Of a stretch of 64,000 bases of DNA, positions 1 through 64,000 are shown piece after piece; the first letter of the stretch is position 1; each line of letters opens with the position of its first letter. The stretch spans positions 1 to 64,000 of the forward strand of contig JAIXPW010000133.1 in assembly GCA_027485995.1 (NCBI GenBank), written 5' to 3'. A program made the position numbers and the translations under genes. This stretch comes from Verrucomicrobiaceae bacterium. GTDB taxonomy: Bacteria > Verrucomicrobiota > Verrucomicrobiia > Verrucomicrobiales > Akkermansiaceae. The notes beneath the pieces were generated by a model that was given only the letters and a program-made list of their open reading frames with translations, did not search any database and was not told where the DNA came from.

Positions 1-201
1 AAGAACGCCGCCCTCGTCGGCACCGTCCAGCAGGTCCTCTGCGAAGGCCCGAGCAAGAACAACAAGGAGACCCTGAGCGGCCGCACCAGCCACAACAAGA
101 TCCTCATCTTCGACGGCGACCCCCACAAGCTCACCGGCCAGCTCCTCGACATCCAGGTCGAGTCCAGCTCCGGCTTCACGCTTTACGGGAGTGTGCTATA
201 A
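1..201 (+). CDS. miaB: tRNA-2-methylthio-N6-dimethylallyladenosine synthase MiaB, C-terminal fragment
   Basis: Only the last 66 codons are inside the window; the gene starts upstream. They read as the end of the MiaB TRAM domain: CEGPSKNNKETLSGRTSHNK followed by a short beta-rich tail ending in GFTLYGSVL. The motif EGPSK..N.....GRT..NK is characteristic of MiaB/MtaB-type methylthiotransferases, and the GRT..N form fits MiaB. MiaB is a radical-SAM iron-sulfur enzyme that methylthiolates i6A37 in tRNAs reading UNN codons; the TRAM domain contacts the tRNA. The catalytic part is not visible. The family call rests on the tail alone but is a close motif match. Confidence 0.85.
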   Translation, partial: KNAALVGTVQQVLCEGPSKNNKETLSGRTSHNKILIFDGDPHKLTGQLLDIQVESSSGFTLYGSVL

Positions 202-215
202 GGAGTCGGGACATT

Positions 216-819
216 CCTGTCCCGACCAACCCCACGCACATGAATCCACGCTCATTCCATCGCTGGAAATCATTCTGGTTCGGGATCTTCGTCATCGCCT
301 CGCTTTGCTGGGGCTGGCAGCGTTCGACACGATTTGAAGAATCAGTTTGTCTAGGGCCTCCACGGTTCGGCTATTACCTAATGCTTGTGCAGTCGGATAA
401 GGGGCTATCTGTCGTTTCGGCAGGGTCGCCGGACCACGGGGCGATGATTTGCGCAGTGCCCTTGTTCGGTTCCGACAGGAGCAATGTGAGCGTTTGGAGT
501 AATGCTAGAGGTCGATCAGTCGCAAGGATGCCTTGGGCGATCGAAAGCCACAGTGAACCTCATTTGTGGAGAGTTGAAATCGCCCACTGGTTCCTAATCC
601 TCCTCTTCGCCATCATCTGGATGATCTGGATGGTCAGGAGGGCTTGGAGATTCAATCGACTGGCGAGTGAGTTCGAAAGCGCGAGCGCGGGTTCCCAATC
701 GGCTCCGTAGCCTCCATCCCTGTCCCGACCAACCCCACGCGCATGAACCCACGCCCATTCCATCGCTGGAAATCCTTCTGGTTCGGGATCTTCATCATCG
801 CATCACTTTGCTGGGGCTG
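216..819 (+). repeat. Direct repeat at the 5' ends of two tandem gene copies
   Basis: Bases 216-316 and 719-819 are near-identical and lie exactly 503 bp apart. Each copy covers about 24 bases of leader (with CCTGTCCCGACCAACCCCAC) and the first 25 codons of one of two adjacent paralogous genes. Similarity continues more weakly through both genes and rises again at their C-terminal membrane segments. This indicates a tandem duplication of a whole transcription unit, in which the ends have been kept and the middle has diverged. Confidence 0.85.
240..710 (+). CDS. Small membrane protein, tandem paralogue 1 (unknown function)
   Basis: A 156-residue protein that I do not recognise. There is a hydrophobic segment near the N-terminus (FWFGIFVIASLCWGW, about residues 12-28) and a second near the C-terminus (WFLILLFAIIWMIWMV, about 117-132), followed by a short basic-rich tail. 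The roughly 85 residues between them are polar and probably lie outside the cytoplasm in a two-helix topology. It begins 38 bases after miaB on the same strand, so it could share its transcript. The next gene is a diverged copy. No known domain, catalytic motif or lipobox is visible. Confidence 0.65.
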   Translation: MNPRSFHRWKSFWFGIFVIASLCWGWQRSTRFEESVCLGPPRFGYYLMLVQSDKGLSVVSAGSPDHGAMICAVPLFGSDRSNVSVWSNARGRSVARMPWAIESHSEPHLWRVEIAHWFLILLFAIIWMIWMVRRAWRFNRLASEFESASAGSQSAP

Positions 820-1198
820 GGTCCGCTCTAGCCACACTGTGGACGCCTTATGTTTGGGGCCTCCCAGTTCAGGCCATTACATCATGTTTGTTCAGAGTGG
901 TGGGCTTTTGTCTGTTGCTTCATCCCAGTCTGCAGATCAAGCGGCGACTGTCTGCTCAATTCCGTTTGTAGGCTCCAGCGCGAGCAATGTCTGTTTCTGG
1001 AGCGACGGAGGTGCATCGTTTCAAGGGATGCCCTGGCCTATCGAAAGCAAAATGCTGCCTCATTGGTGGCAAGTCGGAATCGCCCACTGGTTCCTGATCC
1101 TCCTCTTCTCCATTGTCTGGATCACCTGGCTGGTCAGAAGAGCTCGGCGATTCAAGCGATTGGCCGCTGTGTTTGATCCTCGGAGCGCGGGCTCCTAA
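743..1198 (+). CDS. Small membrane protein, tandem paralogue 2 (unknown function)
   Basis: A 151-residue protein and the second copy of the preceding gene. The first 27 residues differ from copy 1 at only a few positions (MNPRPFHRWKSFWFGIFIIA against MNPRSFHRWKSFWFGIFVIA). Both keep the two membrane segments and the invariant block P-W-x-IES before the second one. The periplasmic middle has diverged strongly apart from a few positions such as C-L-G-P-P and MPW. Retention of both reading frames after duplication suggests both are expressed. Function unknown. Confidence 0.65.
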   Translation: MNPRPFHRWKSFWFGIFIIASLCWGWVRSSHTVDALCLGPPSSGHYIMFVQSGGLLSVASSQSADQAATVCSIPFVGSSASNVCFWSDGGASFQGMPWPIESKMLPHWWQVGIAHWFLILLFSIVWITWLVRRARRFKRLAAVFDPRSAGS

Positions 1199-1518
1199 CC
1201 GGCCCTTTGCCTCCGTCTCCATCCCGGCATGGCAGATCGCTGAAGACTGAGCATGGAATGTCTGAGACCTTGGAGTGCGGTGGGAAGTGAAACGCCACAC
1301 CGCTTTCAGATGCGGCGTTGGTAGCCGTCCTTCGAGCGAAAATCAGTCCGTCACCCGCACCCGATCATCCCTCTGAGGTCAGGTGTGAGATGAACTGCTC
1401 CCACCCCAGCGTCCGGACCCTCGTCCCGCATGCCAAAGCGGTGTGGCGTTTCACTTCCCACCGCACTCCAAGGTTCGAGCAAAACTCGATGGCGGGTGAT
1501 TCCTCGCGGAGTTGTCGA
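1199..1518. other. Intergenic region with a long inverted repeat
   Basis: 320 bases between convergent genes (a plus-strand gene ending at 1198 and a minus-strand gene ending at 1519). Open frames cross it, but none has codon structure or homology I can support. Its notable content is the pair of inverted 40-bp arms annotated separately. Confidence 0.6.
1267..1474. repeat. Perfect 40-bp inverted repeat, 128-bp spacer
   Basis: The arm at 1267-1306 (starting ACCTTGGAGTGCGGTGGGAA) is the exact reverse complement of 1435-1474 over all 40 bases. A further six bases pair after a three-base mismatch on the inner side (ATGCGG against CCGCAT). A perfect match of this length in non-coding sequence points to two copies of a dispersed element in opposite orientation, or the ends of a small non-autonomous element. 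The transcript could fold into a very long hairpin between the two convergent genes. No transposase is present. Confidence 0.85.
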
Positions 1519-3000
1519 TCACACCGCGCTCAGCCCCGGTCCGGTCAATTTCCGCGTATCGAGCTTTCCATCCCTGGAGTCGAACAGGCCGGGAAACTTC
1601 TCCGTCCATCCCGCATTCGCAGCAGGAACATATTCGCGCGAGTTTGCCTCGATCGTCGAAAGGCCCGGAATGTGCGAGGCGATGCCGGCCGAATGAATCA
1701 GCGAGGCTCCCGGACAGGTGAGGTCCTGCACGCAGAGGAACATGCCGAATTTCTGACCCGCCGCCGCCATCAGCATCGCGTGGGACTGGCCCTTGCAGGC
1801 TTTCAGGCAGGCACCGGTGTAGCCCATTTCGCGGGAGAGCAGGAGATTCTCCAGATCTGTTAGAGACTCATCGATCACCACCGGTCGCAGCTTCGCGGCC
1901 TGATGCATGACATTCTTCCGATCTGCCTGAAGATCGCGACGGGTCGGCTGTTCAAGATAGAGAATGCTCTCGAAGCCCTGCGGCGTCTGCTCCTTCACCT
2001 TGCGCAGAAACTCCAGCACATACTCCACATCGGGACAGCGTTCGTTGAAGTCACAGCAGTATTTCCAATCCGCTTTCGGATCGGCCTCGCGTGCCACGCG
2101 GTCGATCGCCACGGTGCGTGCGATGTCCCACTCCAAATTCTCGCCCTGAAGCTTGATCTTGATCCGCTGGAGATGGTCGCGCTTGATCCACTCGCCGAGC
2201 GTCTCGGGCAGCCCGTCGTTGAGTCGCTCCTTCACCTCGGAGTCCGCCACCGCGTCCAGCCCGCCGACGGAGTGAAACAACCAGATCCAGTCGCGAGGGG
2301 CCGGGTTAACGAAGGACTGCAGCGACAGGCCCTGGAACTCGTCGTTGAGGTAGCGCGAGAGGTCGTGGCCGAGCAACTCGGGCGAATACGTCTGGAAGGA
2401 ATTGACCCCGAGCGATTTCCCGAAGGCATCATGGAGGGCCGCATCGATGGCACTGGCGGTGACCTGGGTGCAGAGCTTGGGAATCGGTGTCGTCAGCTTC
2501 AGCTCCTTGGAAACATCGGCCGCTGCTTTCAGATACTCGGGCTCAAGCTCGTGGTTGATCTCGATCGGATGAGCCGTGGCCTTGTAGCTCTCTGTGATTT
2601 TCGCCAGCCGACCGGCCAGCTCCTTCATCGCGCCGAGCGTCGTGTCGTAGGGCATGTCCTTGGAAGGAAACGACCAGACATTTCCCAGCGGCATTGATCC
2701 GAAGCCCTTCGTTTCCTTTCCATCCGGCGAGGAAACCCGGACCGTGACATTCAGCAAGGTCACCCGATCCACCGCCACGCCGCCGAACTTGTAAGGAGCG
2801 CGATAGCGGAACTCCTCGAAGGCCACCTTCACCTCCTCGATCCGGATGCCGGTGGGGGACTTCACCACGATCGAAGGTCCGGCCACTGCACGCGTGCCGA
2901 GGGCTCCAAGCGCCACAAGCGACGAGGCCTTCAGAAAATGCCTGCGGCTCGGCGGCAAGATCGAGTTAGGGACGTGCGCTTGATTCGAGCTGGGGTTCAT
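1519..3000 (-). CDS. Tat-exported enolase-superfamily protein (mandelate racemase/muconate lactonizing-like)
   Basis: 493 residues from the ATG at 3000; an in-frame GTG at 3042 would add 14 residues, and neither start has a clear ribosome site. A twin-arginine signal ([18 protein letters not shown], about residues 18-35) indicates folded export. The barrel domain carries enolase-superfamily marks: a KIK motif at 281-283 as candidate catalytic lysines, and acidic metal ligands in CDFNE (D317), LYLEQP (E350) and VIDES (D377/E378). Family members abstract an alpha proton from a carboxylate, for example in racemization, cycloisomerization or sugar-acid dehydration. The substrate cannot be read from the sequence. 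It is the last gene after the MoxR/VWA operon, with a 78-base gap, so co-transcription is possible but a functional link is not shown. Confidence 0.8.
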
Positions 3001-3078
3001 TGGGGTGAGGAAGCGGAGGGCTTTGTTCAAAGCTGTGGACACAGGGAACCCATCTACGGATCGACCGATCGAAAGCCT

Positions 3079-4209
3079 TCAGATTCCTGACCCGTTCGCC
3101 CAAAGGGTGAGATCACGCTTTGAGAGTGCGGCAGCCATGAGGTCAGGAAAGCGGTCGGGTGTGCAGGCGAAGACGGGGATATCGAGTGCCCCGAAGGCCT
3201 TGGCGTTTGTTGCATCAAACGAAGGCCTTCCTTCGTCACTGAGGGCCAGGAGGCTGACGACGGTGACTCCGGCTTCCTTCAAGCGTGCTGCCGTTTGCAT
3301 CATGCCTGCCACGCTGCCGCCCTCGCAGAGATCCGACACAAGCACCAGGATGGTGTCCTTCGGGCGGGTGATGCGGCTTTCGCAATAGGTCAGGGCCTTG
3401 TGAATGTCCGTGCCGCCGCCGAGTTGGGCGCCGAAGAGCAGGTCCACCGGATCGGATAGTGCCTCGGTGAGATCCACCACCGCCGTGTCGAACAGTACGA
3501 AGCGTGTGGAAAGGGCGGGCAGAGAAGCCATGACCGCCCCAAAAATCGAGGAATACACCACCGATGGAGCCATGGAGCCGCTCTGGTCAATGCAGAGAAT
3601 GAGGTCACGGAGCGAACTACGGCGACTGCCGTAGCCGATCAGCGTTTCCGGAATGATGGTGCGGTGCTCGTGAAGATAGTTCCTCAGGTTCGCGCGGATC
3701 GTCCGCGGCCAGTCGATCTCGTTGAAACGCGGACGGCGGTTGCGCAGGCTCTTCGAAAGCGCGCCGCGCACGGCCTGGCGGGTCGGTTGCTCAAGCTTCC
3801 GCATGAGCTGTTCCACGAGACGGCGAACCACCATCCTTGCGGTCTCCCTGGTCTTTTCAGGAATCACGCGGTTCAGGGAAAGCAGGGTGCTGACCAGATG
3901 CACGTCCGGCTCCGCCTGGCTGAGCACTTCGGGTTCGAGCAACAGTTGCTTGAGATTGAGCCGATCGATGGCGTCCTTCTGCATCACCTGCACAACCTCG
4001 GTCGGAAAGTAACGCCGGATATCGCCGAGCCACCGTGAAACGTTCGGCTTGGATCCTCCCAGACCGCCCTTCATCTCCGATTGGTCGTAGAGTGCCTCCA
4101 GGGCATCGTCCATCCGCGCATCCTCCTGTCCAAGGCTCACGGTCATCGCCTCACAGGCCTGCGCACCCAGCACCAGCCGCCAGCGTCGGAGTTGTTCGGG
4201 ATCGTTCAT
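3079..4209 (-). CDS. VWA domain protein of the MoxR/VWA system (YehP-like)
   Basis: 376 residues. I chose the ATG at 4209 because it overlaps the preceding stop codon by four bases (ATGA) and because the frame upstream of it is only antisense to that gene. The N-terminal 200 residues are alpha-helical and basic. The C-terminal half is a von Willebrand factor A domain with a complete metal-ion-dependent adhesion site: CIDQSGSM (D208, S210, S212), GGGTD (T267) and VSDL (D293). VWA proteins bind partners through the bound metal and are the usual co-factor of MoxR-type AAA+ ATPases. The operon supplies that ATPase (9398-10480). It matches E. coli YehP in size and context. No signal peptide, so cytoplasmic. 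Confidence 0.88.
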   Translation of the reverse strand: MNDPEQLRRWRLVLGAQACEAMTVSLGQEDARMDDALEALYDQSEMKGGLGGSKPNVSRWLGDIRRYFPTEVVQVMQKDAIDRLNLKQLLLEPEVLSQAEPDVHLVSTLLSLNRVIPEKTRETARMVVRRLVEQLMRKLEQPTRQAVRGALSKSLRNRRPRFNEIDWPRTIRANLRNYLHEHRTIIPETLIGYGSRRSSLRDLILCIDQSGSMAPSVVYSSIFGAVMASLPALSTRFVLFDTAVVDLTEALSDPVDLLFGAQLGGGTDIHKALTYCESRITRPKDTILVLVSDLCEGGSVAGMMQTAARLKEAGVTVVSLLALSDEGRPSFDATNAKAFGALDIPVFACTPDRFPDLMAAALSKRDLTLWANGSGI

Positions 4210-6386
4210 GAGGGTTCTGGAAGTCCCAACAGCCTGGCCACCGCCGCCACGGCGGGAAGCGCTCTGGGAAGATCGAGGTTCATGGGCTGCCTGGTTGCCA
4301 CGGCTTGCGTGCCACTGGCGACATTCGCGGCGATCCGGGTTCGCTCGGGAACAGAAAAGCCCCCAAAGGTCCGGCGTAGGAGTGGCAGCACCAATTGAAA
4401 GCCATCGGGGCTGAGCGATTTCAACCAATCATCGACCAGTCCAAGCAGCAAGCGGTCATGAACCAGCAGGCTTCCACCGCCCTGGAGGAATCCCTCCAGC
4501 CAATCGGCTCCTGCCCGGGCCGGCATCCCGGGCGAAAGCGCGAATCCGAGGTGTCTCGCGGTCAGGTCATCGCCGAGCGCGCCCGCATCCCGCAACAGGC
4601 GCACGGCGCGGCCCTGAACCTTTGGATGAACGCTGCTCGCCTCGGCCATGCGTCCGAGCACCGCGTGGAATTCCGCTGCCAGTTCACGGTCGTCGATCAG
4701 GATCATCGCGGAGGCATGATCGCTCACCGCCTTCGAAAGATGCTCCGCAGCCATGTCGTCGATCCCGCTTGCGGCAACAAGTAGTCCTGCATTCACCCGG
4801 GAAGCGAAGGCGCGGATCAGGTCAGTCACCGACTCCACGTCGGTGGCCCGTACATCCCCGTATCTCGCGATGCGGGCCAGGGTGGGAACCGAGGCCAGCA
4901 GATCGGTTAGATCCACCGAGGTGGCCGCCGCAGCCTCCAGTTGCAGCAACAACGCAGCCGTTGCCTCGGGAAGCTCGCCCAGCAGGGAAAGGTCGAGCTT
5001 TTCCGTGATCCCTCCCAGACCCGGAGCCGTCGTGGCAAGGGTCACGAGCCGGCGCGCCGCTGCGGTCTCCACGGTGTTTCCGAACGCTGAGGCATCGATG
5101 ATCGAAACCGCCAGCTCCGGCTTCCATTGCAGCACCCAGCGCTCCTTGAACGTGCCGCGGGTCCGAGCCCTTTCCTTGTGCCCCCAGGTCACCGCGAGGG
5201 CCGTCAGGCGGTGGAGGAAGACACTGCGCGCCCGGCCCCCTTCCTCGCGCAGATCGAGGTCCACCGGCGTGACCGAGGCTGCCGGTTTCAAGCGCAGCCT
5301 CCGCTGGGTTGACTCGATGTCCTGTTGAAGGGGCATTTTCGGGAGTCCCTCGGGAAGCTCGCCCATGCGCTCGCCGATCAGCAGCTTGCTGTTGAGGAAT
5401 TGGAGCGGCAGCGGATCGCCCTGGCAGAAGACCGATTGGATCGCCTCCAGGCTTTCATTCAATCCGGGCTGCGGTCGGCCACGTAGTCCGGCAAGGGCGT
5501 TGGATAGCCTGACGGCCTCGATCACCGAGGCTGATGAAGCGTCCTGTCCCTCTTTCCGGAACAACCTTGCGGCCCGCGTCAACCAGGTTGTCATGGCATC
5601 GCCCCGGCACGACCACAGATGATCATACCAGCCCGGGGAAGTGATGCCCGCACCATAGCCGCTGGCGAAGGTCAGACGCTCGAAGGTCCACGGGATCCAG
5701 GTGGCGGCCACCTTTTCCTTGGGCAGGCCCTTCAGCAGCGCGGCGTCATCGGAGGATTTCACCTTCATCGACAAGGCCGGCGTGTGCCAGGCCCCGCAGA
5801 CTACTGCGATTGTCGTAAATCCCTCCTTCTCGACCGCCCGGAGCGTCTTGCGCATCCAGGCTTCCCGCAACAGGGACTCGCGTGACTCGGGCTCCGCCAA
5901 TTCGGAGCGCAATGCGGTCACGGCCTCCAGGATCGCGGCGAAGAAGTCCTGATCATTGCTGCGCTCCTCGACGCGATCGTTCCACCAGCGCTCTCCATCG
6001 CTGTAGCCGTCGGCCCTGGCAAACCACTCGAAGGCATCCGGTCGCGGGGCCATGGGTTCCGCTGTCTGCCGCAGCGCAAAGGCATGTGCCGCCGGAAGAT
6101 CGAAACAACGGACCGGAACGCCTTTCGCGAGCGCCCACCGGACCGCCTGCCACTCGGGCGAGAATGCGGCGAAGGGATAGAACGACGCCCTCTCCGGCCG
6201 CTCCACCTCATGCATCAGCAATGCCACCGGTGGCTTCATGTCGGCATCCGCGGCGTGGATCAGCATCGCCTCCGCGTCCTGCGGCATTTCCAGCACCACG
6301 ACGTCCGGCGACAGGGCCTCCAGCGCCGCCAGGAGGCTTCGGGCGCAGCCGGGTCCGTGATGCCGTATGCCGAAGAGCGTCGTCAT
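4206..6386 (-). CDS. DUF5682 family protein (YehM-like)
   Basis: 726 residues, cytoplasmic. It begins with the family signature FGIRHHGPGCARSL and has the second conserved block VVCGAWHTPAL near residue 200. These histidine-rich motifs give the N-terminal third a TraB/haem-binding-like or hydrolase-like look, but no activity is established. The rest is long, helical and leucine/alanine rich. It overlaps its neighbours on both sides by four bases, which implies translational coupling. In other bacteria DUF5682 proteins are found beside MoxR ATPase, VWA and SWIM proteins, so it is best seen as a fixed component of that machine. Confidence 0.85.
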   Translation of the reverse strand: MTTLFGIRHHGPGCARSLLAALEALSPDVVVLEMPQDAEAMLIHAADADMKPPVALLMHEVERPERASFYPFAAFSPEWQAVRWALAKGVPVRCFDLPAAHAFALRQTAEPMAPRPDAFEWFARADGYSDGERWWNDRVEERSNDQDFFAAILEAVTALRSELAEPESRESLLREAWMRKTLRAVEKEGFTTIAVVCGAWHTPALSMKVKSSDDAALLKGLPKEKVAATWIPWTFERLTFASGYGAGITSPGWYDHLWSCRGDAMTTWLTRAARLFRKEGQDASSASVIEAVRLSNALAGLRGRPQPGLNESLEAIQSVFCQGDPLPLQFLNSKLLIGERMGELPEGLPKMPLQQDIESTQRRLRLKPAASVTPVDLDLREEGGRARSVFLHRLTALAVTWGHKERARTRGTFKERWVLQWKPELAVSIIDASAFGNTVETAAARRLVTLATTAPGLGGITEKLDLSLLGELPEATAALLLQLEAAAATSVDLTDLLASVPTLARIARYGDVRATDVESVTDLIRAFASRVNAGLLVAASGIDDMAAEHLSKAVSDHASAMILIDDRELAAEFHAVLGRMAEASSVHPKVQGRAVRLLRDAGALGDDLTARHLGFALSPGMPARAGADWLEGFLQGGGSLLVHDRLLLGLVDDWLKSLSPDGFQLVLPLLRRTFGGFSVPERTRIAANVASGTQAVATRQPMNLDLPRALPAVAAVARLLGLPEPS

Positions 6387-9300
6387 TCCTTGGTCGCGAT
6401 GATGGCCTTGAGGTCCCCCAGCGTTTCTGAAAACACGACGGCGGACACCTGATCAAATCGGAGGACCCGAGGGTCATCCGGTGACGGTTCATTGCAGACA
6501 TAGCTGCCGCGCTCGACCGACTCCGACTTCACGAAGTACGCCGCACCTAGTTCAATGATTTCCATTGGATCGCAGCCGACCCAGAAGTTTTCGGTCGGCA
6601 GGATGACCTCGACGCCCGCCCCGGGATAGAGCTTGTAGTAGCTTGAAATCCCACCGGCATCCACCACCGAGCCCCGTGCCCAGCCGCGCCTTTCGCTTCG
6701 TGAGCGGAAGGTTCCCGCGCTGAGGTTTCTTCCCTTCGTGACCGCGATCTCACGCCGGTTTCCATGCAGCGGGTCTGGCAATTCCACCGGGCGGTCGATC
6801 TGCGGAAAGGGTGGCTTCACCTTGAAGCGGGCGAGATGGGCACGCCACACATTGAGAGCCGCATTCTCCATCTCCAGCGGATGCGCCATGCCGATCTTCG
6901 CATCCGTCTCGGGAAGCTCCTCCAGGGCCCCCGAAGCATCCGCCAACAGTCCGTTCGGATATCGCCGGAAAGTGCGGAGCAGAGCGCCGTTTTCGTCGTA
7001 AACTCCCCACACCAGGCTGCTGGCGAACGATCGGAGCAGCGGATGATTCTCGAAAAGTTCACGCCACCGCCCGACAGGCCAGCGGCGTTGCCGGACGAGC
7101 GTCATTTCCAACCGTGCAGTCTGACCCTTCACGGCTTCCCTCAACAATTTGACCAGCGTCTTGACCTCGGTCTTGATCGACTCAGGCGCACTCGCAGGAA
7201 GGGCTTTCCATGACTTGTCGGTGATCGGATCGAACCAGGTGAGCTTGAAATCCGCTCCCAACTCGGCGCTCACGCCATCTCCCTCCCAATCGAACCTGCG
7301 GATCCCATCGGCATCGAATCCGAAGTCCGGCACCACCAGATCGCCGAGTTCATCCGTCGTGATGCCGCGTGCGGTCGCGGCCGCGTTGAAGGCCTCCGCA
7401 CAGGCCTTTCCGACGTTCTTGAACTTGCTCCGATAGCGGTTGGAAAGGGTGTCCAACACCATCAATGGCTCGTTTCCAGGAAGCAGGGAAATCGCCTGGG
7501 CCGCATACTCCGCAAGCTTGTGCCGGGAGTTCTCGCACCAGTCGTTGATGCGGGACAGCAGCAGCGTGATGATGCGGTTGTCTCCCAACAAACCCGCAAG
7601 AGCGAGCGCCCATCGATCGGAGGCCGCCTGTTCGGATGAAAGGAAATTCCCGAGCAAGGTCACCGCCAGGGTTGCCGAGGTCGTTCGATTGACCTGTCTG
7701 AGGAGCGGAGCGATTTCAGGAGCCGGCTCAAGGGTCTTGTGCTTCGCCTGCTTCGTGATCACGAAAGCCAGCTCGTCGCGGGTCATCAGGCTGCCATCTT
7801 CATAGGAAGGCAGGGGCAGCTCTTCCAGGTTCCACCAGGCCGCACTGGGAACACGCAGCCTGTCGGACTGCTTGAGGATCGATTTCCGAAGCTCTTCCAG
7901 CGAAGCTTCCGGCCTGGAGGAACCTTCGCCAGCGGGTAGCGCGTCGCGAAAGCCCTTCAAGGCCAGGTGAAGCGCACTGCGGACCTTCTCGCTCTTTTCC
8001 GATTCGATCGCAGCGGTCAGGATGTCTCCAACCCCCGGATCCTTCACGCGTCCCAAAACCGCCAGGGCTCCCAACTTTTCATCCGACTTCCCGGCGGACA
8101 GCAGCGAGGCGGCCTGGTCAACAAGCGGGTCCTCGTTGAGCTTCAGCAGACCATCCGCCGCCGCGCCGCGAAGCTTGACCGAGGACGAGCCAAGCAGCCT
8201 CCAAAGCGTGGCACTCACCCTCGGTGAAAGGGGGCTGGCGGCATCCCGTGCTCCCAGCCACTCGACGAACATCTCCCACAAGGTGGCCGAATCGTCGGGC
8301 GAGCGTCCATCGATCCAATCCAGAACCACTTCCTCCACGCCTGCGGGAGCGGGACACGCGGCCAGCAACTGCTTCAGGGCCGCAGTCTCCATCCAAGCCG
8401 ACCCACCTTCCCGGAAGCAGCCGAAAAAGGCCCTGCCGCCCCTTTCCCATTCCTTGATCGCATGATCGATGACTTCCGGGAAAAGGTACATGTAGCCCTT
8501 CATCTTCCCGCTTCTCACCACCTCCGCCATCCTCTCCAGCACTCCATCCGGCTCCCGTTCCAGCAGCCACTGGAAGGCGTGCGATCCGTTGAGCGCTTCG
8601 GGCTCTTTGGCAGCCTCGGTGACTTCGCTTTCAAGCCCGCCACGCAGCGATTGCAAACCGTGAAGCAGTTGGTAGCGGGTGATTGCGTGGCTCGCCCTTC
8701 GGGCCGCCGAGAGGCCGAGGGCATCAAAGCGATCGGTCAGTGAAATGATCCGCAGCCAGATGGGAACGTTGGGTCCTGCGGATTGCTTGTGCCACTGTTC
8801 GATGGCACCAGGCCGGAACCTGATCACCGCGTCGAGAAACCGACTGGTCCCTCCCGCCTCGTCAATCGCCGCGACGAGTCCACGGTCATCGGCCTCGAAG
8901 ATCCAGGCTTCAAGAGGCGACGCGAAGGCAGGTTGGGCGGAATCAGCCCCCGTGCCCGCGAGTCCCCAGTTCCTTTCCCCGGAGCTGTCCGACTTCACCA
9001 CCATCGGCGCAAGCACTTCGCGCCGACGGCTATCCTGCTCCGCCAGGGAGACCAGGACTTGTTCGATCCCGGCGCGGGAGGAGGTCCATGAATGACCGAG
9101 GGCCTCTAGCAGCCAACCGGTCGGGGAATACGTCAACTGTCCTCCCCTTCCGGGAGATCTCAGGCCGAATCGCACCAGGCGACCCGCCGCCTCGCCCCAG
9201 ACCGCCTCATTCGCCAGCAGCTCCCAGACGGGTTTGGAGGTCTGCCTCCAGGTGCCGACGGGAATCCCCTTCAGCAGCGATTCGTTGCCGGTCCGAACAA

Positions 9301-9391
9301 ACTCCAGCGCCATGCTGGCCTGGACAGCGTCATCGGACTTTTCCGGGGCATGCGCGGCGGCCTCAAGACATTGCAAAATGGCGGGATTCAT
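6383..9391 (-). CDS. DUF4132 domain protein (YehI/MolR-like)
   Basis: 1002 residues. The central part (about 380-560) contains HEAT-like helical repeats. The C-terminal 200 residues match the DUF4132 pattern: RRGWARGSVVDAGGISSYYK, an acidic region, then a beta-rich end after VEVILPTENFWVG. E. coli YehI (DUF4132) sits next to the YehL/M/P/Q set, and this gene lies in the equivalent operon between the ATPase and DUF5682. The name MolR (molybdate regulator) attached to some homologues is old and not supported here. It probably acts as a large scaffold or target-recognition subunit (inference). Its start lies six bases after the ATPase stop. Confidence 0.82.
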   Translation of the reverse strand: MNPAILQCLEAAAHAPEKSDDAVQASMALEFVRTGNESLLKGIPVGTWRQTSKPVWELLANEAVWGEAAGRLVRFGLRSPGRGGQLTYSPTGWLLEALGHSWTSSRAGIEQVLVSLAEQDSRRREVLAPMVVKSDSSGERNWGLAGTGADSAQPAFASPLEAWIFEADDRGLVAAIDEAGGTSRFLDAVIRFRPGAIEQWHKQSAGPNVPIWLRIISLTDRFDALGLSAARRASHAITRYQLLHGLQSLRGGLESEVTEAAKEPEALNGSHAFQWLLEREPDGVLERMAEVVRSGKMKGYMYLFPEVIDHAIKEWERGGRAFFGCFREGGSAWMETAALKQLLAACPAPAGVEEVVLDWIDGRSPDDSATLWEMFVEWLGARDAASPLSPRVSATLWRLLGSSSVKLRGAAADGLLKLNEDPLVDQAASLLSAGKSDEKLGALAVLGRVKDPGVGDILTAAIESEKSEKVRSALHLALKGFRDALPAGEGSSRPEASLEELRKSILKQSDRLRVPSAAWWNLEELPLPSYEDGSLMTRDELAFVITKQAKHKTLEPAPEIAPLLRQVNRTTSATLAVTLLGNFLSSEQAASDRWALALAGLLGDNRIITLLLSRINDWCENSRHKLAEYAAQAISLLPGNEPLMVLDTLSNRYRSKFKNVGKACAEAFNAAATARGITTDELGDLVVPDFGFDADGIRRFDWEGDGVSAELGADFKLTWFDPITDKSWKALPASAPESIKTEVKTLVKLLREAVKGQTARLEMTLVRQRRWPVGRWRELFENHPLLRSFASSLVWGVYDENGALLRTFRRYPNGLLADASGALEELPETDAKIGMAHPLEMENAALNVWRAHLARFKVKPPFPQIDRPVELPDPLHGNRREIAVTKGRNLSAGTFRSRSERRGWARGSVVDAGGISSYYKLYPGAGVEVILPTENFWVGCDPMEIIELGAAYFVKSESVERGSYVCNEPSPDDPRVLRFDQVSAVVFSETLGDLKAIIATKE

Positions 9392-9397
9392 CGTCTG

Positions 9398-10480
9398 TTA
9401 GATCTGGTCCTTGCAGGCACGATAGAGATCCTTCCAGCCGTCGCGCTCCTTCACGACGGTTTCGAGGTACTCCTTGAACACCACCGGATCCTGCGACGGG
9501 TCTTTGACGATGGCACCGATCATGCCGGACGCGAGATCGTGGGCGGTGAGCTTGCCGTCGCCGAAATGACCGGCCAGCGAGAGTCCGTTGGTCATGACCG
9601 AGATCGCCTCCGCGGTGCTCAGCGTGCCGGAAGGAGACTTGACCTTCGCCTTGCCATCCTCCGTGGCACCGGAGCGGAGTTCCCGGAAGATGGTGACCAC
9701 CCGGCGGATCTCCTCCAGGGCAGGCGGCTCGGCAGGCAGCGCGAGCGCCTTCGACATCGAGCCCACCCGGGTGCGGACAATTTCGACTTCATCCTCCAGC
9801 GACGAGGGAAGCGGCAGCACCACCGTGTTGAAGCGGCGTTGCAGGGCGCTGGAGAGCTCGTTCACGCCGCGATCCCGACTGTTCGCGGTGGCGATGACGT
9901 TGAAGCCCTCGGTCGCCTGAATCTCGGTGGACAGCTCGGGGATTGGGAGGACCTTTTCGGAAAGCATCGTGATCAGGGTGTCCTGCACCTCGGACGGAAT
10001 TCGGGTCAGCTCCTCGATCCGGCACAGTCTGCCGTCCTGCATCGAACGGAACATCGGCCCCGGGACCAGAGCCTCCTCGGACGGTCCTTTTGCAAGCAGC
10101 ATGGCATAGTTCCAGTTGTAACGTAGCGACTCCTCGCTCGTCCCGGCCGTGCCCTGGATCAGACGCGTGGAATCGCCGGAGATGGCAGCGGCCAGATGCT
10201 CGGACACCCAGCTTTTGGCGGTGCCTGGGACGCCTAACAGCAGCAACGCGCGATCGGTCGCCAAGGTGGCCACCGCCACTTCGATGATCCGGCGGTCGCC
10301 GACATACTTCGGACTGATGACGGTTCCATCCGCCAAGGTGCCGCCTAACAGATAGTCCGTCACCGCCCAGGGTGAGAGCTTCCATTTCGGAGGGCGCGGG
10401 CGGTCGTCGTGGGCCGAAAGGGCGGCAAGTTCGGCCGCGTGGGCGATCTCGGCATGCTGGCGGAGTACGGTGGCGTTCAT
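9398..10480 (-). CDS. MoxR-family AAA+ ATPase (YehL-like)
   Basis: 360 residues. Walker A is GVPGTAKS (83-90); Walker B is LCRIEEL (152-158), with I-E-E in place of the usual D-E; sensor 1 is the asparagine of ATAN (200); a paired arginine (215-216, LQRRF) is the likely finger. The spacing fits MoxR ATPases, which remodel or assemble protein complexes together with a VWA partner. The VWA gene is three genes downstream in the same operon. Its start overlaps the DUF5691 stop by four bases. MoxR/VWA systems have been proposed to act as chaperones or in biological conflict; the target of this branch is not known. Confidence 0.9.
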   Translation of the reverse strand: MNATVLRQHAEIAHAAELAALSAHDDRPRPPKWKLSPWAVTDYLLGGTLADGTVISPKYVGDRRIIEVAVATLATDRALLLLGVPGTAKSWVSEHLAAAISGDSTRLIQGTAGTSEESLRYNWNYAMLLAKGPSEEALVPGPMFRSMQDGRLCRIEELTRIPSEVQDTLITMLSEKVLPIPELSTEIQATEGFNVIATANSRDRGVNELSSALQRRFNTVVLPLPSSLEDEVEIVRTRVGSMSKALALPAEPPALEEIRRVVTIFRELRSGATEDGKAKVKSPSGTLSTAEAISVMTNGLSLAGHFGDGKLTAHDLASGMIGAIVKDPSQDPVVFKEYLETVVKERDGWKDLYRACKDQI

Positions 10481-11982
10481 GTGGGAGAAGAGGTGAGTTG
10501 GAGGAAAAGTGCCTGACGGAATTCCAGGGCGCGGGCGAATTCCTCGGCCGCCGGAGTGAGATCGGGGAGTCGCGACATCGCGATCAGGCGGGTCGGGATT
10601 TCAGGATACGGCACACAGCGCGCAAGCAAACGGGCCTGATGACGTTCGATCACGGTGCCGCCGCCAAGAAACAGACGATCAAGGATCGAGAGGGCCACGG
10701 AGCCCGCACCCGGTGGCGGTGGTTCAGGCTTGCAGGTGAGCAGCGCGACGAATTCAGGATCCTCCATCTGCGGTCCGAGAAGGTCCAGCATCCGATGACG
10801 CGGCAGCGGCTCCATCGTCTCGAGCAGTTTTGAAATGATCACATGGCGAGGACCTGCTGCGGGGAAGCTCTTCAGCTCCAGGATCATCGGAATCAAGCAC
10901 TCCGGCATCGCCTTTGCAGGCCAGCGCATGGCGGAGTCGATCCAACCCAGCACGATGACTTCCGCCCAATCGGGATCGAGCGGCATCGAGAAAAGCTCAT
11001 CCTCCGTGCAGCCAAGCATCCCCGGCCAGTCGCACAAGGGAATCAGACTGATGATTTGTCGGGCCCACCAGGCTTTCTCGCCGGTGCCCACAGGGGGCTT
11101 TTCCTTCACTCCATCCCCGGCCCAGTGCGGGGCATGTTCCGTCGGTGGATTCAAGGTCAGCACATTTTTGAAAAGGCGCTTTTCACTGCGAAGAATCGCC
11201 GTCGCACGGCTCGCGGCCCGTTCACGGAACGCACTTCCCTCGAGCTGGCCCAGCGCCACCAACACCTGTTCACGGACCTCCTGCCGGCGGTCCTTCAGGC
11301 CCACTGATTCCAGCCAGGCTTCATCGCCCTTGAGCGGCGACGTCGCGATGATCCTTGCCAATGACTCACGCATCGATCCCTCCTCGCCTGCCCACTGAGC
11401 CGACATCACCTCACGGGCCCGATCAGGATCCTCGCGACGCATGAGGGAGAACCAGGCGAGACGCTCCTCCGGTCGGTCCGAGTCCCAGGCATCGTCAGCG
11501 GTTTCGCCATGAACCAGCAGCCAGGAAAACTCCGCATGCCGCCGCGCCAGCCTCTGTCCCCGCTGACCGGTCAGCCTTGAGATCAAGGGTCTCAAGGCCC
11601 GCTTCCGGTTCGCGGCTCTCAACAGATCCGGAACCGCCCGTCCTGGAACCAGGGAGCCTGTTAGGGAAGCGAGCTCCATCCATTCCGGCAGGAATTCCTC
11701 CCATTCGCCACTCAACAGACGCATGAGCGAATCCACGGCCGCGGGGGAAAGATCCGCCTGGGTTTCGATCACGCCCAGTTCCGGCTCCCCGGTTTCCATG
11801 GCCGTCATCACCCCTGCCTTCAGCATCGATCCGGTCAGAGCCAGCGCCATCAGCACCTCTTCCGGACCACTTGCGGAGAGCGGCTCCCAGGTGGATGCCA
11901 GTCGATCGTCCGGAGCTGCCGGCATCTGCGGCGAGCGTGTGCATCCAAGGAGGGCGACGGTGATCAGGGGGTCGGCATTCAT
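10477..11982 (-). CDS. DUF5691 family protein
   Basis: 501 residues from the ATG at 11982, chosen because it overlaps the SWIM gene stop by four bases and starts the conserved block MNADPLITVALLGCTRS. The protein is helical, acidic and leucine rich with no enzyme motif. DUF5691 genes are typically found between SWIM zinc-finger and MoxR ATPase genes, as here. They are absent from the E. coli yeh locus as I know it, so this locus is of the longer type. The role is probably structural or adaptor-like (inference from context). Confidence 0.78.
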   Translation of the reverse strand: MNADPLITVALLGCTRSPQMPAAPDDRLASTWEPLSASGPEEVLMALALTGSMLKAGVMTAMETGEPELGVIETQADLSPAAVDSLMRLLSGEWEEFLPEWMELASLTGSLVPGRAVPDLLRAANRKRALRPLISRLTGQRGQRLARRHAEFSWLLVHGETADDAWDSDRPEERLAWFSLMRREDPDRAREVMSAQWAGEEGSMRESLARIIATSPLKGDEAWLESVGLKDRRQEVREQVLVALGQLEGSAFRERAASRATAILRSEKRLFKNVLTLNPPTEHAPHWAGDGVKEKPPVGTGEKAWWARQIISLIPLCDWPGMLGCTEDELFSMPLDPDWAEVIVLGWIDSAMRWPAKAMPECLIPMILELKSFPAAGPRHVIISKLLETMEPLPRHRMLDLLGPQMEDPEFVALLTCKPEPPPPGAGSVALSILDRLFLGGGTVIERHQARLLARCVPYPEIPTRLIAMSRLPDLTPAAEEFARALEFRQALFLQLTSSPT

Positions 11983-13301
11983 CGTTGCAGGGGCACCAGG
12001 GAAAACCAATGCGGACCATCCGCGATCGCCAGCAAGCGGAGTTGACGACCGTCCCATTCCCCGCAAGCCGGACGAAGATTTCCCGAACAGATGGCATCCA
12101 CCCGCATCGCCAGGTCCGCCGAGGCGCACCAGGGCAGGCTGCTGCGCTCACGGTCCACCAAAGCGCGTCCATCCGCAGAAGGCCGCAGCTCGATCAGGAA
12201 TGGCAGTGATCGGAGAAATGGGTTGATCGAAAGGACCTCAGCCTGTCTTTGCAGCAGGTCAGCCAACCCGGACTCGCGACAATCCGGGAGTGGCGAGGGT
12301 TTGATGACCACTGGCTCCTGCACGGTGGCGCGCAGCGGATGGAGTCCGGGCTGAAAAACCAGTTGTGCCTCTGCCGTTGCGCCGAAGCGTAGCGGCTCCA
12401 CCAGTGGCTGGGAAACGGGCGCGAACCTCAACACCCTCGCCCACCGGCCACTGCTTCGGCCGATCAACCATGAAGCGCTGGTGACAAGCCCATCCGACTC
12501 CGTCAATTCCCGACCCGCGACAAACCAGTCATCCGAAACGCGATCCTCGGGGAGCATCTCACCGAGGCTGTTGCGGTCACCCACCAGGGACAGAAGTTCC
12601 GCCCGCGCCGCCTCATCCAGCTCATCGCGACGCTCGAAAGCCTTCACCAAAAGGTAGAGCCTTCCCAGCTCCAGAGGCAGGATCCTCTCCACGTCGGGGT
12701 CGTGAAGGACGCGCTCGGAAATGGCCCTCACCTCCCGCGCCATGCCGGGGGCCTGGGAGTCGATGAGCCGTTTCGCGAGGTTTTCCCAGGTCTGAACCGA
12801 TCGGACGGGCGCCGAGCCATGGCCTTCGCGGGTGAAGTCCAGCAGGGACTGTCGGAGCAGGTCCATCCCGTCACGGATGCGCTCCTGGCGCTGTGCCTTG
12901 CGCTTTTCAGCAGCCTTCTCGTCGACCGGCCCGCGCTTCTCGGAATTCACCGCCTTTTCCGCCGCCTTCTGTTCGCGTGACTGACGGGACTCCATCCACT
13001 CCACCACCCACGGCGGGCGGGAGGATTCCGAAAGCGAGACAGGATCGCCCGCGGCCATCAGCATCAGGCCGATCGCGTGCTTGCAGGGAAACTTCCGGCT
13101 GGGACACGAGCACTTGCTGGACAGATCCGACAATGCCACGCGCGTCTGATAGGGGTTCTGCCCGGAGCCCAACGCGAGACCCCAGAGCACCTCCGTATCG
13201 TGCCCCGCCGACTGCCACTTGCGCCGCGTTGACAAATCCCTGCCGGCCTTCAATGAAGCAGCATCGGGAGCGATGGCGGTGACCTGATCGGAAGTTAGCA
13301 C
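11979..13301 (-). CDS. SWIM zinc-finger protein (YehQ-like)
   Basis: 440 residues from the GTG at 13301. This start has a good ribosome site (GGCGGAG, six-base spacer), and MLTSDQVTAIAPDAASLKAG resembles the normal beginning of the family; an upstream GTG at 13376 would add 25 residues of poor similarity. The SWIM motif CxCx(n)CxH is complete: C64, C66, C73, H75 in CSCPSRKFPCKH. SWIM domains bind DNA or protein. This is the first gene of the operon and could be the recognition component of the MoxR/VWA machine. The middle is charged (lysine/glutamate/arginine rich, about 120-155) and probably coiled-coil. Confidence 0.85.
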   Translation of the reverse strand: MLTSDQVTAIAPDAASLKAGRDLSTRRKWQSAGHDTEVLWGLALGSGQNPYQTRVALSDLSSKCSCPSRKFPCKHAIGLMLMAAGDPVSLSESSRPPWVVEWMESRQSREQKAAEKAVNSEKRGPVDEKAAEKRKAQRQERIRDGMDLLRQSLLDFTREGHGSAPVRSVQTWENLAKRLIDSQAPGMAREVRAISERVLHDPDVERILPLELGRLYLLVKAFERRDELDEAARAELLSLVGDRNSLGEMLPEDRVSDDWFVAGRELTESDGLVTSASWLIGRSSGRWARVLRFAPVSQPLVEPLRFGATAEAQLVFQPGLHPLRATVQEPVVIKPSPLPDCRESGLADLLQRQAEVLSINPFLRSLPFLIELRPSADGRALVDRERSSLPWCASADLAMRVDAICSGNLRPACGEWDGRQLRLLAIADGPHWFSLVPLQR

Positions 13302-13307
13302 AAAAAT

Positions 13308-13314
13308 CTCCGCC
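13308..13314 (-). promoter_or_regulatory. Shine-Dalgarno site deciding the SWIM gene start
   Basis: On the minus strand this reads GGCGGAG and lies six bases upstream of the GTG at 13301. It supports the downstream start over the GTG at 13376, and it is one of the few convincing ribosome sites in this window. Confidence 0.6.
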
Positions 13315-13427
13315 GACGTTACCGAACGAACCCTGGAGAAAGCACGGAAAATCCTCAATCTCCCACGATCCGACACAAAGTCTGAATCCAGGTTCCCATT
13401 GCAACTTCCAGACGTTACACCTCGCGC

Positions 13428-14435
13428 ATGTCACCCGCCCTCGAAGCCCTGCTGCTGCCTTTTTCCAAGGGCGGGCTGTCCGTGCCGACGCGGATCTTGT
13501 TTCTCGGGGCCGAGGCTCATCCGGACCTGAAGGCCTGGCCGGAAGTGACTGGCTGGCAGCCCCACAAGGGGCTGGCGTTGACGTGGGAAGGCGCGGGCTT
13601 CAAGCGTGTGGACGAGCCGGTGGGCACCTGGCCGCTGGTGATGATGTTGCCGGGAAAATCGAAGGACGAGACCCTGGCGCAGTTCGCCCAGGCCTACGAT
13701 CTCCTCGAAGACGGCGGCATCCTGCTGGCCTCGATGACCAACCTCGGCGGTGCGGAACGCTTTGAGAAGGAGCTCAAGAAGGTGGCGGGATCGGTGGAGT
13801 CGCTGCAGAAGCACAAGTGTCGCACCTTTCACGCGGTGAAGTCCTCCGCCTGGGATCAGGAGCTTCTCGCGAAGTGGCGCGAGGCCGGAAAGGTTCGTGT
13901 CATCCCAGGTACGACGTTCCTCGTACAGCCCGGACTCTTCAGCCCGGATCACCTCGATCCCGGCTCGAAGCTCCTGGTCGAACATCTTCCCAACAGCCTG
14001 CGTGGCGCGGTGGCGGACCTCGGTGGTGGCTGGGGCTACCTGACCCGCTGGGTGGCCGATCATTGTCCGAACGTGAAGCGGATCGATCTCCACGAAGTCG
14101 ACGCCCGCGCCATCGCGCTCGCCCGTGAGAACCTGAAGGACTCACCCGTCGAGGTGGCGTTTCATTGGCACGATGTGTCGAAAGGCCTGCCGCACACCTA
14201 CGATGCCGTGGTGATGAACCCGCCCTTCCACAGCGGCCAGAACACCGACATCGATCTCGGTGTGGCCTTCGTGAAACACGCTGCCGCATCCCTGAAACAA
14301 GGCGGCCGACTCTACCTCGTCGCCAACCGCAAGCTTCCCTACGAACGCCAGCTCGACGCCGCCCAGCTCACCTGGCGCAAGGTCGCCGAGGACGGCACCT
14401 ACAAGGTCCTCTTCGCCGAACGGACTTTAAAGTGA
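13428..14435 (+). CDS. rsmC: 16S rRNA (guanine1207-N2)-methyltransferase family protein (RsmC-like)
   Basis: 335 residues in two tandem methyltransferase-like halves, as in RsmC/RlmG. The N-terminal half lacks the SAM motif. The C-terminal half has motif I VADLGGGWGYL (195-205) and the catalytic NPPFH (264-268), followed by the typical F-HSG. NPPF marks N-methylation of an exocyclic amine in RNA or DNA, and the length and two-half layout fit 16S rRNA G1207 methylation by RsmC rather than DNA methylation. RlmG (23S G1835) is the main alternative. It is transcribed divergently from the MoxR/VWA operon, with about 125 bases between them. Confidence 0.82.
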   Translation: MSPALEALLLPFSKGGLSVPTRILFLGAEAHPDLKAWPEVTGWQPHKGLALTWEGAGFKRVDEPVGTWPLVMMLPGKSKDETLAQFAQAYDLLEDGGILLASMTNLGGAERFEKELKKVAGSVESLQKHKCRTFHAVKSSAWDQELLAKWREAGKVRVIPGTTFLVQPGLFSPDHLDPGSKLLVEHLPNSLRGAVADLGGGWGYLTRWVADHCPNVKRIDLHEVDARAIALARENLKDSPVEVAFHWHDVSKGLPHTYDAVVMNPPFHSGQNTDIDLGVAFVKHAAASLKQGGRLYLVANRKLPYERQLDAAQLTWRKVAEDGTYKVLFAERTLK

Positions 14436-14447
14436 GAAGATTTTCAA

Positions 14448-14486
14448 CCACGGATGAACAGGATGCACACGGATGCACACGGATGG
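14448..14486. repeat. Short repetitive element (CACGGATG type)
   Basis: The gap after the methyltransferase contains CCACGGATGAACAGGATG and then two copies of CACACGGATG. This type of ACGGATG-rich phrase is, from general knowledge, common as dispersed non-coding repeats in this phylum and in planctomycetes. No function can be assigned. The adjoining 14520-14545 stretch also repeats GAATTTAG. Confidence 0.5.
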
Positions 14487-14551
14487 AAGAGGGATGTTCT
14501 GGCCTCTTCCGTTTCGAATTTAGTGCTTAGAATTTAGAATTTTCTCATTTC

Positions 14552-15253
14552 ATGAAACTGATCAAGCACCTCGCCAACCTCGGCTACGGCTCCCGCAAGG
14601 AAGTGCAGCGCCTGATCCGCACCGGCGCGGTCACCGATCTGGAGGGCCGCAAGCTCGATGAAACGAAGCTGCCGCCGCATGAGACGATTCTGGTGAAAGG
14701 CCAGTTGTTGGATGCGCCTGCGCCGTTGACGATCGTGGTCAACAAGCCCGATGGCTACACGTGCAGCACCAAGGATCCGGGCATCACGGTTTACGATCTG
14801 CTGCCGCCCCGTTTCGAGTTGCGGAACCCGGTGCTGAGCACGGTTGGGCGGCTCGACAAGGACACCACCGGCCTGCTGCTCATGACCGATGACGGCCAAC
14901 TGCTTCACAAACTGATCAGCCCGAAGACGGTGATGCGGAAGGTTTACCACGTCACGCTCGACCGGAAGATCGAGGGCCACGAGGCGGAGCTTTTCGCCAG
15001 CGGTACCCTGATGCTGCGCACCGAGGAAACGCCGCTGCTGCCCGCGACGATGGAAGTGCTCGGAGAAAAGGAAGCGCTGCTGACTCTAACAGAAGGCCGC
15101 TACCATCAGGTGCGGCGGATGTTCGCCGCAGCGGGAAATCATGTCGTCGCCCTCAGGCGCATCGCCATCGGCGGCTTCGCCTTGCCCGAGGATGTGGAGG
15201 AGGGCGAGTGGCGGGCGATGACAGCGGACGAGCTGGGCTTGCTTTGGAAATAG
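14552..15253 (+). CDS. rsuA: 16S rRNA pseudouridine synthase (RsuA family)
   Basis: 233 residues. The N-terminus is an S4-like RNA-binding region (LANLGYGSRKEVQRLIRTG, 8-26). The catalytic motif is GRLDKDTTGLLL with aspartate 102, followed by the RsuA/RluB/E/F family block YHQVRRMFAAAGNHV (about 187-201). The single-domain length matches RsuA, which makes pseudouridine 516 in 16S rRNA. RluE or RluF activity cannot be excluded from motifs alone. It follows another rRNA modification gene on the same strand. Confidence 0.87.
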   Translation: MKLIKHLANLGYGSRKEVQRLIRTGAVTDLEGRKLDETKLPPHETILVKGQLLDAPAPLTIVVNKPDGYTCSTKDPGITVYDLLPPRFELRNPVLSTVGRLDKDTTGLLLMTDDGQLLHKLISPKTVMRKVYHVTLDRKIEGHEAELFASGTLMLRTEETPLLPATMEVLGEKEALLTLTEGRYHQVRRMFAAAGNHVVALRRIAIGGFALPEDVEEGEWRAMTADELGLLWK

Positions 15254-15337
15254 TCCCTCGGGGAAAGCGCTTCCAAGGTGAATGGTCGGCCATCGGGAGA
15301 GAAGGGCTCCACCCCGCACGCAACTTGGAAAGTTACG

Positions 15338-16918
15338 CTACTTCTTGAGCTTTCGTTGCACGATGCCGAGGAATTCGGAGGCCTCCTCGACCTTGAGGAG
15401 CTTGCTGAGCGCGAAGTAGATCGCCCCGGCGATCGGGATGACCACGGCCAATCCGGCGATGCGGGAGAAGGCGTTCATGTGGGTGAGATCCGGGAACACA
15501 AAACGATTCGCCGCGAAACAGACTCCGGCCATGCCACCGCCGGCGATCACCAGCTTCGCCACCAGAATGAACAGGGAGCGGGTTTTCAGTCCGGAGGTCA
15601 TGCGCGACATCACGACGTAGAGGATGATGAAATTCGTGGTGGCCACAAGGCTGGTCGTCATTGCGAGGGCCTCGACGCCCATGCCGCGCACGACGACGAA
15701 GTACCAGTTGGAAGCGACGCTCAGGGCGATGGCGAGGAAGCTGACCCCCATCGGCACCCATCTACGGTCTGCGGCGTAGAAAGCCGGTTGCAGCACCTTC
15801 AACCACGAATAGGCCAGCAGTCCGATGCCATAGCCACGCAGGGCAGCGGCGGTGACGAGACGGTTCTCCGGAGTGAAGCGGCCGTGTTCGAACAGGGCGC
15901 TGATGATCGGTTCGGCCAGGAAGCAAAGCCCGAGCGCGGAGGGCAGCACCAGGAAGGTCACGAGGCGGATGCCTTTCGAAAGAAGCCCGCGGAAGTCGTC
16001 GCCGAGCTTGCCGGTGGCAGCGAGAGAAAGCGCGGGCAAGGTCACGGTGGCGACTGCCACACCGAAGACCCCGATGGGCAACTGCATCAGGCGAAAGGCT
16101 CCGTTGAGCGCACTGACGGCGGACTGGCCGATCGAGGTCGCGAACTGCGAGTTGATGACCACATTGATCTGGACCACCGAGGCTGAGATCACGGCGGGAC
16201 CCATCAGTGAGAAGATCTTGCGGACGTTCGAGTCGTTCCAGTTCCAATCCGGTCGCCAGCGGAACCCGAGTCGGCGCAGGGCGGGGAACTGGCAGACGAG
16301 TTGGCCGAGACCGCCGACCAGCACGCCGATGGCCATGCCGACCATCGTCATTGGCCCGCGATTCGGATCGAGCCACAGGCCGATGCCGGTGCCGGCGATG
16401 ATCGAGCCAAGATTGAAGAAGCAGGAGGAAAGCGCCGGGATGCCAAAGACACCGCGAGCGTTGAGGATGCCCATCACCAGGGCCGCCAGGCTGACGAGCA
16501 GCATGAAGGGCCACATGATGCGTGTCATCTTCACGGTGAGCGCGACTTCGTCAGGACCGAAAGTTTTGGTGCCGAAGGCGGTCAGCAGATGGACGAGTTG
16601 CGGCGAGAAGATGATGCCGATGATCGAGATGGCCGACATCGCGACGGCCACGATCGTGATCATTCGCGCCGCCAGCGGCCAGGCGCTCTCCGGACCGCTT
16701 TCCTTGATCTTCTTGGAAAAGGTGGTGACGAAGGCCTGGGAAAGCGCGCCCTCGGCGAAGAGGTCGCGCAGCAGGTTCGGGATGCGGAAGGCGATGTTGA
16801 AGCAGTCTGTTAGAACGCCGTAGCCGAACATCGCGGCGAAAAGCTGATCGCGGACGAGGCCCAGCACGCGGCTCGCCATCACAGCGGCGCTGACTTTCGA
16901 GGTGGCTTTGGCGGACAT
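15338..16918 (-). CDS. murJ: Lipid II flippase MurJ
   Basis: 526 residues and about 14 membrane segments, as in MurJ/MviN of the MOP exporter superfamily. The N-terminus is diagnostic: KVSAAVMASRVLGLVRDQLF, then DCFNIAFRIPNLLRDLFAEG with ALSQAFVTTF. MurJ moves the peptidoglycan precursor lipid II across the inner membrane. The conserved arginines near the start of the first and second helices (R17, R23, R45, R52) line the substrate cavity in characterised homologues. It lies 12 bases downstream of the tsaC stop on the same strand and is probably co-transcribed with it. Confidence 0.93.
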   Translation of the reverse strand: MSAKATSKVSAAVMASRVLGLVRDQLFAAMFGYGVLTDCFNIAFRIPNLLRDLFAEGALSQAFVTTFSKKIKESGPESAWPLAARMITIVAVAMSAISIIGIIFSPQLVHLLTAFGTKTFGPDEVALTVKMTRIMWPFMLLVSLAALVMGILNARGVFGIPALSSCFFNLGSIIAGTGIGLWLDPNRGPMTMVGMAIGVLVGGLGQLVCQFPALRRLGFRWRPDWNWNDSNVRKIFSLMGPAVISASVVQINVVINSQFATSIGQSAVSALNGAFRLMQLPIGVFGVAVATVTLPALSLAATGKLGDDFRGLLSKGIRLVTFLVLPSALGLCFLAEPIISALFEHGRFTPENRLVTAAALRGYGIGLLAYSWLKVLQPAFYAADRRWVPMGVSFLAIALSVASNWYFVVVRGMGVEALAMTTSLVATTNFIILYVVMSRMTSGLKTRSLFILVAKLVIAGGGMAGVCFAANRFVFPDLTHMNAFSRIAGLAVVIPIAGAIYFALSKLLKVEEASEFLGIVQRKLKK

Positions 16919-16930
16919 CGAAAATGCGGA

Positions 16931-17965
16931 TTATTTCGCGGCCGCGCGGCGGAGCCGATCCATGATGGCCACTCCCAGTCCGGTCTCGCTCACGGGCTCA
17001 ACGACGATGGCATCGAGCCCGGCTTCATCGAGCAGGCGCATCAGGAAGAACAGCCGGATGGCGGCTTCTGCGAGCTTGCCGTTGCCGGGGCTGAGCGACT
17101 CGACCATTTCCCAGTCGTGGAGGTCGAGGTAGCCGTCTTCCTCCTCGCCGCGATAGCTGAGCAGGCCGTAGCGCTTCCCCTCCTCGGGCTCGAAGTCGGA
17201 GGGCTTCGTCAGCAGGATCATCGGAGTACGAGGAGCATAGTGGCTGGCGAGTTGGCCGGGAGCCTGGATCTGCTCGCCGGGCTTGAGTTTCACCTTCTCG
17301 ACGCGACCGAAAGGCTGGAGCATTTCCTTGGTCACCGGACCCGCGCGGAGCAGCCAGAACAGCGGCTTCTTTCCTTCACGCGGCTCGATGGAAATGATCG
17401 TGCTTTCGAGTCCTTCGCAACACGCCCCGCCATCGACGATCAGCGGGATGCGGCCATCGAGTTCCTTCTGCACCGCGCTGGCCGAAGTCGGTGAAATGCG
17501 GCCGAAGCGGTTCGCGCTCGGCGCGGCGATCGGTCGGCCGAGTTCCTTGCAGACCGCGCGGAAAACCGGGTGGGCGCTTTGGCGGATGGCGACCGTTGGC
17601 AGCCCGCTGGTCACGATGTCCGGCACGACGTCCTTCTTCGGCAGCACCAGGGTCAGCGGCCCGGGCCAGAAGGTGGAGGCGAGTTTTTCAACCGTGTCCT
17701 TGATCGAGTCATCGACTTTCGCGAGGTCGTACATCTCGCCCTTGCGACTGATGTGGACGATCAGCGGATCGAAGGACGGGCGCTCCTTGGCGGCGAAGAC
17801 CTTGGCCACGGCGTCGGCATTGAAAGCATCCGCTCCGAGGCCATACACGGTCTCGGCGGGCAGGGCCACGATTTCGCCTGCGGCCAGCAATTCGGCGGCT
17901 GCGCTGACGGCCGACTTCATGTCGTCCTCGCTGGCGGTAATGATCCGGGTCTCAGTCACGGCCAC
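16931..17965 (-). CDS. tsaC: L-threonylcarbamoyladenylate synthase (TsaC/Sua5)
   Basis: 344 residues. The YrdC domain spans about 20-205, with ALPAETVYGLGADA, KERPSFDPL, STFWPGPLTLVL and PIAAPSANRFGRISPT; these form the threonine/bicarbonate/ATP pocket. The extra C-terminal domain (about 230-340, beginning APGQLASHYAPRTP) makes it the long Sua5 form. It makes threonylcarbamoyl-AMP, the first step of t6A37 formation in ANN-decoding tRNAs. The start is GTG at 17965; a second in-frame GTG lies two codons on. It sits directly upstream of murJ. Confidence 0.93.
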   Translation of the reverse strand: MAVTETRIITASEDDMKSAVSAAAELLAAGEIVALPAETVYGLGADAFNADAVAKVFAAKERPSFDPLIVHISRKGEMYDLAKVDDSIKDTVEKLASTFWPGPLTLVLPKKDVVPDIVTSGLPTVAIRQSAHPVFRAVCKELGRPIAAPSANRFGRISPTSASAVQKELDGRIPLIVDGGACCEGLESTIISIEPREGKKPLFWLLRAGPVTKEMLQPFGRVEKVKLKPGEQIQAPGQLASHYAPRTPMILLTKPSDFEPEEGKRYGLLSYRGEEEDGYLDLHDWEMVESLSPGNGKLAEAAIRLFFLMRLLDEAGLDAIVVEPVSETGLGVAIMDRLRRAAAK

Positions 17966-18036
17966 CGCTTAGCAGATGGACCCCGCCGACGGGAAACCGC
18001 AATTTCGCAATTCGGTGATGGCGGGTGTTCGGCGGA

Positions 18037-18798
18037 TCAATCGTTGAAGGTCTCCTCAAGTTGGAAGACTTTCACCGGGGAGCGGGCTTTGAGGCCGTCT
18101 GCGGTGTAGATGATGATGCGCCTGACACCGTTGCGGGTGCCTTCCAGCACGGAGCTCAGGCAAGTCTCCAGTCCACCCTCAGTGGCGGCATAGCTGATGG
18201 TGAGCGGCTGAGCGGGTCCGGCCGGGGAGATCGATCGGGAGAAGACATTTCCAGGATCGAGGCGGATTTTTTCAGCTCCCAGGGTGATGCCCACGGTGAG
18301 GCCGGAGAGGTTGGCGAAATGGACGGTGCCTTCCGTGCGCTGGGTGGGATCGTCCGCGAGGATGATGGCGCGGGGCTCGTCCCAATTCCGTGGTCCCCGG
18401 CAGACCAGGGCGAGGCTGGCAGAAACGGGAGGGATCTTCAGGGCAAGCCATTTGGAGCCTTGCTCGCGGTTGATCTGGATTTCCCGGAGGTCCTGCAGTG
18501 GCAGCTCGATGGGCTGGGAAACCTGGCCGAGCCGCAGACGGAGGGGGAGTTTGACCGGCTCCGCGTCCTTTCCTTCGGGGACCTTCACCGGAATCACCAG
18601 CGAACGCGGAGGGATCGACCCCTCGGGAGGTGCCACCTCGTAGCGGGCTCCATCACGGACTTCCTGGACGAAAGGAGGTGGATCGCCGATGGCCAGGACG
18701 CGCAGCAGATGCGGCTTCGGCTTTTCCTGGGCGAGAATGGCGCTCGAAAGCAGGACCATCGCAATCATCACGCGGCGAATCATTTGGCGGTGAGCCAT
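18037..18798 (-). CDS. Secreted protein of unknown function beside the Verru_Chthon gene
   Basis: 253 residues with a cleavable signal (MIRRVMIAMVLLSSAILAQ). The mature part is proline/leucine rich and predicted beta, without catalytic motif or repeats. I do not recognise it. It is transcribed divergently from the Verru_Chthon A gene, with about 190 bases between them, and could be related to it in surface function (inference from position only). Confidence 0.6.
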   Translation of the reverse strand: MAHRQMIRRVMIAMVLLSSAILAQEKPKPHLLRVLAIGDPPPFVQEVRDGARYEVAPPEGSIPPRSLVIPVKVPEGKDAEPVKLPLRLRLGQVSQPIELPLQDLREIQINREQGSKWLALKIPPVSASLALVCRGPRNWDEPRAIILADDPTQRTEGTVHFANLSGLTVGITLGAEKIRLDPGNVFSRSISPAGPAQPLTISYAATEGGLETCLSSVLEGTRNGVRRIIIYTADGLKARSPVKVFQLEETFND

Positions 18799-18989
18799 GA
18801 TTTCTCTCGTGTGTGATTTCAGCCACGGAATGGTGACGTTTTCGAGAGGATGGCGCGGCGGGAGAAACGGAATCGTCGCATTTGCCGCCTGTGCGCCGGG
18901 GAGTTTGGCGGATAGTTGAACAGATCCAATCGGCTGTCGAGGTGGCCTCCTTGATCCGAGTGGCGAACGTCAGATTTTGTTTTCAAACC

Positions 18990-21900
18990 ATGAAGTCCCA
19001 TGCCCTGCCTGCCTCACGGGGATTCGCCCTGGTTTCCGTCTTGATGATGATGGTGCTGCTGTCGCTCCTTGCGCTGGGGCTGCTGGGACTTTCCACCATC
19101 CAGATGCGCACGTCCGCACAGTCCGGTCCGCAGCAGCGGGCGCGCGCCAATGCGCGGATCGGCCTGATGCTGGCGCTCGGGCAGTTGCAGGAGCATCTGG
19201 GTCCGGATCAGCGGGTTTGCGCCGATGGTCGGGTGATGGGCACGCCGACCACCGCGTTGCCGACCCATCCCCACTGGGTCAGTGTCTGGAAAACCAATCA
19301 GGACAACGGCACGCCGTGGATCGCCCGCAATGGCGAAAAGGGCGGATTGTTTGATCAGAGGAAGACCTTGAAATGGGAGGCGGCGAAAAGGCGGACGACC
19401 TGTCTGGTGAGCGGCAATGAGTCAGGCATCGTCTTCACGGAAGACGGTTCCGCAGGGTCGGGAAATCTCGTGGGCATGGTGGAGGAAGGCAGCCTTGGCA
19501 AGGGTGCTGGCAATGCGGAGATCGTGATGGCTCCGAGGGTCCCGATCGGACCATCCTCGAAACCGAGCGGCGCCTATGCATGGTGGGTGGGCGACCTCGG
19601 AGCCAAGGCCAACGTCGCGACCCCGGACGGGGCCGTCACTCGTGCGAACTCCCGATACCTTTCCCAGATGCTGGCGCAGGACAGCTCGTGGATGGCGTTT
19701 GGAAACAAGGAGCTGGAGACCCGTCAGCGCGAGCTGCTGGTGGACGAACCCCAGATCTCGCTCGTCGAGCCAGGGATGAAGGACCGCCATTTCCATGATC
19801 TGACCGTGTGGTCGGCCGGACTGCCGATCAACGTGGCGGAGGGAGGCTGGCGCAGGGATCTGACGGCCTATCTTGAGAGCTCGGGCAGCATTCCTGAAAC
19901 GGTCTTGGGCGAGGCCCGGCTGCTGGGAATCACTGACTCGGACAACCTCGTTGGCCCCGCCAACAGCCGTGCGGATTTCCTCTCGGCCAATCCCGGTCAG
20001 GCGAAACGCTTCACCAACGTTTCACCGAATTTCGGCCTGCTCCGGACCTGGGCCAGACGGGCGCAGTCCAGTCCTCTGGGCAGCCTCACCCTCGACCAGG
20101 AGATCGGGGAAATGTCCGATGAGAACACCGGCGGGCGCAGTTCGAGGTCGGTCGACTTCGAAAAACGAACGACCACCCATGTGATGCCATCGCTCGTCGA
20201 GGGATCGCTTTATTATAACTTGAGTTACTACCAGCCGACCAATCCTGCGGCTACGAATCCTTATGCGATGCGGGTTCATTTCTATCCCCGTGTCGCCCTG
20301 TGGAATCCCTATAACTTCACGCTCAATCTCCCGGAGTCCGCGATCTTCATGCAGATCAATGGCAGCAAGTCCGTGGAGGTGACGATGCAGGGAGACCGAA
20401 GACAGCGCTTCCGGATGTTCTGGGGACTGGGCGGTTCCACCACCGGCGGAGCAGTCCGCGGCAGCATGTTCTTCAAGCTGGACGCCGCGAAGCTCAAGCC
20501 GGGTGAGACCCTCGTCTGGTCCCCGGCATCGAACCTTCCTTATGATGAAGCGAATTTTGGAAACAACCGCCTGAGCCCCACGGTGGCACCGAGCCCCGCC
20601 CGGTCCTTCTATCAGGACCGACGCAGTGACGGCTTTCCCTTGTTCGCCCCGCAACCGGCGACCTCCGGATTCGTCAACAACCTGCTGCCACTGCCGCCGG
20701 TGGAGTGGCGGGAAATCGTGCCACCCAAGCCGGCGGGCAACATCCAGAGCGTCGCCTACACCCAAGCCGACGATTACCTCATGTCCTGGAAACCCTTGAC
20801 CGGCAGTTCGTTCGATCTTTCCAGCTTCTCCAACCTGCCGATGGGGCGCTTCGTCTCCTGTGCCTATCAGTACGGCGACGAGGATGAACTCCCCGTCGAG
20901 TGGACTTCGCTAGACCCTGTTCCGTTTCCGAAATCCTCGCTGACGAATCCGGTCGTCAATCTGGTTCCTGATCGTCGGACGCGTGATGGCTTTCGTCTCC
21001 GCTGGTTTGACGAGCCGGTTTCCAATGTCATCGGTTCAGGCAGTCTCGCCGGCAAGCCCCACCTGGAAGACTCCGCGATTGGCAACTGGAACCTGCGCGC
21101 CTCCTGGTCGTTCCGGAATCCCTACGAGAATGTCACGGACGTGGCACCGAACTTCTTCGGCATCTACACCCGGGATCTGTTCGACGGCGATGTGGACTGG
21201 TCGAGCATGACACCGCGCGCGTCGGGTGGCGTTCAGGCCGGAGACCCCTTCGACCAGCCGATCCGGTCCGGCACGCCGCGCATTCTCTTCGATGTTCCTC
21301 GGAAAGGAACCGAGGTTGCCTCATTGGCTGCATTCCAACATGTGAATTTCTCCGAGTTCGTGTGGCACCCGACTTATGCGCTCGGCAACTCGCTGGCGGA
21401 CCCCCGCATCGGGAGAAAGGGCACGGAGCCGGATCGCTCGCGAAAGATCGTCCGTGACTTCGGAGGCTGGAACAAGGAAAGCATCGGCTATTCCACCGAT
21501 GGCCGCTCCGATACCAATGGCGAGACCAACCGAAGCAACGAGGAAAACTGGGCCTATCATGCGCGGGATTTCCTGCATCAGGTGCCGACCGATCAGAACG
21601 TGATCTATGATCTGAGTTATGAACTCAATCACTCGCTGTGGGATGCCTATTTCCTTTCCAGTGGCAGCGCAGCGGACAAGGCCGCTCTTCTGAAGGATGG
21701 ATCACCCTTGCCAAATGGTCGGATGATGGTGAATCGCATGGGTGACGCCGTCAGCGAATCCAGCCTCAAGGATTTCCACCGCGCCGCCAGCGGTCTGCTG
21801 ATCAACGGGGCCTTCAATGTGAACTCCGCCAGCGTCGAGGCCTGGGAGTCCCTGCTTCTATCGGCTGCGGGCACCCAGTCCGCTGCCGGTGAGGTGGCCT

Positions 21901-22559
21901 TTCCCCGCATCCTCGATGCACCCGGTGGAAGTTGGGATGGCAGCAAGCCAAAGTCCACGGCGGCCTGGACCGGCCAGCGCGTCTTCAAGCGGGCAGAGAT
22001 CCGTCGCTTGGCGGAGCAGATCGTCGCCGAGGTCCGCAGCCGCGGGCCATTCCTGAGCCTCGCCGATTTCGTGAACCGCCGCCTGAGCGAGGATGAGACG
22101 GGAAAGAAAGGCGCGCTGCAGGCCGCCATCGACAAGGCCGAACTGAACTCGTCGCTGGTGTCCGAGTGGCCGCTGAACAACCGAGTGACGCTGCCGGACT
22201 ATCGTCACGTGGATCACATCACCGACCCCACCAGCCTGGACCAGACGCTGAAGCCGAACACCACCGCGTGGGGCGGGTTGGGTTTCCTCACCCAGGCGGA
22301 CCTGCTCCAGTTCATCGGACCCGCCTTGAGCGCGAGATCCGATACGTTCCGCATCCGTGCCTATGGCGAGAGTCTGGACGGAGATGGAAAGGTCGAGGCG
22401 AAGGTTTGGTGTGAGGCCGTGGTGCAGCGGACTCCGAGATATGTCGATGGCGCCGACAACATGATGGAAGCACCTGCGACTCTGGGCTCGATCAACAAGA
22501 AGTTCGGTCGCCGCTTCGAGATCGTTTCCTTCCGCTGGCTGAGCCCGGAGGAGATCTGA
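18990..22559 (+). CDS. Verru_Chthon cassette protein A
   Basis: 1189 residues from the ATG at 18990; the frame is open further upstream, but this start places a type IV pilin/PilX-like N-terminus at the front: ASRGFALVSVLMMMVLLSLL followed by ALGLLGLSTIQMR. The family is restricted to Verrucomicrobiota and usually occurs with three pilin-like genes (B, C, D). The body contains the family blocks GAYAWWVGDLGAKANVATPD (roughly residues 190-210), PYAMRVHFYPRVALWNPYNF (about 424-443) and, near the C-terminus, LINGAFNVNSASVEAWESLL. It is likely inner-membrane anchored, with a large periplasmic domain, and part of a pseudopilus-like assembly. Here it is alone: genes B-D are not next to it. Confidence 0.82.
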   Translation: MKSHALPASRGFALVSVLMMMVLLSLLALGLLGLSTIQMRTSAQSGPQQRARANARIGLMLALGQLQEHLGPDQRVCADGRVMGTPTTALPTHPHWVSVWKTNQDNGTPWIARNGEKGGLFDQRKTLKWEAAKRRTTCLVSGNESGIVFTEDGSAGSGNLVGMVEEGSLGKGAGNAEIVMAPRVPIGPSSKPSGAYAWWVGDLGAKANVATPDGAVTRANSRYLSQMLAQDSSWMAFGNKELETRQRELLVDEPQISLVEPGMKDRHFHDLTVWSAGLPINVAEGGWRRDLTAYLESSGSIPETVLGEARLLGITDSDNLVGPANSRADFLSANPGQAKRFTNVSPNFGLLRTWARRAQSSPLGSLTLDQEIGEMSDENTGGRSSRSVDFEKRTTTHVMPSLVEGSLYYNLSYYQPTNPAATNPYAMRVHFYPRVALWNPYNFTLNLPESAIFMQINGSKSVEVTMQGDRRQRFRMFWGLGGSTTGGAVRGSMFFKLDAAKLKPGETLVWSPASNLPYDEANFGNNRLSPTVAPSPARSFYQDRRSDGFPLFAPQPATSGFVNNLLPLPPVEWREIVPPKPAGNIQSVAYTQADDYLMSWKPLTGSSFDLSSFSNLPMGRFVSCAYQYGDEDELPVEWTSLDPVPFPKSSLTNPVVNLVPDRRTRDGFRLRWFDEPVSNVIGSGSLAGKPHLEDSAIGNWNLRASWSFRNPYENVTDVAPNFFGIYTRDLFDGDVDWSSMTPRASGGVQAGDPFDQPIRSGTPRILFDVPRKGTEVASLAAFQHVNFSEFVWHPTYALGNSLADPRIGRKGTEPDRSRKIVRDFGGWNKESIGYSTDGRSDTNGETNRSNEENWAYHARDFLHQVPTDQNVIYDLSYELNHSLWDAYFLSSGSAADKAALLKDGSPLPNGRMMVNRMGDAVSESSLKDFHRAASGLLINGAFNVNSASVEAWESLLLSAAGTQSAAGEVAFPRILDAPGGSWDGSKPKSTAAWTGQRVFKRAEIRRLAEQIVAEVRSRGPFLSLADFVNRRLSEDETGKKGALQAAIDKAELNSSLVSEWPLNNRVTLPDYRHVDHITDPTSLDQTLKPNTTAWGGLGFLTQADLLQFIGPALSARSDTFRIRAYGESLDGDGKVEAKVWCEAVVQRTPRYVDGADNMMEAPATLGSINKKFGRRFEIVSFRWLSPEEI

Positions 22560-22563
22560 ACGG

Positions 22564-23361
22564 TCAATCGGCTTTCAAGGCCGCGCGAAGGAAGGCCGGA
22601 CGGTTGGTGGTGATGGACTGTGCTCCGATCTCGAGGAAATGCTGCGCCTGTTTCGGATCATCGATGGTCCAGCAGTGATACTCGAAGCCCTCCTTGCGGA
22701 CGCCCTGGATGAACGCGGCGTCGATGCGCGGATCGGCCTGAGAGCTGAACCCGTCGGCATGGATGTCTTTCAAGGTCGCCAGGGCTTCGGCCGTGTCCGG
22801 CTTCAGCGTCGCTTCACCCTTCTTGAAGCCGGAAAGCCAGCAGGCCTTCAGGGTAGGGGACAACTTCTTCAACTCCCGGATCACCGGCGCATTGAACGAG
22901 ATCACCACCACCTGCTCCGACTTGAGCCCGGCCTCGCGGATTTCACTCAGCAAGGTCGGCACGATCTCCGGACCACATTTCACCTCGATGTAGAATTTCT
23001 TCCCGGCAGGCACGGTGGCCGCCACCTCCATGAATGTGGGCAGACGCGTGCCTTTCCATTCGGGCTTGAACCACGCGCCGGCATCCAGCGCTCGCAGCTC
23101 CTCCAGCTTGGCATCCTTCACGACGAGCTTCGTCCCGCTGACACGCAGCGTGTCATAGTCGTGGATGCAAATGATCTTGCCATCACGAGTCAGATGGAAA
23201 TCGCCCTCGATGGCGTCCGCACCCTGCACCCAGGCCTCGCGAAATGAAGGCAACGTGTTCTCCGGAGCATCGTGACTCGCTCCACGATGAGCGACAATGA
23301 AAGGTGATGCGAAGGCATTCGTGACGAGGAGCACGGCAAGGCTGGTGAGGTGGAGTCGCAT
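22564..23361 (-). CDS. Secreted glycerophosphodiester phosphodiesterase
   Basis: 265 residues with a signal peptide (MRLHLTSLAVLLVTNAFAS). GDPD barrel motifs: FIVAHRGASHDAPENTLPSF (H25, R26, E34), EGDFHLTRDGKIICIHD with the second catalytic histidine, and the metal-binding YIEVKCG. These enzymes cleave glycerophosphodiesters to glycerol-3-phosphate and an alcohol, usually for phosphate or carbon scavenging from lipids. Export places it in the periplasm. It lies 22 bases after a secreted metallophosphoesterase on the same strand, which suggests a small phosphoester-scavenging operon. The 3' ends of this gene and the Verru_Chthon gene converge, four bases apart. Confidence 0.9.
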   Translation of the reverse strand: MRLHLTSLAVLLVTNAFASPFIVAHRGASHDAPENTLPSFREAWVQGADAIEGDFHLTRDGKIICIHDYDTLRVSGTKLVVKDAKLEELRALDAGAWFKPEWKGTRLPTFMEVAATVPAGKKFYIEVKCGPEIVPTLLSEIREAGLKSEQVVVISFNAPVIRELKKLSPTLKACWLSGFKKGEATLKPDTAEALATLKDIHADGFSSQADPRIDAAFIQGVRKEGFEYHCWTIDDPKQAQHFLEIGAQSITTNRPAFLRAALKAD

Positions 23362-23383
23362 GATATCTTGAGTAGGGTTTGGG

Positions 23384-25429
23384 TCAATTCACCGGTTCAA
23401 GCACCGGATTTCCACAACGCTCGGCATCGGCCCTGGAGGCGGAGCTGTCAAGCAGGCGGAGGCCGATGATCTCGTCCAGTTGGAGCAGGAGACAGGTGTC
23501 GGCATCGGCCTGCGGGTTTCCGCCCACCGTGAAGGATTCCCCGCGATAGGCGGCGGTCTTTGAGATCTTCACGTAATCGATGACCCCGCTGAAATGGGAC
23601 GTTGCGGTGCCGGCGGAATCGACGTCGGCCCCGACCACCAACGGCAGATCGTTGCGCAGGCGTTTGCCCTCGCGGGCTCCCTTGGCGATGAGTTTCCCAT
23701 CGAGATAAAGCCGCGCCTCCTTGCCGTCATAAACCCCGGCGAGGTGATGCCAGGTGTTCGGCCTCAGCACGGGAGTTTCAGGCCTGATGCTGAGATAACT
23801 GTCGCCGATGAAGATGCTGAAGGTTGGCCGGGCATCGTTGACGAAGATTCCATAATCGGAGCCCTGGGTCTTGGTCACCAGGCCGGTGCGGTTGCCGAAG
23901 GAGTCGGCCTTGAAGCGGCTTTCGATCGTGAAGATCTCACCGGGATCGAATCCCGCCGAAGGCACACGCAGGAAGTCCGTCCGACCATCGAAGCGCAGGG
24001 CCCGGTTCGGGACCTTGCCGCGCAGGGCGGGGTCGATGGCAACTGGGATGGCGATCTGGCGCTCAGGAATGCGGTAACGGAAACCGGGTGCGAGATAATC
24101 CGCCTCAACCCTGATCACCGGGTCACGGAACGACACATCAAGAGGAGAACCAATGCGCGAAGTCTTGAATTCCAGCTTGGCCTTCTCACCCGGTGCCAGT
24201 TTTCCATGTCGATGTTCGGGCGAGAAAGCCCAGCGCGAGTCGGCACTCTCGCCTGTGACGGTGAACTCGACCGGACGCGAGGTCGGATTTTCCAAGTCCA
24301 CACTGAAACTTGCAAAGGCCGAACCATCCGCCTTCAGCGGAATCTCTGGCGCACCGACCAGCTTCTGCTCACCGAACTTGCGGGTCTCCGCGATCAGGCT
24401 GCCGGTCATTTCAAGCGGGTCCATCACCTTTCCCACGGGAATCGCAGCGAGGGAAATGCCCTGCTTGCGTACGGTCACCACGTCGTAGTGATGCATGAAG
24501 CCGAGCGACTCGCCGTAGCCGGGAATCTGGCCTCCGGTGGTCGCCAGCGTGATGTACTGGATTCCATCACGCGGACCATCGCTGCGCATCTGGTGGATGT
24601 GGCCGGCAAACACGGCGGACACGTTGCCCGCCTTTTTCAGGAGACCGTGAACGCGATCCCAGTCGTCGCCATAGTTGGCCTTCTCGAGCGTCTTCAACCA
24701 GCGTGGATGATGCAGGAACAGGAAGACGTGATCGGCTCCCTTGGCCTTCGCGAGGGTTTGCTCCAGCCAGGTAAACTGTGCGGGGCTCATCTTCTGGGTG
24801 TTGGGATCGGTGAAATCCTTTTTCCCGGTTGCCGCATCCCCCTCGTCGGAATACAGGACGATGAACCAGCTGTTCTTGTGCTCGAACGCATACCACAGCG
24901 GGCCGAAGTGCGTTTCGAAGAGCTTGTCGTTGTCGCCGGCAGGCCGTTTGGCACCCGCCTTGGCGTCACGCCAGTAGGTGTCGTGGTTTCCCGCCACCGG
25001 GAACCATGGACAGGAAAGCCGATCCATCACGTCCTTGTATTCCTTGGCCTGCGGAATCCACTTTTCCTCGTTGTTGTAGCCTTGAATCAGGTCGCCTACG
25101 GTCAGGACCAGATCCGGTGCCAGAAGGTTCGTGTCCCTGACCGCGTCCGCCAGCACACCGACTCCCTCCGGGGGACCTCCCGTGCGGTCGCCAAAGACCA
25201 CGAACTGGAACGCATCCTTCTCCGCTGGCAGCAGCAGGGACTTCGCGCCCTCGCGGGAGGTAACAAAGCGCTCAGGGCCCGACGGCACCGTCTCCAGCTT
25301 GTCCTGATAGGCATGAAGATGATGCTCATGTCCGATATTCGGATTCACTCCATCCTGTTGGGCCATGAGGGATCCGCCGAGAGATAAAATCGAGCCGACT
25401 GAGAGATAAAGTAGATGGAAATGATTCAT
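23384..25429 (-). CDS. Secreted metallophosphoesterase with C-terminal LamG domain
   Basis: 681 residues from the ATG at 25429, chosen because it gives a clean signal peptide (MNHFHLLYLSVGSILSLGGS). A calcineurin-like phosphoesterase domain follows: VVFGDRTGG, VGDLIQGY, PVAGNHDTYW, LFLHHPRW and FAGHIH. The first metal motif is D-x-R rather than D-x-H. After a beta-sandwich linker, the last 170 residues form a concanavalin-like LamG domain (RALRFDGRTDFLRVPSAG ... WHHLAGVYDGKEARLYLDG) that probably binds glycan or cell wall. Probable substrates are phosphoesters outside the cytoplasm. Upstream of the glycerophosphodiesterase gene. Confidence 0.85.
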   Translation of the reverse strand: MNHFHLLYLSVGSILSLGGSLMAQQDGVNPNIGHEHHLHAYQDKLETVPSGPERFVTSREGAKSLLLPAEKDAFQFVVFGDRTGGPPEGVGVLADAVRDTNLLAPDLVLTVGDLIQGYNNEEKWIPQAKEYKDVMDRLSCPWFPVAGNHDTYWRDAKAGAKRPAGDNDKLFETHFGPLWYAFEHKNSWFIVLYSDEGDAATGKKDFTDPNTQKMSPAQFTWLEQTLAKAKGADHVFLFLHHPRWLKTLEKANYGDDWDRVHGLLKKAGNVSAVFAGHIHQMRSDGPRDGIQYITLATTGGQIPGYGESLGFMHHYDVVTVRKQGISLAAIPVGKVMDPLEMTGSLIAETRKFGEQKLVGAPEIPLKADGSAFASFSVDLENPTSRPVEFTVTGESADSRWAFSPEHRHGKLAPGEKAKLEFKTSRIGSPLDVSFRDPVIRVEADYLAPGFRYRIPERQIAIPVAIDPALRGKVPNRALRFDGRTDFLRVPSAGFDPGEIFTIESRFKADSFGNRTGLVTKTQGSDYGIFVNDARPTFSIFIGDSYLSIRPETPVLRPNTWHHLAGVYDGKEARLYLDGKLIAKGAREGKRLRNDLPLVVGADVDSAGTATSHFSGVIDYVKISKTAAYRGESFTVGGNPQADADTCLLLQLDEIIGLRLLDSSASRADAERCGNPVLEPVN

Positions 25430-25738
25430 AAGTCCGAATTGGCATATTTGACGATTGTCGGGCGTGTGGCATCTGAAAAAGTGTTCCAAATTCTTCACCT
25501 TCCACAAAACGGCTGAGAAAGACACTCAATGCTTTGTTTTTCAATGGTTTCGGATCATCCATGGAAATTTTGGCATCGGCATTCCCGCGCTTCTGGCGAG
25601 ACGATTGCGTCACGGTGAACAGGTTGCCCGCGAGCTGCCAGCCAGGATAGCTTGGGAATCTCTAGCTCCTCCCGAGATCTCCTACTCCATTGTTCGGCAT
25701 ATCCGTATCGATATTTCAAAAATCAAAATCAAGATAGC
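25430..25738. other. Divergent promoter region
   Basis: 309 bases between two divergent start codons (metallophosphoesterase on minus, giant surface protein on plus). It is clearly more A+T rich than the surrounding genes, which fits two promoters and leaders. I found no convincing -35/-10 pair, palindrome or terminator, and no supported gene. Confidence 0.5.
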
Positions 25739-28700
25739 ATGAAACCAAAGAACATCCAGATGCCAGGCACCATCAAGGTCGCATTCTGCGCACTCGCCAC
25801 CCTCTGCGCCGCCACCGCCACCTCCAGCGCCCAGCTCACGAAGTTCGGTAAGCTGAACGTCGTTCAGATCGACGCCCTTAACAACAGCACCTCGGTGAGT
25901 GTCACCCTGGGCGCAGGCTCCACGGGAGGCATCGTGATTCCGGCCGGATCGAACCGCGCCGATTACAATCTCAACTTCGGCCCTGGAAACGATCCGACGG
26001 TCGGAGTGCTGATCACGTCAGTTTCGCAGCTTTCCAGGAACAATGACGCATTCGGCGACACCGGCGGCACCTTTTACGCCAGCTCGATGGCCTCCGACGC
26101 CACCAATGCTGACTACTTCATTCCGATCCACAGCGCCCCCGGAAGTGCCGAAGTCAACATCAACACGTCCTTCGCGTTCTTCCCCTACAACAAGTGGATC
26201 GGCGGCATTGCCCGGAATGCGACAAACAATGGCGCGTTGTCCACGCTGCTGGGCACAACGGGTCTGGATGTCGGCGGCGAGTTCACCGACCCCACGGGCA
26301 CCAACGGAGTTTACACCCTGAACATCAATTCCTTCACCGCGAATGGATTCACCACTTCGGCGACTGCTTCCCAAAGCGGAATCCTCCTCGTCACGGGAGG
26401 AAAGAACGAAAACAACTACGCGCTTTCCAAGGCAAACACCGACGGCACGTTCACGATCTATTGCCACGATAACGCTGTCAACAGCTCGGCCTATGAAAAC
26501 GACCCGGTGAACTTCGTCTACCTTCCGACCAGCCAGGTAGGCACCAAGAACCTCCTGGCGATGGGCCGGATCAGGAGCAACGCGACCACAGCCGCTGGCA
26601 CCGCTGGTGGCACCTACACGGTGACAAAGGGCACGACCGGTATCTGGTATCTCACGATCCCCGGCCAGACCGACAGCACCGGCACCTTGATCATCAGTCC
26701 CGAGGGAGGGGCAGCCAACAACGTGGACAACATCGTTTCCTACGAGTGGGATGCCACCAACAGCCGCTGGATCATTGAAAGCAGGGATCTGCCAGGGTCC
26801 CCACCAGGCCTCCAGGACGGAAACCCTGCCACCGAGGACATGTTCTCCTTCGCCTTCTTCCAGGCCCCACCGACGGCCTATGCCAGCAGCGGCTTCACCG
26901 GCACCGCTGGCGACGCGATCGCCGATGCAGATCTAGGCACGACTGGAAATCAGCCTGCCGTCCTCGGCACCAGCGCCTTCAGCACCATTGGCACGGCCCT
27001 CACCACATCAGGCTCGCTGGCCCCGTTCATCCTCAATGGCGGCACCTACGCGGAAGCGGTTGATCTGACCGATGAATTCTCGATCGAGGTCACTGGAAAT
27101 GATCTTGCCCAGTCCGTCAGCATCGGATCTCTGGCAGGCTTGCCAGGCTCCACCTTCGTCATCGAGGGGGCTAGCGAGGTGAATCTCGGCAGCGACAACG
27201 CGACAACGGTTTACGGCGGGATCCTGACCGGCGGCACGAACTCGATCCTCACCAAGAGCGGCACCGGCCAGCTTTCGCTCACCAACGCCAACTCCGGCTT
27301 CACTGGAACACTGGTGGTCGAGGAAGGCACCGTGCTGGTGGATGACCTTGGACAAGGCGGAGACCTGAATGCCAAGCAGATCAACGTCAACGACGGCGGT
27401 GTGTTCATCTTTGGACCGACCAACAACGCCGATTTCCCGGACTCCACCAACCTCACCATCAACACCGGCGGGCGCTTTGAACTCCAGCAGGGCGAGAACT
27501 ATGGACAGATTGTTCTCAATGGTGGCGAGTTCCGATTCGTTTCCACCTCTCGCACCAACGTCAACAACTCGGCGATCTCGACCACGGCTGGAGCCGTTGC
27601 CTACGACCTGCGGAATGGCAGCATCACCGCCAATCTCACAGGTGGCGGCACCGGTGGTGCCCTGAACACCGGCACCGGAAACGGCCTCGGCATCCTGACC
27701 AAGACGACTTCTGGAACCGTAACCTTCGGCCCAGGGGTGAGCGTTTCCAGCGCCCTGGAAATGCAAATCAAGGAGGGTACTTTGGCCCTTCAGGCTGGTG
27801 CGATCCCCAGCGGGGCCAACCTGCTGTTGGGCGATTCCCTGACCTCTGCCACTCTCCGCGCCGAGGGAACGACACTTGTCGCGACCTCGCGGCCCATCGT
27901 TTCCGGCGCACTGGGCGCGCAGGTCGAGGTGGTGGATCCAGCAGGCTCATTCGAAATTTCCGGCAATGTTTCCGGTGCCGGCGCCCTCACCCTGAGTGGC
28001 AGCGGAAAGGTCTATCTTGGCCCCACCAGCCTGCCGCAGACGGTTTCCGCGCCACTGGCAGGTTCCACCCAACTCATCAAGTATGCCTCAGGAACCACCA
28101 CCCTCTCAGGCGTGAACCCCTACTCCGGCACCTTGAGCGTCAACGAAGGCGTGCTTTCCCTCACTGGCTCGCTCGCTGGAAACGTCATCGTGGATGACTT
28201 CGGCGTCCTCGCCGGGGAAGGTTCCATCGGTGGCAACCTCACGCTTGGAACCAGCACCGGAGGCAATCTCAGGGTGGATGCCTCCACGCCGCTGACCCTC
28301 GAGGTGACCGGCAGTGTCACCCTCACGGGATCAACACTCGTCAGCCTCGCGGGTTCGCCCGCCGCGACCGGCACTGCAACGATTCCAGTTCTCGGCTACG
28401 GCACCCTCAGCGGTGATCCCGTCACCGGCCTCCAACTCGCCAACGCCGCTTCGTATCGCCCGGGCTCTGGCGTGTTCAGCGATGACGCCGTCAACTCGCA
28501 GATCCTCATGAGCCTCGTCACCAAGAGCCTCACCTGGAAAGGCGACTCCGCCTTCTGGGATGCGGCGACTTCCTCGAACTGGCAGTCCGACGCACCGGAT
28601 CAGTTCTTCTTCGGCGACTCGGTGACCTTCGACGATACCGCCACTTCCGCCGTCGTGGATCTCGTCGGCCAGCTGACCCCAGGCCGGATCGTGGTGGACT

Positions 28701-31036
28701 CCGATGTGAACCAGTTCGTGATCTCCGACACCTCCGGAGGCTCCATCAGCGGCCCGGGATCGCTCCTCAAGATGGGCACCTCGACGCTGGTCATGGATGC
28801 TACCAACACCTTCACCGGCGGCACGGTCATCAGCGAGGGCAGCATCGACATCCGCGACGTCGCCGCCCTCGGCACCGGCAGCGTGACCCTCGGCGACACC
28901 AACACTGGCGCTGGAAACGTCGCGCTCTACCTCGACACCAACCGCATCAGCTTCGGCAATGCGATCCAGATCCCGGCCGCTGGCACCGGCACCGCCACCC
29001 TCGGCAGCCGCGCGACGGTCACCGGCGGCGGCGATGACAATCAGTTCACCTCGATCAACCTGGGCCGCAGCGTGATCTTCGATTCCAACGCCGCCGACCG
29101 GACCGACTATGAAAACATCACCGGTACCGGTTCCATCACCATCACCGGTGCTGGCCGCACGGTTTTCCCGACCACTCCAGCCCTCTGGACGGGGGATGTG
29201 CGCGTTTCCACCACCGGTGCCGGCTACTTCCAGATCGGAACCGCAAGCACCGCTGGAAACCGGATCCCGGATTCGAGCAATGTCACGGTTGACGCCGGGG
29301 CCGTGCTCAAGCTGTCCGCCACCAGTGAGACCATCGCCGGTCTGAATGGTGCCGGACTGGTCAGCACCAATTCGCCCAGCGGCGGCACCGGCACCCTGAG
29401 TGTCGGCTCGTCTGATGCCTCCGGCAACTTCTCCGGAGTCCTCGAAGGATCCGCCGCCAGCAACATCCTGGCCCTGACCAAGGTCGGGAGCGGCACCCAG
29501 ATCCTCAGTGGGGACAGCACCTACAGTGGAGCCACCACGGTGAATGCTGGCACCCTCCAGATCGGAAACGGGACTGGCAGCGGCGATCTTGGAGCTGGCA
29601 CGATCACGGTCGCGGCAGGGGCCACGCTCGAGTACAACAGGACCGGTGCGGTGATCCAGGAAGGAGCGCTCAACAGCAGCGGAACCGTTGGAGCGTCGAA
29701 CCTCAAGCTCAGCGGCGATGGCACCACCCAGCTGACCCTGTCCTCGGCCGGAAACTTCAATGGCCTGATCACCCTCCAGGCGGGCACCCTGGTCTTCGGA
29801 GTCACCAATGCGGTCGGTCAGGGAACCAGCGCCCCGGCCTTCAACCTCGCCCCCGCCACGACGGTCACCAACACCCCGGATGTCACCCACACCCACCTTG
29901 GAGCCCTTCAACTGGCCGGCGGATCCCTGCTCACGACCTCCAGCGGCACGTCGAACTACAATGGTGAAAACTATCAGCTCAATGGAGATGTGACCGTCTC
30001 AGGCGGCACCGCCGCAGCGGTCATCAGCCGGGAAGCCACCCGCACCAATGCCGACTCCGGCCTGTCCCTCCGTGGCACCCGCACCTTCACGGTCGCGGAT
30101 GTCACGGCCAGCGCCGCAGCCGACCTGGTCATCTCCACCGAGTTGGAGCCCAGTGACAACAACACGGCGGCCAACCTCGGAGCGCTGATCAAGTCCGGCC
30201 CGGGCACGCTGCAGTTGGCTGGAGGCATCGCCCACAGCTACACCGGTGCCACCACCATCCAGCAGGGCACCCTGATGGCGTCCGGTTCGATCATTGGCAG
30301 CTTGAACATCCAGAGCGGCGGCACGATTGCTCCCGGAGCCTCGGCCGGCACATTTGCAGCCGCCTCCACGACGATCGACGGCACCTATGCCTGCGAGATT
30401 GATGGAGCCCAGGTGGACCTTCTTCAGGTCACGGGCGACCTGACCCTCGGGGCGTCCAGCTCGCTCGTGGTGTCCAGCATCGGCGCGGCCCCCACCGGGT
30501 CCACTTATGTCATCGCCAGCTACACCGGCACCCGCACGGGAGCGTTCATCAACGTGAGCGGTCTGCCAGCAGGTTACAGCGTCGTTTACAATGACGCGGG
30601 CAAGCAGGTCGAACTGGCCTACACCGCCGTGGATCCCTTCGCCGGCTGGCTCACCTCGAACGACCTCACCGGAGCGGCCGCCACAGCGGATTCGGACGGT
30701 GACGGCATCGCGAACATCCTCGAGTTCGTCGTCGGCGGAGACCCGAGCGGCCCGGCTTCTGGTTCCACCGGGCTTCTTCCGACGGTGTCCGTGGACGGCA
30801 CCTACCTCCTGTTCACGTTCCGTCGCACCAATGATTCCGCTTATCTCCTGCCTTATGTCGAATACGGCTCCACCCTGACCGGCTGGACCAAGGCCCAAGA
30901 CGGCACGAACGGCGTGATCATCACGGTGACGGACGATGGCTTCGGCGCAGGCGTCGATTCCGTGTTGGTGAAGATTCCCCGCACACTCGCCACCAGTCCC
31001 GCCTTCTTCGCCCGACTCGGCGTCCAGGTTCCCTGA
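25739..31036 (+). CDS. Giant beta-strand-repeat surface protein
   Basis: 1765 residues. The start at 25739 gives a signal peptide (IKVAFCALATLCAATATSSAQ). Residues about 30-420 are a non-repeated beta domain. From about 480 to 1580 the protein is built of autotransporter-associated beta-strand repeats, with recurring motifs such as LTKSGTGQLSLTNANSGFTG, TLVVEEGTVLV and GAGTITVAAGATLEY. This type forms long right-handed beta-helices. Near the end is a calcium-binding thrombospondin-3-like motif (DSDGDGIANILEF), then an 80-residue beta domain. There is no autotransporter beta-barrel and no PEP-CTERM tail, so the route across the outer membrane is unknown. Repetitive coding creates long false open frames on the other strand. 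Confidence 0.85.
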   Translation: MKPKNIQMPGTIKVAFCALATLCAATATSSAQLTKFGKLNVVQIDALNNSTSVSVTLGAGSTGGIVIPAGSNRADYNLNFGPGNDPTVGVLITSVSQLSRNNDAFGDTGGTFYASSMASDATNADYFIPIHSAPGSAEVNINTSFAFFPYNKWIGGIARNATNNGALSTLLGTTGLDVGGEFTDPTGTNGVYTLNINSFTANGFTTSATASQSGILLVTGGKNENNYALSKANTDGTFTIYCHDNAVNSSAYENDPVNFVYLPTSQVGTKNLLAMGRIRSNATTAAGTAGGTYTVTKGTTGIWYLTIPGQTDSTGTLIISPEGGAANNVDNIVSYEWDATNSRWIIESRDLPGSPPGLQDGNPATEDMFSFAFFQAPPTAYASSGFTGTAGDAIADADLGTTGNQPAVLGTSAFSTIGTALTTSGSLAPFILNGGTYAEAVDLTDEFSIEVTGNDLAQSVSIGSLAGLPGSTFVIEGASEVNLGSDNATTVYGGILTGGTNSILTKSGTGQLSLTNANSGFTGTLVVEEGTVLVDDLGQGGDLNAKQINVNDGGVFIFGPTNNADFPDSTNLTINTGGRFELQQGENYGQIVLNGGEFRFVSTSRTNVNNSAISTTAGAVAYDLRNGSITANLTGGGTGGALNTGTGNGLGILTKTTSGTVTFGPGVSVSSALEMQIKEGTLALQAGAIPSGANLLLGDSLTSATLRAEGTTLVATSRPIVSGALGAQVEVVDPAGSFEISGNVSGAGALTLSGSGKVYLGPTSLPQTVSAPLAGSTQLIKYASGTTTLSGVNPYSGTLSVNEGVLSLTGSLAGNVIVDDFGVLAGEGSIGGNLTLGTSTGGNLRVDASTPLTLEVTGSVTLTGSTLVSLAGSPAATGTATIPVLGYGTLSGDPVTGLQLANAASYRPGSGVFSDDAVNSQILMSLVTKSLTWKGDSAFWDAATSSNWQSDAPDQFFFGDSVTFDDTATSAVVDLVGQLTPGRIVVDSDVNQFVISDTSGGSISGPGSLLKMGTSTLVMDATNTFTGGTVISEGSIDIRDVAALGTGSVTLGDTNTGAGNVALYLDTNRISFGNAIQIPAAGTGTATLGSRATVTGGGDDNQFTSINLGRSVIFDSNAADRTDYENITGTGSITITGAGRTVFPTTPALWTGDVRVSTTGAGYFQIGTASTAGNRIPDSSNVTVDAGAVLKLSATSETIAGLNGAGLVSTNSPSGGTGTLSVGSSDASGNFSGVLEGSAASNILALTKVGSGTQILSGDSTYSGATTVNAGTLQIGNGTGSGDLGAGTITVAAGATLEYNRTGAVIQEGALNSSGTVGASNLKLSGDGTTQLTLSSAGNFNGLITLQAGTLVFGVTNAVGQGTSAPAFNLAPATTVTNTPDVTHTHLGALQLAGGSLLTTSSGTSNYNGENYQLNGDVTVSGGTAAAVISREATRTNADSGLSLRGTRTFTVADVTASAAADLVISTELEPSDNNTAANLGALIKSGPGTLQLAGGIAHSYTGATTIQQGTLMASGSIIGSLNIQSGGTIAPGASAGTFAAASTTIDGTYACEIDGAQVDLLQVTGDLTLGASSSLVVSSIGAAPTGSTYVIASYTGTRTGAFINVSGLPAGYSVVYNDAGKQVELAYTAVDPFAGWLTSNDLTGAAATADSDGDGIANILEFVVGGDPSGPASGSTGLLPTVSVDGTYLLFTFRRTNDSAYLLPYVEYGSTLTGWTKAQDGTNGVIITVTDDGFGAGVDSVLVKIPRTLATSPAFFARLGVQVP

Positions 31037-31065
31037 AGTTTAGTGCTCACTTCCGGGGTTCGCAG

Positions 31066-31098
31066 ATTCCTCCTCCGCCCGTCGGGGGAGGAATTTTC
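31066..31098 (+). terminator. Rho-independent terminator
   Basis: Eight-base stem ATTCCTCC / GGAGGAAT (31066-31073 with 31087-31094), a loop that can pair further (CCCG/CGGG), then TTTTC. It lies 30 bases after the stop of the giant surface protein. Confidence 0.7.
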
Positions 31099-31182
31099 GT
31101 AACCAGTCGAATCCAGCCCCGCGTCTAACGGTCGGTCCGCTGGGTTGACTCTCCGGTCCCTGGGGAGTAAGCCTCGGGAGCC

Positions 31183-32052
31183 ATGAACCTGCGTTTTCTT
31201 TCCCGCCTCTGCGGCCTTGCCCTCGTGTCCGTGATTTCCGCCCACGGCCAGGTGTCCGCCTCGCTGCGGCTCGCCAAGACCCAGCATGTCGTCGGTGAGG
31301 CGGTTGTGGCCGTGGTGACCATCACCAACAACTCGGGCCAGGACCAGGTATTCCAGACGACGGACCGCACCCCGTGGCTGGACTTCGTCATCAAGAACAG
31401 CAACGGGGAACCCGCCGTGCCGAAAGGTCGGGCCGCCTTCGGTGCCGTGAAAATCCCCGCCGGTCAGACGATGGCGCGGCAGGTGATCCTCAACTCGCTG
31501 TTCCAGATTTCGGACGTCGGCAGCTTCTCGGTTTACGCGGTGGTCAGGACTCCCGGACAGACGACCGAGGGATACAGCACCAACCGGGTCCTCTTCAACC
31601 AGACCGGTGGCCGCCCGTATTGGACCCAGAAGGTCGGCGTGAAGGGAAATGCCTCGAAGGTCCGCGAGTACCGGGTGCTGAACTACGCCGGCGGGCAGTC
31701 CACCCAGCTTTATGTCCAGGTCATGGACGTCAACAACGGGACCTCGATCCAGACCTTCTCGCTGGGCGACGTGCTGATGTTCCGGAAGCCGCAGATGACC
31801 ATCGATCGCAACCAGGTGCTGCACGTCTTTTTCCTGTCCACGCCGACCCTCTGGACCCACGCCCGGGTCGATACGAATGGCAAGCTGCTGACCCGCGAGT
31901 TCCACTTGCGCGGACCTTCCGGAGACCCCCAGTTGCTGACCTTCGCCACGGGTGAAATCGGGATCTCCAACAGCATTCCCTTCGACCCGAAAGCCGCCGC
32001 CGAGGCCAAATCGAAGGCCCGCAAGGCCTCCGACCGACCAAGTGGGTTTTGA
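31183..32052 (+). CDS. Secreted beta-sandwich protein of unknown function
   Basis: 289 residues with a signal peptide (FLSRLCGLALVSVISAHGQ). Residues about 22-125 look like an immunoglobulin-like fold (VVGEAVVAVVTITNNSGQDQ, then a YAVVR strand), comparable to bacterial domains involved in assembly or adhesion. The rest is beta rich and the C-terminus is lysine/alanine rich. No enzyme motif and no close family known to me. It is followed after 90 bases by the amidase gene on the same strand. Confidence 0.7.
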   Translation: MNLRFLSRLCGLALVSVISAHGQVSASLRLAKTQHVVGEAVVAVVTITNNSGQDQVFQTTDRTPWLDFVIKNSNGEPAVPKGRAAFGAVKIPAGQTMARQVILNSLFQISDVGSFSVYAVVRTPGQTTEGYSTNRVLFNQTGGRPYWTQKVGVKGNASKVREYRVLNYAGGQSTQLYVQVMDVNNGTSIQTFSLGDVLMFRKPQMTIDRNQVLHVFFLSTPTLWTHARVDTNGKLLTREFHLRGPSGDPQLLTFATGEIGISNSIPFDPKAAAEAKSKARKASDRPSGF

Positions 32053-32142
32053 GGATCAAAACCAGACCTCGGACGGCCAAAACCCTTTACTTTCCGCAGT
32101 CAATCTTTAATTCTTCCTGACCGTTTTCAAAGACGTAGCAAC

Positions 32143-32754
32143 ATGCGAACCATTTTCAACCGGATGATGGCCTTGGCGGCCATCGTCATGCTGGGCGCGA
32201 CCACCGCCGAGGCCCGCTATTTCAAAACCGTCGTGATCGATGCCGGTCACGGGGGACATGACAAGGGAGCCCAGTGGGGCCAGGTCTATGAAAAGCACCT
32301 CTGTCTGGACACCGCGACCCGTCTGGAGGCCCATCTGCGGGCGATGGGCTTCAAGACGGTGATGACGCGGAGCAGCGACAACTTCGTCTCCCTGCCGGGT
32401 CGGGTCTCGATCGCGAACCGTTATCCGGATGCAATCTTCGTCTCGGTGCACTACAACTTCACCTGGAATCAGGATGCTCACGGTCTGGAGACCTTTTACT
32501 GCAACAGCACCGAGAGCCAGAAGCTCGCGCAGTTGGCGCAGAGCAGCGTGGTCCGCAAGGTCCGGGCGACCGACCGCGGGACGAAGTTCGCGCGCTACTA
32601 CGTGATCCGCCACACGAAGATCCCGGCGATCCTGGTGGAGTGCGGATTTGTCAGCAACTCGTCCGAGCGCAGCCGCATGAAGGCCGCCTGGTATCGTGAT
32701 TCGCTGGCGAAAGGCATCGCCGAGGCAGTGATGCGCTATCGCCGGAACGGCTGA
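32143..32754 (+). CDS. N-acetylmuramoyl-L-alanine amidase (Amidase_3)
   Basis: 203 residues: a signal peptide (to about residue 25) followed by one Amidase_3 catalytic domain. Zinc ligands are H36 (VIDAGHGGHDKGA), E50 (YEKH) and H103 (VSVHYN); E166 in ILVECGFVSN is the catalytic glutamate. It cleaves the bond between MurNAc and the stem peptide in the periplasm during septum splitting or wall turnover. No cell-wall-binding AMIN or LysM domain, so the enzyme is minimal and probably depends on an activator or partner. Confidence 0.92.
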   Translation: MRTIFNRMMALAAIVMLGATTAEARYFKTVVIDAGHGGHDKGAQWGQVYEKHLCLDTATRLEAHLRAMGFKTVMTRSSDNFVSLPGRVSIANRYPDAIFVSVHYNFTWNQDAHGLETFYCNSTESQKLAQLAQSSVVRKVRATDRGTKFARYYVIRHTKIPAILVECGFVSNSSERSRMKAAWYRDSLAKGIAEAVMRYRRNG

Positions 32755-32800
32755 GATTTTCCCGCTATCAAGCCACTGCGGATGCGTTAGGCTGCGTCTC

Positions 32801-34291
32801 ATGGGCTCTGTCACAGCGGATGAAATGAGACGCATCGAGGAAGCGGCCTTCCGAGCTGGCTCCACGCCTGAGGGTCTGATGCGGATCGCGGGACGTCGGC
32901 TGGGGCTGGCGCTGGCGAGATTCTCTCCGCTGCCCGGCACGGTGGTCGCCTATCTTGGGAAAGGACACAATGCCGGAGACGCCTTGATCGCGCTGGGAGT
33001 GCTGCGCGAGGCCGGTTGGCGGATCCTGGTGCGCCCGGCCTTTCCGGAGGTGGCTTGGGCCTCCCTGACGCGTGCGGTCTTTCGGGGACTGGGCGAGGTG
33101 GAGGTGGTCGATCGAGTCGACCCCGAAGATTGCGGGCGTCCGCTGGTGTTGCTGGACGGCCTGTTGGGCATCGGCGCGCATGGTCCCTTGCGCGGAGCTC
33201 TGGCACAGCTGGCGGTGGAGATGAATCGCCTCAAGGATTCCTCCGGGGCGAAAATCGCCGCCGTCGATCTGCCTTCGGGCGTGGATCCCGATTCCGGCGA
33301 GGTCTCTCCCGGCGCGGTCCGGGCGGACGTCACGTTCACGATCGGTGTCCCGAAACGAGGCCTTCTGCGATCGGGCGCGGTCAATGCCGTGGGTGCTCTT
33401 TCGCTGGTGCCCTTGGCGGAACTGCCGTTGCCAGCGGAGGGGGATTTCGCGCTGATTTCTCCGCAAAGCCTCGCCGCCGGGTACCTGCCCCGACCTTTCG
33501 ATTTCCACAAGGGTCTGGCGGGTCGTGTCGGGATCCTCGCCGGCTCCGAGGCCTATCGCGGAGCCGCGATCCTGGCGGCGACCGGGGCCCTGCGGGCGGG
33601 CGCGGGGCTGGTGACCCTGCACGTGCCTCAGGATCTGGTGGAAAGGATTTCGAACGGCTGTCCGGCCGAGGTGATCGTCAGGGGCTACGGCGGCATCGAG
33701 GACTTGCTGGATTTTTCCTACGATGCCTGGGTCGTCGGACCGGGGCTGGGAGATCTGGACGAAGCCCGATCCGAAACCCTGATGAGATTGCTGGAACGTG
33801 GGTCGATCCCCTGCGTGGTCGATGCCGATGCCTTGAATGCGGTGGCGCGGAAAGGGGCGGCCGGACGCCTCCCGGAGGGGCATGTGATGACGCCGCATCC
33901 GGGGGAGTTCCGCCGACTGGCTCCGGACCTCGCGGACTTCACCCGTGAGTTCGCTGCTCGGACTTTTGCGGATCGCAGCCGGCCAGTTCTGCTGCTGAAA
34001 GGGGCGCGAACGCTGGTGACGGTGAAAGGGCAGGCCCTTTGGTGCAATTCCACCGGAACTCCGGGCATGTCCACCGGCGGTCAGGGCGATGTGCTTTCCG
34101 GCGTGATCGGGGCCCTCCTGGCGGCAGGAGCCCCAGCGCTTGAAGCCGCAGCACGTGGGGCCTGGCTGTGCGGTCGGGCGTCCGAGATCGCCTTGGCCAG
34201 TCGTCGGCAGAGCGAGGAATCCCTGCTGCCGCACGACACATTGGATCACCTTGGGATGGCGTTCCTCGATTGGCGGGAAAGGGCGCGCTGA
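32801..34291 (+). CDS. Bifunctional NAD(P)HX epimerase / ADP-dependent NAD(P)HX dehydratase
   Basis: 496 residues. The N-terminal epimerase domain (about 1-210) has MRRIEEAAF, the pocket YLGKGHNAGDALIALGVLREAG, LLDGLLGIGAHGPL and AVDLPSGVDPDSGEV. The C-terminal dehydratase domain (about 230-490) has the ribokinase-like glycine motif ILAGSEAYRGAA, VVDADALNA, MTPHPGEF and the nucleotide motif GTPGMSTGGQGDVLSGVIGA. Together the two activities repair hydrated, inactive NADH and NADPH. Cytoplasmic. It converges with the PIN/TRAM gene, two bases apart. Confidence 0.92.
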   Translation: MGSVTADEMRRIEEAAFRAGSTPEGLMRIAGRRLGLALARFSPLPGTVVAYLGKGHNAGDALIALGVLREAGWRILVRPAFPEVAWASLTRAVFRGLGEVEVVDRVDPEDCGRPLVLLDGLLGIGAHGPLRGALAQLAVEMNRLKDSSGAKIAAVDLPSGVDPDSGEVSPGAVRADVTFTIGVPKRGLLRSGAVNAVGALSLVPLAELPLPAEGDFALISPQSLAAGYLPRPFDFHKGLAGRVGILAGSEAYRGAAILAATGALRAGAGLVTLHVPQDLVERISNGCPAEVIVRGYGGIEDLLDFSYDAWVVGPGLGDLDEARSETLMRLLERGSIPCVVDADALNAVARKGAAGRLPEGHVMTPHPGEFRRLAPDLADFTREFAARTFADRSRPVLLLKGARTLVTVKGQALWCNSTGTPGMSTGGQGDVLSGVIGALLAAGAPALEAAARGAWLCGRASEIALASRRQSEESLLPHDTLDHLGMAFLDWRERAR

Positions 34292-34293
34292 CC

Positions 34294-35361
34294 TCAGGCG
34301 CAGGGCTCGGCAAACACCATCGTGCCGGCATTTGTCTGGATCGTGCTGATGACAATCACGTCGATCGACGAGCCGATGCTGGAGACGGCGTGGTTGACGA
34401 CGATCATGGTGCCATCGGAAAGATATCCCACGGCCTGGTGGTCCTCCTTGCCGCCACGGACCAACGGGATCCGGATGCGCTCGCCGACCGCGATGACCGG
34501 CTTCAGGGCCTCGATGAGTTCGTGGATGTTGAGCACCGGAATGTTCTGGAGCTTGGCGACCTTTGAGAGGGTGTCATCGCCGGTCATGAGCCTGGCTCCC
34601 AGGAGACGGGTGGTTTCCATCAGGCGGGTGTTCATCGTGTCATCCGTCCCGAGACCATGGGCGTCGTGGATGGTGACCTGGATGTCCTTTGCCGCCTGCA
34701 TCTGCTCCAGGCTTGCCAGCCCGCGCTCGCCCCGGTTCCGGTGGGCGGGAGTGGGGGAGCTTGCCAGCACGTGCAGCTCATCCAGCACGAAATGGGGCAC
34801 GATCAACCGGCCATGCAGGAAACCCGAGCGCAGGATCGAGGCGATGCGTCCGTCCATCACCGCATCGGCATCCAGCACGATCGGCTGGCCGGACGAGGCA
34901 TCCTGCCGGAAGCGCACGTAAGGAATGATGAAGGCGAAATCGTCGCGGCTGCTCCTCAGGGCGAGCACCACGCCGATGAATCCGAGACTGGCAAAGAGGG
35001 CGATGTCAAAGGCCAGCCGCAGCGCGTTGGTCACCGTGTCGAAATTCTCCTGATTCGTGATCCGGTCGCGGAACGCCAGGTCGAAAAGCGAGGAAACCTG
35101 CACGCGGGTCAGCAGCCAGGCACACAGAAGCCCCACTCCCAGCCCGAAGGTGGCGGTGGAAAATCCGCGGAGTGAAAATCCCCGGATCAGTGTTTCCACC
35201 AGGATGAAAAACCCAGCGACCAGCAGCCCGCCCGTCAGTCCGATCCACAGCGGCACCTCGAACCCCGTGCCCCGGGTGCTCAGGGCGATGGTGTATCCGG
35301 CTGCCTCGCAGACCAGAAGATAGGTCAGGCGGGCAACATTGACGGATGGCTGGGAAGACAT
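34294..35361 (-). CDS. PIN/TRAM domain membrane protein (YacL-like)
   Basis: 355 residues from the ATG at 35361, which has a GGGAG ribosome site. Four membrane helices (about 10-130) are followed by a PIN nuclease domain starting at VLDADAVMDGRIASILRSG, with conserved acidic residues of the metal site (D in VLDAD, E in VLDELHVLA, DD in GTDDTMN and TGDDTL), and a C-terminal TRAM RNA-binding domain (GERIRIPLVRGG onward). This layout is that of YacL, a membrane-tethered ribonuclease-like protein of poorly known substrate. The catalytic acids appear complete, so it is probably active on RNA. Confidence 0.88.
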   Translation of the reverse strand: MSSQPSVNVARLTYLLVCEAAGYTIALSTRGTGFEVPLWIGLTGGLLVAGFFILVETLIRGFSLRGFSTATFGLGVGLLCAWLLTRVQVSSLFDLAFRDRITNQENFDTVTNALRLAFDIALFASLGFIGVVLALRSSRDDFAFIIPYVRFRQDASSGQPIVLDADAVMDGRIASILRSGFLHGRLIVPHFVLDELHVLASSPTPAHRNRGERGLASLEQMQAAKDIQVTIHDAHGLGTDDTMNTRLMETTRLLGARLMTGDDTLSKVAKLQNIPVLNIHELIEALKPVIAVGERIRIPLVRGGKEDHQAVGYLSDGTMIVVNHAVSSIGSSIDVIVISTIQTNAGTMVFAEPCA

Positions 35362-35449
35362 GGTGAAAAGCTCCCGACACCCTTCGGCAACAGGCGGGCC
35401 ATCGCAAGCCAAGAAGCGCAAAGGCCCGCCGAAGCGGATTCTCGAACGA

Positions 35450-36166
35450 TCAAGGCTTTTTCGCCGCCGCTTCGATCACTCCGCGTGAGTCAGCCGAGAG
35501 CTTCGCCAGCGGATAGGTCACTTCACGGCCATCGGCCATCTGGAAGGTCACGTTGCTGCCATCGACCTTCTTCACGGCCGCCTTGATCTCGCGACCGTCG
35601 GAATTGGTCCAGGCCTGCATGGCGATGAGCGGGCCGGTGGAGGCAGCTGGCGCAGCGGCTGCGGCGGGCTCGGAGGCGGTCACGGTCGAAAGGGCCTTGG
35701 TGACGGAATCCTCGAATTCCTTGCCCAGCGGGTTGCCGTCATAGACGAGCTTGCCAGTGGCATCGAACACGAAGGCACGGGGAATGGTGGTGACCTCGAT
35801 CGGACCCTCAGCCCCCTCGGTGATCGTGTACTCGACACCCGCCTTTTCGATCAGCGGCTTGATGTCGTCCTTCGAGCTCCCCTGGCTCTCAGCCCCGATG
35901 ATGATGAGCCCCTTGTCGCGGTTGGACTTCTCCATGGCTGCGAGATGCGGGAGCGAGGCGATGCAGGGCGGACAATGGACACCCCAGTTCTCCACCACCA
36001 CGACCTTGCCCTTGAGATCGCCCTTCGAAACCTTCTCTCCAAAGAGGACCTTGCCGAACTTCCATTCGGAAAGCTTGTGTTCCTTGGAGTCAGCCGCGAA
36101 GGCCGGGACGACCAGGAGTTCAACAAGCAGAGCGGCACCAGCAAGCAGACGGAACGAAGTTTTCAC
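35450..36166 (-). CDS. TlpA-like thioredoxin fused to an SHD1-type domain
   Basis: 238 residues from the GTG at 36166, chosen because it begins a clean signal peptide (KTSFRLLAGAALLVELLVVP). A TlpA/ResA-like thioredoxin fold follows, with the redox pair C65-P-P-C68 in VENWGVHCPPCIASLP and the cis-proline TIPRAF. An alanine/proline linker leads to a C-terminal 55-residue domain (WTNSDGREIKAAVKKVDG ... VTYPLAKLS) like the SHD1 domains common in Verrucomicrobiota and Planctomycetota. It probably handles periplasmic disulfides; the SHD1 part may hold it to a partner or to the wall (inference). Confidence 0.83.
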   Translation of the reverse strand: MKTSFRLLAGAALLVELLVVPAFAADSKEHKLSEWKFGKVLFGEKVSKGDLKGKVVVVENWGVHCPPCIASLPHLAAMEKSNRDKGLIIIGAESQGSSKDDIKPLIEKAGVEYTITEGAEGPIEVTTIPRAFVFDATGKLVYDGNPLGKEFEDSVTKALSTVTASEPAAAAAPAASTGPLIAMQAWTNSDGREIKAAVKKVDGSNVTFQMADGREVTYPLAKLSADSRGVIEAAAKKP

Positions 36167-36260
36167 GAGCGTGTGCCTACGCCGGAACCGCCGAGAACTC
36201 AAGGGAAAATCCTTTCAGTCGGTAGGACATCCAGGTCCTTATCTTAAATCTTGAAATCCA

Positions 36261-36386
36261 AACCACGAAACTCACGAAACATCACGAAAACCAGGCAGTT
36301 CCGAAACGCCTCAGGCTCATTCATCAGGTGAGTGCGAAGATGGCGACAATGGCTTCTGCTTTCGTGCTTTTCGTGACTTTCGAGGT
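36261..36386. repeat. CACGAAA-type short repeats, inverted pair
   Basis: Bases 36261-36292 contain three CACGAAA phrases spaced 9-10 bases apart, and 36357-36386 carries two copies of the opposite orientation (TTTCGTG and TTTTCGTGA). They lie in the gap between the HAD and thioredoxin genes, which is otherwise empty. They look like two copies of a dispersed repeat in inverted orientation. Nothing else is seen in the 240-base gap. Confidence 0.45.
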
Positions 36387-36406
36387 TCGCATTTTCCTGT
36401 TGAGGC

Positions 36407-37198
36407 TTATTCCCCAAGCCGTCCGGGATTTCTGCCCAGACCGGCCATCAGCGCCAGCATCCGCCAGGCCCGCTCGACCTTTGATCGCCACGGCCTCGTC
36501 GGCCGGACCACCTGCCAGCCTTTCGCTGCGCCGAGTTCGGTGAGTTTCGTGGAGGGATTGACCAGAGTCGCCTGCTCGCAGATTGCCAGCATCGGCAGGT
36601 CGGCGCTGCTGTCGGTGTAGCCGTGCGAGCGACGCAGCACACCGTCTTGAAAGCGCTCGGGCATGAGCGTTCGCAGTCGTGCGACCTTGGCCGCGCCCTT
36701 GTGATTCTCCAGATCCGGGAAAAACGCCATCCGTGGCTCGGTTTCCACTGGCGTGCCCAGGCTGAGGTCAAAGCCGAGCCGCCGGCCGATCTCCCGCACG
36801 TAGAATTCCGGGCTCGCCGACGCCAGCACCAGCAGATCCCCCCGGCGACGATGGGTTTCCAGACGCTCCATCACCTCCGGAAAAAACGTCAGCTCATCGG
36901 CAAAGTCCCGCGCGTGGGCGGCCAGTTCGTCCGGCTCCATCCGCCACAGATACGAAAGGAAGACCCGCTTCATGCCTGCCGCCCCGAGGATGCCCGCCGC
37001 AGGCAGCATCAGCAGGAAGACCGGCAGATGAAATCTCCGCCACGGCGCACGCCGCAGCACCCGATGGCAGAACAGCAGTTGGCAATCCCAGGCCAGCAGC
37101 GTGCCATCCAGATCGAAAAGGGCGATGCCCTGAGGGTCGGCGGAGTCGGTTGGCAGTGGCACGGCACCAAGGGTTTCCAGAGGATTGATGACTTGCAA
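36407..37198 (-). CDS. HAD-IB family phosphatase
   Basis: 263 residues. Motif I is ALFDLDGTLL (D29, D31), motif II is VLASAS, and motif IV is HGYTDSSADLPML. The layout matches HAD subfamily IB, which includes phosphoserine phosphatase and enzymes acting on phospholipid or glycerol phosphate; an internal hydrophobic stretch (PVFLLMLPAAGILGAAG) may touch the membrane. The substrate is not readable. The start is TTG at 37198, next to a strong AAGGAGG that is rather close to it; a GTG at 37162 is an alternative. Divergent from the cyclophilin gene, 32 bases apart. Confidence 0.82.
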   Translation of the reverse strand: MQVINPLETLGAVPLPTDSADPQGIALFDLDGTLLAWDCQLLFCHRVLRRAPWRRFHLPVFLLMLPAAGILGAAGMKRVFLSYLWRMEPDELAAHARDFADELTFFPEVMERLETHRRRGDLLVLASASPEFYVREIGRRLGFDLSLGTPVETEPRMAFFPDLENHKGAAKVARLRTLMPERFQDGVLRRSHGYTDSSADLPMLAICEQATLVNPSTKLTELGAAKGWQVVRPTRPWRSKVERAWRMLALMAGLGRNPGRLGE

Positions 37199-37230
37199 GC
37201 CCTCCTTGTTCCGGGCACCCTGCCGACCGC

Positions 37231-38493
37231 ATGCGGAAACCCATCCTTGCCGGAATGCTCCTGCTTTTGCCGCTCCCGGCGATCGCGCAGGTGTATGCCG
37301 ATTTCCAGACCTCGGTGGGAAATTTCACCTGTGAACTGGACTATCGGACCTCCGCCCGGACCGTCGCGAATTTCATCACCCTCGCCGAAGGCCGCGCGTG
37401 CTGGCTCGATGAGACCAGCGGACAAGTTTCCACCACCGATCCGGCCCAGCCGTTTTACGACGGACTCCGCTTTCACCGCGTGGTCAATGAGGAGGGCTTC
37501 CGCATCCTCCAGGCAGGCTCGCGAGAGGACGATGGCTCCGATGGCCCGGGATACGTCATCCCCGACGAGTTCCTGCCCGACGCGCTGGAAACCCAGCAGC
37601 ACACGGCCTACCAGCTCTCCATGGCCAACTCCGGGCCGAATTCAGGCGGCAGCCAGTTCTTCATCACCGGCAGCGCCATCCCCTCGCTCGACGGGAAACA
37701 CACGGTCTTCGGAAAAGTCGTCACCGGCCTCAGCGTGGTCGAGTCGATCCTCACCGCCGCCACCGATGACCGCGACCAGCCCATCGACCCGATCACCCTC
37801 CAGCACGTCCGCATCCGCAAGATCGGGCCCGAAGCTGCCAACTTCGATCCCAGCCGCTTCGCTCTCCCCAAGGTCAGCACTCCCGATTTCCAGAGCCACA
37901 TCGACCCGGGCCACAACGCCGTCCTGACCTTCGACCAACCCGCCCAAAGCCTCCTCCACCTCTGGGCCTCCGAGGATGGCGGCAACACTTGGGAGGACAT
38001 CGGCACCCGCTTCATCGGGGCGGGGGAAAAGCCCGCCTCCAGCGTCCAGTTCAGCCTGGCCGACACCCCGGAGGATGCCGAGCTGCGTTTCAGACCGGTC
38101 CTCACCACCTACCCCGGCGACTCTATCGTCCCCAGCTCGCTGACCCATCAACAGCTCTACCTCGAAAACGAAGCCGGCGACTTCACCTTCCATTTCGACG
38201 CCGAAGAGCCCTCCTACCTCATCGTCCTGCCCTCCGGGGAAACCAAGACCGGCCGGATCGTCCAGTTCCTCTACGAGCCCGACGGCTACGGCGCCACCCT
38301 CGTGATCGAAACCGCCACCGACGGAGCCTTCCGCTACCGACTCGCCCCGAAGACCAAGTCGAAAACCGGCTTCACCGGCACCCAGCGCGGCTCCTTCTAC
38401 AACCTCCTCTACGGCTGGATCCCCTTCGCGGAAAACAGCGACTTCGCCCTGTCTCCGCTGCCTTCAGGGCCCCGAGACATCCGAGGTCACTGA
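37231..38493 (+). CDS. Secreted cyclophilin-type peptidyl-prolyl isomerase with C-terminal extension
   Basis: 420 residues with a signal peptide (ILAGMLLLLPLPAIAQ). The cyclophilin domain spans about 22-200: NFITLAEG, YDGLRFHRV (catalytic arginine), MANSGPNSGGSQFFIT and HTVFGKVV. It speeds proline isomerization in exported proteins. A 215-residue beta-rich extension follows (two sandwich-like segments from about 205 on), longer than in ordinary cyclophilins; I do not recognise it. Its last seven bases overlap the end of the convergent DUF6288 gene. Confidence 0.88.
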   Translation: MRKPILAGMLLLLPLPAIAQVYADFQTSVGNFTCELDYRTSARTVANFITLAEGRACWLDETSGQVSTTDPAQPFYDGLRFHRVVNEEGFRILQAGSREDDGSDGPGYVIPDEFLPDALETQQHTAYQLSMANSGPNSGGSQFFITGSAIPSLDGKHTVFGKVVTGLSVVESILTAATDDRDQPIDPITLQHVRIRKIGPEAANFDPSRFALPKVSTPDFQSHIDPGHNAVLTFDQPAQSLLHLWASEDGGNTWEDIGTRFIGAGEKPASSVQFSLADTPEDAELRFRPVLTTYPGDSIVPSSLTHQQLYLENEAGDFTFHFDAEEPSYLIVLPSGETKTGRIVQFLYEPDGYGATLVIETATDGAFRYRLAPKTKSKTGFTGTQRGSFYNLLYGWIPFAENSDFALSPLPSGPRDIRGH

Positions 38494-40961
38494 CCCGGAA
38501 TGCTCTTCAACTCCGGCTGGGTGGTCGCGGCTTCGATGGCTCGAATGGCGTCCTCCACCGCGCCGACCCGACGCTGATTGAGCTCGCCTCCGGGAAACTC
38601 GCGCTGCTTCACCTGCTCGTTGAACATCGCGATCAGCTCCCTCAGTGCGGGAATGACCGGCTTCGCTGCCGCCCCGTAGCCGACGATCTCCTTCATGATC
38701 ACGCCGGTCCGGCTTTCGCTGCCATGACCGCCCTGCGTCTTCGCGAAAAAGACTCCCGCCTCGATGCCTTCCTGAAAGCGATACTTCGTCAGCGCCTTGA
38801 AGCCACCCATGCGGATCTCGTTGCCGAACATCGTGTCGGCCGGGCACGGATTTCTAACAGCAGCCAGGATGTCCGGAGCCAGGGCAATCACATCCTCCGC
38901 GCTGATCCGGCGGTCGAAGAACTCCTTCAAGGTCGCCCGCGCCATGCCATCGGGATTCTGTGAAACCACCCTCACCGCCGGATAAAGAAGACGCGGATCG
39001 GCCCCCTTCAGCGACTCTCTCAAGGGGCCGGAAAACACCGCAGCGGCGAGTTGTCCGTGAGCGATCTGGACCGGATCGGCCCAATTGATCGGCCACATCG
39101 GCTCGGCCGTGGAAACGAGGGCCTTGAGGATGTCATCGAGCGCCGGCTTGGCCGCTGCGCCCATCCCCTTGATCGCCTCGGCGGCCTTGTAGCGCACCCA
39201 GCGATCCGGATGGGAAAGCTGTTTCACCAGCACCGGCAGGGCATTCACCGACTTGATGAGCCCGAGCGTTTCACAGGCTCCCTGGATCACATGAATGTCA
39301 TTTCCTCCGGCGAGTTCGATGAGCTTGGGAGCCAGCCCGGCGCACTCCTTTCGCGTGGCCAGCTCTTCCGCCGCCCAGCTCCGGACCACCGGCGACCAGG
39401 CGGCAAAGGCTTCGATCAGCTCCTCGGCGGACAGCTTCTTGCGCTCGAGATCGAAACGCCCGGCCGCGATCGAAGCGGCCACCTCGTCGCGATTCAGCCA
39501 GATCTTCTTGTCGAGCTCACGACCGGTGATGATGAGCTTCTTCAGCGGCAGCGAGTAGGTGAGCACGTAGGTCGCGTTGGGGCTGAGACCGTGGTAACTA
39601 CTCTTTCCATAGTAGGTGTCGTCATCGGTCTTTCCCGGACCATACTGCTCGGCCCCGTCGTAGGTGAACGAGCCGTCGCAGCGCCTCACGAGATCGAGAT
39701 GCCACGAGGCCTCGCGGAAGAACGCCGCCTCGGCCGCCGGTCCGCCGACATTGGCCCCGAGCGCACTCCAGAGGTAGCTGAAGCCCTGGCCGGTGTGGCC
39801 GCACTCGCGGCTGCAAAAGCCCGCGACCGCCATCTGCGAGAAAAACTTCGTCTCCACCGGCTTGTTGCCGATCGCGGAAAACATCAGCGCCGTGATCGAG
39901 TTCTTGCCGTTGTTTTCATGGAATGGCCACGGCTCGTGCTCGCCATACGGAATGGCTCCCTTGTCGGTGAAGTATCCAAAGAAGCCCGCCATCCGAGCGA
40001 TTGCCTGATCGACTTCCGGGTCGTCGATGCCGCACTTTTTCGCCAGCATGATCGAGAGGTTCGCCGGCAGTCCGGCCATGTTGACCGGGCCATAAGGCGG
40101 GATGGAGCCGTGAAACTTTCCATCGGCGGTCTTCGCCGCGAAGCCATGGCCGAAGGTGCCATACATCGACTGCCCGCGTGCCATTGAAAGGGTGTATTCG
40201 CGAATGCCATGCAGGACCTCCTTGTCTCCGGTGAGCAGGAAATACTCGCACAGAAAGAGGTTCCGATAGCCTTGATCCCAGGTGGCTCCCTTGGTCGTCT
40301 TGCTGAGGTCGAGTGTGGTTGGAGCGAGCTTCCGAGCGAACTCCTGCACACGTGGCAGATAGTCCGGATTTCCAGAGGCCAGCAGGGCGAGTCCATTGAC
40401 GGCTCCGGCCCAATCCTCCCTCAGCGGCTCCTTTTCGAGTGCCTTGCAAGCATCCTCGAAGATCCGCTTCGACTTCGGACAATCCCAGGGCGCGGTCGCG
40501 CGGTAGGTGCCGATGACCGGCAGCCGGAGCTCGACCTCCAGCGGCTGGCCCGCTCTCACCATCGAAAGCTTGAGAAGTCCCTTGCTCGATTCCTTCTCCG
40601 CGTTCTGGATCGCGTAGGCGATGCTCTTGCGGGCATCATCGGTGAATGGTTTCCCCGCGACTCCGACGATCACGTCATCGACCTGAACCACGCCGTCCGC
40701 TGGAGATTTCAATCCCACATGAGTGACGAGGATCTGCCGACTGGCCAGCGTGGTCCGGCCCTGAAGACTGTCCAAATGATCGGCCGGGCGGGTGTAGATC
40801 CAGCCGCGCAGACCGGTGGAGCCGAGGTTGTAGGTCGCCTTGCGATCGACCGCACTGAGATCCTTCGTGAGGTCGGGCGGGGTTTTCAGAGGCTCCTTCG
40901 CGTGAAGCATCGAGGAGGAAGCCAGCAGAGCTGTTAGACCGACGATCGTGCTGAGTTTCAT
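38487..40961 (-). CDS. Secreted DUF6288 protein with HEAT-like repeats
   Basis: 824 residues with a signal peptide (KLSTIVGLTALLASSSMLHA). Residues 45-155 match the DUF6288/PDZ-like start (YNLGSTGLRGWIYTRP, SRQILVTHVGLKSPADGVVQ, VDDVIVGVAGKPF, ARKSIAYAI). The middle has alpha/alpha-barrel-like blocks (GHGFAAKTADGKFHGSIPPY, HTGQGFSYLWSALGANVGGP). From about 510 there are HEAT-type repeats (DRWVRYKAAEAIKGMGAAA). These proteins are frequent in this phylum and in planctomycetes; their role is unknown, perhaps glycan processing. Starts ten bases after the hydrolase gene stop and is likely co-transcribed with it. Confidence 0.83.
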   Translation of the reverse strand: MKLSTIVGLTALLASSSMLHAKEPLKTPPDLTKDLSAVDRKATYNLGSTGLRGWIYTRPADHLDSLQGRTTLASRQILVTHVGLKSPADGVVQVDDVIVGVAGKPFTDDARKSIAYAIQNAEKESSKGLLKLSMVRAGQPLEVELRLPVIGTYRATAPWDCPKSKRIFEDACKALEKEPLREDWAGAVNGLALLASGNPDYLPRVQEFARKLAPTTLDLSKTTKGATWDQGYRNLFLCEYFLLTGDKEVLHGIREYTLSMARGQSMYGTFGHGFAAKTADGKFHGSIPPYGPVNMAGLPANLSIMLAKKCGIDDPEVDQAIARMAGFFGYFTDKGAIPYGEHEPWPFHENNGKNSITALMFSAIGNKPVETKFFSQMAVAGFCSRECGHTGQGFSYLWSALGANVGGPAAEAAFFREASWHLDLVRRCDGSFTYDGAEQYGPGKTDDDTYYGKSSYHGLSPNATYVLTYSLPLKKLIITGRELDKKIWLNRDEVAASIAAGRFDLERKKLSAEELIEAFAAWSPVVRSWAAEELATRKECAGLAPKLIELAGGNDIHVIQGACETLGLIKSVNALPVLVKQLSHPDRWVRYKAAEAIKGMGAAAKPALDDILKALVSTAEPMWPINWADPVQIAHGQLAAAVFSGPLRESLKGADPRLLYPAVRVVSQNPDGMARATLKEFFDRRISAEDVIALAPDILAAVRNPCPADTMFGNEIRMGGFKALTKYRFQEGIEAGVFFAKTQGGHGSESRTGVIMKEIVGYGAAAKPVIPALRELIAMFNEQVKQREFPGGELNQRRVGAVEDAIRAIEAATTQPELKSIPGQ

Positions 40962-40971
40962 GAGGTGGGCT

Positions 40972-41928
40972 TCAGTTGGATTGGAGTTTCAGCATGCCCT
41001 TTCCGAGCGCATCGCCGACCAGGAAGTAGGTCTCGGCATTTCCGAACTCATGATGACCATGGCCCGGATTCGGCGAGTCCTCGGCCTTGCGAACGAAGTC
41101 CCGGGTTTCCACAAAGTGCACGTTGCCTTTGAACTCCGGCTTGGTGGAAACAGCCTCCTGAGCCTTGCGGATCGACGCGGCCGCTGCCGGAAGAGCCTCG
41201 CCATCCGAGCGCCACGGCCCGGTCAGTTCTCCGATGACAACCGGCAGCTTCGGCGACTTGAGATCCTTGCGGACGTCGTGGATCAGGTTGACAAGGTTGG
41301 CCTCATACTCGGGCACCAGCTTGGCATCACAGAAGTCGTTCCAGCCATGCCACCAAACGAATCCCGCCAACTCGTAGCCCTTGCCATCATAGCCGGGGAA
41401 ATCGGTCTTCAGGTTCGCCAGAGCCTCACGGACCTGAGCGATCATCATCGTGTAGTAAGGCCCCACCGTTCCGCCCGAGCTCGGAGGCCGGAAGTCGATG
41501 CCAAGACTTTTCCCACCCCAGGCGGTCTTGATCAGCAGGACCTGGTTGCCCAGCGCATCCCCAACGACATGCCCGAACTGAAGCTCGGCCCCGAAGTGGT
41601 GGGAATCCCCATACACCGAAAACCCGCAAGTCAGCGGCCCCGCGAGCAGGGGCTGCTTCTCCCGCTGATAACGGACCCACACGTCCTCACGCACCGCCCA
41701 CTTCCCATCCGCGCCCTTGAGATGCTTGAACCTCCCGCCCTTCACTGGATCCGCCATCAAGGTGGCCAGCGTGCCCTTGCCCTGGTTGTAATCCTTCCCC
41801 GAAAGATCCGTCACCGCCTGCCCCTCCATGTTCGACTGGCCCGCGAGGACAAAGACCTTTAGCGGCGCGGCGAGGATGGGTTGCACCAGCATCAAGGCAA
41901 AGAGAAGGCGGACAATGGGTGATCTCAT
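40972..41928 (-). CDS. Sialate O-acetylesterase-type SGNH hydrolase
   Basis: 318 residues with a signal peptide (to about residue 20). The SGNH nucleophile block is VFVLAGQSNMEGQA (S32). A WGGKSLG block (oxyanion-side glycine), FVWWHGWND (Asn/Asp block III) and NPGHGHHEFG near the C-terminus (catalytic histidine) follow. The family removes O-acetyl groups from sialic acid or plant and algal polysaccharides. Export and the adjoining DUF6288 gene suggest extracellular glycan degradation. The exact substrate is not readable from the sequence. Confidence 0.87.
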   Translation of the reverse strand: MRSPIVRLLFALMLVQPILAAPLKVFVLAGQSNMEGQAVTDLSGKDYNQGKGTLATLMADPVKGGRFKHLKGADGKWAVREDVWVRYQREKQPLLAGPLTCGFSVYGDSHHFGAELQFGHVVGDALGNQVLLIKTAWGGKSLGIDFRPPSSGGTVGPYYTMMIAQVREALANLKTDFPGYDGKGYELAGFVWWHGWNDFCDAKLVPEYEANLVNLIHDVRKDLKSPKLPVVIGELTGPWRSDGEALPAAAASIRKAQEAVSTKPEFKGNVHFVETRDFVRKAEDSPNPGHGHHEFGNAETYFLVGDALGKGMLKLQSN

Positions 41929-42344
41929 GGATCTGGCCCATACGACTCAGGATCTTCCAAACAATCGGAGAAACGTCCCGTCCGCGATCTCTAAAGCGTA
42001 GCTGGAGCATCTCTCCTCCAGTCCGTCTCAGGAGCTACCAGCTCCGTCTGAAAACCCGCCCGCCTAGCCACCCCACATCCCCACCACGCCCCATCGTCTT
42101 GCGGTGATGCCTGAGCGTGCCACCCGAAACCTTTTACTGCTCAACCTCTCCCCGCTCCCAAAACGCATCACCACCACCCATCGCCATTTCTCGCAGATCC
42201 GGAAAACGGATCCACACTTGGGACCTTGCTTCTCCATCCCAGCAGTCCAGGCCCTTGAGCGGTTCCGGATCAGCGCGAAGAAGCGATGATGCTCCCCCGG
42301 ATCTCCGTTCATCTTGAACGCTTCTTCTCCCTGAAAACTGAACA
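41929..42344. other. Intergenic region without a supported gene
   Basis: 416 bases. Bases 42001-42050 hold small self-complementary phrases (GCTGGAG with CTCCAG, GGAGCT with AGCTCC). An open frame on the minus strand (42064-42351, 95 codons) has good length, but its product is rich in arginine and tryptophan and has no recognisable family; I leave it uncalled. The region begins the disturbed patch that runs to about 45000. Confidence 0.5.
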
Positions 42345-42476
42345 CTAGCAACTCATCTCCTCCAACTGGCTCTTGAGCAGGTGTGGGAATACCTCCTCGA
42401 CCGTCTTTCCGTCGTTAAGCCACATCGCTTCCTCCGGGGTTTTCCGGACCTCCTCGTCAATGTAGCTCTGGAGGTC
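42345..42476 (-). pseudogene. 3' fragment of an unidentified gene
   Basis: On the minus strand, 43 codons without a start read like a normal soluble C-terminus (SYIDEEVRKTPEEAMWLNDG, then EEVFPHLLKSQLEEMSC and stop). A stop codon precedes the first codon, so there is no start codon upstream in frame; the first ATG is only 29 codons before the stop. The acidic, amphipathic composition differs from random frames nearby. It looks like the remnant of a small gene, perhaps an antitoxin or nuclease subunit, left beside the Mrr gene. The family is not identified. Confidence 0.4.
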
Positions 42477-42519
42477 TCACATAATTCCATTGCAAGAAGT
42501 AGACGGCACTCAAATCGCA

Positions 42520-43422
42520 TCAACTTTCTTCGAAATAATCCGAATCGATCCTCTTCAGGGCGAGAGTGCGTATGGTCGACACTCCGATATTGTGCTCGAT
42601 CATCAGGTTTGCCAAACGAACACCGTCGATTAGAATGACCTTCTGGGATAAGCCTCGTGTGAACTGGACCGCATCTGCCGTGAAACTGCTGGTCGTTATG
42701 AATACCCCTTTTTGCGCCTGTTTGCCCGCCAGTGCTCCCACAAAGCCCTGGACGTCGGGACGCCCGACCGTGCCTTTCCAGCGCTTGGCCTGCACGTAGA
42801 TCACGTCCAATCCCAGCCGGTCTTCATTGATGATTCCATCGATTCCCTCATCGCCGGATTTTTTGGTGACCATCGCCGCTTCTTCGCGGGAACCGCCATA
42901 GCCCATGGCAAACAGAAGGTCGATGACCACCTGCTCGAACCGATAGGGATTCACGTTGAGAAGCTGCTCCAGGATCTCATCCCGCAGGCTGTCGCTGAGT
43001 TGGTTGATCGCATTGTCTATCAAGTCCTCGGGAGTTGCCGTGGAGATCGTCGTTGATTCCTGTTTCGGATCCGTAGTTGCCTTCTTTTCCCATGCTGCTT
43101 CATAACCTTGGATCGACTTTAAATCTTTATCCGAGAAACCGTTGGGATGCTTATTCAAGAATGCTTCAGCTGTTTCAGTCGAACGGTAGGTGAATTTCTC
43201 GACCTTCTTGATCAGACCCGCTTTGGTCAAAAACGTCATCGCCCAGCCGACACGGTTGGCGATGACCAATGAGCTACCACTGGGAAGGAGTTCAGCTCTC
43301 TCTTCATCCGTGATACTAAACTCCTCCACCATCGCCTCGGTCATCGAACGGCGGGTGATGGGCTCTTTGGTGGCGCGCACCAAAATGGGACGCATGAGGG
43401 TGTCGTATGTCGGGATGGGCAT
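42520..43422 (-). CDS. mrr: Mrr-type restriction endonuclease
   Basis: 300 residues. The N-terminal 90 residues form the Mrr winged-helix DNA-binding domain (MPIPTYDTLMRPILV ... RSTETAEAFL). A variable linker follows, then the PD-(D/E)xK nuclease domain: FEQVVIDLLFAMGYGG, GDEGIDGII (D195) and VIYVQAKRWKG (Q211, K213). The Q-x-K form is normal for Mrr. Mrr cuts modified foreign DNA (type IV restriction). All catalytic residues are intact. Codon use is less GC-biased than in neighbouring housekeeping genes, which fits horizontal acquisition. It stops 43 bases before a gene fragment and follows the KilA-N gene by five bases. Confidence 0.9.
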   Translation of the reverse strand: MPIPTYDTLMRPILVRATKEPITRRSMTEAMVEEFSITDEERAELLPSGSSLVIANRVGWAMTFLTKAGLIKKVEKFTYRSTETAEAFLNKHPNGFSDKDLKSIQGYEAAWEKKATTDPKQESTTISTATPEDLIDNAINQLSDSLRDEILEQLLNVNPYRFEQVVIDLLFAMGYGGSREEAAMVTKKSGDEGIDGIINEDRLGLDVIYVQAKRWKGTVGRPDVQGFVGALAGKQAQKGVFITTSSFTADAVQFTRGLSQKVILIDGVRLANLMIEHNIGVSTIRTLALKRIDSDYFEES

Positions 43423-43427
43423 AAAAA

Positions 43428-44447
43428 TTACGTGTCGTTTGTAGCCAGCGCCTTCTCCACCGCGCGGAACTCCTCCAGGGCGTCAGATAGGGTCAGGTGT
43501 CGCATTTCAACCATTGGATATTCTGAATTGGGCTCTCCCTGAATGGCAACCATCCCGGACGGCGGAGAATCAATCGACCTGCGGGGTGTTGCCCAACTAT
43601 TGGAGATGCAGCGGTTCATCGACTCACCGATGACTTGGGAGGGGAAGAGTCCGGGTTTCGCGGTGAAGCGATCGCAGCGCGGCAGGGAGAACTTTGAAAA
43701 GCTCATGATTCGCCTCCGTTCTGTTGCTGTTCGATGACACGCCGTTCGCGTTCGAGTTCGGCGATGAGTTCGGCCTCGGAGGGGAGGACGGTGCGGTACT
43801 TGGAGCTCTTCGCGGTCGGGGAGATAGAGTCGGTAGTTCTGGACGAAGAGGGCGACATTGAGCAGGTCCGCCTCGCTGGCATAGACGAACGCGGTCTGGG
43901 CCTTGGTGATGGTGGGAGGGAGGAGGGTTTCCTTGATGGCGTCGGTGTGGATCCGGTAGTTGATCTTGGCGAGCGTGCGCTGGAGGTTCCAGTTGAGCTG
44001 AAGACGGTCGTTCTCGTCATCCTTGAGCCGCTGGAATTCCTTGATGAGGTAGAGCTTGAACTCCACGGACACCCAGGAGGCGAACTCGAAGGCGATGTCC
44101 TTGTGGGCGTAGGTGCCGCCATAGCGTCCGGCACTCGAGGTAAGGCCCACCGCGCCGGTTTTTTCGATCCACTGCTTCGGGGTGAGGACGAAGCTGTTCA
44201 GCCCGGTTTGCATTCTAATCCCGTCGAATTCGACGGGATTAAAATCGGGATTGTTGAGCCGCTCCCAGACTCCGAGAAACTCGACCGTGCTGCGGGTGCG
44301 CAGCCAATTGCGGATCACATCGTCCGGGTGGTCGGGGTTCTTGAATTTGGCGATATCCGTCAGGCAGAAGATGTCCTCCCTGTCCTGCGAAAGCACCGTG
44401 ACCGATGCCCCTTGAACTTCGATGGTGCGGCGTGGCGATTTGCTCAT
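43428..44447 (-). CDS. KilA-N domain protein with a mosaic, probably frame-shifted 3' part
   Basis: 339 codons. The first 205 residues are a normal KilA-N protein: FCLTDIAKFKNPDHPDDVI, IRNWLRTRSTVEFLGVWERL, GLTSSAGRYGGTYAHKDIAF, EFASWVSVEFKLYLIKEFQR and a tail to SEADLLNVALF. KilA-N domains bind DNA and are common in phage and in restriction/defence loci. After LLNVALF the family continuation is missing and the frame reads an arginine/histidine/proline-rich stretch (PHRPPLRGRTHRRTRTRTAC) typical of out-of-frame translation, then MSFSKFSLPRCD and a different tail. So this reading frame joins at least two unrelated pieces. The N-terminal domain could still be made. Confidence 0.65.
   Translation of the reverse strand: MSKSPRRTIEVQGASVTVLSQDREDIFCLTDIAKFKNPDHPDDVIRNWLRTRSTVEFLGVWERLNNPDFNPVEFDGIRMQTGLNSFVLTPKQWIEKTGAVGLTSSAGRYGGTYAHKDIAFEFASWVSVEFKLYLIKEFQRLKDDENDRLQLNWNLQRTLAKINYRIHTDAIKETLLPPTITKAQTAFVYASEADLLNVALFVQNYRLYLPDREELQVPHRPPLRGRTHRRTRTRTACHRTATERRRIMSFSKFSLPRCDRFTAKPGLFPSQVIGESMNRCISNSWATPRRSIDSPPSGMVAIQGEPNSEYPMVEMRHLTLSDALEEFRAVEKALATNDT
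43703..43801 (-). pseudogene. Out-of-frame gene tail inside the KilA-N frame
   Basis: One frame away from the 339-codon reading frame, KYRTVLPSEAELIAELERER followed by RVIEQQQNGGES and a stop reads as a genuine soluble C-terminus, resembling the ends of DUF1016/PDDEXK nucleases or type I restriction subunits (uncertain). Its TGA overlaps an ATG (ATGA) that starts MSFSKFSLPRCDRF, so a 92-codon downstream gene (43428-43706) was once coupled to it. This supports loss of an intervening gene by deletion and a frameshift near 43800. Confidence 0.5.
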
Positions 44448-44622
44448 GGCAGCGATGGCGGCTCTTCAGGAATGGCGGGCGGTGAACCGTTTGCTGGTCC
44501 GGACATTAGCGCTTCCGGTGAAATGGGGGCGAGAGAAAACGGGGGACGGCGGAGGGCTGGAGAGGTGATGGCGGCCTACCGAAATGTCTGGCCCCGGAGC
44601 AGGAATGACACGGCTCCTGATG

Positions 44623-44853
44623 GAAGAGGCCTGAGATCCGATTGAACGGGGTCGGGAGGCGTTCGAACGGGGTGGAGAGGCCTTTGAAAGGGGCAGAGCG
44701 GCCTTTGAAAGGGGCAGAGTGGCCTTTGAACGGGTCCGAGTCTCAATAGAAGAGGTCGGAGTCGCAATAGAAGGGGGTGGGTGCGTCAATGAGTCGCACC
44801 GAGAGGCGTCCGAAGGGGGTGGAGGGCCGTTCGAAAGGGTCAGAGCGGCGTTT
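44623..44853. repeat. Eleven tandem 21-bp repeats (heptad-encoding)
   Basis: Eleven units of exactly 21 bases, mostly beginning GAAnGGG and ending GGCnTT; the best-conserved neighbours are 44686-44706 and 44707-44727 (one difference). On the plus strand the array would encode heptads of type ERGREAF, ERGGEAF, ERGRAAF, with no start codon and a stop five codons before. On the minus strand it gives heptads beginning with serine (SKATLPL, SKAALPL, SKASPPR). All units keep the frame without indels although bases differ, which is what selection on a coding heptad would produce. A decayed coiled-coil or minisatellite gene is possible. Confidence 0.8.
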
Positions 44854-44870
44854 GAACGGCCTGCCTCTTG

Positions 44871-44896
44871 AAAAACACCCGGAAGGATTGGGTGTT
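44871..44896 (-). terminator. Rho-independent terminator (minus strand)
   Basis: Stem AACACCC / GGGTGTT (44874-44880 with 44890-44896), nine-base loop, and a T run when read on the minus strand (GGGTGTTTTTC). It lies about 145 bases after the stop of the minus-strand gene at 45040 and would also keep its transcript out of the repeat array. Confidence 0.65.
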
Positions 44897-45039
44897 CCAG
44901 AGCATCCAGATTGAGGAAAATCTGTTCGAATCCTGCGCCAGATCGAACCTCGTGGTCATCTCGGCGGAAAACCGGATCCATTGCTGGATAAGCCATTCAG
45001 CTTCCAAAGGGCATGACGGTCACAAAGGGAATGGAGTGA

Positions 45040-45741
45040 TCATTCCACCCGCTTGATCTCCGACTTCAGCTCGAAGCCGCCATCGGGAGCCTCGCCCGCG
45101 ACCACGTCGAGGGTGAAGACTGTCTTCTCATTGCCGATCCAGACCTGCGCCGAGCCACCGGGATTCAGCAACAACGAAGGAGCTGAAAGCTGGTTCAGAC
45201 CCTTGGGATCGGTCAGCGAGCGGCTCACATCCTCAGGGGTCCAGACCTCGGCGTTCTGAAGGGTCTTCTTTTCTCCGGTGACGAGGCTGTTGAGGCCGGT
45301 GCTGACGAGGGCCGACTGATCCAGGTCGAGGATTCTGGACTCCAACCGGATCTGCCTGATCCCCGAAGGGGACTCCAGCCACTTCGGAGTCAGAACGACG
45401 AACTCGTGGTGCCCATCCTCCGTCTGGTAGCCTCCGGTGACCATCGAGTGGCCCTCCGGAATCCGGGTGTGAACGGCGGCGCTCGCGATCTCCTTGCCTT
45501 GGATTTCAGGGAGCCCTGCCCCCATTCCGCTCTTGGGTAGATCCGGTCGTTTGCCACGAACCGAAGGCGACCCTTTCTCCTCAGCAGCGGAAGACGGTGT
45601 GGACTGCATCCCGCTCTCGCTTCCTTTGGTCTGCATGATCGACGAGGGAACGGCGGCCTTGTCCACCTGCCACCACCGAATGGTGACGGTCGTGAGCAGC
45701 AACAGGATCACTGCTGCCGTGCGGAGGGGCGAGGATCTCAT
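45040..45741 (-). CDS. Secreted protein, paralogue B (secretin-like motif)
   Basis: 233 residues from the ATG at 45741, which puts a membrane/signal segment (TAAVILLLLTTVTIRWW) at the front. After a low-complexity linker come conserved blocks shared with the next gene: IPEGHSMVTGGYQTEDGHHE, SLVTGEKKTLQNAEVWTPED, LSAPSLLLNPGGSAQVWIGN and a C-terminal strand GGFELKSEI. The LSAPSLLLNPGGSAQVWIG pattern resembles the LSAPxxxxxxGxxAxIxVG motif of secretin domains in this phylum, but the protein is too short to form a secretin pore. Function unknown; inner-membrane anchored with a periplasmic domain. Confidence 0.68.
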   Translation of the reverse strand: MRSSPLRTAAVILLLLTTVTIRWWQVDKAAVPSSIMQTKGSESGMQSTPSSAAEEKGSPSVRGKRPDLPKSGMGAGLPEIQGKEIASAAVHTRIPEGHSMVTGGYQTEDGHHEFVVLTPKWLESPSGIRQIRLESRILDLDQSALVSTGLNSLVTGEKKTLQNAEVWTPEDVSRSLTDPKGLNQLSAPSLLLNPGGSAQVWIGNEKTVFTLDVVAGEAPDGGFELKSEIKRVE

Positions 45742-45963
45742 AGGATTGGTATGTCTCGATAGAATACCGGTCACTTCCCGAATTGTCCGAGACAATCGCA
45801 CATTTCGGGGTCGGACGACAGAATTGCGATGCCCTCGGTGGTCTGGATGGAAACCTGCAGGACAGACACCTACGAAAGGAACGCGATGGAGAAGACCGAA
45901 CCGTCCGTTGAAAAAGCGGTCCATCTTCCAAAGGGATGACGAACTCAACGGACCTTGAATGAT

Positions 45964-46698
45964 CTATCTCCCCGACGTGATCTCCAACTTCAATTCGATG
46001 CCTCCATTTGGCGCCTCATTGGCTTCGATGCTCATGCTGGTGATGTCAGGTTCGTCGGCGGGAGCGTCGTTCGGCTGGACATTGAAGCCACCGCCGGGAG
46101 TGGTCATCAGCTTGCTACGGAGCAGCCCCGGTGAACCTGGCTCGAAGTACATACTCGGCCTCGAAACCACCTCCATGCCAACTGGGTTCGCCATCAGGGC
46201 CTCCACATCTCCAGATGTCCAGACTTCCGCATGCTGTTCGAGTTTCCTCCTGTTCGTCACCAGGCTCTTCAAGCCCGTGGGCTCAAGTCCCGCTGACGTC
46301 AGCTTGATTAGGCAAGTACTGATGAAGATCTTCTTGCTGCCGTTGTCCACCAGATGAGGAGTGATCACGGTGAACTCACGCCTGCCGTCCGTCGCAAGGT
46401 AACCACCGGTGACCATCGAGTGCCCGGCGGGGATGATCGTATGGACCTTGGAACTGCCGACTGCCGACTCCGCCTCGAGCTCACTTTTCGAAAGGATCGG
46501 CCTTGGAATGCGTTGGGACGGTCTTTCCCCAACCCTTTCAGCCGACCTCGCGGTGGAGGCCATGCCGCTGGCCTCGGGCTTGGAATCACGAGAATTCCCA
46601 AGGGGGCCGATCCGGCGATGGATGCCCAGGTTCCACCAAGCGATGAGCGCGATCAAAACGAAGGCAAGTAGGAGCACGCGGCGAAGTGAAGCGTTCAT
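45964..46698 (-). CDS. Secreted protein, paralogue A (secretin-like motif)
   Basis: 244 residues from the ATG at 46698 (membrane segment VLLLAFVLIALIAWW). It is a diverged tandem paralogue of the next gene downstream: both have HSMVTGGY, a strand like REFTVITP, GLKSLVTNRRKLEQHAEVWT and a C-terminal GGIELKLEI. In this copy the secretin-like motif is altered (SRPSMYFEPGSPGLLRS). The 222-base gap between the two genes contains matching remnants (for example KAVHLPK-type coding around 45900), so the duplication once included the leader. Function unknown. Confidence 0.65.
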   Translation of the reverse strand: MNASLRRVLLLAFVLIALIAWWNLGIHRRIGPLGNSRDSKPEASGMASTARSAERVGERPSQRIPRPILSKSELEAESAVGSSKVHTIIPAGHSMVTGGYLATDGRREFTVITPHLVDNGSKKIFISTCLIKLTSAGLEPTGLKSLVTNRRKLEQHAEVWTSGDVEALMANPVGMEVVSRPSMYFEPGSPGLLRSKLMTTPGGGFNVQPNDAPADEPDITSMSIEANEAPNGGIELKLEITSGR

Positions 46699-46831
46699 CA
46701 GCTGAAGGGCGTGGATGGAAAACCGTCCCATCGTCAAACCGTCTGGAATCTTCGCAAGATGATCCCAGGCAGGCGATAACCACAAGCGTTCATGCATTCC
46801 GGCCCAAGACGGGAGTGAACGAGGGCGAGGT

Positions 46832-47923
46832 TCATCTTCCAAGTCGTCCGACGGATTCCCCAGCAACGAACTCGGGCACGATCGCGAGGCTGCGGGTTTT
46901 GCCGATGCCTTTCTCAATGAGATCCATCAGCAGTCGCGCGACGCGGTGGCCCGTCTTGATCCCGTTCACGCGATAGCAGGCGATGGTGGGCACGGTGTAT
47001 TCGAGGGCGGTGTCATCCCATCCGGCAAGCACCGAGGCATCGCGCGGGACTTGCCGCCCGGCCCGGTGCAGCAGGCCGAGAAGAGTGAGGCACTGCTGTG
47101 GATTGTAGGAGAAAAACGCGGTCGGGCGGGGCCTGGCCATCAGGGTCTGGGTGATGCTCCGTCGCAGCTCTTTGATGGTGACGCCGTAGTGATGGATGCG
47201 GGCATTCATCCCCAAGCGCGCGGATTCCTCGAGGAAAGCTTCCGCACCACGGTGGTCACCGAGAGTCGAGACGGCGGCCATCAGATAGATGAGTTCGCGA
47301 TGGCCCTTCGAGTGGAACAGCCCGGCCGCATGGCGGGCGCTGGCCACGGTGTCCGGATAGACATTGGAAAGCCGGATGCCCGGATAGACCGGACCGATGA
47401 CGAGGCAGGGTCGGGTGTTGTTAGAGAACCAGCGCTGCAGTTCCTCCGTGGAGAAGAACAGGACCCAGCCGGCGGTGCCTGGAAGAGAGTCGAGCCGTGC
47501 GAGTTCGGTGGGGCTGACTTTCTGATAGAGCTTGGGGTGGAGTTCATACTCCACGGTGTAGCCCGCGATTCCCATCTTCTCGCGGATGCTGTCCCAGATG
47601 ACAAGGTGCAGGGCACCCATTTCCATCAGTGAACGAGAGGTGAGCAAGCGAATGACTTTTCCCTTGGACTTGGCGGGACGTGTGGCTGCGCCTTCGACTC
47701 GGTGGCGGCAGCCTTTTCCACCCAAGCGGATCAAGCCTTCAAAAGCCACTTGCTGAAGCGCCCTCCTCACCGTCACGCGACTGACCTGGAGCTCGCGCAC
47801 AAGTTCCTGCTCGCTCGGAAGCACCTCGCTCCAGCGTCCTTCACGAAGGCCTTGGCGCAGCTCCTCGACGACCTGATCGGTGAGCAGGATTCTGCGAATG
47901 GGCTGCGTCATGGTTACAGGCAT
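46832..47923 (-). CDS. GntR/LacI-chimera transcriptional regulator
   Basis: 363 residues from ATG 47923 (a second ATG at 47911 would remove four). The N-terminus is a GntR winged helix-turn-helix (LTDQVVEELRQGLREGRW, LPSEQELVRELQVSRVTVRR, ALQQVAFEGLIRLGGKG, to about residue 78). The rest is a LacI-type periplasmic-binding-protein fold for a sugar or similar ligand (HSKGHRELIYL, PTAFFSYNPQQCL, VLAGWDDTALEY). This AraR-like architecture is common in regulators of polysaccharide use. A palindrome 20 bases upstream of its start suggests self-regulation and control of the divergent exported LamG protein. Confidence 0.88.
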   Translation of the reverse strand: MPVTMTQPIRRILLTDQVVEELRQGLREGRWSEVLPSEQELVRELQVSRVTVRRALQQVAFEGLIRLGGKGCRHRVEGAATRPAKSKGKVIRLLTSRSLMEMGALHLVIWDSIREKMGIAGYTVEYELHPKLYQKVSPTELARLDSLPGTAGWVLFFSTEELQRWFSNNTRPCLVIGPVYPGIRLSNVYPDTVASARHAAGLFHSKGHRELIYLMAAVSTLGDHRGAEAFLEESARLGMNARIHHYGVTIKELRRSITQTLMARPRPTAFFSYNPQQCLTLLGLLHRAGRQVPRDASVLAGWDDTALEYTVPTIACYRVNGIKTGHRVARLLMDLIEKGIGKTRSLAIVPEFVAGESVGRLGR

Positions 47924-47942
47924 GAGTCATGGCAGGGCGTGG

Positions 47943-47961
47943 TTGTATTGCAATAATACAA
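47943..47961. promoter_or_regulatory. Probable operator of the GntR/LacI regulator
   Basis: TTGTATT-GCAAT-AATACAA: two perfect 7-base inverted arms around a 5-base centre. Similar A+T-rich palindromes with TTGTA half sites are bound by AraR-like GntR regulators. It lies 20 bases before the regulator start codon and 147 bases before the start of the divergent gene, so one dimer could repress both. It stands out as an A+T island in GC-rich sequence. No second copy was noticed elsewhere in the window. Confidence 0.7.
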
Positions 47962-48107
47962 TCCAAACAACCCATTCCGGAGCAAGCCTGGAACAATGTG
48001 GGGTGGAACCTGCTCAAACGGCATCGGAGCCTTTCATGCCATCACCGACCCACGAGGACATCTGAGCCACGTCATCGGCGGCATGCTAATTCCAAATCCC
48101 CAGATTC

Positions 48108-50789
48108 ATGAAACCGACTAATATCCATCTCCTCCACAAGGACCTCTCCGGCCAACGGTCCTTCGCAGTCATCGCCGCGTCGGCCTTCGCCACTCTCGCC
48201 ATGACCAACCCCGCCTTCTGCGCGGATGTCACGCTCAACACCAGCAACGGCATCGGCACGAGCTCGCTGGCGTCCAGCCTTTCGTGGTCCAACGGTCTGG
48301 CACCTGCCTCCGGAAATGCGTATTTCGTGAACTCCGGCATTACTCTGCGTAGTCCCGCCGACAGCGCCCTCAGCTACACCTTCGCAGGTGATTCGCTTAC
48401 AATGACCAGCGCGACCTTCAACTACAAAGGCTCCTTCACGGCCCCGGCCACCGCGCCGGTCATCACCCTCAACAATCTCACGCTCAACGGCACAACAGTC
48501 AACAACGCCAGCAACAACTCCACTGCCTTCGTCCTCGCCGGCAACGGCATCACGATCACCGGCACTGGTGCCACGACATTCTTTTCCAACAATGCGTCGA
48601 TCAACGTCACCGCGCCCATCGGCGGCAGCACCGGCAGCCTCGTGCTCTCGACCAACAACGTCCTCGGCCGACAGGTGATCCTCAGCGGTGCGAACACCTA
48701 CACCGGAAACATCAGCGTCGTCGGAGCCAGCGGAGCCGTGCTGGCTGATACCGGCAAGCTGGCCTTTGCGATCGGGACATCCGGCGCCTTCAACACCGTC
48801 ACCGGCACGGTTGCCTTCACCTTCAATGGCGCTTTCACGATCAACCTGACTGGAGCCTCCACCGTCATCGGCACCACCTATCCACTGGTGAACACCGCCA
48901 CGCTCATCGAAACCTTTGGCACGACCTTCAGCATCGACGGCTGGACCAAGGTCGGCACTGCCTGGATTTCTCCGGATGGCGCCTATCAGTTCCTGACCTC
49001 CACCGGCTCGCTGACAAGGATCGATCCGGACAGCGATTTCGACGGGCTCCCTGATTCATGGGAAACGAGCAACTTCGGCGATCTCACCACCTGGTCCGGC
49101 GGGGATGATCCGGACAACGACTTCTGCACCAACCTCCAGGAATTCACCGCCGCCACGAATCCCAACAGTGCCGCATCATTTCCCGACAGTGATTTGGACA
49201 CGCTCCCGGATGGCTGGGAAATCAACTACTTCGGCAGCCTTGCCCAGCTTCCGATCAGCGATCCGGACGGCGACTACAGCACCAACGCCGCCGAGTTCGC
49301 CGCCGCCACGCTGCCGAACTCACGCTCCAGCTTTCCCGATGACGATGGCGACCAGATCAGCGATGGCTGGGAGATCCAATTCTTCACCACCCTCGAAGCC
49401 TGCGATCCATCGGCAGATCCCGATGGCGACCTCTTCGACAACGTCACCGAGTACTTCGCGATCACCACGCCCACGAACCAGCTTTCCTCTCCCGATCTGG
49501 ATCTCGACGGGCTGCCGGACGGCTGGGAGGTGAGGTATTTCATGGTGACGGGCGACACTCTGGCCGAGGCCACGGCGCGTGGAAATGGCTCGGCTGATTC
49601 GGACTCCGATGGCCGCATCGACCGGGTGGAATACCACGAGGGAACCCATCCGATCGTCGCGGACTTGGCCCCGCCGACGCTCGCCTACTGGCGCTTCGAG
49701 GAGAAAACCACAGGGGCGGTGGCCTATCCGCAGATCGCCGGTGCCGTGCAGGATGTCACCGGCAACGGCAATGACATGATCACCTACGCCGAATACACCG
49801 CCCCGGCCTACAGCACGAGGGCCGCTGAGCCGAACATCACCAACACCTCCGCGATGAACATCGCCTCGCTGACATTCGTGGCAGTGGATGGAAACCGCTA
49901 TGTCTGCGACAATCTCTACACACCGGGGAATGCTCCGATCAACTCGATCGCATTCACCTCGCTCACCGTGGAGGCCTCCTTCCGCACCACCCGCACCGGG
50001 CTGGCACAGGGAATCATTGGCAAGGGAGGAAACCCCACCGCCGCCGCCGCGCCCTATCAGGCACCCTTCACCCTGAAGCTCAATTCGGCCAATCAGGTCG
50101 TGGCGGGTCTCGTCGATGGAGCCACCACGGCCAGGGAAATTGTCAGCACCCGCAGCATCGCCGCCGGAAGTTGGTACTCCACCGCCGTGACCGTCAGTCC
50201 CACCACCTTGTCACTCTGGCTGAAGGCACCAGGTGACGCCGGTTATGTTCTGGAGGGCACGCTCGCGATCAACGGGGCCTGGTCCGCCTCCGCTGGAAGC
50301 GCGGTCTGGGTCATCGGGCAGACGGAATTCAATGCCGCAGGAAACTTCGGTGGCTTCGACAGCTTCACCGGAGACCTCGACGAAATCCGCATCAGCAGTC
50401 GCGCCCTGTCGACCAGCGAGTTCCTCGCCAGTACCAGCGCCGACAGCGATCACGACGGCATGGCTGACGCCTGGGAAACCACCAATTTCGGCAACCTCAG
50501 CCAGACGGCCAATGGTGACGACGATGGCGATGGCACGACGAACTTCGCCGAGTATCGTCTCGGACTCATCCCTAACAGCGGCAGCTCGCTCTTCGCCAGC
50601 AGCCTCAGCGGATCGACCCTCACCTGGCCGTCGGCGAACGGGCTGGTCTTTGTCGTGCAACGCAGCGACTCCCTGAGTTCCTGGACGAACCTTGCCACGG
50701 TCGTCGCGACAGGCTCCAGCGCCACGTGGACGGATCCCGCGCCACCGGCCGGCAAGGCCTTCTACCGCGTCACGCTGCAGGCGAATTGA
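48108..50789 (+). CDS. Large exported protein with calcium repeats and LamG domain
   Basis: 893 residues. Signal peptide SFAVIAASAFATLAMTNPAF. Residues 40-300 are beta-rich with one autotransporter-type beta-strand motif (LSGANTYTGNISVVGASG). From about 305 to 500 come four calcium-binding repeats of type DSDxDGLPDxWExxxFG ... DPDxDxxxNxxEF, followed by a LamG/concanavalin domain (about 520-780; SLTVEASFRTTRTGLAQGII, FTGDLDEIRIS). A fifth calcium repeat and a C-terminal beta domain (LTWPSANGLVFVVQRSDSL) close the protein. It is probably a cell-surface glycan-binding protein; no catalytic domain was found. Transcribed away from the GntR/LacI regulator. Confidence 0.83.
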   Translation: MKPTNIHLLHKDLSGQRSFAVIAASAFATLAMTNPAFCADVTLNTSNGIGTSSLASSLSWSNGLAPASGNAYFVNSGITLRSPADSALSYTFAGDSLTMTSATFNYKGSFTAPATAPVITLNNLTLNGTTVNNASNNSTAFVLAGNGITITGTGATTFFSNNASINVTAPIGGSTGSLVLSTNNVLGRQVILSGANTYTGNISVVGASGAVLADTGKLAFAIGTSGAFNTVTGTVAFTFNGAFTINLTGASTVIGTTYPLVNTATLIETFGTTFSIDGWTKVGTAWISPDGAYQFLTSTGSLTRIDPDSDFDGLPDSWETSNFGDLTTWSGGDDPDNDFCTNLQEFTAATNPNSAASFPDSDLDTLPDGWEINYFGSLAQLPISDPDGDYSTNAAEFAAATLPNSRSSFPDDDGDQISDGWEIQFFTTLEACDPSADPDGDLFDNVTEYFAITTPTNQLSSPDLDLDGLPDGWEVRYFMVTGDTLAEATARGNGSADSDSDGRIDRVEYHEGTHPIVADLAPPTLAYWRFEEKTTGAVAYPQIAGAVQDVTGNGNDMITYAEYTAPAYSTRAAEPNITNTSAMNIASLTFVAVDGNRYVCDNLYTPGNAPINSIAFTSLTVEASFRTTRTGLAQGIIGKGGNPTAAAAPYQAPFTLKLNSANQVVAGLVDGATTAREIVSTRSIAAGSWYSTAVTVSPTTLSLWLKAPGDAGYVLEGTLAINGAWSASAGSAVWVIGQTEFNAAGNFGGFDSFTGDLDEIRISSRALSTSEFLASTSADSDHDGMADAWETTNFGNLSQTANGDDDGDGTTNFAEYRLGLIPNSGSSLFASSLSGSTLTWPSANGLVFVVQRSDSLSSWTNLATVVATGSSATWTDPAPPAGKAFYRVTLQAN

Positions 50790-50818
50790 TTTCCGTGGCA
50801 TCTCGCTTGATCAGGCGG

Positions 50819-50845
50819 GCATCCGGGAAACCGGGTGCTCGTTTT
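50819..50845 (+). terminator. Rho-independent terminator
   Basis: Stem GCATCCGG / CCGGGTGC (one G-T pair) with a four-base loop at 50819-50838, followed by TCGTTTT. It lies 30 bases after the stop of the LamG protein gene. Confidence 0.7.
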
Positions 50846-50943
50846 GCCTGTACGAATGGCCCGCCACGAGCTTTTCCAAGGCATGATTTCCGCACCACCT
50901 CGGGCATTGCCAAGACCCGCCATCTTCCCTCATCCTGCCCTTC

Positions 50944-51966
50944 ATGAATGACCTGCACATCCACCTCGGCGGGGCGGTGCCGTCATCGGTGCTTTGGGAA
51001 ATCCTCTGTGACAACGGCCTGCGGACCGAGTTTGTGGATTTCACCTCGTTCCATGACTCGCTCACCGCGCGGCCGGATCAGGTGAAATCGCTCGATGACT
51101 TCCTCGGCCGCTATTTCCAGGTGACCGAGGAAATCCAGTCCTCGCCCTCGGCCGCCAGCGTCTCGGCCTATCAGGTGGTGGCGAAGGCCTATCGACGCGC
51201 CCAGGTCACGGCACTGGAACTGCGTTTCAATCCGCAGAAGCGTCGTCGTCATGGCCTGCACACAATGGATGCCATCATCCTCGCGGTCATGCAGGGACTC
51301 GAGCGCGCGACCCTTCACTACGGCGTCGCCACCGGCATCATCCTTTCGCTCGGCCGTGATCTCTCGCTGGAGGCCAACTGGCAGATCATCGATGCCGCGA
51401 TCAAGTGGCGCAGCCGGGGTTCGCTCAACGGCGCGAACGGCGTGGTGGGCATCGACATGGCCGGACCCGAATCGCGTTCTCTCGAACTCAGCAAGCCGTG
51501 GATGAGCGAGGTCGCCGCGATGATGGAAACCGCACGCAAGGCAGGCCTCAAGATCACTTATCATGTCGGCGAAAGCAGTGCCACGGGACCCAAGGGCATG
51601 CAGAAGGTCATCGAGGCCATCCACCCCGACCGCATCGGCCATGGCATCGAGCTGCGCAACGCCACTGGAAAGCAACGCGACGCGCTCATCACCTTGCTGC
51701 GCGAAGACAACATCTGCCTGGAGATCTGCCCGACGGTGAATCTCGTGACCCGCGTGGTCCCGGACTACGCCACGGTCGCGAGCTTCGTCCATGATCTGGT
51801 TGGAAACGAGATCCCCTACTGCATCAACACCGACAATCCCTATCTCATCCACACCAACCTGAAGCGCGAGTATGATGTGATTGAAAAGGAACTCGGTGCG
51901 GATGCCACGACGCTGTTGGAGCTCGGCACCCAGCACGCGGCGCAGCACCGTTTTCTCAGCATGTGA
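50944..51966 (+). CDS. Adenosine deaminase-family protein
   Basis: 340 residues. Amidohydrolase barrel with all expected zinc and catalytic positions: H5 and H7 (LHIHLGGA), H207 and E210 (TYHVGES), H233 (DRIGHGIEL) and D297 (INTDNPY). The last motif reads NTDNP where canonical adenosine deaminases have NTDDP, so the second aspartate, which helps hold the zinc and substrate, is asparagine here. Adenosine to inosine is the family reaction; adenine, a nucleoside variant or aminodeoxyfutalosine are other possible substrates. No signal peptide, cytoplasmic. Confidence 0.83.
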   Translation: MNDLHIHLGGAVPSSVLWEILCDNGLRTEFVDFTSFHDSLTARPDQVKSLDDFLGRYFQVTEEIQSSPSAASVSAYQVVAKAYRRAQVTALELRFNPQKRRRHGLHTMDAIILAVMQGLERATLHYGVATGIILSLGRDLSLEANWQIIDAAIKWRSRGSLNGANGVVGIDMAGPESRSLELSKPWMSEVAAMMETARKAGLKITYHVGESSATGPKGMQKVIEAIHPDRIGHGIELRNATGKQRDALITLLREDNICLEICPTVNLVTRVVPDYATVASFVHDLVGNEIPYCINTDNPYLIHTNLKREYDVIEKELGADATTLLELGTQHAAQHRFLSM

Positions 51967-51981
51967 GTGAATTGTCCGGGC

Positions 51982-54918
51982 TCAGAATAGCCGGGTGAGC
52001 TTCACTCCCTCCTTCTCAAGTCCTGGAATGAGTTGTCGCGCTGCCTCAAGATCACCCTCTACCACCAGGTTCCAGAATCTTGTCATGAGGCTGTAGGACG
52101 TTTCTGGCTGGAGTTTGCGGATCACCTCCATTTCGATCTTCCGTAACGGATTCGACATGAGAAGTTGCCTTAGTTTGGGATCGTCCTGGGGTCGAAGCCC
52201 CTCAAGCAACAGCCATTCGTCATTGCCGAAAGAGGATGGAAAGAGCTTCGGACTTTCCTCAAGGAGCTCGCGTGCGGCAATCACCGCCGGATGCATCCGG
52301 ACCCGCTTGCCCAGATCTCCCTGGTCCCTCACCAAAAGACTGAGCAGATGGTCCGCACTCATCAGACGCCGATCGGCTTCGATGATCTTCGCGCATTCGG
52401 GATCTTCCTTTGAAAGTGCCTCGATCGCGATGATTCTGGACGCGATCTCAAGGGTCGAGCGCAACCGCGAGCAGGAATGATCCTTCACGGCAGTCTTCAA
52501 CTCAACCAGCCACTGCTCGGGATGGACGCTGGAGCCGATCGGGTATCCTGCGAGGTCGGAGGATACGACCAATCCAAGGGCGAAAGCATGGGACCGCTCG
52601 TCCTTCAAGGACTCCCGCAAACGTGTCATCTTGTCGTGATCGGCCCTTAGATTGGACCTCAACTTGTCATCGTCCTGCCCGGAAAGGTAACGTGCCCGCT
52701 GGACGCCCTGATCGGCGAAATCAAATTCCTGTTCAGCCGCCTTCTGGGCAAGCTTTTCAAGGCTCTGGAGATCATTCAAGTAGCCGAAGAGTTCGAAGCC
52801 CCAGCCATACAAGGTCGTGCTTTTCGGAGAGAGAAGCAAAGCGTCCCAGAAGTGGCCAATCGCCTTCCTGAAGCTCGGATCGGCCCGTAAAGCCGAGATC
52901 AGCACCTCGCGGTCCGATTCACGATCGTATAGATATCTCAGCAGTGGCAGGCCGGGCTCTGTCTGGATCAGTCTCGGATCCAGGCGATCCCCAATCACCC
53001 GCAGCACCGCAGCGTCGAGCTGACTCACCGCAGCGTTGAAGCAAAGGATGCCATCGGTGGGAGACAAGGCAACCGCCTCGGACTGGAGCCTGGCGGAGGC
53101 CACAAAATCGGAGGCCTTTCCATCCAGACGGTAAAGGAACGCATAGGCAATCGCGGTGTTGTTGAGCGAAGTCGCGGTGCGGCCCTGCTTCTCGTAGATT
53201 GCAATCGCTTCGCGGATCCTGGCGATGGCGGTCGGCGTATCACCGCCTTCCTCCGCCTTCTCCGCCCGGGCCTTCGCAAGTCCCGCCGGATCCCCATCGC
53301 CTTTAGAAAGCCACTCAATCCGTTCATCAAGGCTGGTGGCCAGCAGGGATCGCAGCGAGCTGATCTGGTTCTTCTCACCGACGTCGCGGGCCTTCGGGTA
53401 GGCCTCTTCGAGGAGCTTGCGCGCATCATTCAACTCACCGAGGTCGCGGAAAATGTTGGCCAGCGAAAACAGGCTGAAGGTGTCACGCCCCTTCGACGCG
53501 AGCAGCTCGTCGAACAAGGCCCGACCTTCCGCCTCACGGCCGGACCAGAAATAAATCTGGCCCAGAAACAGACGATACTCATCGGATTGTCCGGCTGCGT
53601 TCTTCAACGAAAGAAAGGCCTCTTCCGCACTTTTGAGCAGGGGCTTCCTTTTCTCCGGGTCGGTCTGCGATTGGGCGATTCGAAGCCTGGCCACTCCGAG
53701 ATCCATGATGGCGGGAACCACCCGACTGGCCTTTTCGTAGCGATCCTGCGCAGCCTGGAAAGCGTGGTCCTTCTGAACCTTGTCGGTGAGATACTCGTTG
53801 ACCATGCGGGCCTGTTCCTTTTCGTCTGCGGCCTCGTAGCGCGCCCTGAACCCGGAAGGACCGCCACTTTGATTCAGTTCTTCAAGCGCCCGCTTCTCGG
53901 ACCTCTCATAGGTCTTGCTGAGATCCTCCTCAGCCCGGGTCCAGACTGCGACGCGGCTTGCTGCGTAGCGCTCCAGATGCACCAGTGCCCCGGTCGGGTC
54001 GCCTTCACCGAGGAGGAGATGCCCATACAATCGGGCACCTTCGCCGTCCCCCAATCTTTCCTCTGCCGGACGAAGCAAGTCCAGTGCCCCGGCAACCTCG
54101 CCGAACTCCTCACGGATCAGGGCCAGCCTGACCCGGAGATCCTGGTTGCCAGGATCCTTCTTGTGGAGTTCCTCAAGCGATTTCCGAAGCGCCTGATGCA
54201 CCCGGACCAGATCGGTTGGCGCGGGCTGGAAGGCGGAGAGGATCTCCATGGCATCATCCGGTCTCGTGGCCTTCTCGGATGCCGCGATCGCGAGATCGGC
54301 AAGATTCGGAAGAAGGCCGTCCGCCCCGCCAATCTGGCCCTTGCAGGTTTCCGAGTATCTCAGGGCTGCGGCCGCGCGCTGAGGATCACCAGATGAGATT
54401 TCCGACTCCATCAGGGAGACCATCGATTGACGCCACTGATCCGCATTGCCGATGCCATCCCGAATGGCACCCCGATAGACCTCAAGTGCCTCGATCGGCA
54501 GCGATTGGCTGACAAGGGCGCTTGCCTTTTCGCGGGCCATTTTCGCGAGATAGGCAGGTGACTCCCGGTAATGGTTGAGTGAGATGGAACCGCCAACCAG
54601 CAGGGTCAACCCGAGGACAGCCCATCTCGCGCCTTTTGCAAAACGGCTCAAGGCAACACGGCCGACGAAGTACCAACTCTTCGGCCCTGCATCCGCCACC
54701 CTGAAGGCATCGAGGGCGAGAACCGGCACGAAAAGCAGGCAGAGGCAGCGGGTTTTCGTATAAGTGCCCGAAGACGGGTCAAAGTCCCGCTTTCCATACA
54801 TGCCGAAGCCGCAGCCATTGAAGGTGAACAAGATTGGAGCGGACTTGAGCGGTCGAACCTGCTCCAGCGGCTTTTCTGATAGACTGTGTCCCAAACGCTT
54901 CTCCTTGTCGGTGGCCAT
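51982..54918 (-). CDS. Large membrane-anchored TPR protein
   Basis: 978 residues. The N-terminal block (FNGCGFGMYGKRDFDPSSGT, then KTRCLCLLFVPVLALDAFRV, to about residue 85) recurs in TPR proteins of planctomycetes and Verrucomicrobiota and is probably a small membrane-associated module; its three cysteines (C36, C57, C59) may bind metal. One membrane helix follows (WAVLGLTLLVGGSISL, about 98-113). The remaining 860 residues are tetratricopeptide-like helical repeats. No enzyme motif. Likely a protein-assembly scaffold. It converges with the deaminase gene, 15 bases apart. Confidence 0.78.
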   Translation of the reverse strand: MATDKEKRLGHSLSEKPLEQVRPLKSAPILFTFNGCGFGMYGKRDFDPSSGTYTKTRCLCLLFVPVLALDAFRVADAGPKSWYFVGRVALSRFAKGARWAVLGLTLLVGGSISLNHYRESPAYLAKMAREKASALVSQSLPIEALEVYRGAIRDGIGNADQWRQSMVSLMESEISSGDPQRAAAALRYSETCKGQIGGADGLLPNLADLAIAASEKATRPDDAMEILSAFQPAPTDLVRVHQALRKSLEELHKKDPGNQDLRVRLALIREEFGEVAGALDLLRPAEERLGDGEGARLYGHLLLGEGDPTGALVHLERYAASRVAVWTRAEEDLSKTYERSEKRALEELNQSGGPSGFRARYEAADEKEQARMVNEYLTDKVQKDHAFQAAQDRYEKASRVVPAIMDLGVARLRIAQSQTDPEKRKPLLKSAEEAFLSLKNAAGQSDEYRLFLGQIYFWSGREAEGRALFDELLASKGRDTFSLFSLANIFRDLGELNDARKLLEEAYPKARDVGEKNQISSLRSLLATSLDERIEWLSKGDGDPAGLAKARAEKAEEGGDTPTAIARIREAIAIYEKQGRTATSLNNTAIAYAFLYRLDGKASDFVASARLQSEAVALSPTDGILCFNAAVSQLDAAVLRVIGDRLDPRLIQTEPGLPLLRYLYDRESDREVLISALRADPSFRKAIGHFWDALLLSPKSTTLYGWGFELFGYLNDLQSLEKLAQKAAEQEFDFADQGVQRARYLSGQDDDKLRSNLRADHDKMTRLRESLKDERSHAFALGLVVSSDLAGYPIGSSVHPEQWLVELKTAVKDHSCSRLRSTLEIASRIIAIEALSKEDPECAKIIEADRRLMSADHLLSLLVRDQGDLGKRVRMHPAVIAARELLEESPKLFPSSFGNDEWLLLEGLRPQDDPKLRQLLMSNPLRKIEMEVIRKLQPETSYSLMTRFWNLVVEGDLEAARQLIPGLEKEGVKLTRLF

Positions 54919-55049
54919 GCTGCCGCGAAGCTATCGATTCGGGAATGAAGATGTCACGCATCGAATCGCCCGATGACTTCGGCCAGCCAACGAGATCAAC
55001 CGTAGTTGTGCGCAATCAGTTCCCCGCCAAACCGGCTGTTGGCAGAGGG

Positions 55050-56384
55050 TCACTGGCCCACCGACCACGAGGCCACACGCAGCATCGAAGGTGCCGGCAA
55101 GGGACCCTCACGCGGCTGGTCGCGGTTCGCGTCGAGGGCTTCCCAGAGGAGTTGATAGCGGGTGCCACTTGCATCACCGGTCTCCCCGCAAGACTTGAAC
55201 TTCATGCCGGGAAATGTGGAGCGGACCTTCGTCAAGTCACGAGGCAGACCAGGCGCTTTGGGAGGAGCCTTCGCGCTGGGGATTGGAAGCAGCGTTGCCT
55301 CATCGAGCACCCAGGTGCCGGAACCCTTTTCACTGCGGTAGCCGAGGGCGAGCCGGCCATTTCCGATCGCCTCGACCGCTTGCACCCGGACGGGCATGTC
55401 GATGGATCCTCCTCCGCTGAATACGACGTGGTGGTCACGCCAATCGCTGATCTTCACGATCTTCCAGGCGCTTCCCTCCTTGCGGGCGGCATAGGCATTG
55501 AGGTCACCGCGCTCGTCAAACTTGTGATAGGTCGCCACCGGGCGGCCCTGGTTGTCGAAGCCGAGTTCACGATTCATGTTGTTCAATCCACCGCCAGGTG
55601 GGACGGGGTCGATGATGTCACCGGATTGATAGGTGATGGGTAGTGCGATCTCCTTTCCTGCGGAATCCGTCCAACGCACCAAATCATCACTGCGAGCGTA
55701 GGAAATGCTGTGGTTGGTGGCGCAGTCCGGTGTGTCACGCCAGACCCAGAGAAGATGGAATCGTCCGTCAGGGCCCTGTTTCGGGGGAATCGCGTAGGCA
55801 CTGCGCTCTCCCTCGCCACTGATCAACGGACCTTCAACCAGCTTGCGCCAGGTTCCGGACTTCTCCTCGTAAACGTTGCAGAGATCGTCGCCATTTCCGC
55901 TGCTGCCGTTCCGATAACGGAAGACCAGTTGCCCGCCCTTGTTCTTCAGAAAGACCGGATAGGTGACGTGGGCCTCGCGGTCGCCGGTCATGGTGCTCAG
56001 CTGCACGAGCGAGGAGGCATCGAGCGGCTTCGCGCTGCGGAAATAGACCAGCGGAATGTTGTGCATGTTCCCCGCAACGTGGAGCCGGAGGTCGCGATCC
56101 AGGGCCATCGTGACATAGTTGTGCGAGTCCCAGCCGAGCTTTGAAGGCAGGCGCTTGAAGGTCCACTTCGTCTCATCAAGTCGACGCTGCGCCACCGTCA
56201 TCCGCCGCTCGGCATCGTAGTAGGCGGCGAACTGATAGGGTGCATGCGTGAGCAGACAAAAGCCCACCGGATGCCCGGACCAGACCGGCTCGATGTCCAC
56301 GACGGCGGGTGACGCGGGTGCGGCGATGCCGGTTGACCCGAAGCAGAACGACAGAAGCAGGCAGCAGAGGAATCGGGCAGTCAT
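55050..56384 (-). CDS. Secreted BNR-4 repeat protein
   Basis: 444 residues from the ATG at 56384 (signal FLCCLLLSFCFGSTGIAA). Predicted seven-bladed beta-propeller with BNR-4 marks: GHPVGFCLLTHAPYQFAAYY, QRRLDETKWTFKRLPSKLGW, DSHNYVTMALDRDLRLHVAG, HVTYPVFLKNKGGQLVFRYR and TNHSISYARSDDLVRWTDS. Known relatives include polysaccharide lyases and uncharacterised glycan-binding propellers. A lyase function on a uronic-acid polymer is possible, but no proven catalytic residues can be assigned. It is 131 bases upstream of the TPR gene on the same strand. Confidence 0.8.
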   Translation of the reverse strand: MTARFLCCLLLSFCFGSTGIAAPASPAVVDIEPVWSGHPVGFCLLTHAPYQFAAYYDAERRMTVAQRRLDETKWTFKRLPSKLGWDSHNYVTMALDRDLRLHVAGNMHNIPLVYFRSAKPLDASSLVQLSTMTGDREAHVTYPVFLKNKGGQLVFRYRNGSSGNGDDLCNVYEEKSGTWRKLVEGPLISGEGERSAYAIPPKQGPDGRFHLLWVWRDTPDCATNHSISYARSDDLVRWTDSAGKEIALPITYQSGDIIDPVPPGGGLNNMNRELGFDNQGRPVATYHKFDERGDLNAYAARKEGSAWKIVKISDWRDHHVVFSGGGSIDMPVRVQAVEAIGNGRLALGYRSEKGSGTWVLDEATLLPIPSAKAPPKAPGLPRDLTKVRSTFPGMKFKSCGETGDASGTRYQLLWEALDANRDQPREGPLPAPSMLRVASWSVGQ

Positions 56385-56468
56385 GGAGTCTTCGTCAAAC
56401 AACGTCCACCCGCAGCGAATCCTTTCGGTGGGTGGCTTGCGCTCGACGACGCTCCTGAGATCTGAACC

Positions 56469-56969
56469 TCACTCTCCAGCAGCCGCATCAACCCCCGCCC
56501 CATGCTTGTAAACGAGCAGGCCTCCGTAGTGGCCCGTCTCCGCAACGCAATAGCTCGCGCCGATCGCCACCAGGGCCGTCGCGGCGGAAAGGCCACGGGC
56601 CAGCTTCGGAAACTTCGAGGCAACGATCAACGCTGCCACGCCGAGAACCGCCGCAGCGATCCCAGCATCTCGCGTGCGTTCACCCCATTCCTCATGCTCC
56701 TCAAGGATCCTTTCCGCCTGCGGTGAAAGGTTCTCGGCCTTCTCCTCATCCTCTCCTCCACTCCAGGTCGCGCCAATCGCCCCCAGCGCCCCAAGTGTGA
56801 GCAGACCGGCCGAAAGCCAGGGCAGATGCCAGCGCCGGGTGAAGGCGGCCACGATGGCCACGAAGGTTCCAAGCAGGATCAGAACGATGGGGAAATGCAC
56901 CATGGCGGGATGCAGGGGACTTGGAATCGGGATCATGGCTCGGGGGATGATGGTTTGAACCGGGGTCAT
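56469..56969 (-). CDS. DUF2231-like membrane protein
   Basis: 166 residues with four predicted helices. The block PSPLHPAMVHFPIVLILLGT (17-36) is the usual start of DUF2231 proteins, whose histidines may bind haem or metal; an acidic loop (SGGEDEEKAENLSPQAERIL) separates the helix pairs. Its ATG overlaps the stop of the small acidic gene by four bases, so translation is probably coupled. Function unknown. Confidence 0.78.
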   Translation of the reverse strand: MTPVQTIIPRAMIPIPSPLHPAMVHFPIVLILLGTFVAIVAAFTRRWHLPWLSAGLLTLGALGAIGATWSGGEDEEKAENLSPQAERILEEHEEWGERTRDAGIAAAVLGVAALIVASKFPKLARGLSAATALVAIGASYCVAETGHYGGLLVYKHGAGVDAAAGE

Positions 56970-57256
56970 TCTTCCTCTTCGGATCCGACGAATGCCTCGT
57001 GAATGGCCGTGAGCTCGGGTGGACCCGGCTCCTCCTCGCCTTCATCGTAGTCGATGTCGTCGAGCGATTCCTGGGGGTCCTCGCTGAGGAGGGCGCCTTC
57101 CTCATAGGCATCCGTGACGGCTTCGCGCGTCTCGTCCTCCGCGAGATCGAGGCCTTGCTGGACCATGGTGAGGTTCGGCTCCTCGTTCACATAGGGCGGA
57201 GCAGTGGCGGAAATGGGGCTCGCCGTGGCAAGCGTGACAGGATCGATGGGACTCAT
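56966..57256 (-). CDS. Small acidic protein (unknown function)
   Basis: 96 residues, strongly acidic at the C-terminus (DIDYDEGEEEPGPPELTAIH ... GSEEEE), with no signal, helix or motif I recognise. It is translationally coupled (ATGA) to the DUF2231-like membrane protein, which suggests the two work together, perhaps with the acidic protein as a soluble partner. Confidence 0.6.
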   Translation of the reverse strand: MSPIDPVTLATASPISATAPPYVNEEPNLTMVQQGLDLAEDETREAVTDAYEEGALLSEDPQESLDDIDYDEGEEEPGPPELTAIHEAFVGSEEEE

Positions 57257-57684
57257 GGTGGTCTTGGGTTCTGGGAACTCCGTTGCAGATGGCGATCCAA
57301 TCCGTCCGCCCTAGAAGGTTGGACCATTCCACGAATGCGGCTGAAACCAAACCGAGCGCCTTGCACGGCAATCCACCTCGCGGCGTTGCGGAATGCGCCC
57401 CCGTAGGAGGTATTGGTTATTGGTTATTGGAAATTCGTCATTCGTCATTCGTCATTCGTCCCCTCAATCCACGATCCACGATCCACGATCCACGATCCAC
57501 GATCTGCAATCCCCAATTCCTCCTCATATCCGCCCCGGCAGGTAGGCGCAGAGCATCACCCCCGAAGGCCCCGATATCAACCCACTGACCCCAGAAAATC
57601 GTTGTCAAATCAAGGATCTCAGCCATTATGGAACCGAGCGGGAGTCAGCGGATATCAGACATCTAGATCCTACGAATAAAGAAT
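57257..57684. other. Intergenic region with heptamer repeats
   Basis: 428 bases upstream of the cassette cluster with no supported gene. Its main content is the set of tandem heptamers at 57412-57501. Bases 57602-57684 are unusually A+T rich and contain an inverted pair AGGATCT / AGATCCT; this is the sequence bordering the first cassette boundary. Confidence 0.5.
57412..57501. repeat. Three different tandem 7-bp repeats in a row
   Basis: ATTGGTT twice plus five bases (57412-57430), ATTCGTC four times (57433-57460) and ATCCACG five times (57467-57501). All copies are exact and all three units are 7 bases long. Such side-by-side heptamer runs are short microsatellites, probably caused by replication slippage; no coding or CRISPR-like structure (no spacers). 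Confidence 0.9.
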
Positions 57685-57714
57685 GTTCGCCCAACTAAAA
57701 ACGCCACGCGCCAA

Positions 57715-58128
57715 GTGACCGAGGACGAAGCCATCTCCAATTTCGGCATCCCAAGTTCCCCAGACCATCGCAGAGCGATCATTGAGGCCATTGAGACGGA
57801 GATGATTCGTGAGGAGCAGGAGGAGGGAGATCAGTCGCTACTCAAGTGCCTTTGCATTCAGCTTTTCAGTATAGGCTGCGTTGAGGACAGCCTCGTCGTC
57901 TGGAGGGTGAAGTCTCACTGCTTCGATCTGATGTGTGGCGTTGATGTCCAGTTGCTCTGCGGAGGTGGTCTTGAGGCTACGAGATCATTCTTGACGATTT
58001 CAGACCATTCCACTGCCTGCGATGCACTGCGTTATTTGGATGAGTGCGTGCAGACAGGCGACTTTCAGGACTGGACAGCTGCCAAGACCATCGCAGACTA
58101 TCGCCGCTACTATCAGCTCACAGCATGA
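57715..58128 (+). CDS. Cassette 1 protein (unknown function)
   Basis: 137 residues from the GTG at 57715, 30 bases into cassette 1. Soluble, acidic, helical: an N-terminal helix (RRAIIEAIETEMIREEQEEG), then LLKCLCIQLFSIGCVEDSLV, VWRVKSHCFDLMCGVDVQLL and a final DYRRYYQLTA. The LLKxLCxQLF ... EDSLxxW ... CGxDVQxLCGxGLE pattern looks like a genuine conserved family of small proteins, comparable to immunity-type proteins, but I cannot name it. No ribosome site is clear; expression may rely on read-through from upstream. Confidence 0.65.
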   Translation: MTEDEAISNFGIPSSPDHRRAIIEAIETEMIREEQEEGDQSLLKCLCIQLFSIGCVEDSLVVWRVKSHCFDLMCGVDVQLLCGGGLEATRSFLTISDHSTACDALRYLDECVQTGDFQDWTAAKTIADYRRYYQLTA

Positions 58129-58159
58129 CTGGACCTCAGCAAACCGCCGGCAACCAAAG

Positions 58160-58286
58160 GGCGAACAAGGCGCGGCTGGACAACCGCTGGGGCTGCTCTG
58201 TCGGCCGTGCTTTCCGTAACTTTAACACGCCGTCCCGTTTCGACACTCACCCCCGCCCCAGCGGTGCCAGCGCTTAATCGTTGGCA
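58160..58286 (+). other. attC site 1
   Basis: 127 bases from R'' GGCGAAC (58160-58166) to R' GTTGGCA (58280-58286). The inner arms CCGCTGGGGC (58184-58193) and GCCCCAGCGG (58255-58264) pair perfectly over ten bases, and the outer arms (GGCTGGACAA against TGCCAGC) pair with unpaired extra bases, which is the strand-marking feature of attC hairpins. The right end, GCTTAATCGTTGGC, resembles common environmental attC ends. This is the best site of the four. Confidence 0.78.
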
Positions 58287-58292
58287 TATCAG

Positions 58293-58661
58293 ATGAAATT
58301 TCGTTATACTCTCTTCCTCGTGTTTGTCGCGATCTTGGCGGTATTGACGATGTTTGTCCTGCCGAACGGCTACGACGTCGAAAGAGCTGGTAAAGCCCGG
58401 GATCAAGTGGAAGCCATATTGGTCAAATCAGGTTGCTTGGTCAATTTGGGCGATTCAAATGGAACGAAAGAAGGGATTGAAGTGATGATGACGGAAGTCA
58501 GGGGAAAAGTTGTAGTGGGCATCGGCAATCCCAAACCCGATGAAAAGACCATCTTGAACATCATCTACAACCACCGCCACGAGATTGACGGGGAGACGCT
58601 TGGCCTCATATTCAAGAATGAACAGAACGTATTAACCTCCAGAGTCTGGGTTTCCGACTGA
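58293..58661 (+). CDS. Cassette 2 protein, signal-anchored (unknown function)
   Basis: 122 residues from the ATG at 58293, seven bases after the attC 1 right box, a typical cassette position; a TTG four codons earlier is less likely. One N-terminal membrane helix (YTLFLVFVAILAVLTMFVLP) anchors a periplasmic domain of about 95 residues with alternating strands and helices (EVRGKVVVGIGNPKPDEKTI). I do not recognise the family. It is much lower in GC than the surrounding chromosome, consistent with foreign origin. Confidence 0.65.
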   Translation: MKFRYTLFLVFVAILAVLTMFVLPNGYDVERAGKARDQVEAILVKSGCLVNLGDSNGTKEGIEVMMTEVRGKVVVGIGNPKPDEKTILNIIYNHRHEIDGETLGLIFKNEQNVLTSRVWVSD

Positions 58662-58719
58662 GTTGGCATCAATCTCAAAAGAATCCACTTTGACGCAATA
58701 AGCGAGACTCAAGCAACAG

Positions 58720-58817
58720 GCCGAACCAGTCATGTCGCACCAACCGACCATAAATTTTTTAACTTCATTTTCAACATCCTCTCAGCCAGGCCGGTGGGCG
58801 CAATTCCGACATTGAGC
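58720..58817 (+). other. attC-like site 2 (altered right box)
   Basis: 98 bases from R'' GCCGAAC (58720-58726) to R' ATTGAGC (58811-58817). Arms CGCACCAACCGACC (58736-58749) and GGCCGGTGGGCG (58789-58800) pair with a bulge. The right box starts with A instead of the conserved G at the cleavage position, so the site may be inactive. Loop sequence is A+T rich (ATTTTTTAAC). Confidence 0.6.
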
Positions 58818-58868
58818 CAGGCAAAACGAGACACCGCCGGGAATGCAACCAAGAGAGGAACCCATTCA

Positions 58869-59054
58869 TTGAGGACCGTTTTCCGAGAGATCATTCACTG
58901 GACATTGGCTGGCGTCGCTTTTGTCGCGATGGTCAAGATTCCCACGATGACGGAGGTCTGGTGGCATTCAATTCCAGCTCTGATTGGATTCGTCGTGCTG
59001 TTTCTGGCGCTTGTTCGGCTAGTTGGGCGTTTCACCGAAAAAGACGGAGAATGA
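58869..59054 (+). CDS. Cassette 3 protein, small two-helix membrane protein
   Basis: 61 residues from the TTG at 58869, which has a good ribosome site (GAGAGGA); in-frame starts at 58812 (TTG) and 58794 (GTG) would begin inside the attC hairpin and are less likely. Two membrane helices (IIHWTLAGVAFVAMV and IPALIGFVVLFLALVRLV) joined by a short polar loop, with a charged end. Size and topology resemble holin- or immunity-like small membrane proteins, but no family is recognised. Confidence 0.5.
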   Translation: MRTVFREIIHWTLAGVAFVAMVKIPTMTEVWWHSIPALIGFVVLFLALVRLVGRFTEKDGE

Positions 59055-59096
59055 TTCCATTCCTCAAGCCAAGGATCCAAACAGGCGCAGCGATCC

Positions 59097-59189
59097 CCCC
59101 AACAAGCCATCGCTTGATGACGACCCTTCATCCGCTCCTCAATCCCATTTCAGATGCATCTTCCTGGTGGGGATGTCGTCATGTTTGAT
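59097..59189 (+). other. attC-like site 3
   Basis: 93 bases from R'' CCCCAAC (59097-59103, followed by AAG as in many attC sites) to R' GTTTGAT (59183-59189). Inner arms ATGACGAC (59117-59124) and GTCGTCAT (59175-59182) pair perfectly; outer pairing is weak. The start codon of the next gene overlaps the right end. Confidence 0.5.
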
Positions 59190-59612
59190 GTGGCTCCAGA
59201 AATGAAGATTTTCCTCCAGCGCTCAAACAGCGAACCCGAGTCACTGGGTCAGGTGGCGATGGATGACGCACTTGAACTTTTCCGGCAGCATGACTGGCAT
59301 TCGGAGATCTTGTTGGAAGAGCGCTTGAGATCAGAAGGCTCCCATTGCTGCTCGCCGTGCATGGAGTGGGTCTCGGATAGTGGTTCCGCGCTGACCCTGA
59401 TACCCACCGGCAAAGGGGTGAGCATCGTTTATCGTAGCGGCAGGAAGCACCGATTTCTTGGCGTGATTCCCACACCCGCAGATGCGATCCTTTCGGTTTC
59501 GGAGGTTCCGGAACACGCGTTACGTGAGATTCTGTTGAGCCATTACCAAGGTGACAGAGGGCTTGAACGTCTGATCCTGGAGGCTGGAGTGCCCACACCG
59601 CTGTTCAGCTAA
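59181..59612 (+). CDS. Cassette 4 protein (unknown function)
   Basis: 143 residues from the ATG at 59181, with GGTGGGGA upstream; an ATG at 59154 would start inside attC 3. Soluble, mixed alpha/beta: VAMDDALELFRQHDWHSEIL, a CCSPCMEW cysteine cluster that might bind metal, a beta pair (ALTLIPTGKGVSIVYRSGRK) and a C-terminal helix (HALREILLSHYQGDRGLERL). Its TAA stop lies inside the R'' box of the following attC, an arrangement usual for integron cassettes. Family not recognised. Confidence 0.65.
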   Translation: MFDVAPEMKIFLQRSNSEPESLGQVAMDDALELFRQHDWHSEILLEERLRSEGSHCCSPCMEWVSDSGSALTLIPTGKGVSIVYRSGRKHRFLGVIPTPADAILSVSEVPEHALREILLSHYQGDRGLERLILEAGVPTPLFS

Positions 59613-59753
59613 CAAGTCACCTCATGACGACCGGCCGCCCATTTTCGATGATCCCTCGTGATGACACACCCTCCCGTGATCGACATGCGGCCCCGCAGAT
59701 CGGATTGCTTGCTCGTTTACGGGATATGCCGTCGAGCACCTGAAAGGTTGGCC
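59607..59753 (+). other. attC-like site 4
   Basis: 147 bases from R'' AGCTAAC (59607-59613, overlapping the stop codon) to R' GTTGGCC (59747-59753). Inner arms GGCCGCCCATTTTCGAT (59633-59649) and ATCGACATGCGGCC (59679-59692) pair with bulged bases; AAC-nnnn-CA spacing is kept on both sides. It ends nine bases before the stop of the convergent EpsI-like gene, marking the edge of the cluster. Confidence 0.55.
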
Positions 59754-59762
59754 GGTAAAGGT

Positions 59763-60347
59763 TTACCGGAACCCAAGTGCGGGCAGCAGAATCTGGCGCA
59801 CGCGGTCCCAATCGACCGATTCGCCGGGCAGGCTGCGCAAGGTCACGAGCACGGGCTCATCTCCGCTACGCCCCAAGGTGATCCGGCGCAGGCTGGTGGC
59901 GAGCCAGTAGTCCATGGGCGAGGTGAATTGCTTGGCGCCGTTGTCGAAAAACCAGAGGGCTTCGGACCTTTCATCGCCTTTGGCCAGGGAGACCCGGGTG
60001 GCCTCGCCGGATGATAGCTTGACCATGGTCTTGGATTGGATTTTCCAGCCGGCGCCGGAAAAGCAGTAGGCAGGGTCGTGCACGGCGTGGCGGTTGCCGG
60101 TGCCGTCGACGACGGAAAGGACGAGGTGTCCGCCACCGCGCATGGCGATGAGGAACTGGGTGCTTTCCGCCTTGCCGAGGAAGGCGCGGTCCTCGGCGGA
60201 GAGGTCGAGCGGGCGCGCTTGGAAATCCGGACTGGACCCGGGCAACGAGGCGAGCCGGTCGTGCGCGGACTTGAGCGGGATCATCGGCCATCCCAGGGCG
60301 ATTCCCACGGTGAGAGCGAGTATGATCCAGAGGATGCGTTGTTTCAT
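59763..60347 (-). CDS. EpsI-like exosortase-associated protein
   Basis: 194 residues from the ATG at 60347, which overlaps the preceding stop by four bases; longer reading frames upstream are antisense noise. One N-terminal membrane segment (ILWIILALTVGIALGWPM), then the EpsI/DUF3485-type core with HAVHDPAYCFSGAGWK: C95 with H87, H90 and W101 is the expected conserved cluster. EpsI proteins accompany exosortases and are required for their polysaccharide or protein export function; a peptidase-like role has been suggested. Last gene of the exosortase operon. Confidence 0.8.
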   Translation of the reverse strand: MKQRILWIILALTVGIALGWPMIPLKSAHDRLASLPGSSPDFQARPLDLSAEDRAFLGKAESTQFLIAMRGGGHLVLSVVDGTGNRHAVHDPAYCFSGAGWKIQSKTMVKLSSGEATRVSLAKGDERSEALWFFDNGAKQFTSPMDYWLATSLRRITLGRSGDEPVLVTLRSLPGESVDWDRVRQILLPALGFR

Positions 60348-60841
60348 GATTTCGGGACGGAGGTGGAGGATGAAGGCTTCAGCTGTGGCACGACGATCAG
60401 CAAGGCCACGAGTGCGGCGAAAACGGGTCGTTCCCAGCCTGCGAGTCCGCCGGATTTCAGGTGGCTGAGAAACCACCCGCTGGCAGGCAGCCAGGCGGCG
60501 GCGGCCATGGTCGTGACGATCCCGGAGAGCCTCAGACCGGAAAGCCCGGCAAGCGCGGTGGCGAGCGCGAGGTGCAGGATCAAGTTCACCCCGCCCATGG
60601 AGCCCGCCGCACAGAGGAACAGGGAAAGCCCGATCCAGCCGAGGCCGGGGGCGGCGCGTTGCTTGAAAAAGACGATCGCCAGCGGGACCAGCCAGATGAG
60701 GAAGGCGAGTGGAGCGCCGCGTGAGTAGAGGTCGGTCCGCCACCCTTCGATCAGGGAAGGAACCGCCTGCCAGGCTGCGAGGGCCGAGGTTGCCAGTGGC
60801 AAGGCGATGGCGGAGAAGCTGGAGGGTGGCGAAGGTTTCAT
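60344..60841 (-). CDS. Exosortase-operon membrane protein
   Basis: 165 residues, about five membrane helices (IALPLATSALAAWQAV, LAFLIWLVPLAIVFF, WIGLSLFLCAAGSMGG, LILHLALATALAGL, VFAALVALLIVVPQL). No known family. It overlaps the exosortase stop and the EpsI start by four bases each, so it is made together with them and probably works in the same complex. Confidence 0.7.
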   Translation of the reverse strand: MKPSPPSSFSAIALPLATSALAAWQAVPSLIEGWRTDLYSRGAPLAFLIWLVPLAIVFFKQRAAPGLGWIGLSLFLCAAGSMGGVNLILHLALATALAGLSGLRLSGIVTTMAAAAWLPASGWFLSHLKSGGLAGWERPVFAALVALLIVVPQLKPSSSTSVPKS

Positions 60842-61662
60842 GAGGAGCGGACGATTTTCGACGAGACCACGGGTGCGGGAGCGAGCAGGATCGAGAGGCC
60901 CTTGGTCATGGCGAGGACCGCGCCGAGCACGGCCAGACCGGTCAGTCCGTGAATCGCACCGCCGGCGGTCTGGGTGTCGAACGAAAGCGCGATCCCCGAA
61001 AGGATCAGGATCCGCAGCAGATTGGCGATCCAGACGATCCCCGGAAGCAGGCAGAGCAGCAGGATGAAACGCCGGGTCGGGCGGATTTCATGAGCACCGA
61101 GTGCGATCCCGGCCAGCAGGGTGAGTTGCAGGAGATTCCACCCGGCGCAGGCGGCCTCGATTTCGATTGGCACGCCCATCACGTTCAGATGGGTGCCCTC
61201 GCGGGTCGCCGGGATTTCCACCAGCCGGAAAAACATCTCCGCGACGGCGGCGGAGGAAAGCCGGAACGCCCAGCCGATGGACTGCCACTCGATGACCAGC
61301 CATGGAAAGGAAAGCAGCGCCAACAAGGCCAGACGTCCGCGCCGCGGTTGCGGGGCGAACCCAAAAAAGGCCCAGAGGAACGAGAGCAAGGTCCAGCCGA
61401 GCGCGAGCACGGTGATGTTCCCGATCAACCAGCCGACCGCAAAAACCGCCGCCCCGGCGATGGCGAGAAGTTGTGCCTTCTTCGGAACAGGATCAGTCGC
61501 CGGCACCCAGGGCCGACCCAGCAGAAATGCGAGCGGCAGGCCGAAGGCGAGCGGCAGCGAATCCTCCGGCGCTGCCAGCCATTGACGATCGCGCAGCCAG
61601 ATCGCCACCGCCGCGAGCAGCAGTCCGATGCCACTGATCCACAACTGTCCCTTTCGTGTCAT
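60838..61662 (-). CDS. xrt: Exosortase
   Basis: 274 residues and about eight membrane helices. The catalytic triad of the exosortase/archaeosortase family is complete: C172 in IEAACAGWN, R217 in WIANLLRILIL and H238 in GGAIHGLTG. These membrane transpeptidases cut at the PEP-CTERM sorting signal and attach the protein to the surface. The substrate type is visible nearby (APEPS ... RRRR tail at 63670). The ATG overlaps the stop of the TPR gene by four bases. It is shorter than many exosortases and lacks a fused EpsI domain, which is a separate gene here. Confidence 0.9.
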   Translation of the reverse strand: MTRKGQLWISGIGLLLAAVAIWLRDRQWLAAPEDSLPLAFGLPLAFLLGRPWVPATDPVPKKAQLLAIAGAAVFAVGWLIGNITVLALGWTLLSFLWAFFGFAPQPRRGRLALLALLSFPWLVIEWQSIGWAFRLSSAAVAEMFFRLVEIPATREGTHLNVMGVPIEIEAACAGWNLLQLTLLAGIALGAHEIRPTRRFILLLCLLPGIVWIANLLRILILSGIALSFDTQTAGGAIHGLTGLAVLGAVLAMTKGLSILLAPAPVVSSKIVRSS

Positions 61663-63644
61663 GGCTTGGCGGACTTCTCCGCTTCATCGATCTTGAGAAG
61701 GTTGTTCCTGAAACTCGGTTCCTCCGGAAACTTTCGTGCGAGCGCTCCGGTCCATTTCCGCGCCTGTTCGAAATCCTTCGCGGCGAAGGCTTCCTTCGAC
61801 AGGAAAATCATTGCGTCCGCCGAGGTCTCGCCGAGTTCCTGGTAGATCCGAATCGTCTCCTGCCGCGATCCCTCCGCCAGAGCGGCGCGGGCGAGGATTT
61901 CCTTACCGGAAGTGCTGGCGGCGAGGGCTGGCGAGGCGAGCGTGATTTCCCGCGCCTTGGCGGGCTGGCCGCGATCCAGCTCCACCAGCGCCAGGGTCCA
62001 CGAGGCGCGGCTGGCTTGCGGTGAGTTTCCGGCGGCGACTTTTCCGAGCAAGGCCAGCCCCGCGTCCAAGGCGCCGGAAGTGAGTTGGATCTCGCCTAGC
62101 AGCAGGTCTGCGGCGGCGCTGCGGGTGGGGAGGGATTCGAGCCACTTGCGGGCGGGTTCCTTGCCGTCCCGGGCGAGCAGGGACTTCGCATAGCCGTAGT
62201 CGAAACCGTCCGGCATGTCGCTGTCCGCGGCGAGATTTTCCGCATTGCCGACGATCACCGCCGCGCCGGACCAGCCCGAAGCGAAGAGCATGGCGACGGC
62301 GGCATTGGGTTTCACGAACCAAGTCTCGAAGCGCTTGGACTCCTCGTCGGTGCCCGCGCGGTTGGCCCATTTTGCGAATTCCACCAAAAATGGATGCTCG
62401 TCCGGAGACACGGGCGAGACGAAGCGCCCGGCGAAACTCAGCCGCGCATCCTTGCCCTGGCGGACGTTGAGGTGGGCGAGCAGACGGAGCGCCAGTTCAG
62501 GCTTCAGCAGTTGTGCTTCCCGGGGAAAGCCATGGTCGAGCTGGCTTTCAGCCGATTTCAGGTCGCCGCTGCGGATCAATTCCAACAGCCGGAGCCAGAT
62601 GATCTCCGCCCGTTGGTCGCCGCCGCGAATGGATGCAAGCGGGATCTCCAGCGCGGCATTCCAAAACACATTGGCCGGCAGCGCGGCGAGTGAGGAGTTG
62701 AACTCCTTCCAGCCAGCCTGGCGGGACGGCGGCAGCGGCTTGCTCAGCGGCACTCCGGAAACGCGCGACCAGAACCAGCTCTTCAATCCATAAACTCCCA
62801 ATCCGGTATCTTCGGCCGCATCCCGCCAGGTTTCCGCCGCCGCCGCCGGATCGCCGGTGCGCAGATAGAAATTGGCGAGGATTTCCCGATGCAAGGGATT
62901 CTTCCGCTCGGACAGGACCGCGGCGACATAGTCGAGCCTGGCATCCGCGATGCGTCCGCCCGCTTCCTCGATCTGAGCGCGGAACGAAAGAATATCGGCG
63001 TTTCTCGGATCCGCCTTGAGACCCTGGTCCAGACTTTCCATGGCTTTCCATGGTTCCTTGGCCTCGAGCAGGGCGATCCGGGCGTAACGCAGCGCGTCTT
63101 CCGGACCGGTGAGAACTGCGGATTTCAAAAAAGCCAGGGCCTCGTCCGGCTTCTTGCGGGCCAGCAATTGATCGGCTTCCAGCAGGACCCACTGTCCGGC
63201 CAGCGCCGACTTCGACTTCCAACGCGCCACAAGTTCCTGATAGGTCGTGAAATCCCGCGCCTGCACCGCCTCACGCGCCAGCTCCAGATCGGCGGATTCC
63301 AGCAATTTCGGATCGACCCAGGTGGTGTCGTCCTTGCCGATGGCCATGCGCATCAGGCCGGTGTCGCGAACCGAAATCGCCTGCTTGAGCTCCGCAATCC
63401 GCACGTCGTGCTCCTTGGCGGCGCGAAGGGCGGGATCTGCTATCCCCGCCAAAGCAGAGCGGGCCGAGACAAAATCCCCACTCGCAATCCCTTGCTGGAT
63501 GGTGGATGAGGAAACGGTCGCCCGCTTCGCCACCACGCCCTGTCTCCAGAATCCGAAACCAACGGCGAGGCCCAGCAACGCCAGCAGCGCGCCGAGCCCC
63601 TTCTTTTTGAAGTTCGATACCACAGAGATGCTTACTATCGGCAT
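61659..63644 (-). CDS. Exosortase-associated TPR protein
   Basis: 661 residues from the ATG at 63644. One N-terminal membrane helix (GLGALLALLGLAVGFGFW) followed by TPR-type helical repeats throughout (ADQLLARKKPDEALAFLKSA, ARLDYVAAVLSERKNPLHRE, LLGEIQLTSGALDAGLALLG, AEGSRQETIRIYQELGETSA). TPR proteins of similar size occur beside exosortases and are thought to hold substrates or partners. It lies between the substrate gene and the exosortase with a four-base overlap to the latter. Confidence 0.8.
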   Translation of the reverse strand: MPIVSISVVSNFKKKGLGALLALLGLAVGFGFWRQGVVAKRATVSSSTIQQGIASGDFVSARSALAGIADPALRAAKEHDVRIAELKQAISVRDTGLMRMAIGKDDTTWVDPKLLESADLELAREAVQARDFTTYQELVARWKSKSALAGQWVLLEADQLLARKKPDEALAFLKSAVLTGPEDALRYARIALLEAKEPWKAMESLDQGLKADPRNADILSFRAQIEEAGGRIADARLDYVAAVLSERKNPLHREILANFYLRTGDPAAAAETWRDAAEDTGLGVYGLKSWFWSRVSGVPLSKPLPPSRQAGWKEFNSSLAALPANVFWNAALEIPLASIRGGDQRAEIIWLRLLELIRSGDLKSAESQLDHGFPREAQLLKPELALRLLAHLNVRQGKDARLSFAGRFVSPVSPDEHPFLVEFAKWANRAGTDEESKRFETWFVKPNAAVAMLFASGWSGAAVIVGNAENLAADSDMPDGFDYGYAKSLLARDGKEPARKWLESLPTRSAAADLLLGEIQLTSGALDAGLALLGKVAAGNSPQASRASWTLALVELDRGQPAKAREITLASPALAASTSGKEILARAALAEGSRQETIRIYQELGETSADAMIFLSKEAFAAKDFEQARKWTGALARKFPEEPSFRNNLLKIDEAEKSAKP

Positions 63645-63669
63645 TCTCCGTGGGAATCGATGAAAAACA

Positions 63670-64000
63670 TCAGATCCTGCGGCGGCGTGAAAATCCGAAG
63701 AATGCCATTCCGCCCAGCAGCGCGCCGACCGCCAGGGACGGTTCCGGAGCTCCGAGGCCGGCGACGTTCGCCTTGCCGATCTCGACGGCGAACACCAGGT
63801 CGTTGTAATCCCGGTCACCGCCGCCCTTGATGTCCTCGAAGCCGATGACGAGGTAAGCCGAGCCATTCTCGGCAAGGCTGACTGCGTGAACGAGGCCGTC
63901 CATGTTCAGGCTGGTGGTCGTTGAGAAGAAGTCCTTGCCGCCGGTCGCTCCGTTGGCGATGAGGAAGAAATCGAGCGCGGTTCCGGCCTTGAAGGTGCCG
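63670..64000 (-). CDS. PEP-CTERM/DUF4114 protein, C-terminal part
   Basis: The 110 codons visible are the 3' end; the 5' end is beyond the window. A DUF4114-type motif (GFEDIKGGGDRDYNDLVFAV) has a likely calcium site. The end is a classic PEP-CTERM sorting signal: APEPS, a hydrophobic helix (LAVGALLGGMAFFGF) and the basic tail SRRRRI. This is the probable substrate of the exosortase encoded two genes downstream, from which it is separated only by the TPR gene (25-base gap). Confidence 0.88.
   Translation of the reverse strand, partial: GTFKAGTALDFFLIANGATGGKDFFSTTTSLNMDGLVHAVSLAENGSAYLVIGFEDIKGGGDRDYNDLVFAVEIGKANVAGLGAPEPSLAVGALLGGMAFFGFSRRRRI

Follow-up and report, generated by a model that had tools for sequence, protein, structure and literature searches.

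A run of four gene cassettes at positions 57685-59761 of the window, by which we mean the whole stretch of 64,000 nucleotides analysed here, is probably one arm of a distributed integron, in which one or more integrases act in trans on many dispersed attI sites. The cassettes all lie on the + strand, and no intI gene is found close by. That they form an integron cassette cluster of the kind known as CALIN is practically certain, and there is strong support for the array being headed by an attI site that is one of many in this genome. The window lies on the 72.9-kb contig C118 of a 5.7-Mb draft genome, which comprises 269 contigs and is 84% complete.

Cassettes, attC sites and borders of the cluster

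The features of the cluster are as follows, with all coordinates given in the window and R2 denoting the covariance model described below.

57515..57685, + strand: attI-type leader with a 121-bp core at 57571-57691, similarity being weaker from about 57515; crossover between G57685 and T57686 (R3 and HMM matches)
57686..58280, + strand: cassette 1, whose R' (GTTCGCCC, 57685) is the exact complement of its own R'' (GGGCGAAC, 58159)
57715..58128, + strand: gene 1, 137 aa, GTG start, predicted all-alpha fold
58159..58287, + strand: attC site 1, intact, 52.1 bits, E 2.2e-10 (R2), 88% identical to an attC on contig C196
58281..58811, + strand: cassette 2, from the crossover point of site 1 to that of site 2
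58293..58661, + strand: gene 2, 122 aa, N-terminal hydrophobic segment
58719..58818, + strand: attC site 2, partly decayed, 26.6 bits, E 2.2e-4 (R2), 77% identical to an attC on contig C131
58812..59190, + strand: cassette 3, from the crossover point of site 2 to that of site 3
58869..59054, + strand: gene 3, about 61 aa, TTG start (uncertain), small protein with hydrophobic segments
59096..59197 (start approximate), + strand: attC site 3, decayed, R' core GTG, below the R2 threshold
59191 to about 59761, + strand: cassette 4 unit (gene and site)
59202..59612, + strand: gene 4, about 136 aa
59606 to about 59726, + strand: attC site 4, R'' CAGCTAACAAG intact, R' decayed, followed by a remnant of about 35 bp up to the border
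59761..59763, + strand: right border, where the cluster meets the stop codon of a DUF3485 gene (minus strand, exosortase cluster); the relative G011 has its border at the same place

The attC sites were searched with a covariance model, R2, built from 40 hand-picked attC sites of integrase-bearing arrays in this genome and its relatives, without any sequence from the window, and with the R, L and inner stems written by hand on the alignment. In a check of this structure, 75% of the cells were paired, as against 60% in shuffled and 37-41% in slid versions, with 164 double changes against 76. It should be noted that R2 is not the IntegronFinder model. A previous version, R1, contained sequence only and was dropped for lack of pairs, RNAalifold having returned none on the raw MAFFT alignment of attC sites. 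Searching for strict RYYYAAC/GTTRRRY pairs missed the sites of the window as well as all sites of the array on contig C218, while structure-only scanning for arms was too noisy, with background scores of at least 50 throughout coding DNA. An Rfam scan gave nothing at gathering score and chance-level matches only.

An attC covariance search had been suggested in the initial annotation, which described an integrase-less CALIN in a Verrucomicrobiota genome with four small genes in one orientation, each followed by an attC-type segment. Over the whole window, sites 1 and 2 are the top two matches of R2, the next best being noise at E 1.6, and four open reading frames are indeed found on the + strand. 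Sites 3 and 4 remain under the threshold (7.9 and 8.9 bits), and half of the sites are recognisable by nucleotide similarity only: site 3 is 80% identical to an intact attC of contig C25 over 66 nt (L097) and 76% to one of G050 over 94 nt (L038), and site 4 is 82% identical to one of G014 over 49 nt (L039) and similar to those in L034, L100 and L088. Nucleotide alignment thus shows all four segments to be homologous to attC sites of this genome or its relatives. The GTT-like R' boxes described previously are intact at site 1 only; the core has changed from GTT to ATT in site 2 and to GTG in site 3, and site 4 has no clear core. With three of the four R' cores mutated, shuffling of this array has probably ceased beyond cassette 1.

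The two ends of a real cassette come together in its circular form, and the bases at its start (R') therefore pair with those at its end (R''). In 86 cassettes whose cores are intact, R' and R'' of the same cassette match in 3.76 of 5 outer bases, compared to 2.53 (sd 0.09) in 2000 shuffles and to only 2.46 for R' and R'' of one site. In cassette 1 the match is 5/5 for the outer bases and 8/8 for the boxes, and the ends of cassettes 2 to 4 can be matched, by eye, only if mismatches or small indels are allowed, as decay would predict. Could these segments nevertheless be ordinary intergenic hairpins or terminators that resemble attC by chance? Folding of the sites, another suggestion of the initial annotation, was carried out and gave unexceptional energies for single-stranded DNA (z -1.1 for site 1), and hairpin energy alone would be no proof in any case. 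This, together with the mere 8-9 bits of sites 3 and 4, is what such a reading can rely on. It is refuted by the E values of 2e-10 and 2e-4 for sites 1 and 2, the nucleotide homology of all four segments to attC, the perfect R'/R'' match of cassette 1 and the turnover of cassettes at the same border in G011, and we consider that it can practically be dismissed. Terminator-like matches were, moreover, no more frequent than in shuffled sequence.

The demonstrated cassette units carry genes whose products we could not assign. None of the proteins matched a family in Pfam (above cut-off), NCBIfam, PADLOC or PHROGs, in agreement with the initial description of all four as unrecognised, and structure models of good confidence for genes 1 and 4 had no significant fold match in the PDB (E above 0.3). 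For these two reasons no function is claimed, and the earlier hint at defence genes is left without support. Homologs of gene 1 occur in 6 of the 196 genomes searched, in Verrucomicrobiota, with 41-59% identity for those aligned. The closest, in G011, lies directly upstream of an attC (53.8 bits), whereas the more distant ones are ordinary chromosomal genes where the model finds no attC. Two of these chromosomal homologs (L077 and L078, in G074 and G083) are closely followed downstream by a conserved neighbouring gene, a possible clue to what the family does. For gene 2 no homolog was found in the 196 genomes. Those of gene 4 share 22-53% identity, and one of them (L083, G027) lies inside an attC array.

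The left edge of the cluster, 57685, is exactly the crossover G, and the right edge lies at about 59761 rather than 59753, as the homologous flank in G011 also starts at TTACCGGAACCC. The two flanks share 94% identity over 1.2 kb, a match that breaks off precisely at the border, which reads GG/TTTACCGGAACCC in our sequence and ACG/TTACCGGAACCC in G011 (slash at the border) and coincides with the DUF3485 stop codon. Past this point G011 carries another array, with three attC sites, which demonstrates that cassettes have turned over at the orthologous position. At the border of four orthologs that are more distant, no attC is present. The same genes in the same order elsewhere, which would have spoken against cassettes, were not found. 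Leftwards, the similarity to G011 is lost at window position 57410, and the G011 contig with the left flank carries another leader-headed array in inverted orientation, from which we conclude that the locus was rearranged between the two genomes. Possibly G011 has two divergent attI-headed arrays here; its contigs end between them. In the G011 loci L255 (C136) and L229 (C62), the two flanks of the window cluster each border on a cassette array, and these arrays are oppositely oriented.

A complete integron would require intI, attI and cassettes together, which this locus, being without intI, does not offer. The requirements for a CALIN are met: at least two attC sites found by a covariance model (two over threshold, with the model from local sites), no neighbouring integron integrase, R'/R'' complementarity, and a cassette content that varies between close relatives at one site.

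Elsewhere in the window, an exosortase gene (PF09721) at 60838-61662 adjoins the DUF3485 gene (59763-60347, minus strand), and a small protein with a PEP-CTERM-like tail is encoded at the end (63670-63903, minus strand). A near-perfect inverted repeat of about 160 bp end to end, AGTGAAACGCCACACCGCTTT ... AAAGCGGTGTGGCGTTTCACT, lies at 1291-1450.

The leader at the head of the array

The initial annotation had read the region as a cassette cluster, which stands but is incomplete, as it leaves out the attI-type site that heads the array and recurs throughout the genome. Its repeat nature was found by comparing the sequence left of cassette 1 with that of other clusters. Over the 121-bp core, 20 copies from this genome align with one single-base gap; the leader includes the blocks GTTGTCAAATCAAGGA and GATATCA. 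The information content is 1.2-1.6 bits over most of the core and at most 0.2 past the junction; similarity fades about 180 bp before the crossover and ends within a few bases past G/TT (slash at the crossover). A fixed G/TT junction, with conservation only up to that point, is what is expected of an attI. The bases right of the leader, furthermore, match R'' of the first cassette in 3-5 of 5 positions in 12/12 arrays tested.

In total, about 25 copies of the leader are observed in the genome, dispersed over separate contigs. A same-strand attC follows within about 1.6 kb in 15 of the roughly 20 testable copies (counted by hand), where we estimate that about 1 per cent would be expected after random positions. 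In another five copies the contig ends within about 0.8 kb. The remaining five have enough sequence and yet no attC within about 1.6 kb, which counts against the distributed integron, two of them having an attC at 2.1-2.4 kb. A search of the whole genome with R2, as had been suggested along with one for integrases, yielded about 110 attC sites on some 35-40 contigs, many of the sites being in clusters without intI. Low-complexity tandem stretches (ATTCGTC and ATCCACG units) lie directly upstream of the leader, at 57411-57520, and similar stretches are present upstream of many of its copies in the genome.

The leader is not confined to this genome, being present in 30 of 99 genomes searched and 6 of 20 genera. 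The named records that carry it are Akkermansiaceae and other Verrucomicrobiota MAGs, which fits the phylum given in the initial annotation. Of 18 leaders fetched from G011, G017, G031, G034 and G023, 16 head an attC array on the same strand; one of the other two is at a contig end and one has no attC. Three relatives, G031, G025 and G009, show the classical divergent arrangement, with leader and intI 0.5-0.8 kb apart; in G055 the leader comes after intI, runs in the same direction and has three attC sites behind it. An array downstream of such an intI-linked leader was seen only in G055 and in G031, where it comprises four attC sites. In all four genomes the leader ends in TACGAATAAAnACTG/TT, as does the copy in the window. 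It is this position between intI and array in the relatives that identifies the leader as an attI site, and its sequence shows the window copy to be, at that level, identical in kind to their intI-adjacent attI. Adjacency to intI at the head of the array is accordingly met for leaders of relatives and unmet for the copy in the window.

These observations also bear on whether we are dealing with an ordinary CALIN, produced by off-target insertion at an attG site by an integrase encoded elsewhere, with the leader being merely an unrelated intergenic repeat that offered the site. Insertion into attG has been documented in E. coli (cited in PMC12444791), and the leader copies do lie among low-complexity intergenic repeats. 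An accidental target would, however, not be expected to be conserved over about 120 bp right up to the crossover, nor to be the sequence that separates intI from its array in relatives. The left border is a copy of an attI and not the non-classical site, unlike attI, that defines attG, and we regard this origin as quite unlikely.

Integrases and the origin of the dispersed sites

If the cluster is an arm of a distributed integron, an integrase has to be encoded elsewhere. Contig C118 has no match to the integron integrase family TIGR02249, and tblastn found no intI in the window. Among the relatives, 51 of 99 have an integron integrase above the family cut-off. In the genome itself, the search recovered one complete intI, on contig C218, and two fragments, G000:C263:4-471 and G000:C119:4-558, which represent the 3' part of the leader-type intI (74-81% identity) and are both located at the start of their contigs. 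The fragments are identical to each other over 124 aa, the C119 copy being broken by a short insert after residue 127, and share no more than about 40% identity with the integrase of C218. Their resemblance to the leader-linked intI shows that the cognate type of integrase is present here, although broken by the assembly. An intact gene of this type is thus inferred, as only the 3' fragments at contig ends have been seen. That the one intact integrase of the genome, on C218, is of another type and has another attI counts against the distributed integron.

The integron on C218 (L023 14832-20000 and L024 1-514) has its complete intI codirectional with the cassettes, and its attI has just the core AATAAAACTG/TTCGCC in common with the leader type. 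The single-contig relative G003 has more than 100 attC matches at 2.19-2.25 Mb of its contig C1, most of those listed being in one large array; the leader model has no match in this genome.

Alternatively, the clusters could be former complete integrons that lost their intI; whole integrons would have been copied by segmental duplication, and the leaders would be the attI sites that remained. That CALINs arise when intI is lost is a standard proposal (PMC8618304), and fragmentary intI genes are common in these genomes. Traces of intI would then be expected upstream of the leaders, but the 1.5 kb next to 24 copies yielded no remnant. The similarity between copies ends about 180 bp before the crossover, and the spacer between intI and attI of the relatives is missing upstream of them, bar one match of 25 nt. 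For these reasons, duplication of whole integrons seems unlikely to us.

For the distributed integron, we envisage the following. The leader at 57515-57685 would have served as attI and taken up the four cassettes successively, through attC x attI recombination by IntI between G57685 and T57686, with the integrase being encoded elsewhere in the genome and working in trans. The approximately 25 attI copies would act likewise, most of them heading their own cassette array. Action of an integrase in trans on dispersed attI sites is likely, though inferred, and its present-day activity has not been shown. Expression of the first cassette from the leader is an inference as well, and so is the manner in which attI was copied: a non-exhaustive look for a transposase, terminal repeats or a target duplication identified none.

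Relation to known integron systems

An integron is usually pictured with a single attI next to its integrase, so that expression is thought to reach no further than the first few cassettes. If the distributed integron is real, about 25 dispersed attI sites would provide many first positions for cassettes. We lean, with some reserve, towards a genome in which attI was multiplied to dozens of docking sites, which one or two integrases fill in trans; this would allow simultaneous expression of many first-position cassettes at different places on the chromosome. Part of the abundant CALINs would then be built on dedicated docking sites and not be debris, adding another origin to the three that have been described, namely off-target insertion, loss of intI and rearrangement (PMC9024848, PMC8618304, PMC3607928). 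The attI site is typically single and close to the integrase (PMC9024848), with one per integron (PMC3607928), and outside class 1 integrons it is said to be poorly described (PMC9024848). Here the leader provides a sequence handle on attI, as a family of copies across the genomes and genera mentioned above. In the literature on multiple, duplicated, additional or orphan attI sites, we came across no report of many dispersed copies per genome; subscription papers are largely uncovered, and priority is not claimed. In Xanthomonas, CALINs occur at up to seven loci, and the passages of that study considered here do not report a shared attI (PMC12444791).

Like the CALINs of IntegronFinder 2.0 (PMC9024848), the cluster consists of attC-bounded cassettes in one orientation without a neighbouring intI. 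It differs from them in its recognisable attI-type head, repeated at many other clusters of the genome, and in that half of its attC sites are too decayed for the model. The attG insertions (Loot et al. 2024, as cited in PMC12444791) likewise place cassettes at chromosomal sites away from intI. Sites of the attG type are described as neither attC nor attI, whereas the leader is long, conserved and of the kind of a genuine attI. The Delta-attI gene cassettes of class 1 and 2 integrons (PMC12901181) also have attI sequence away from intI, but there a piece of attI lies within a cassette inside one integron, while here attI sites head separate chromosomal arrays. The layout of Treponema, with intI codirectional with the cassettes (PMC3607928), is matched by the C218 integron and by G055, and not by the window cluster, which is entirely without intI. 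The sedentary chromosomal integron of Vibrio and Xanthomonas, with a single attI next to intI (PMC9024848, PMC12444791), has attI, G/TT crossover, attC cassettes and an IntI of family TIGR02249 in common with the present system, and the relatives G031 and G025 have this very layout with the same attI. In the genome studied here, by contrast, that attI stands apart from intI, in about 25 copies.
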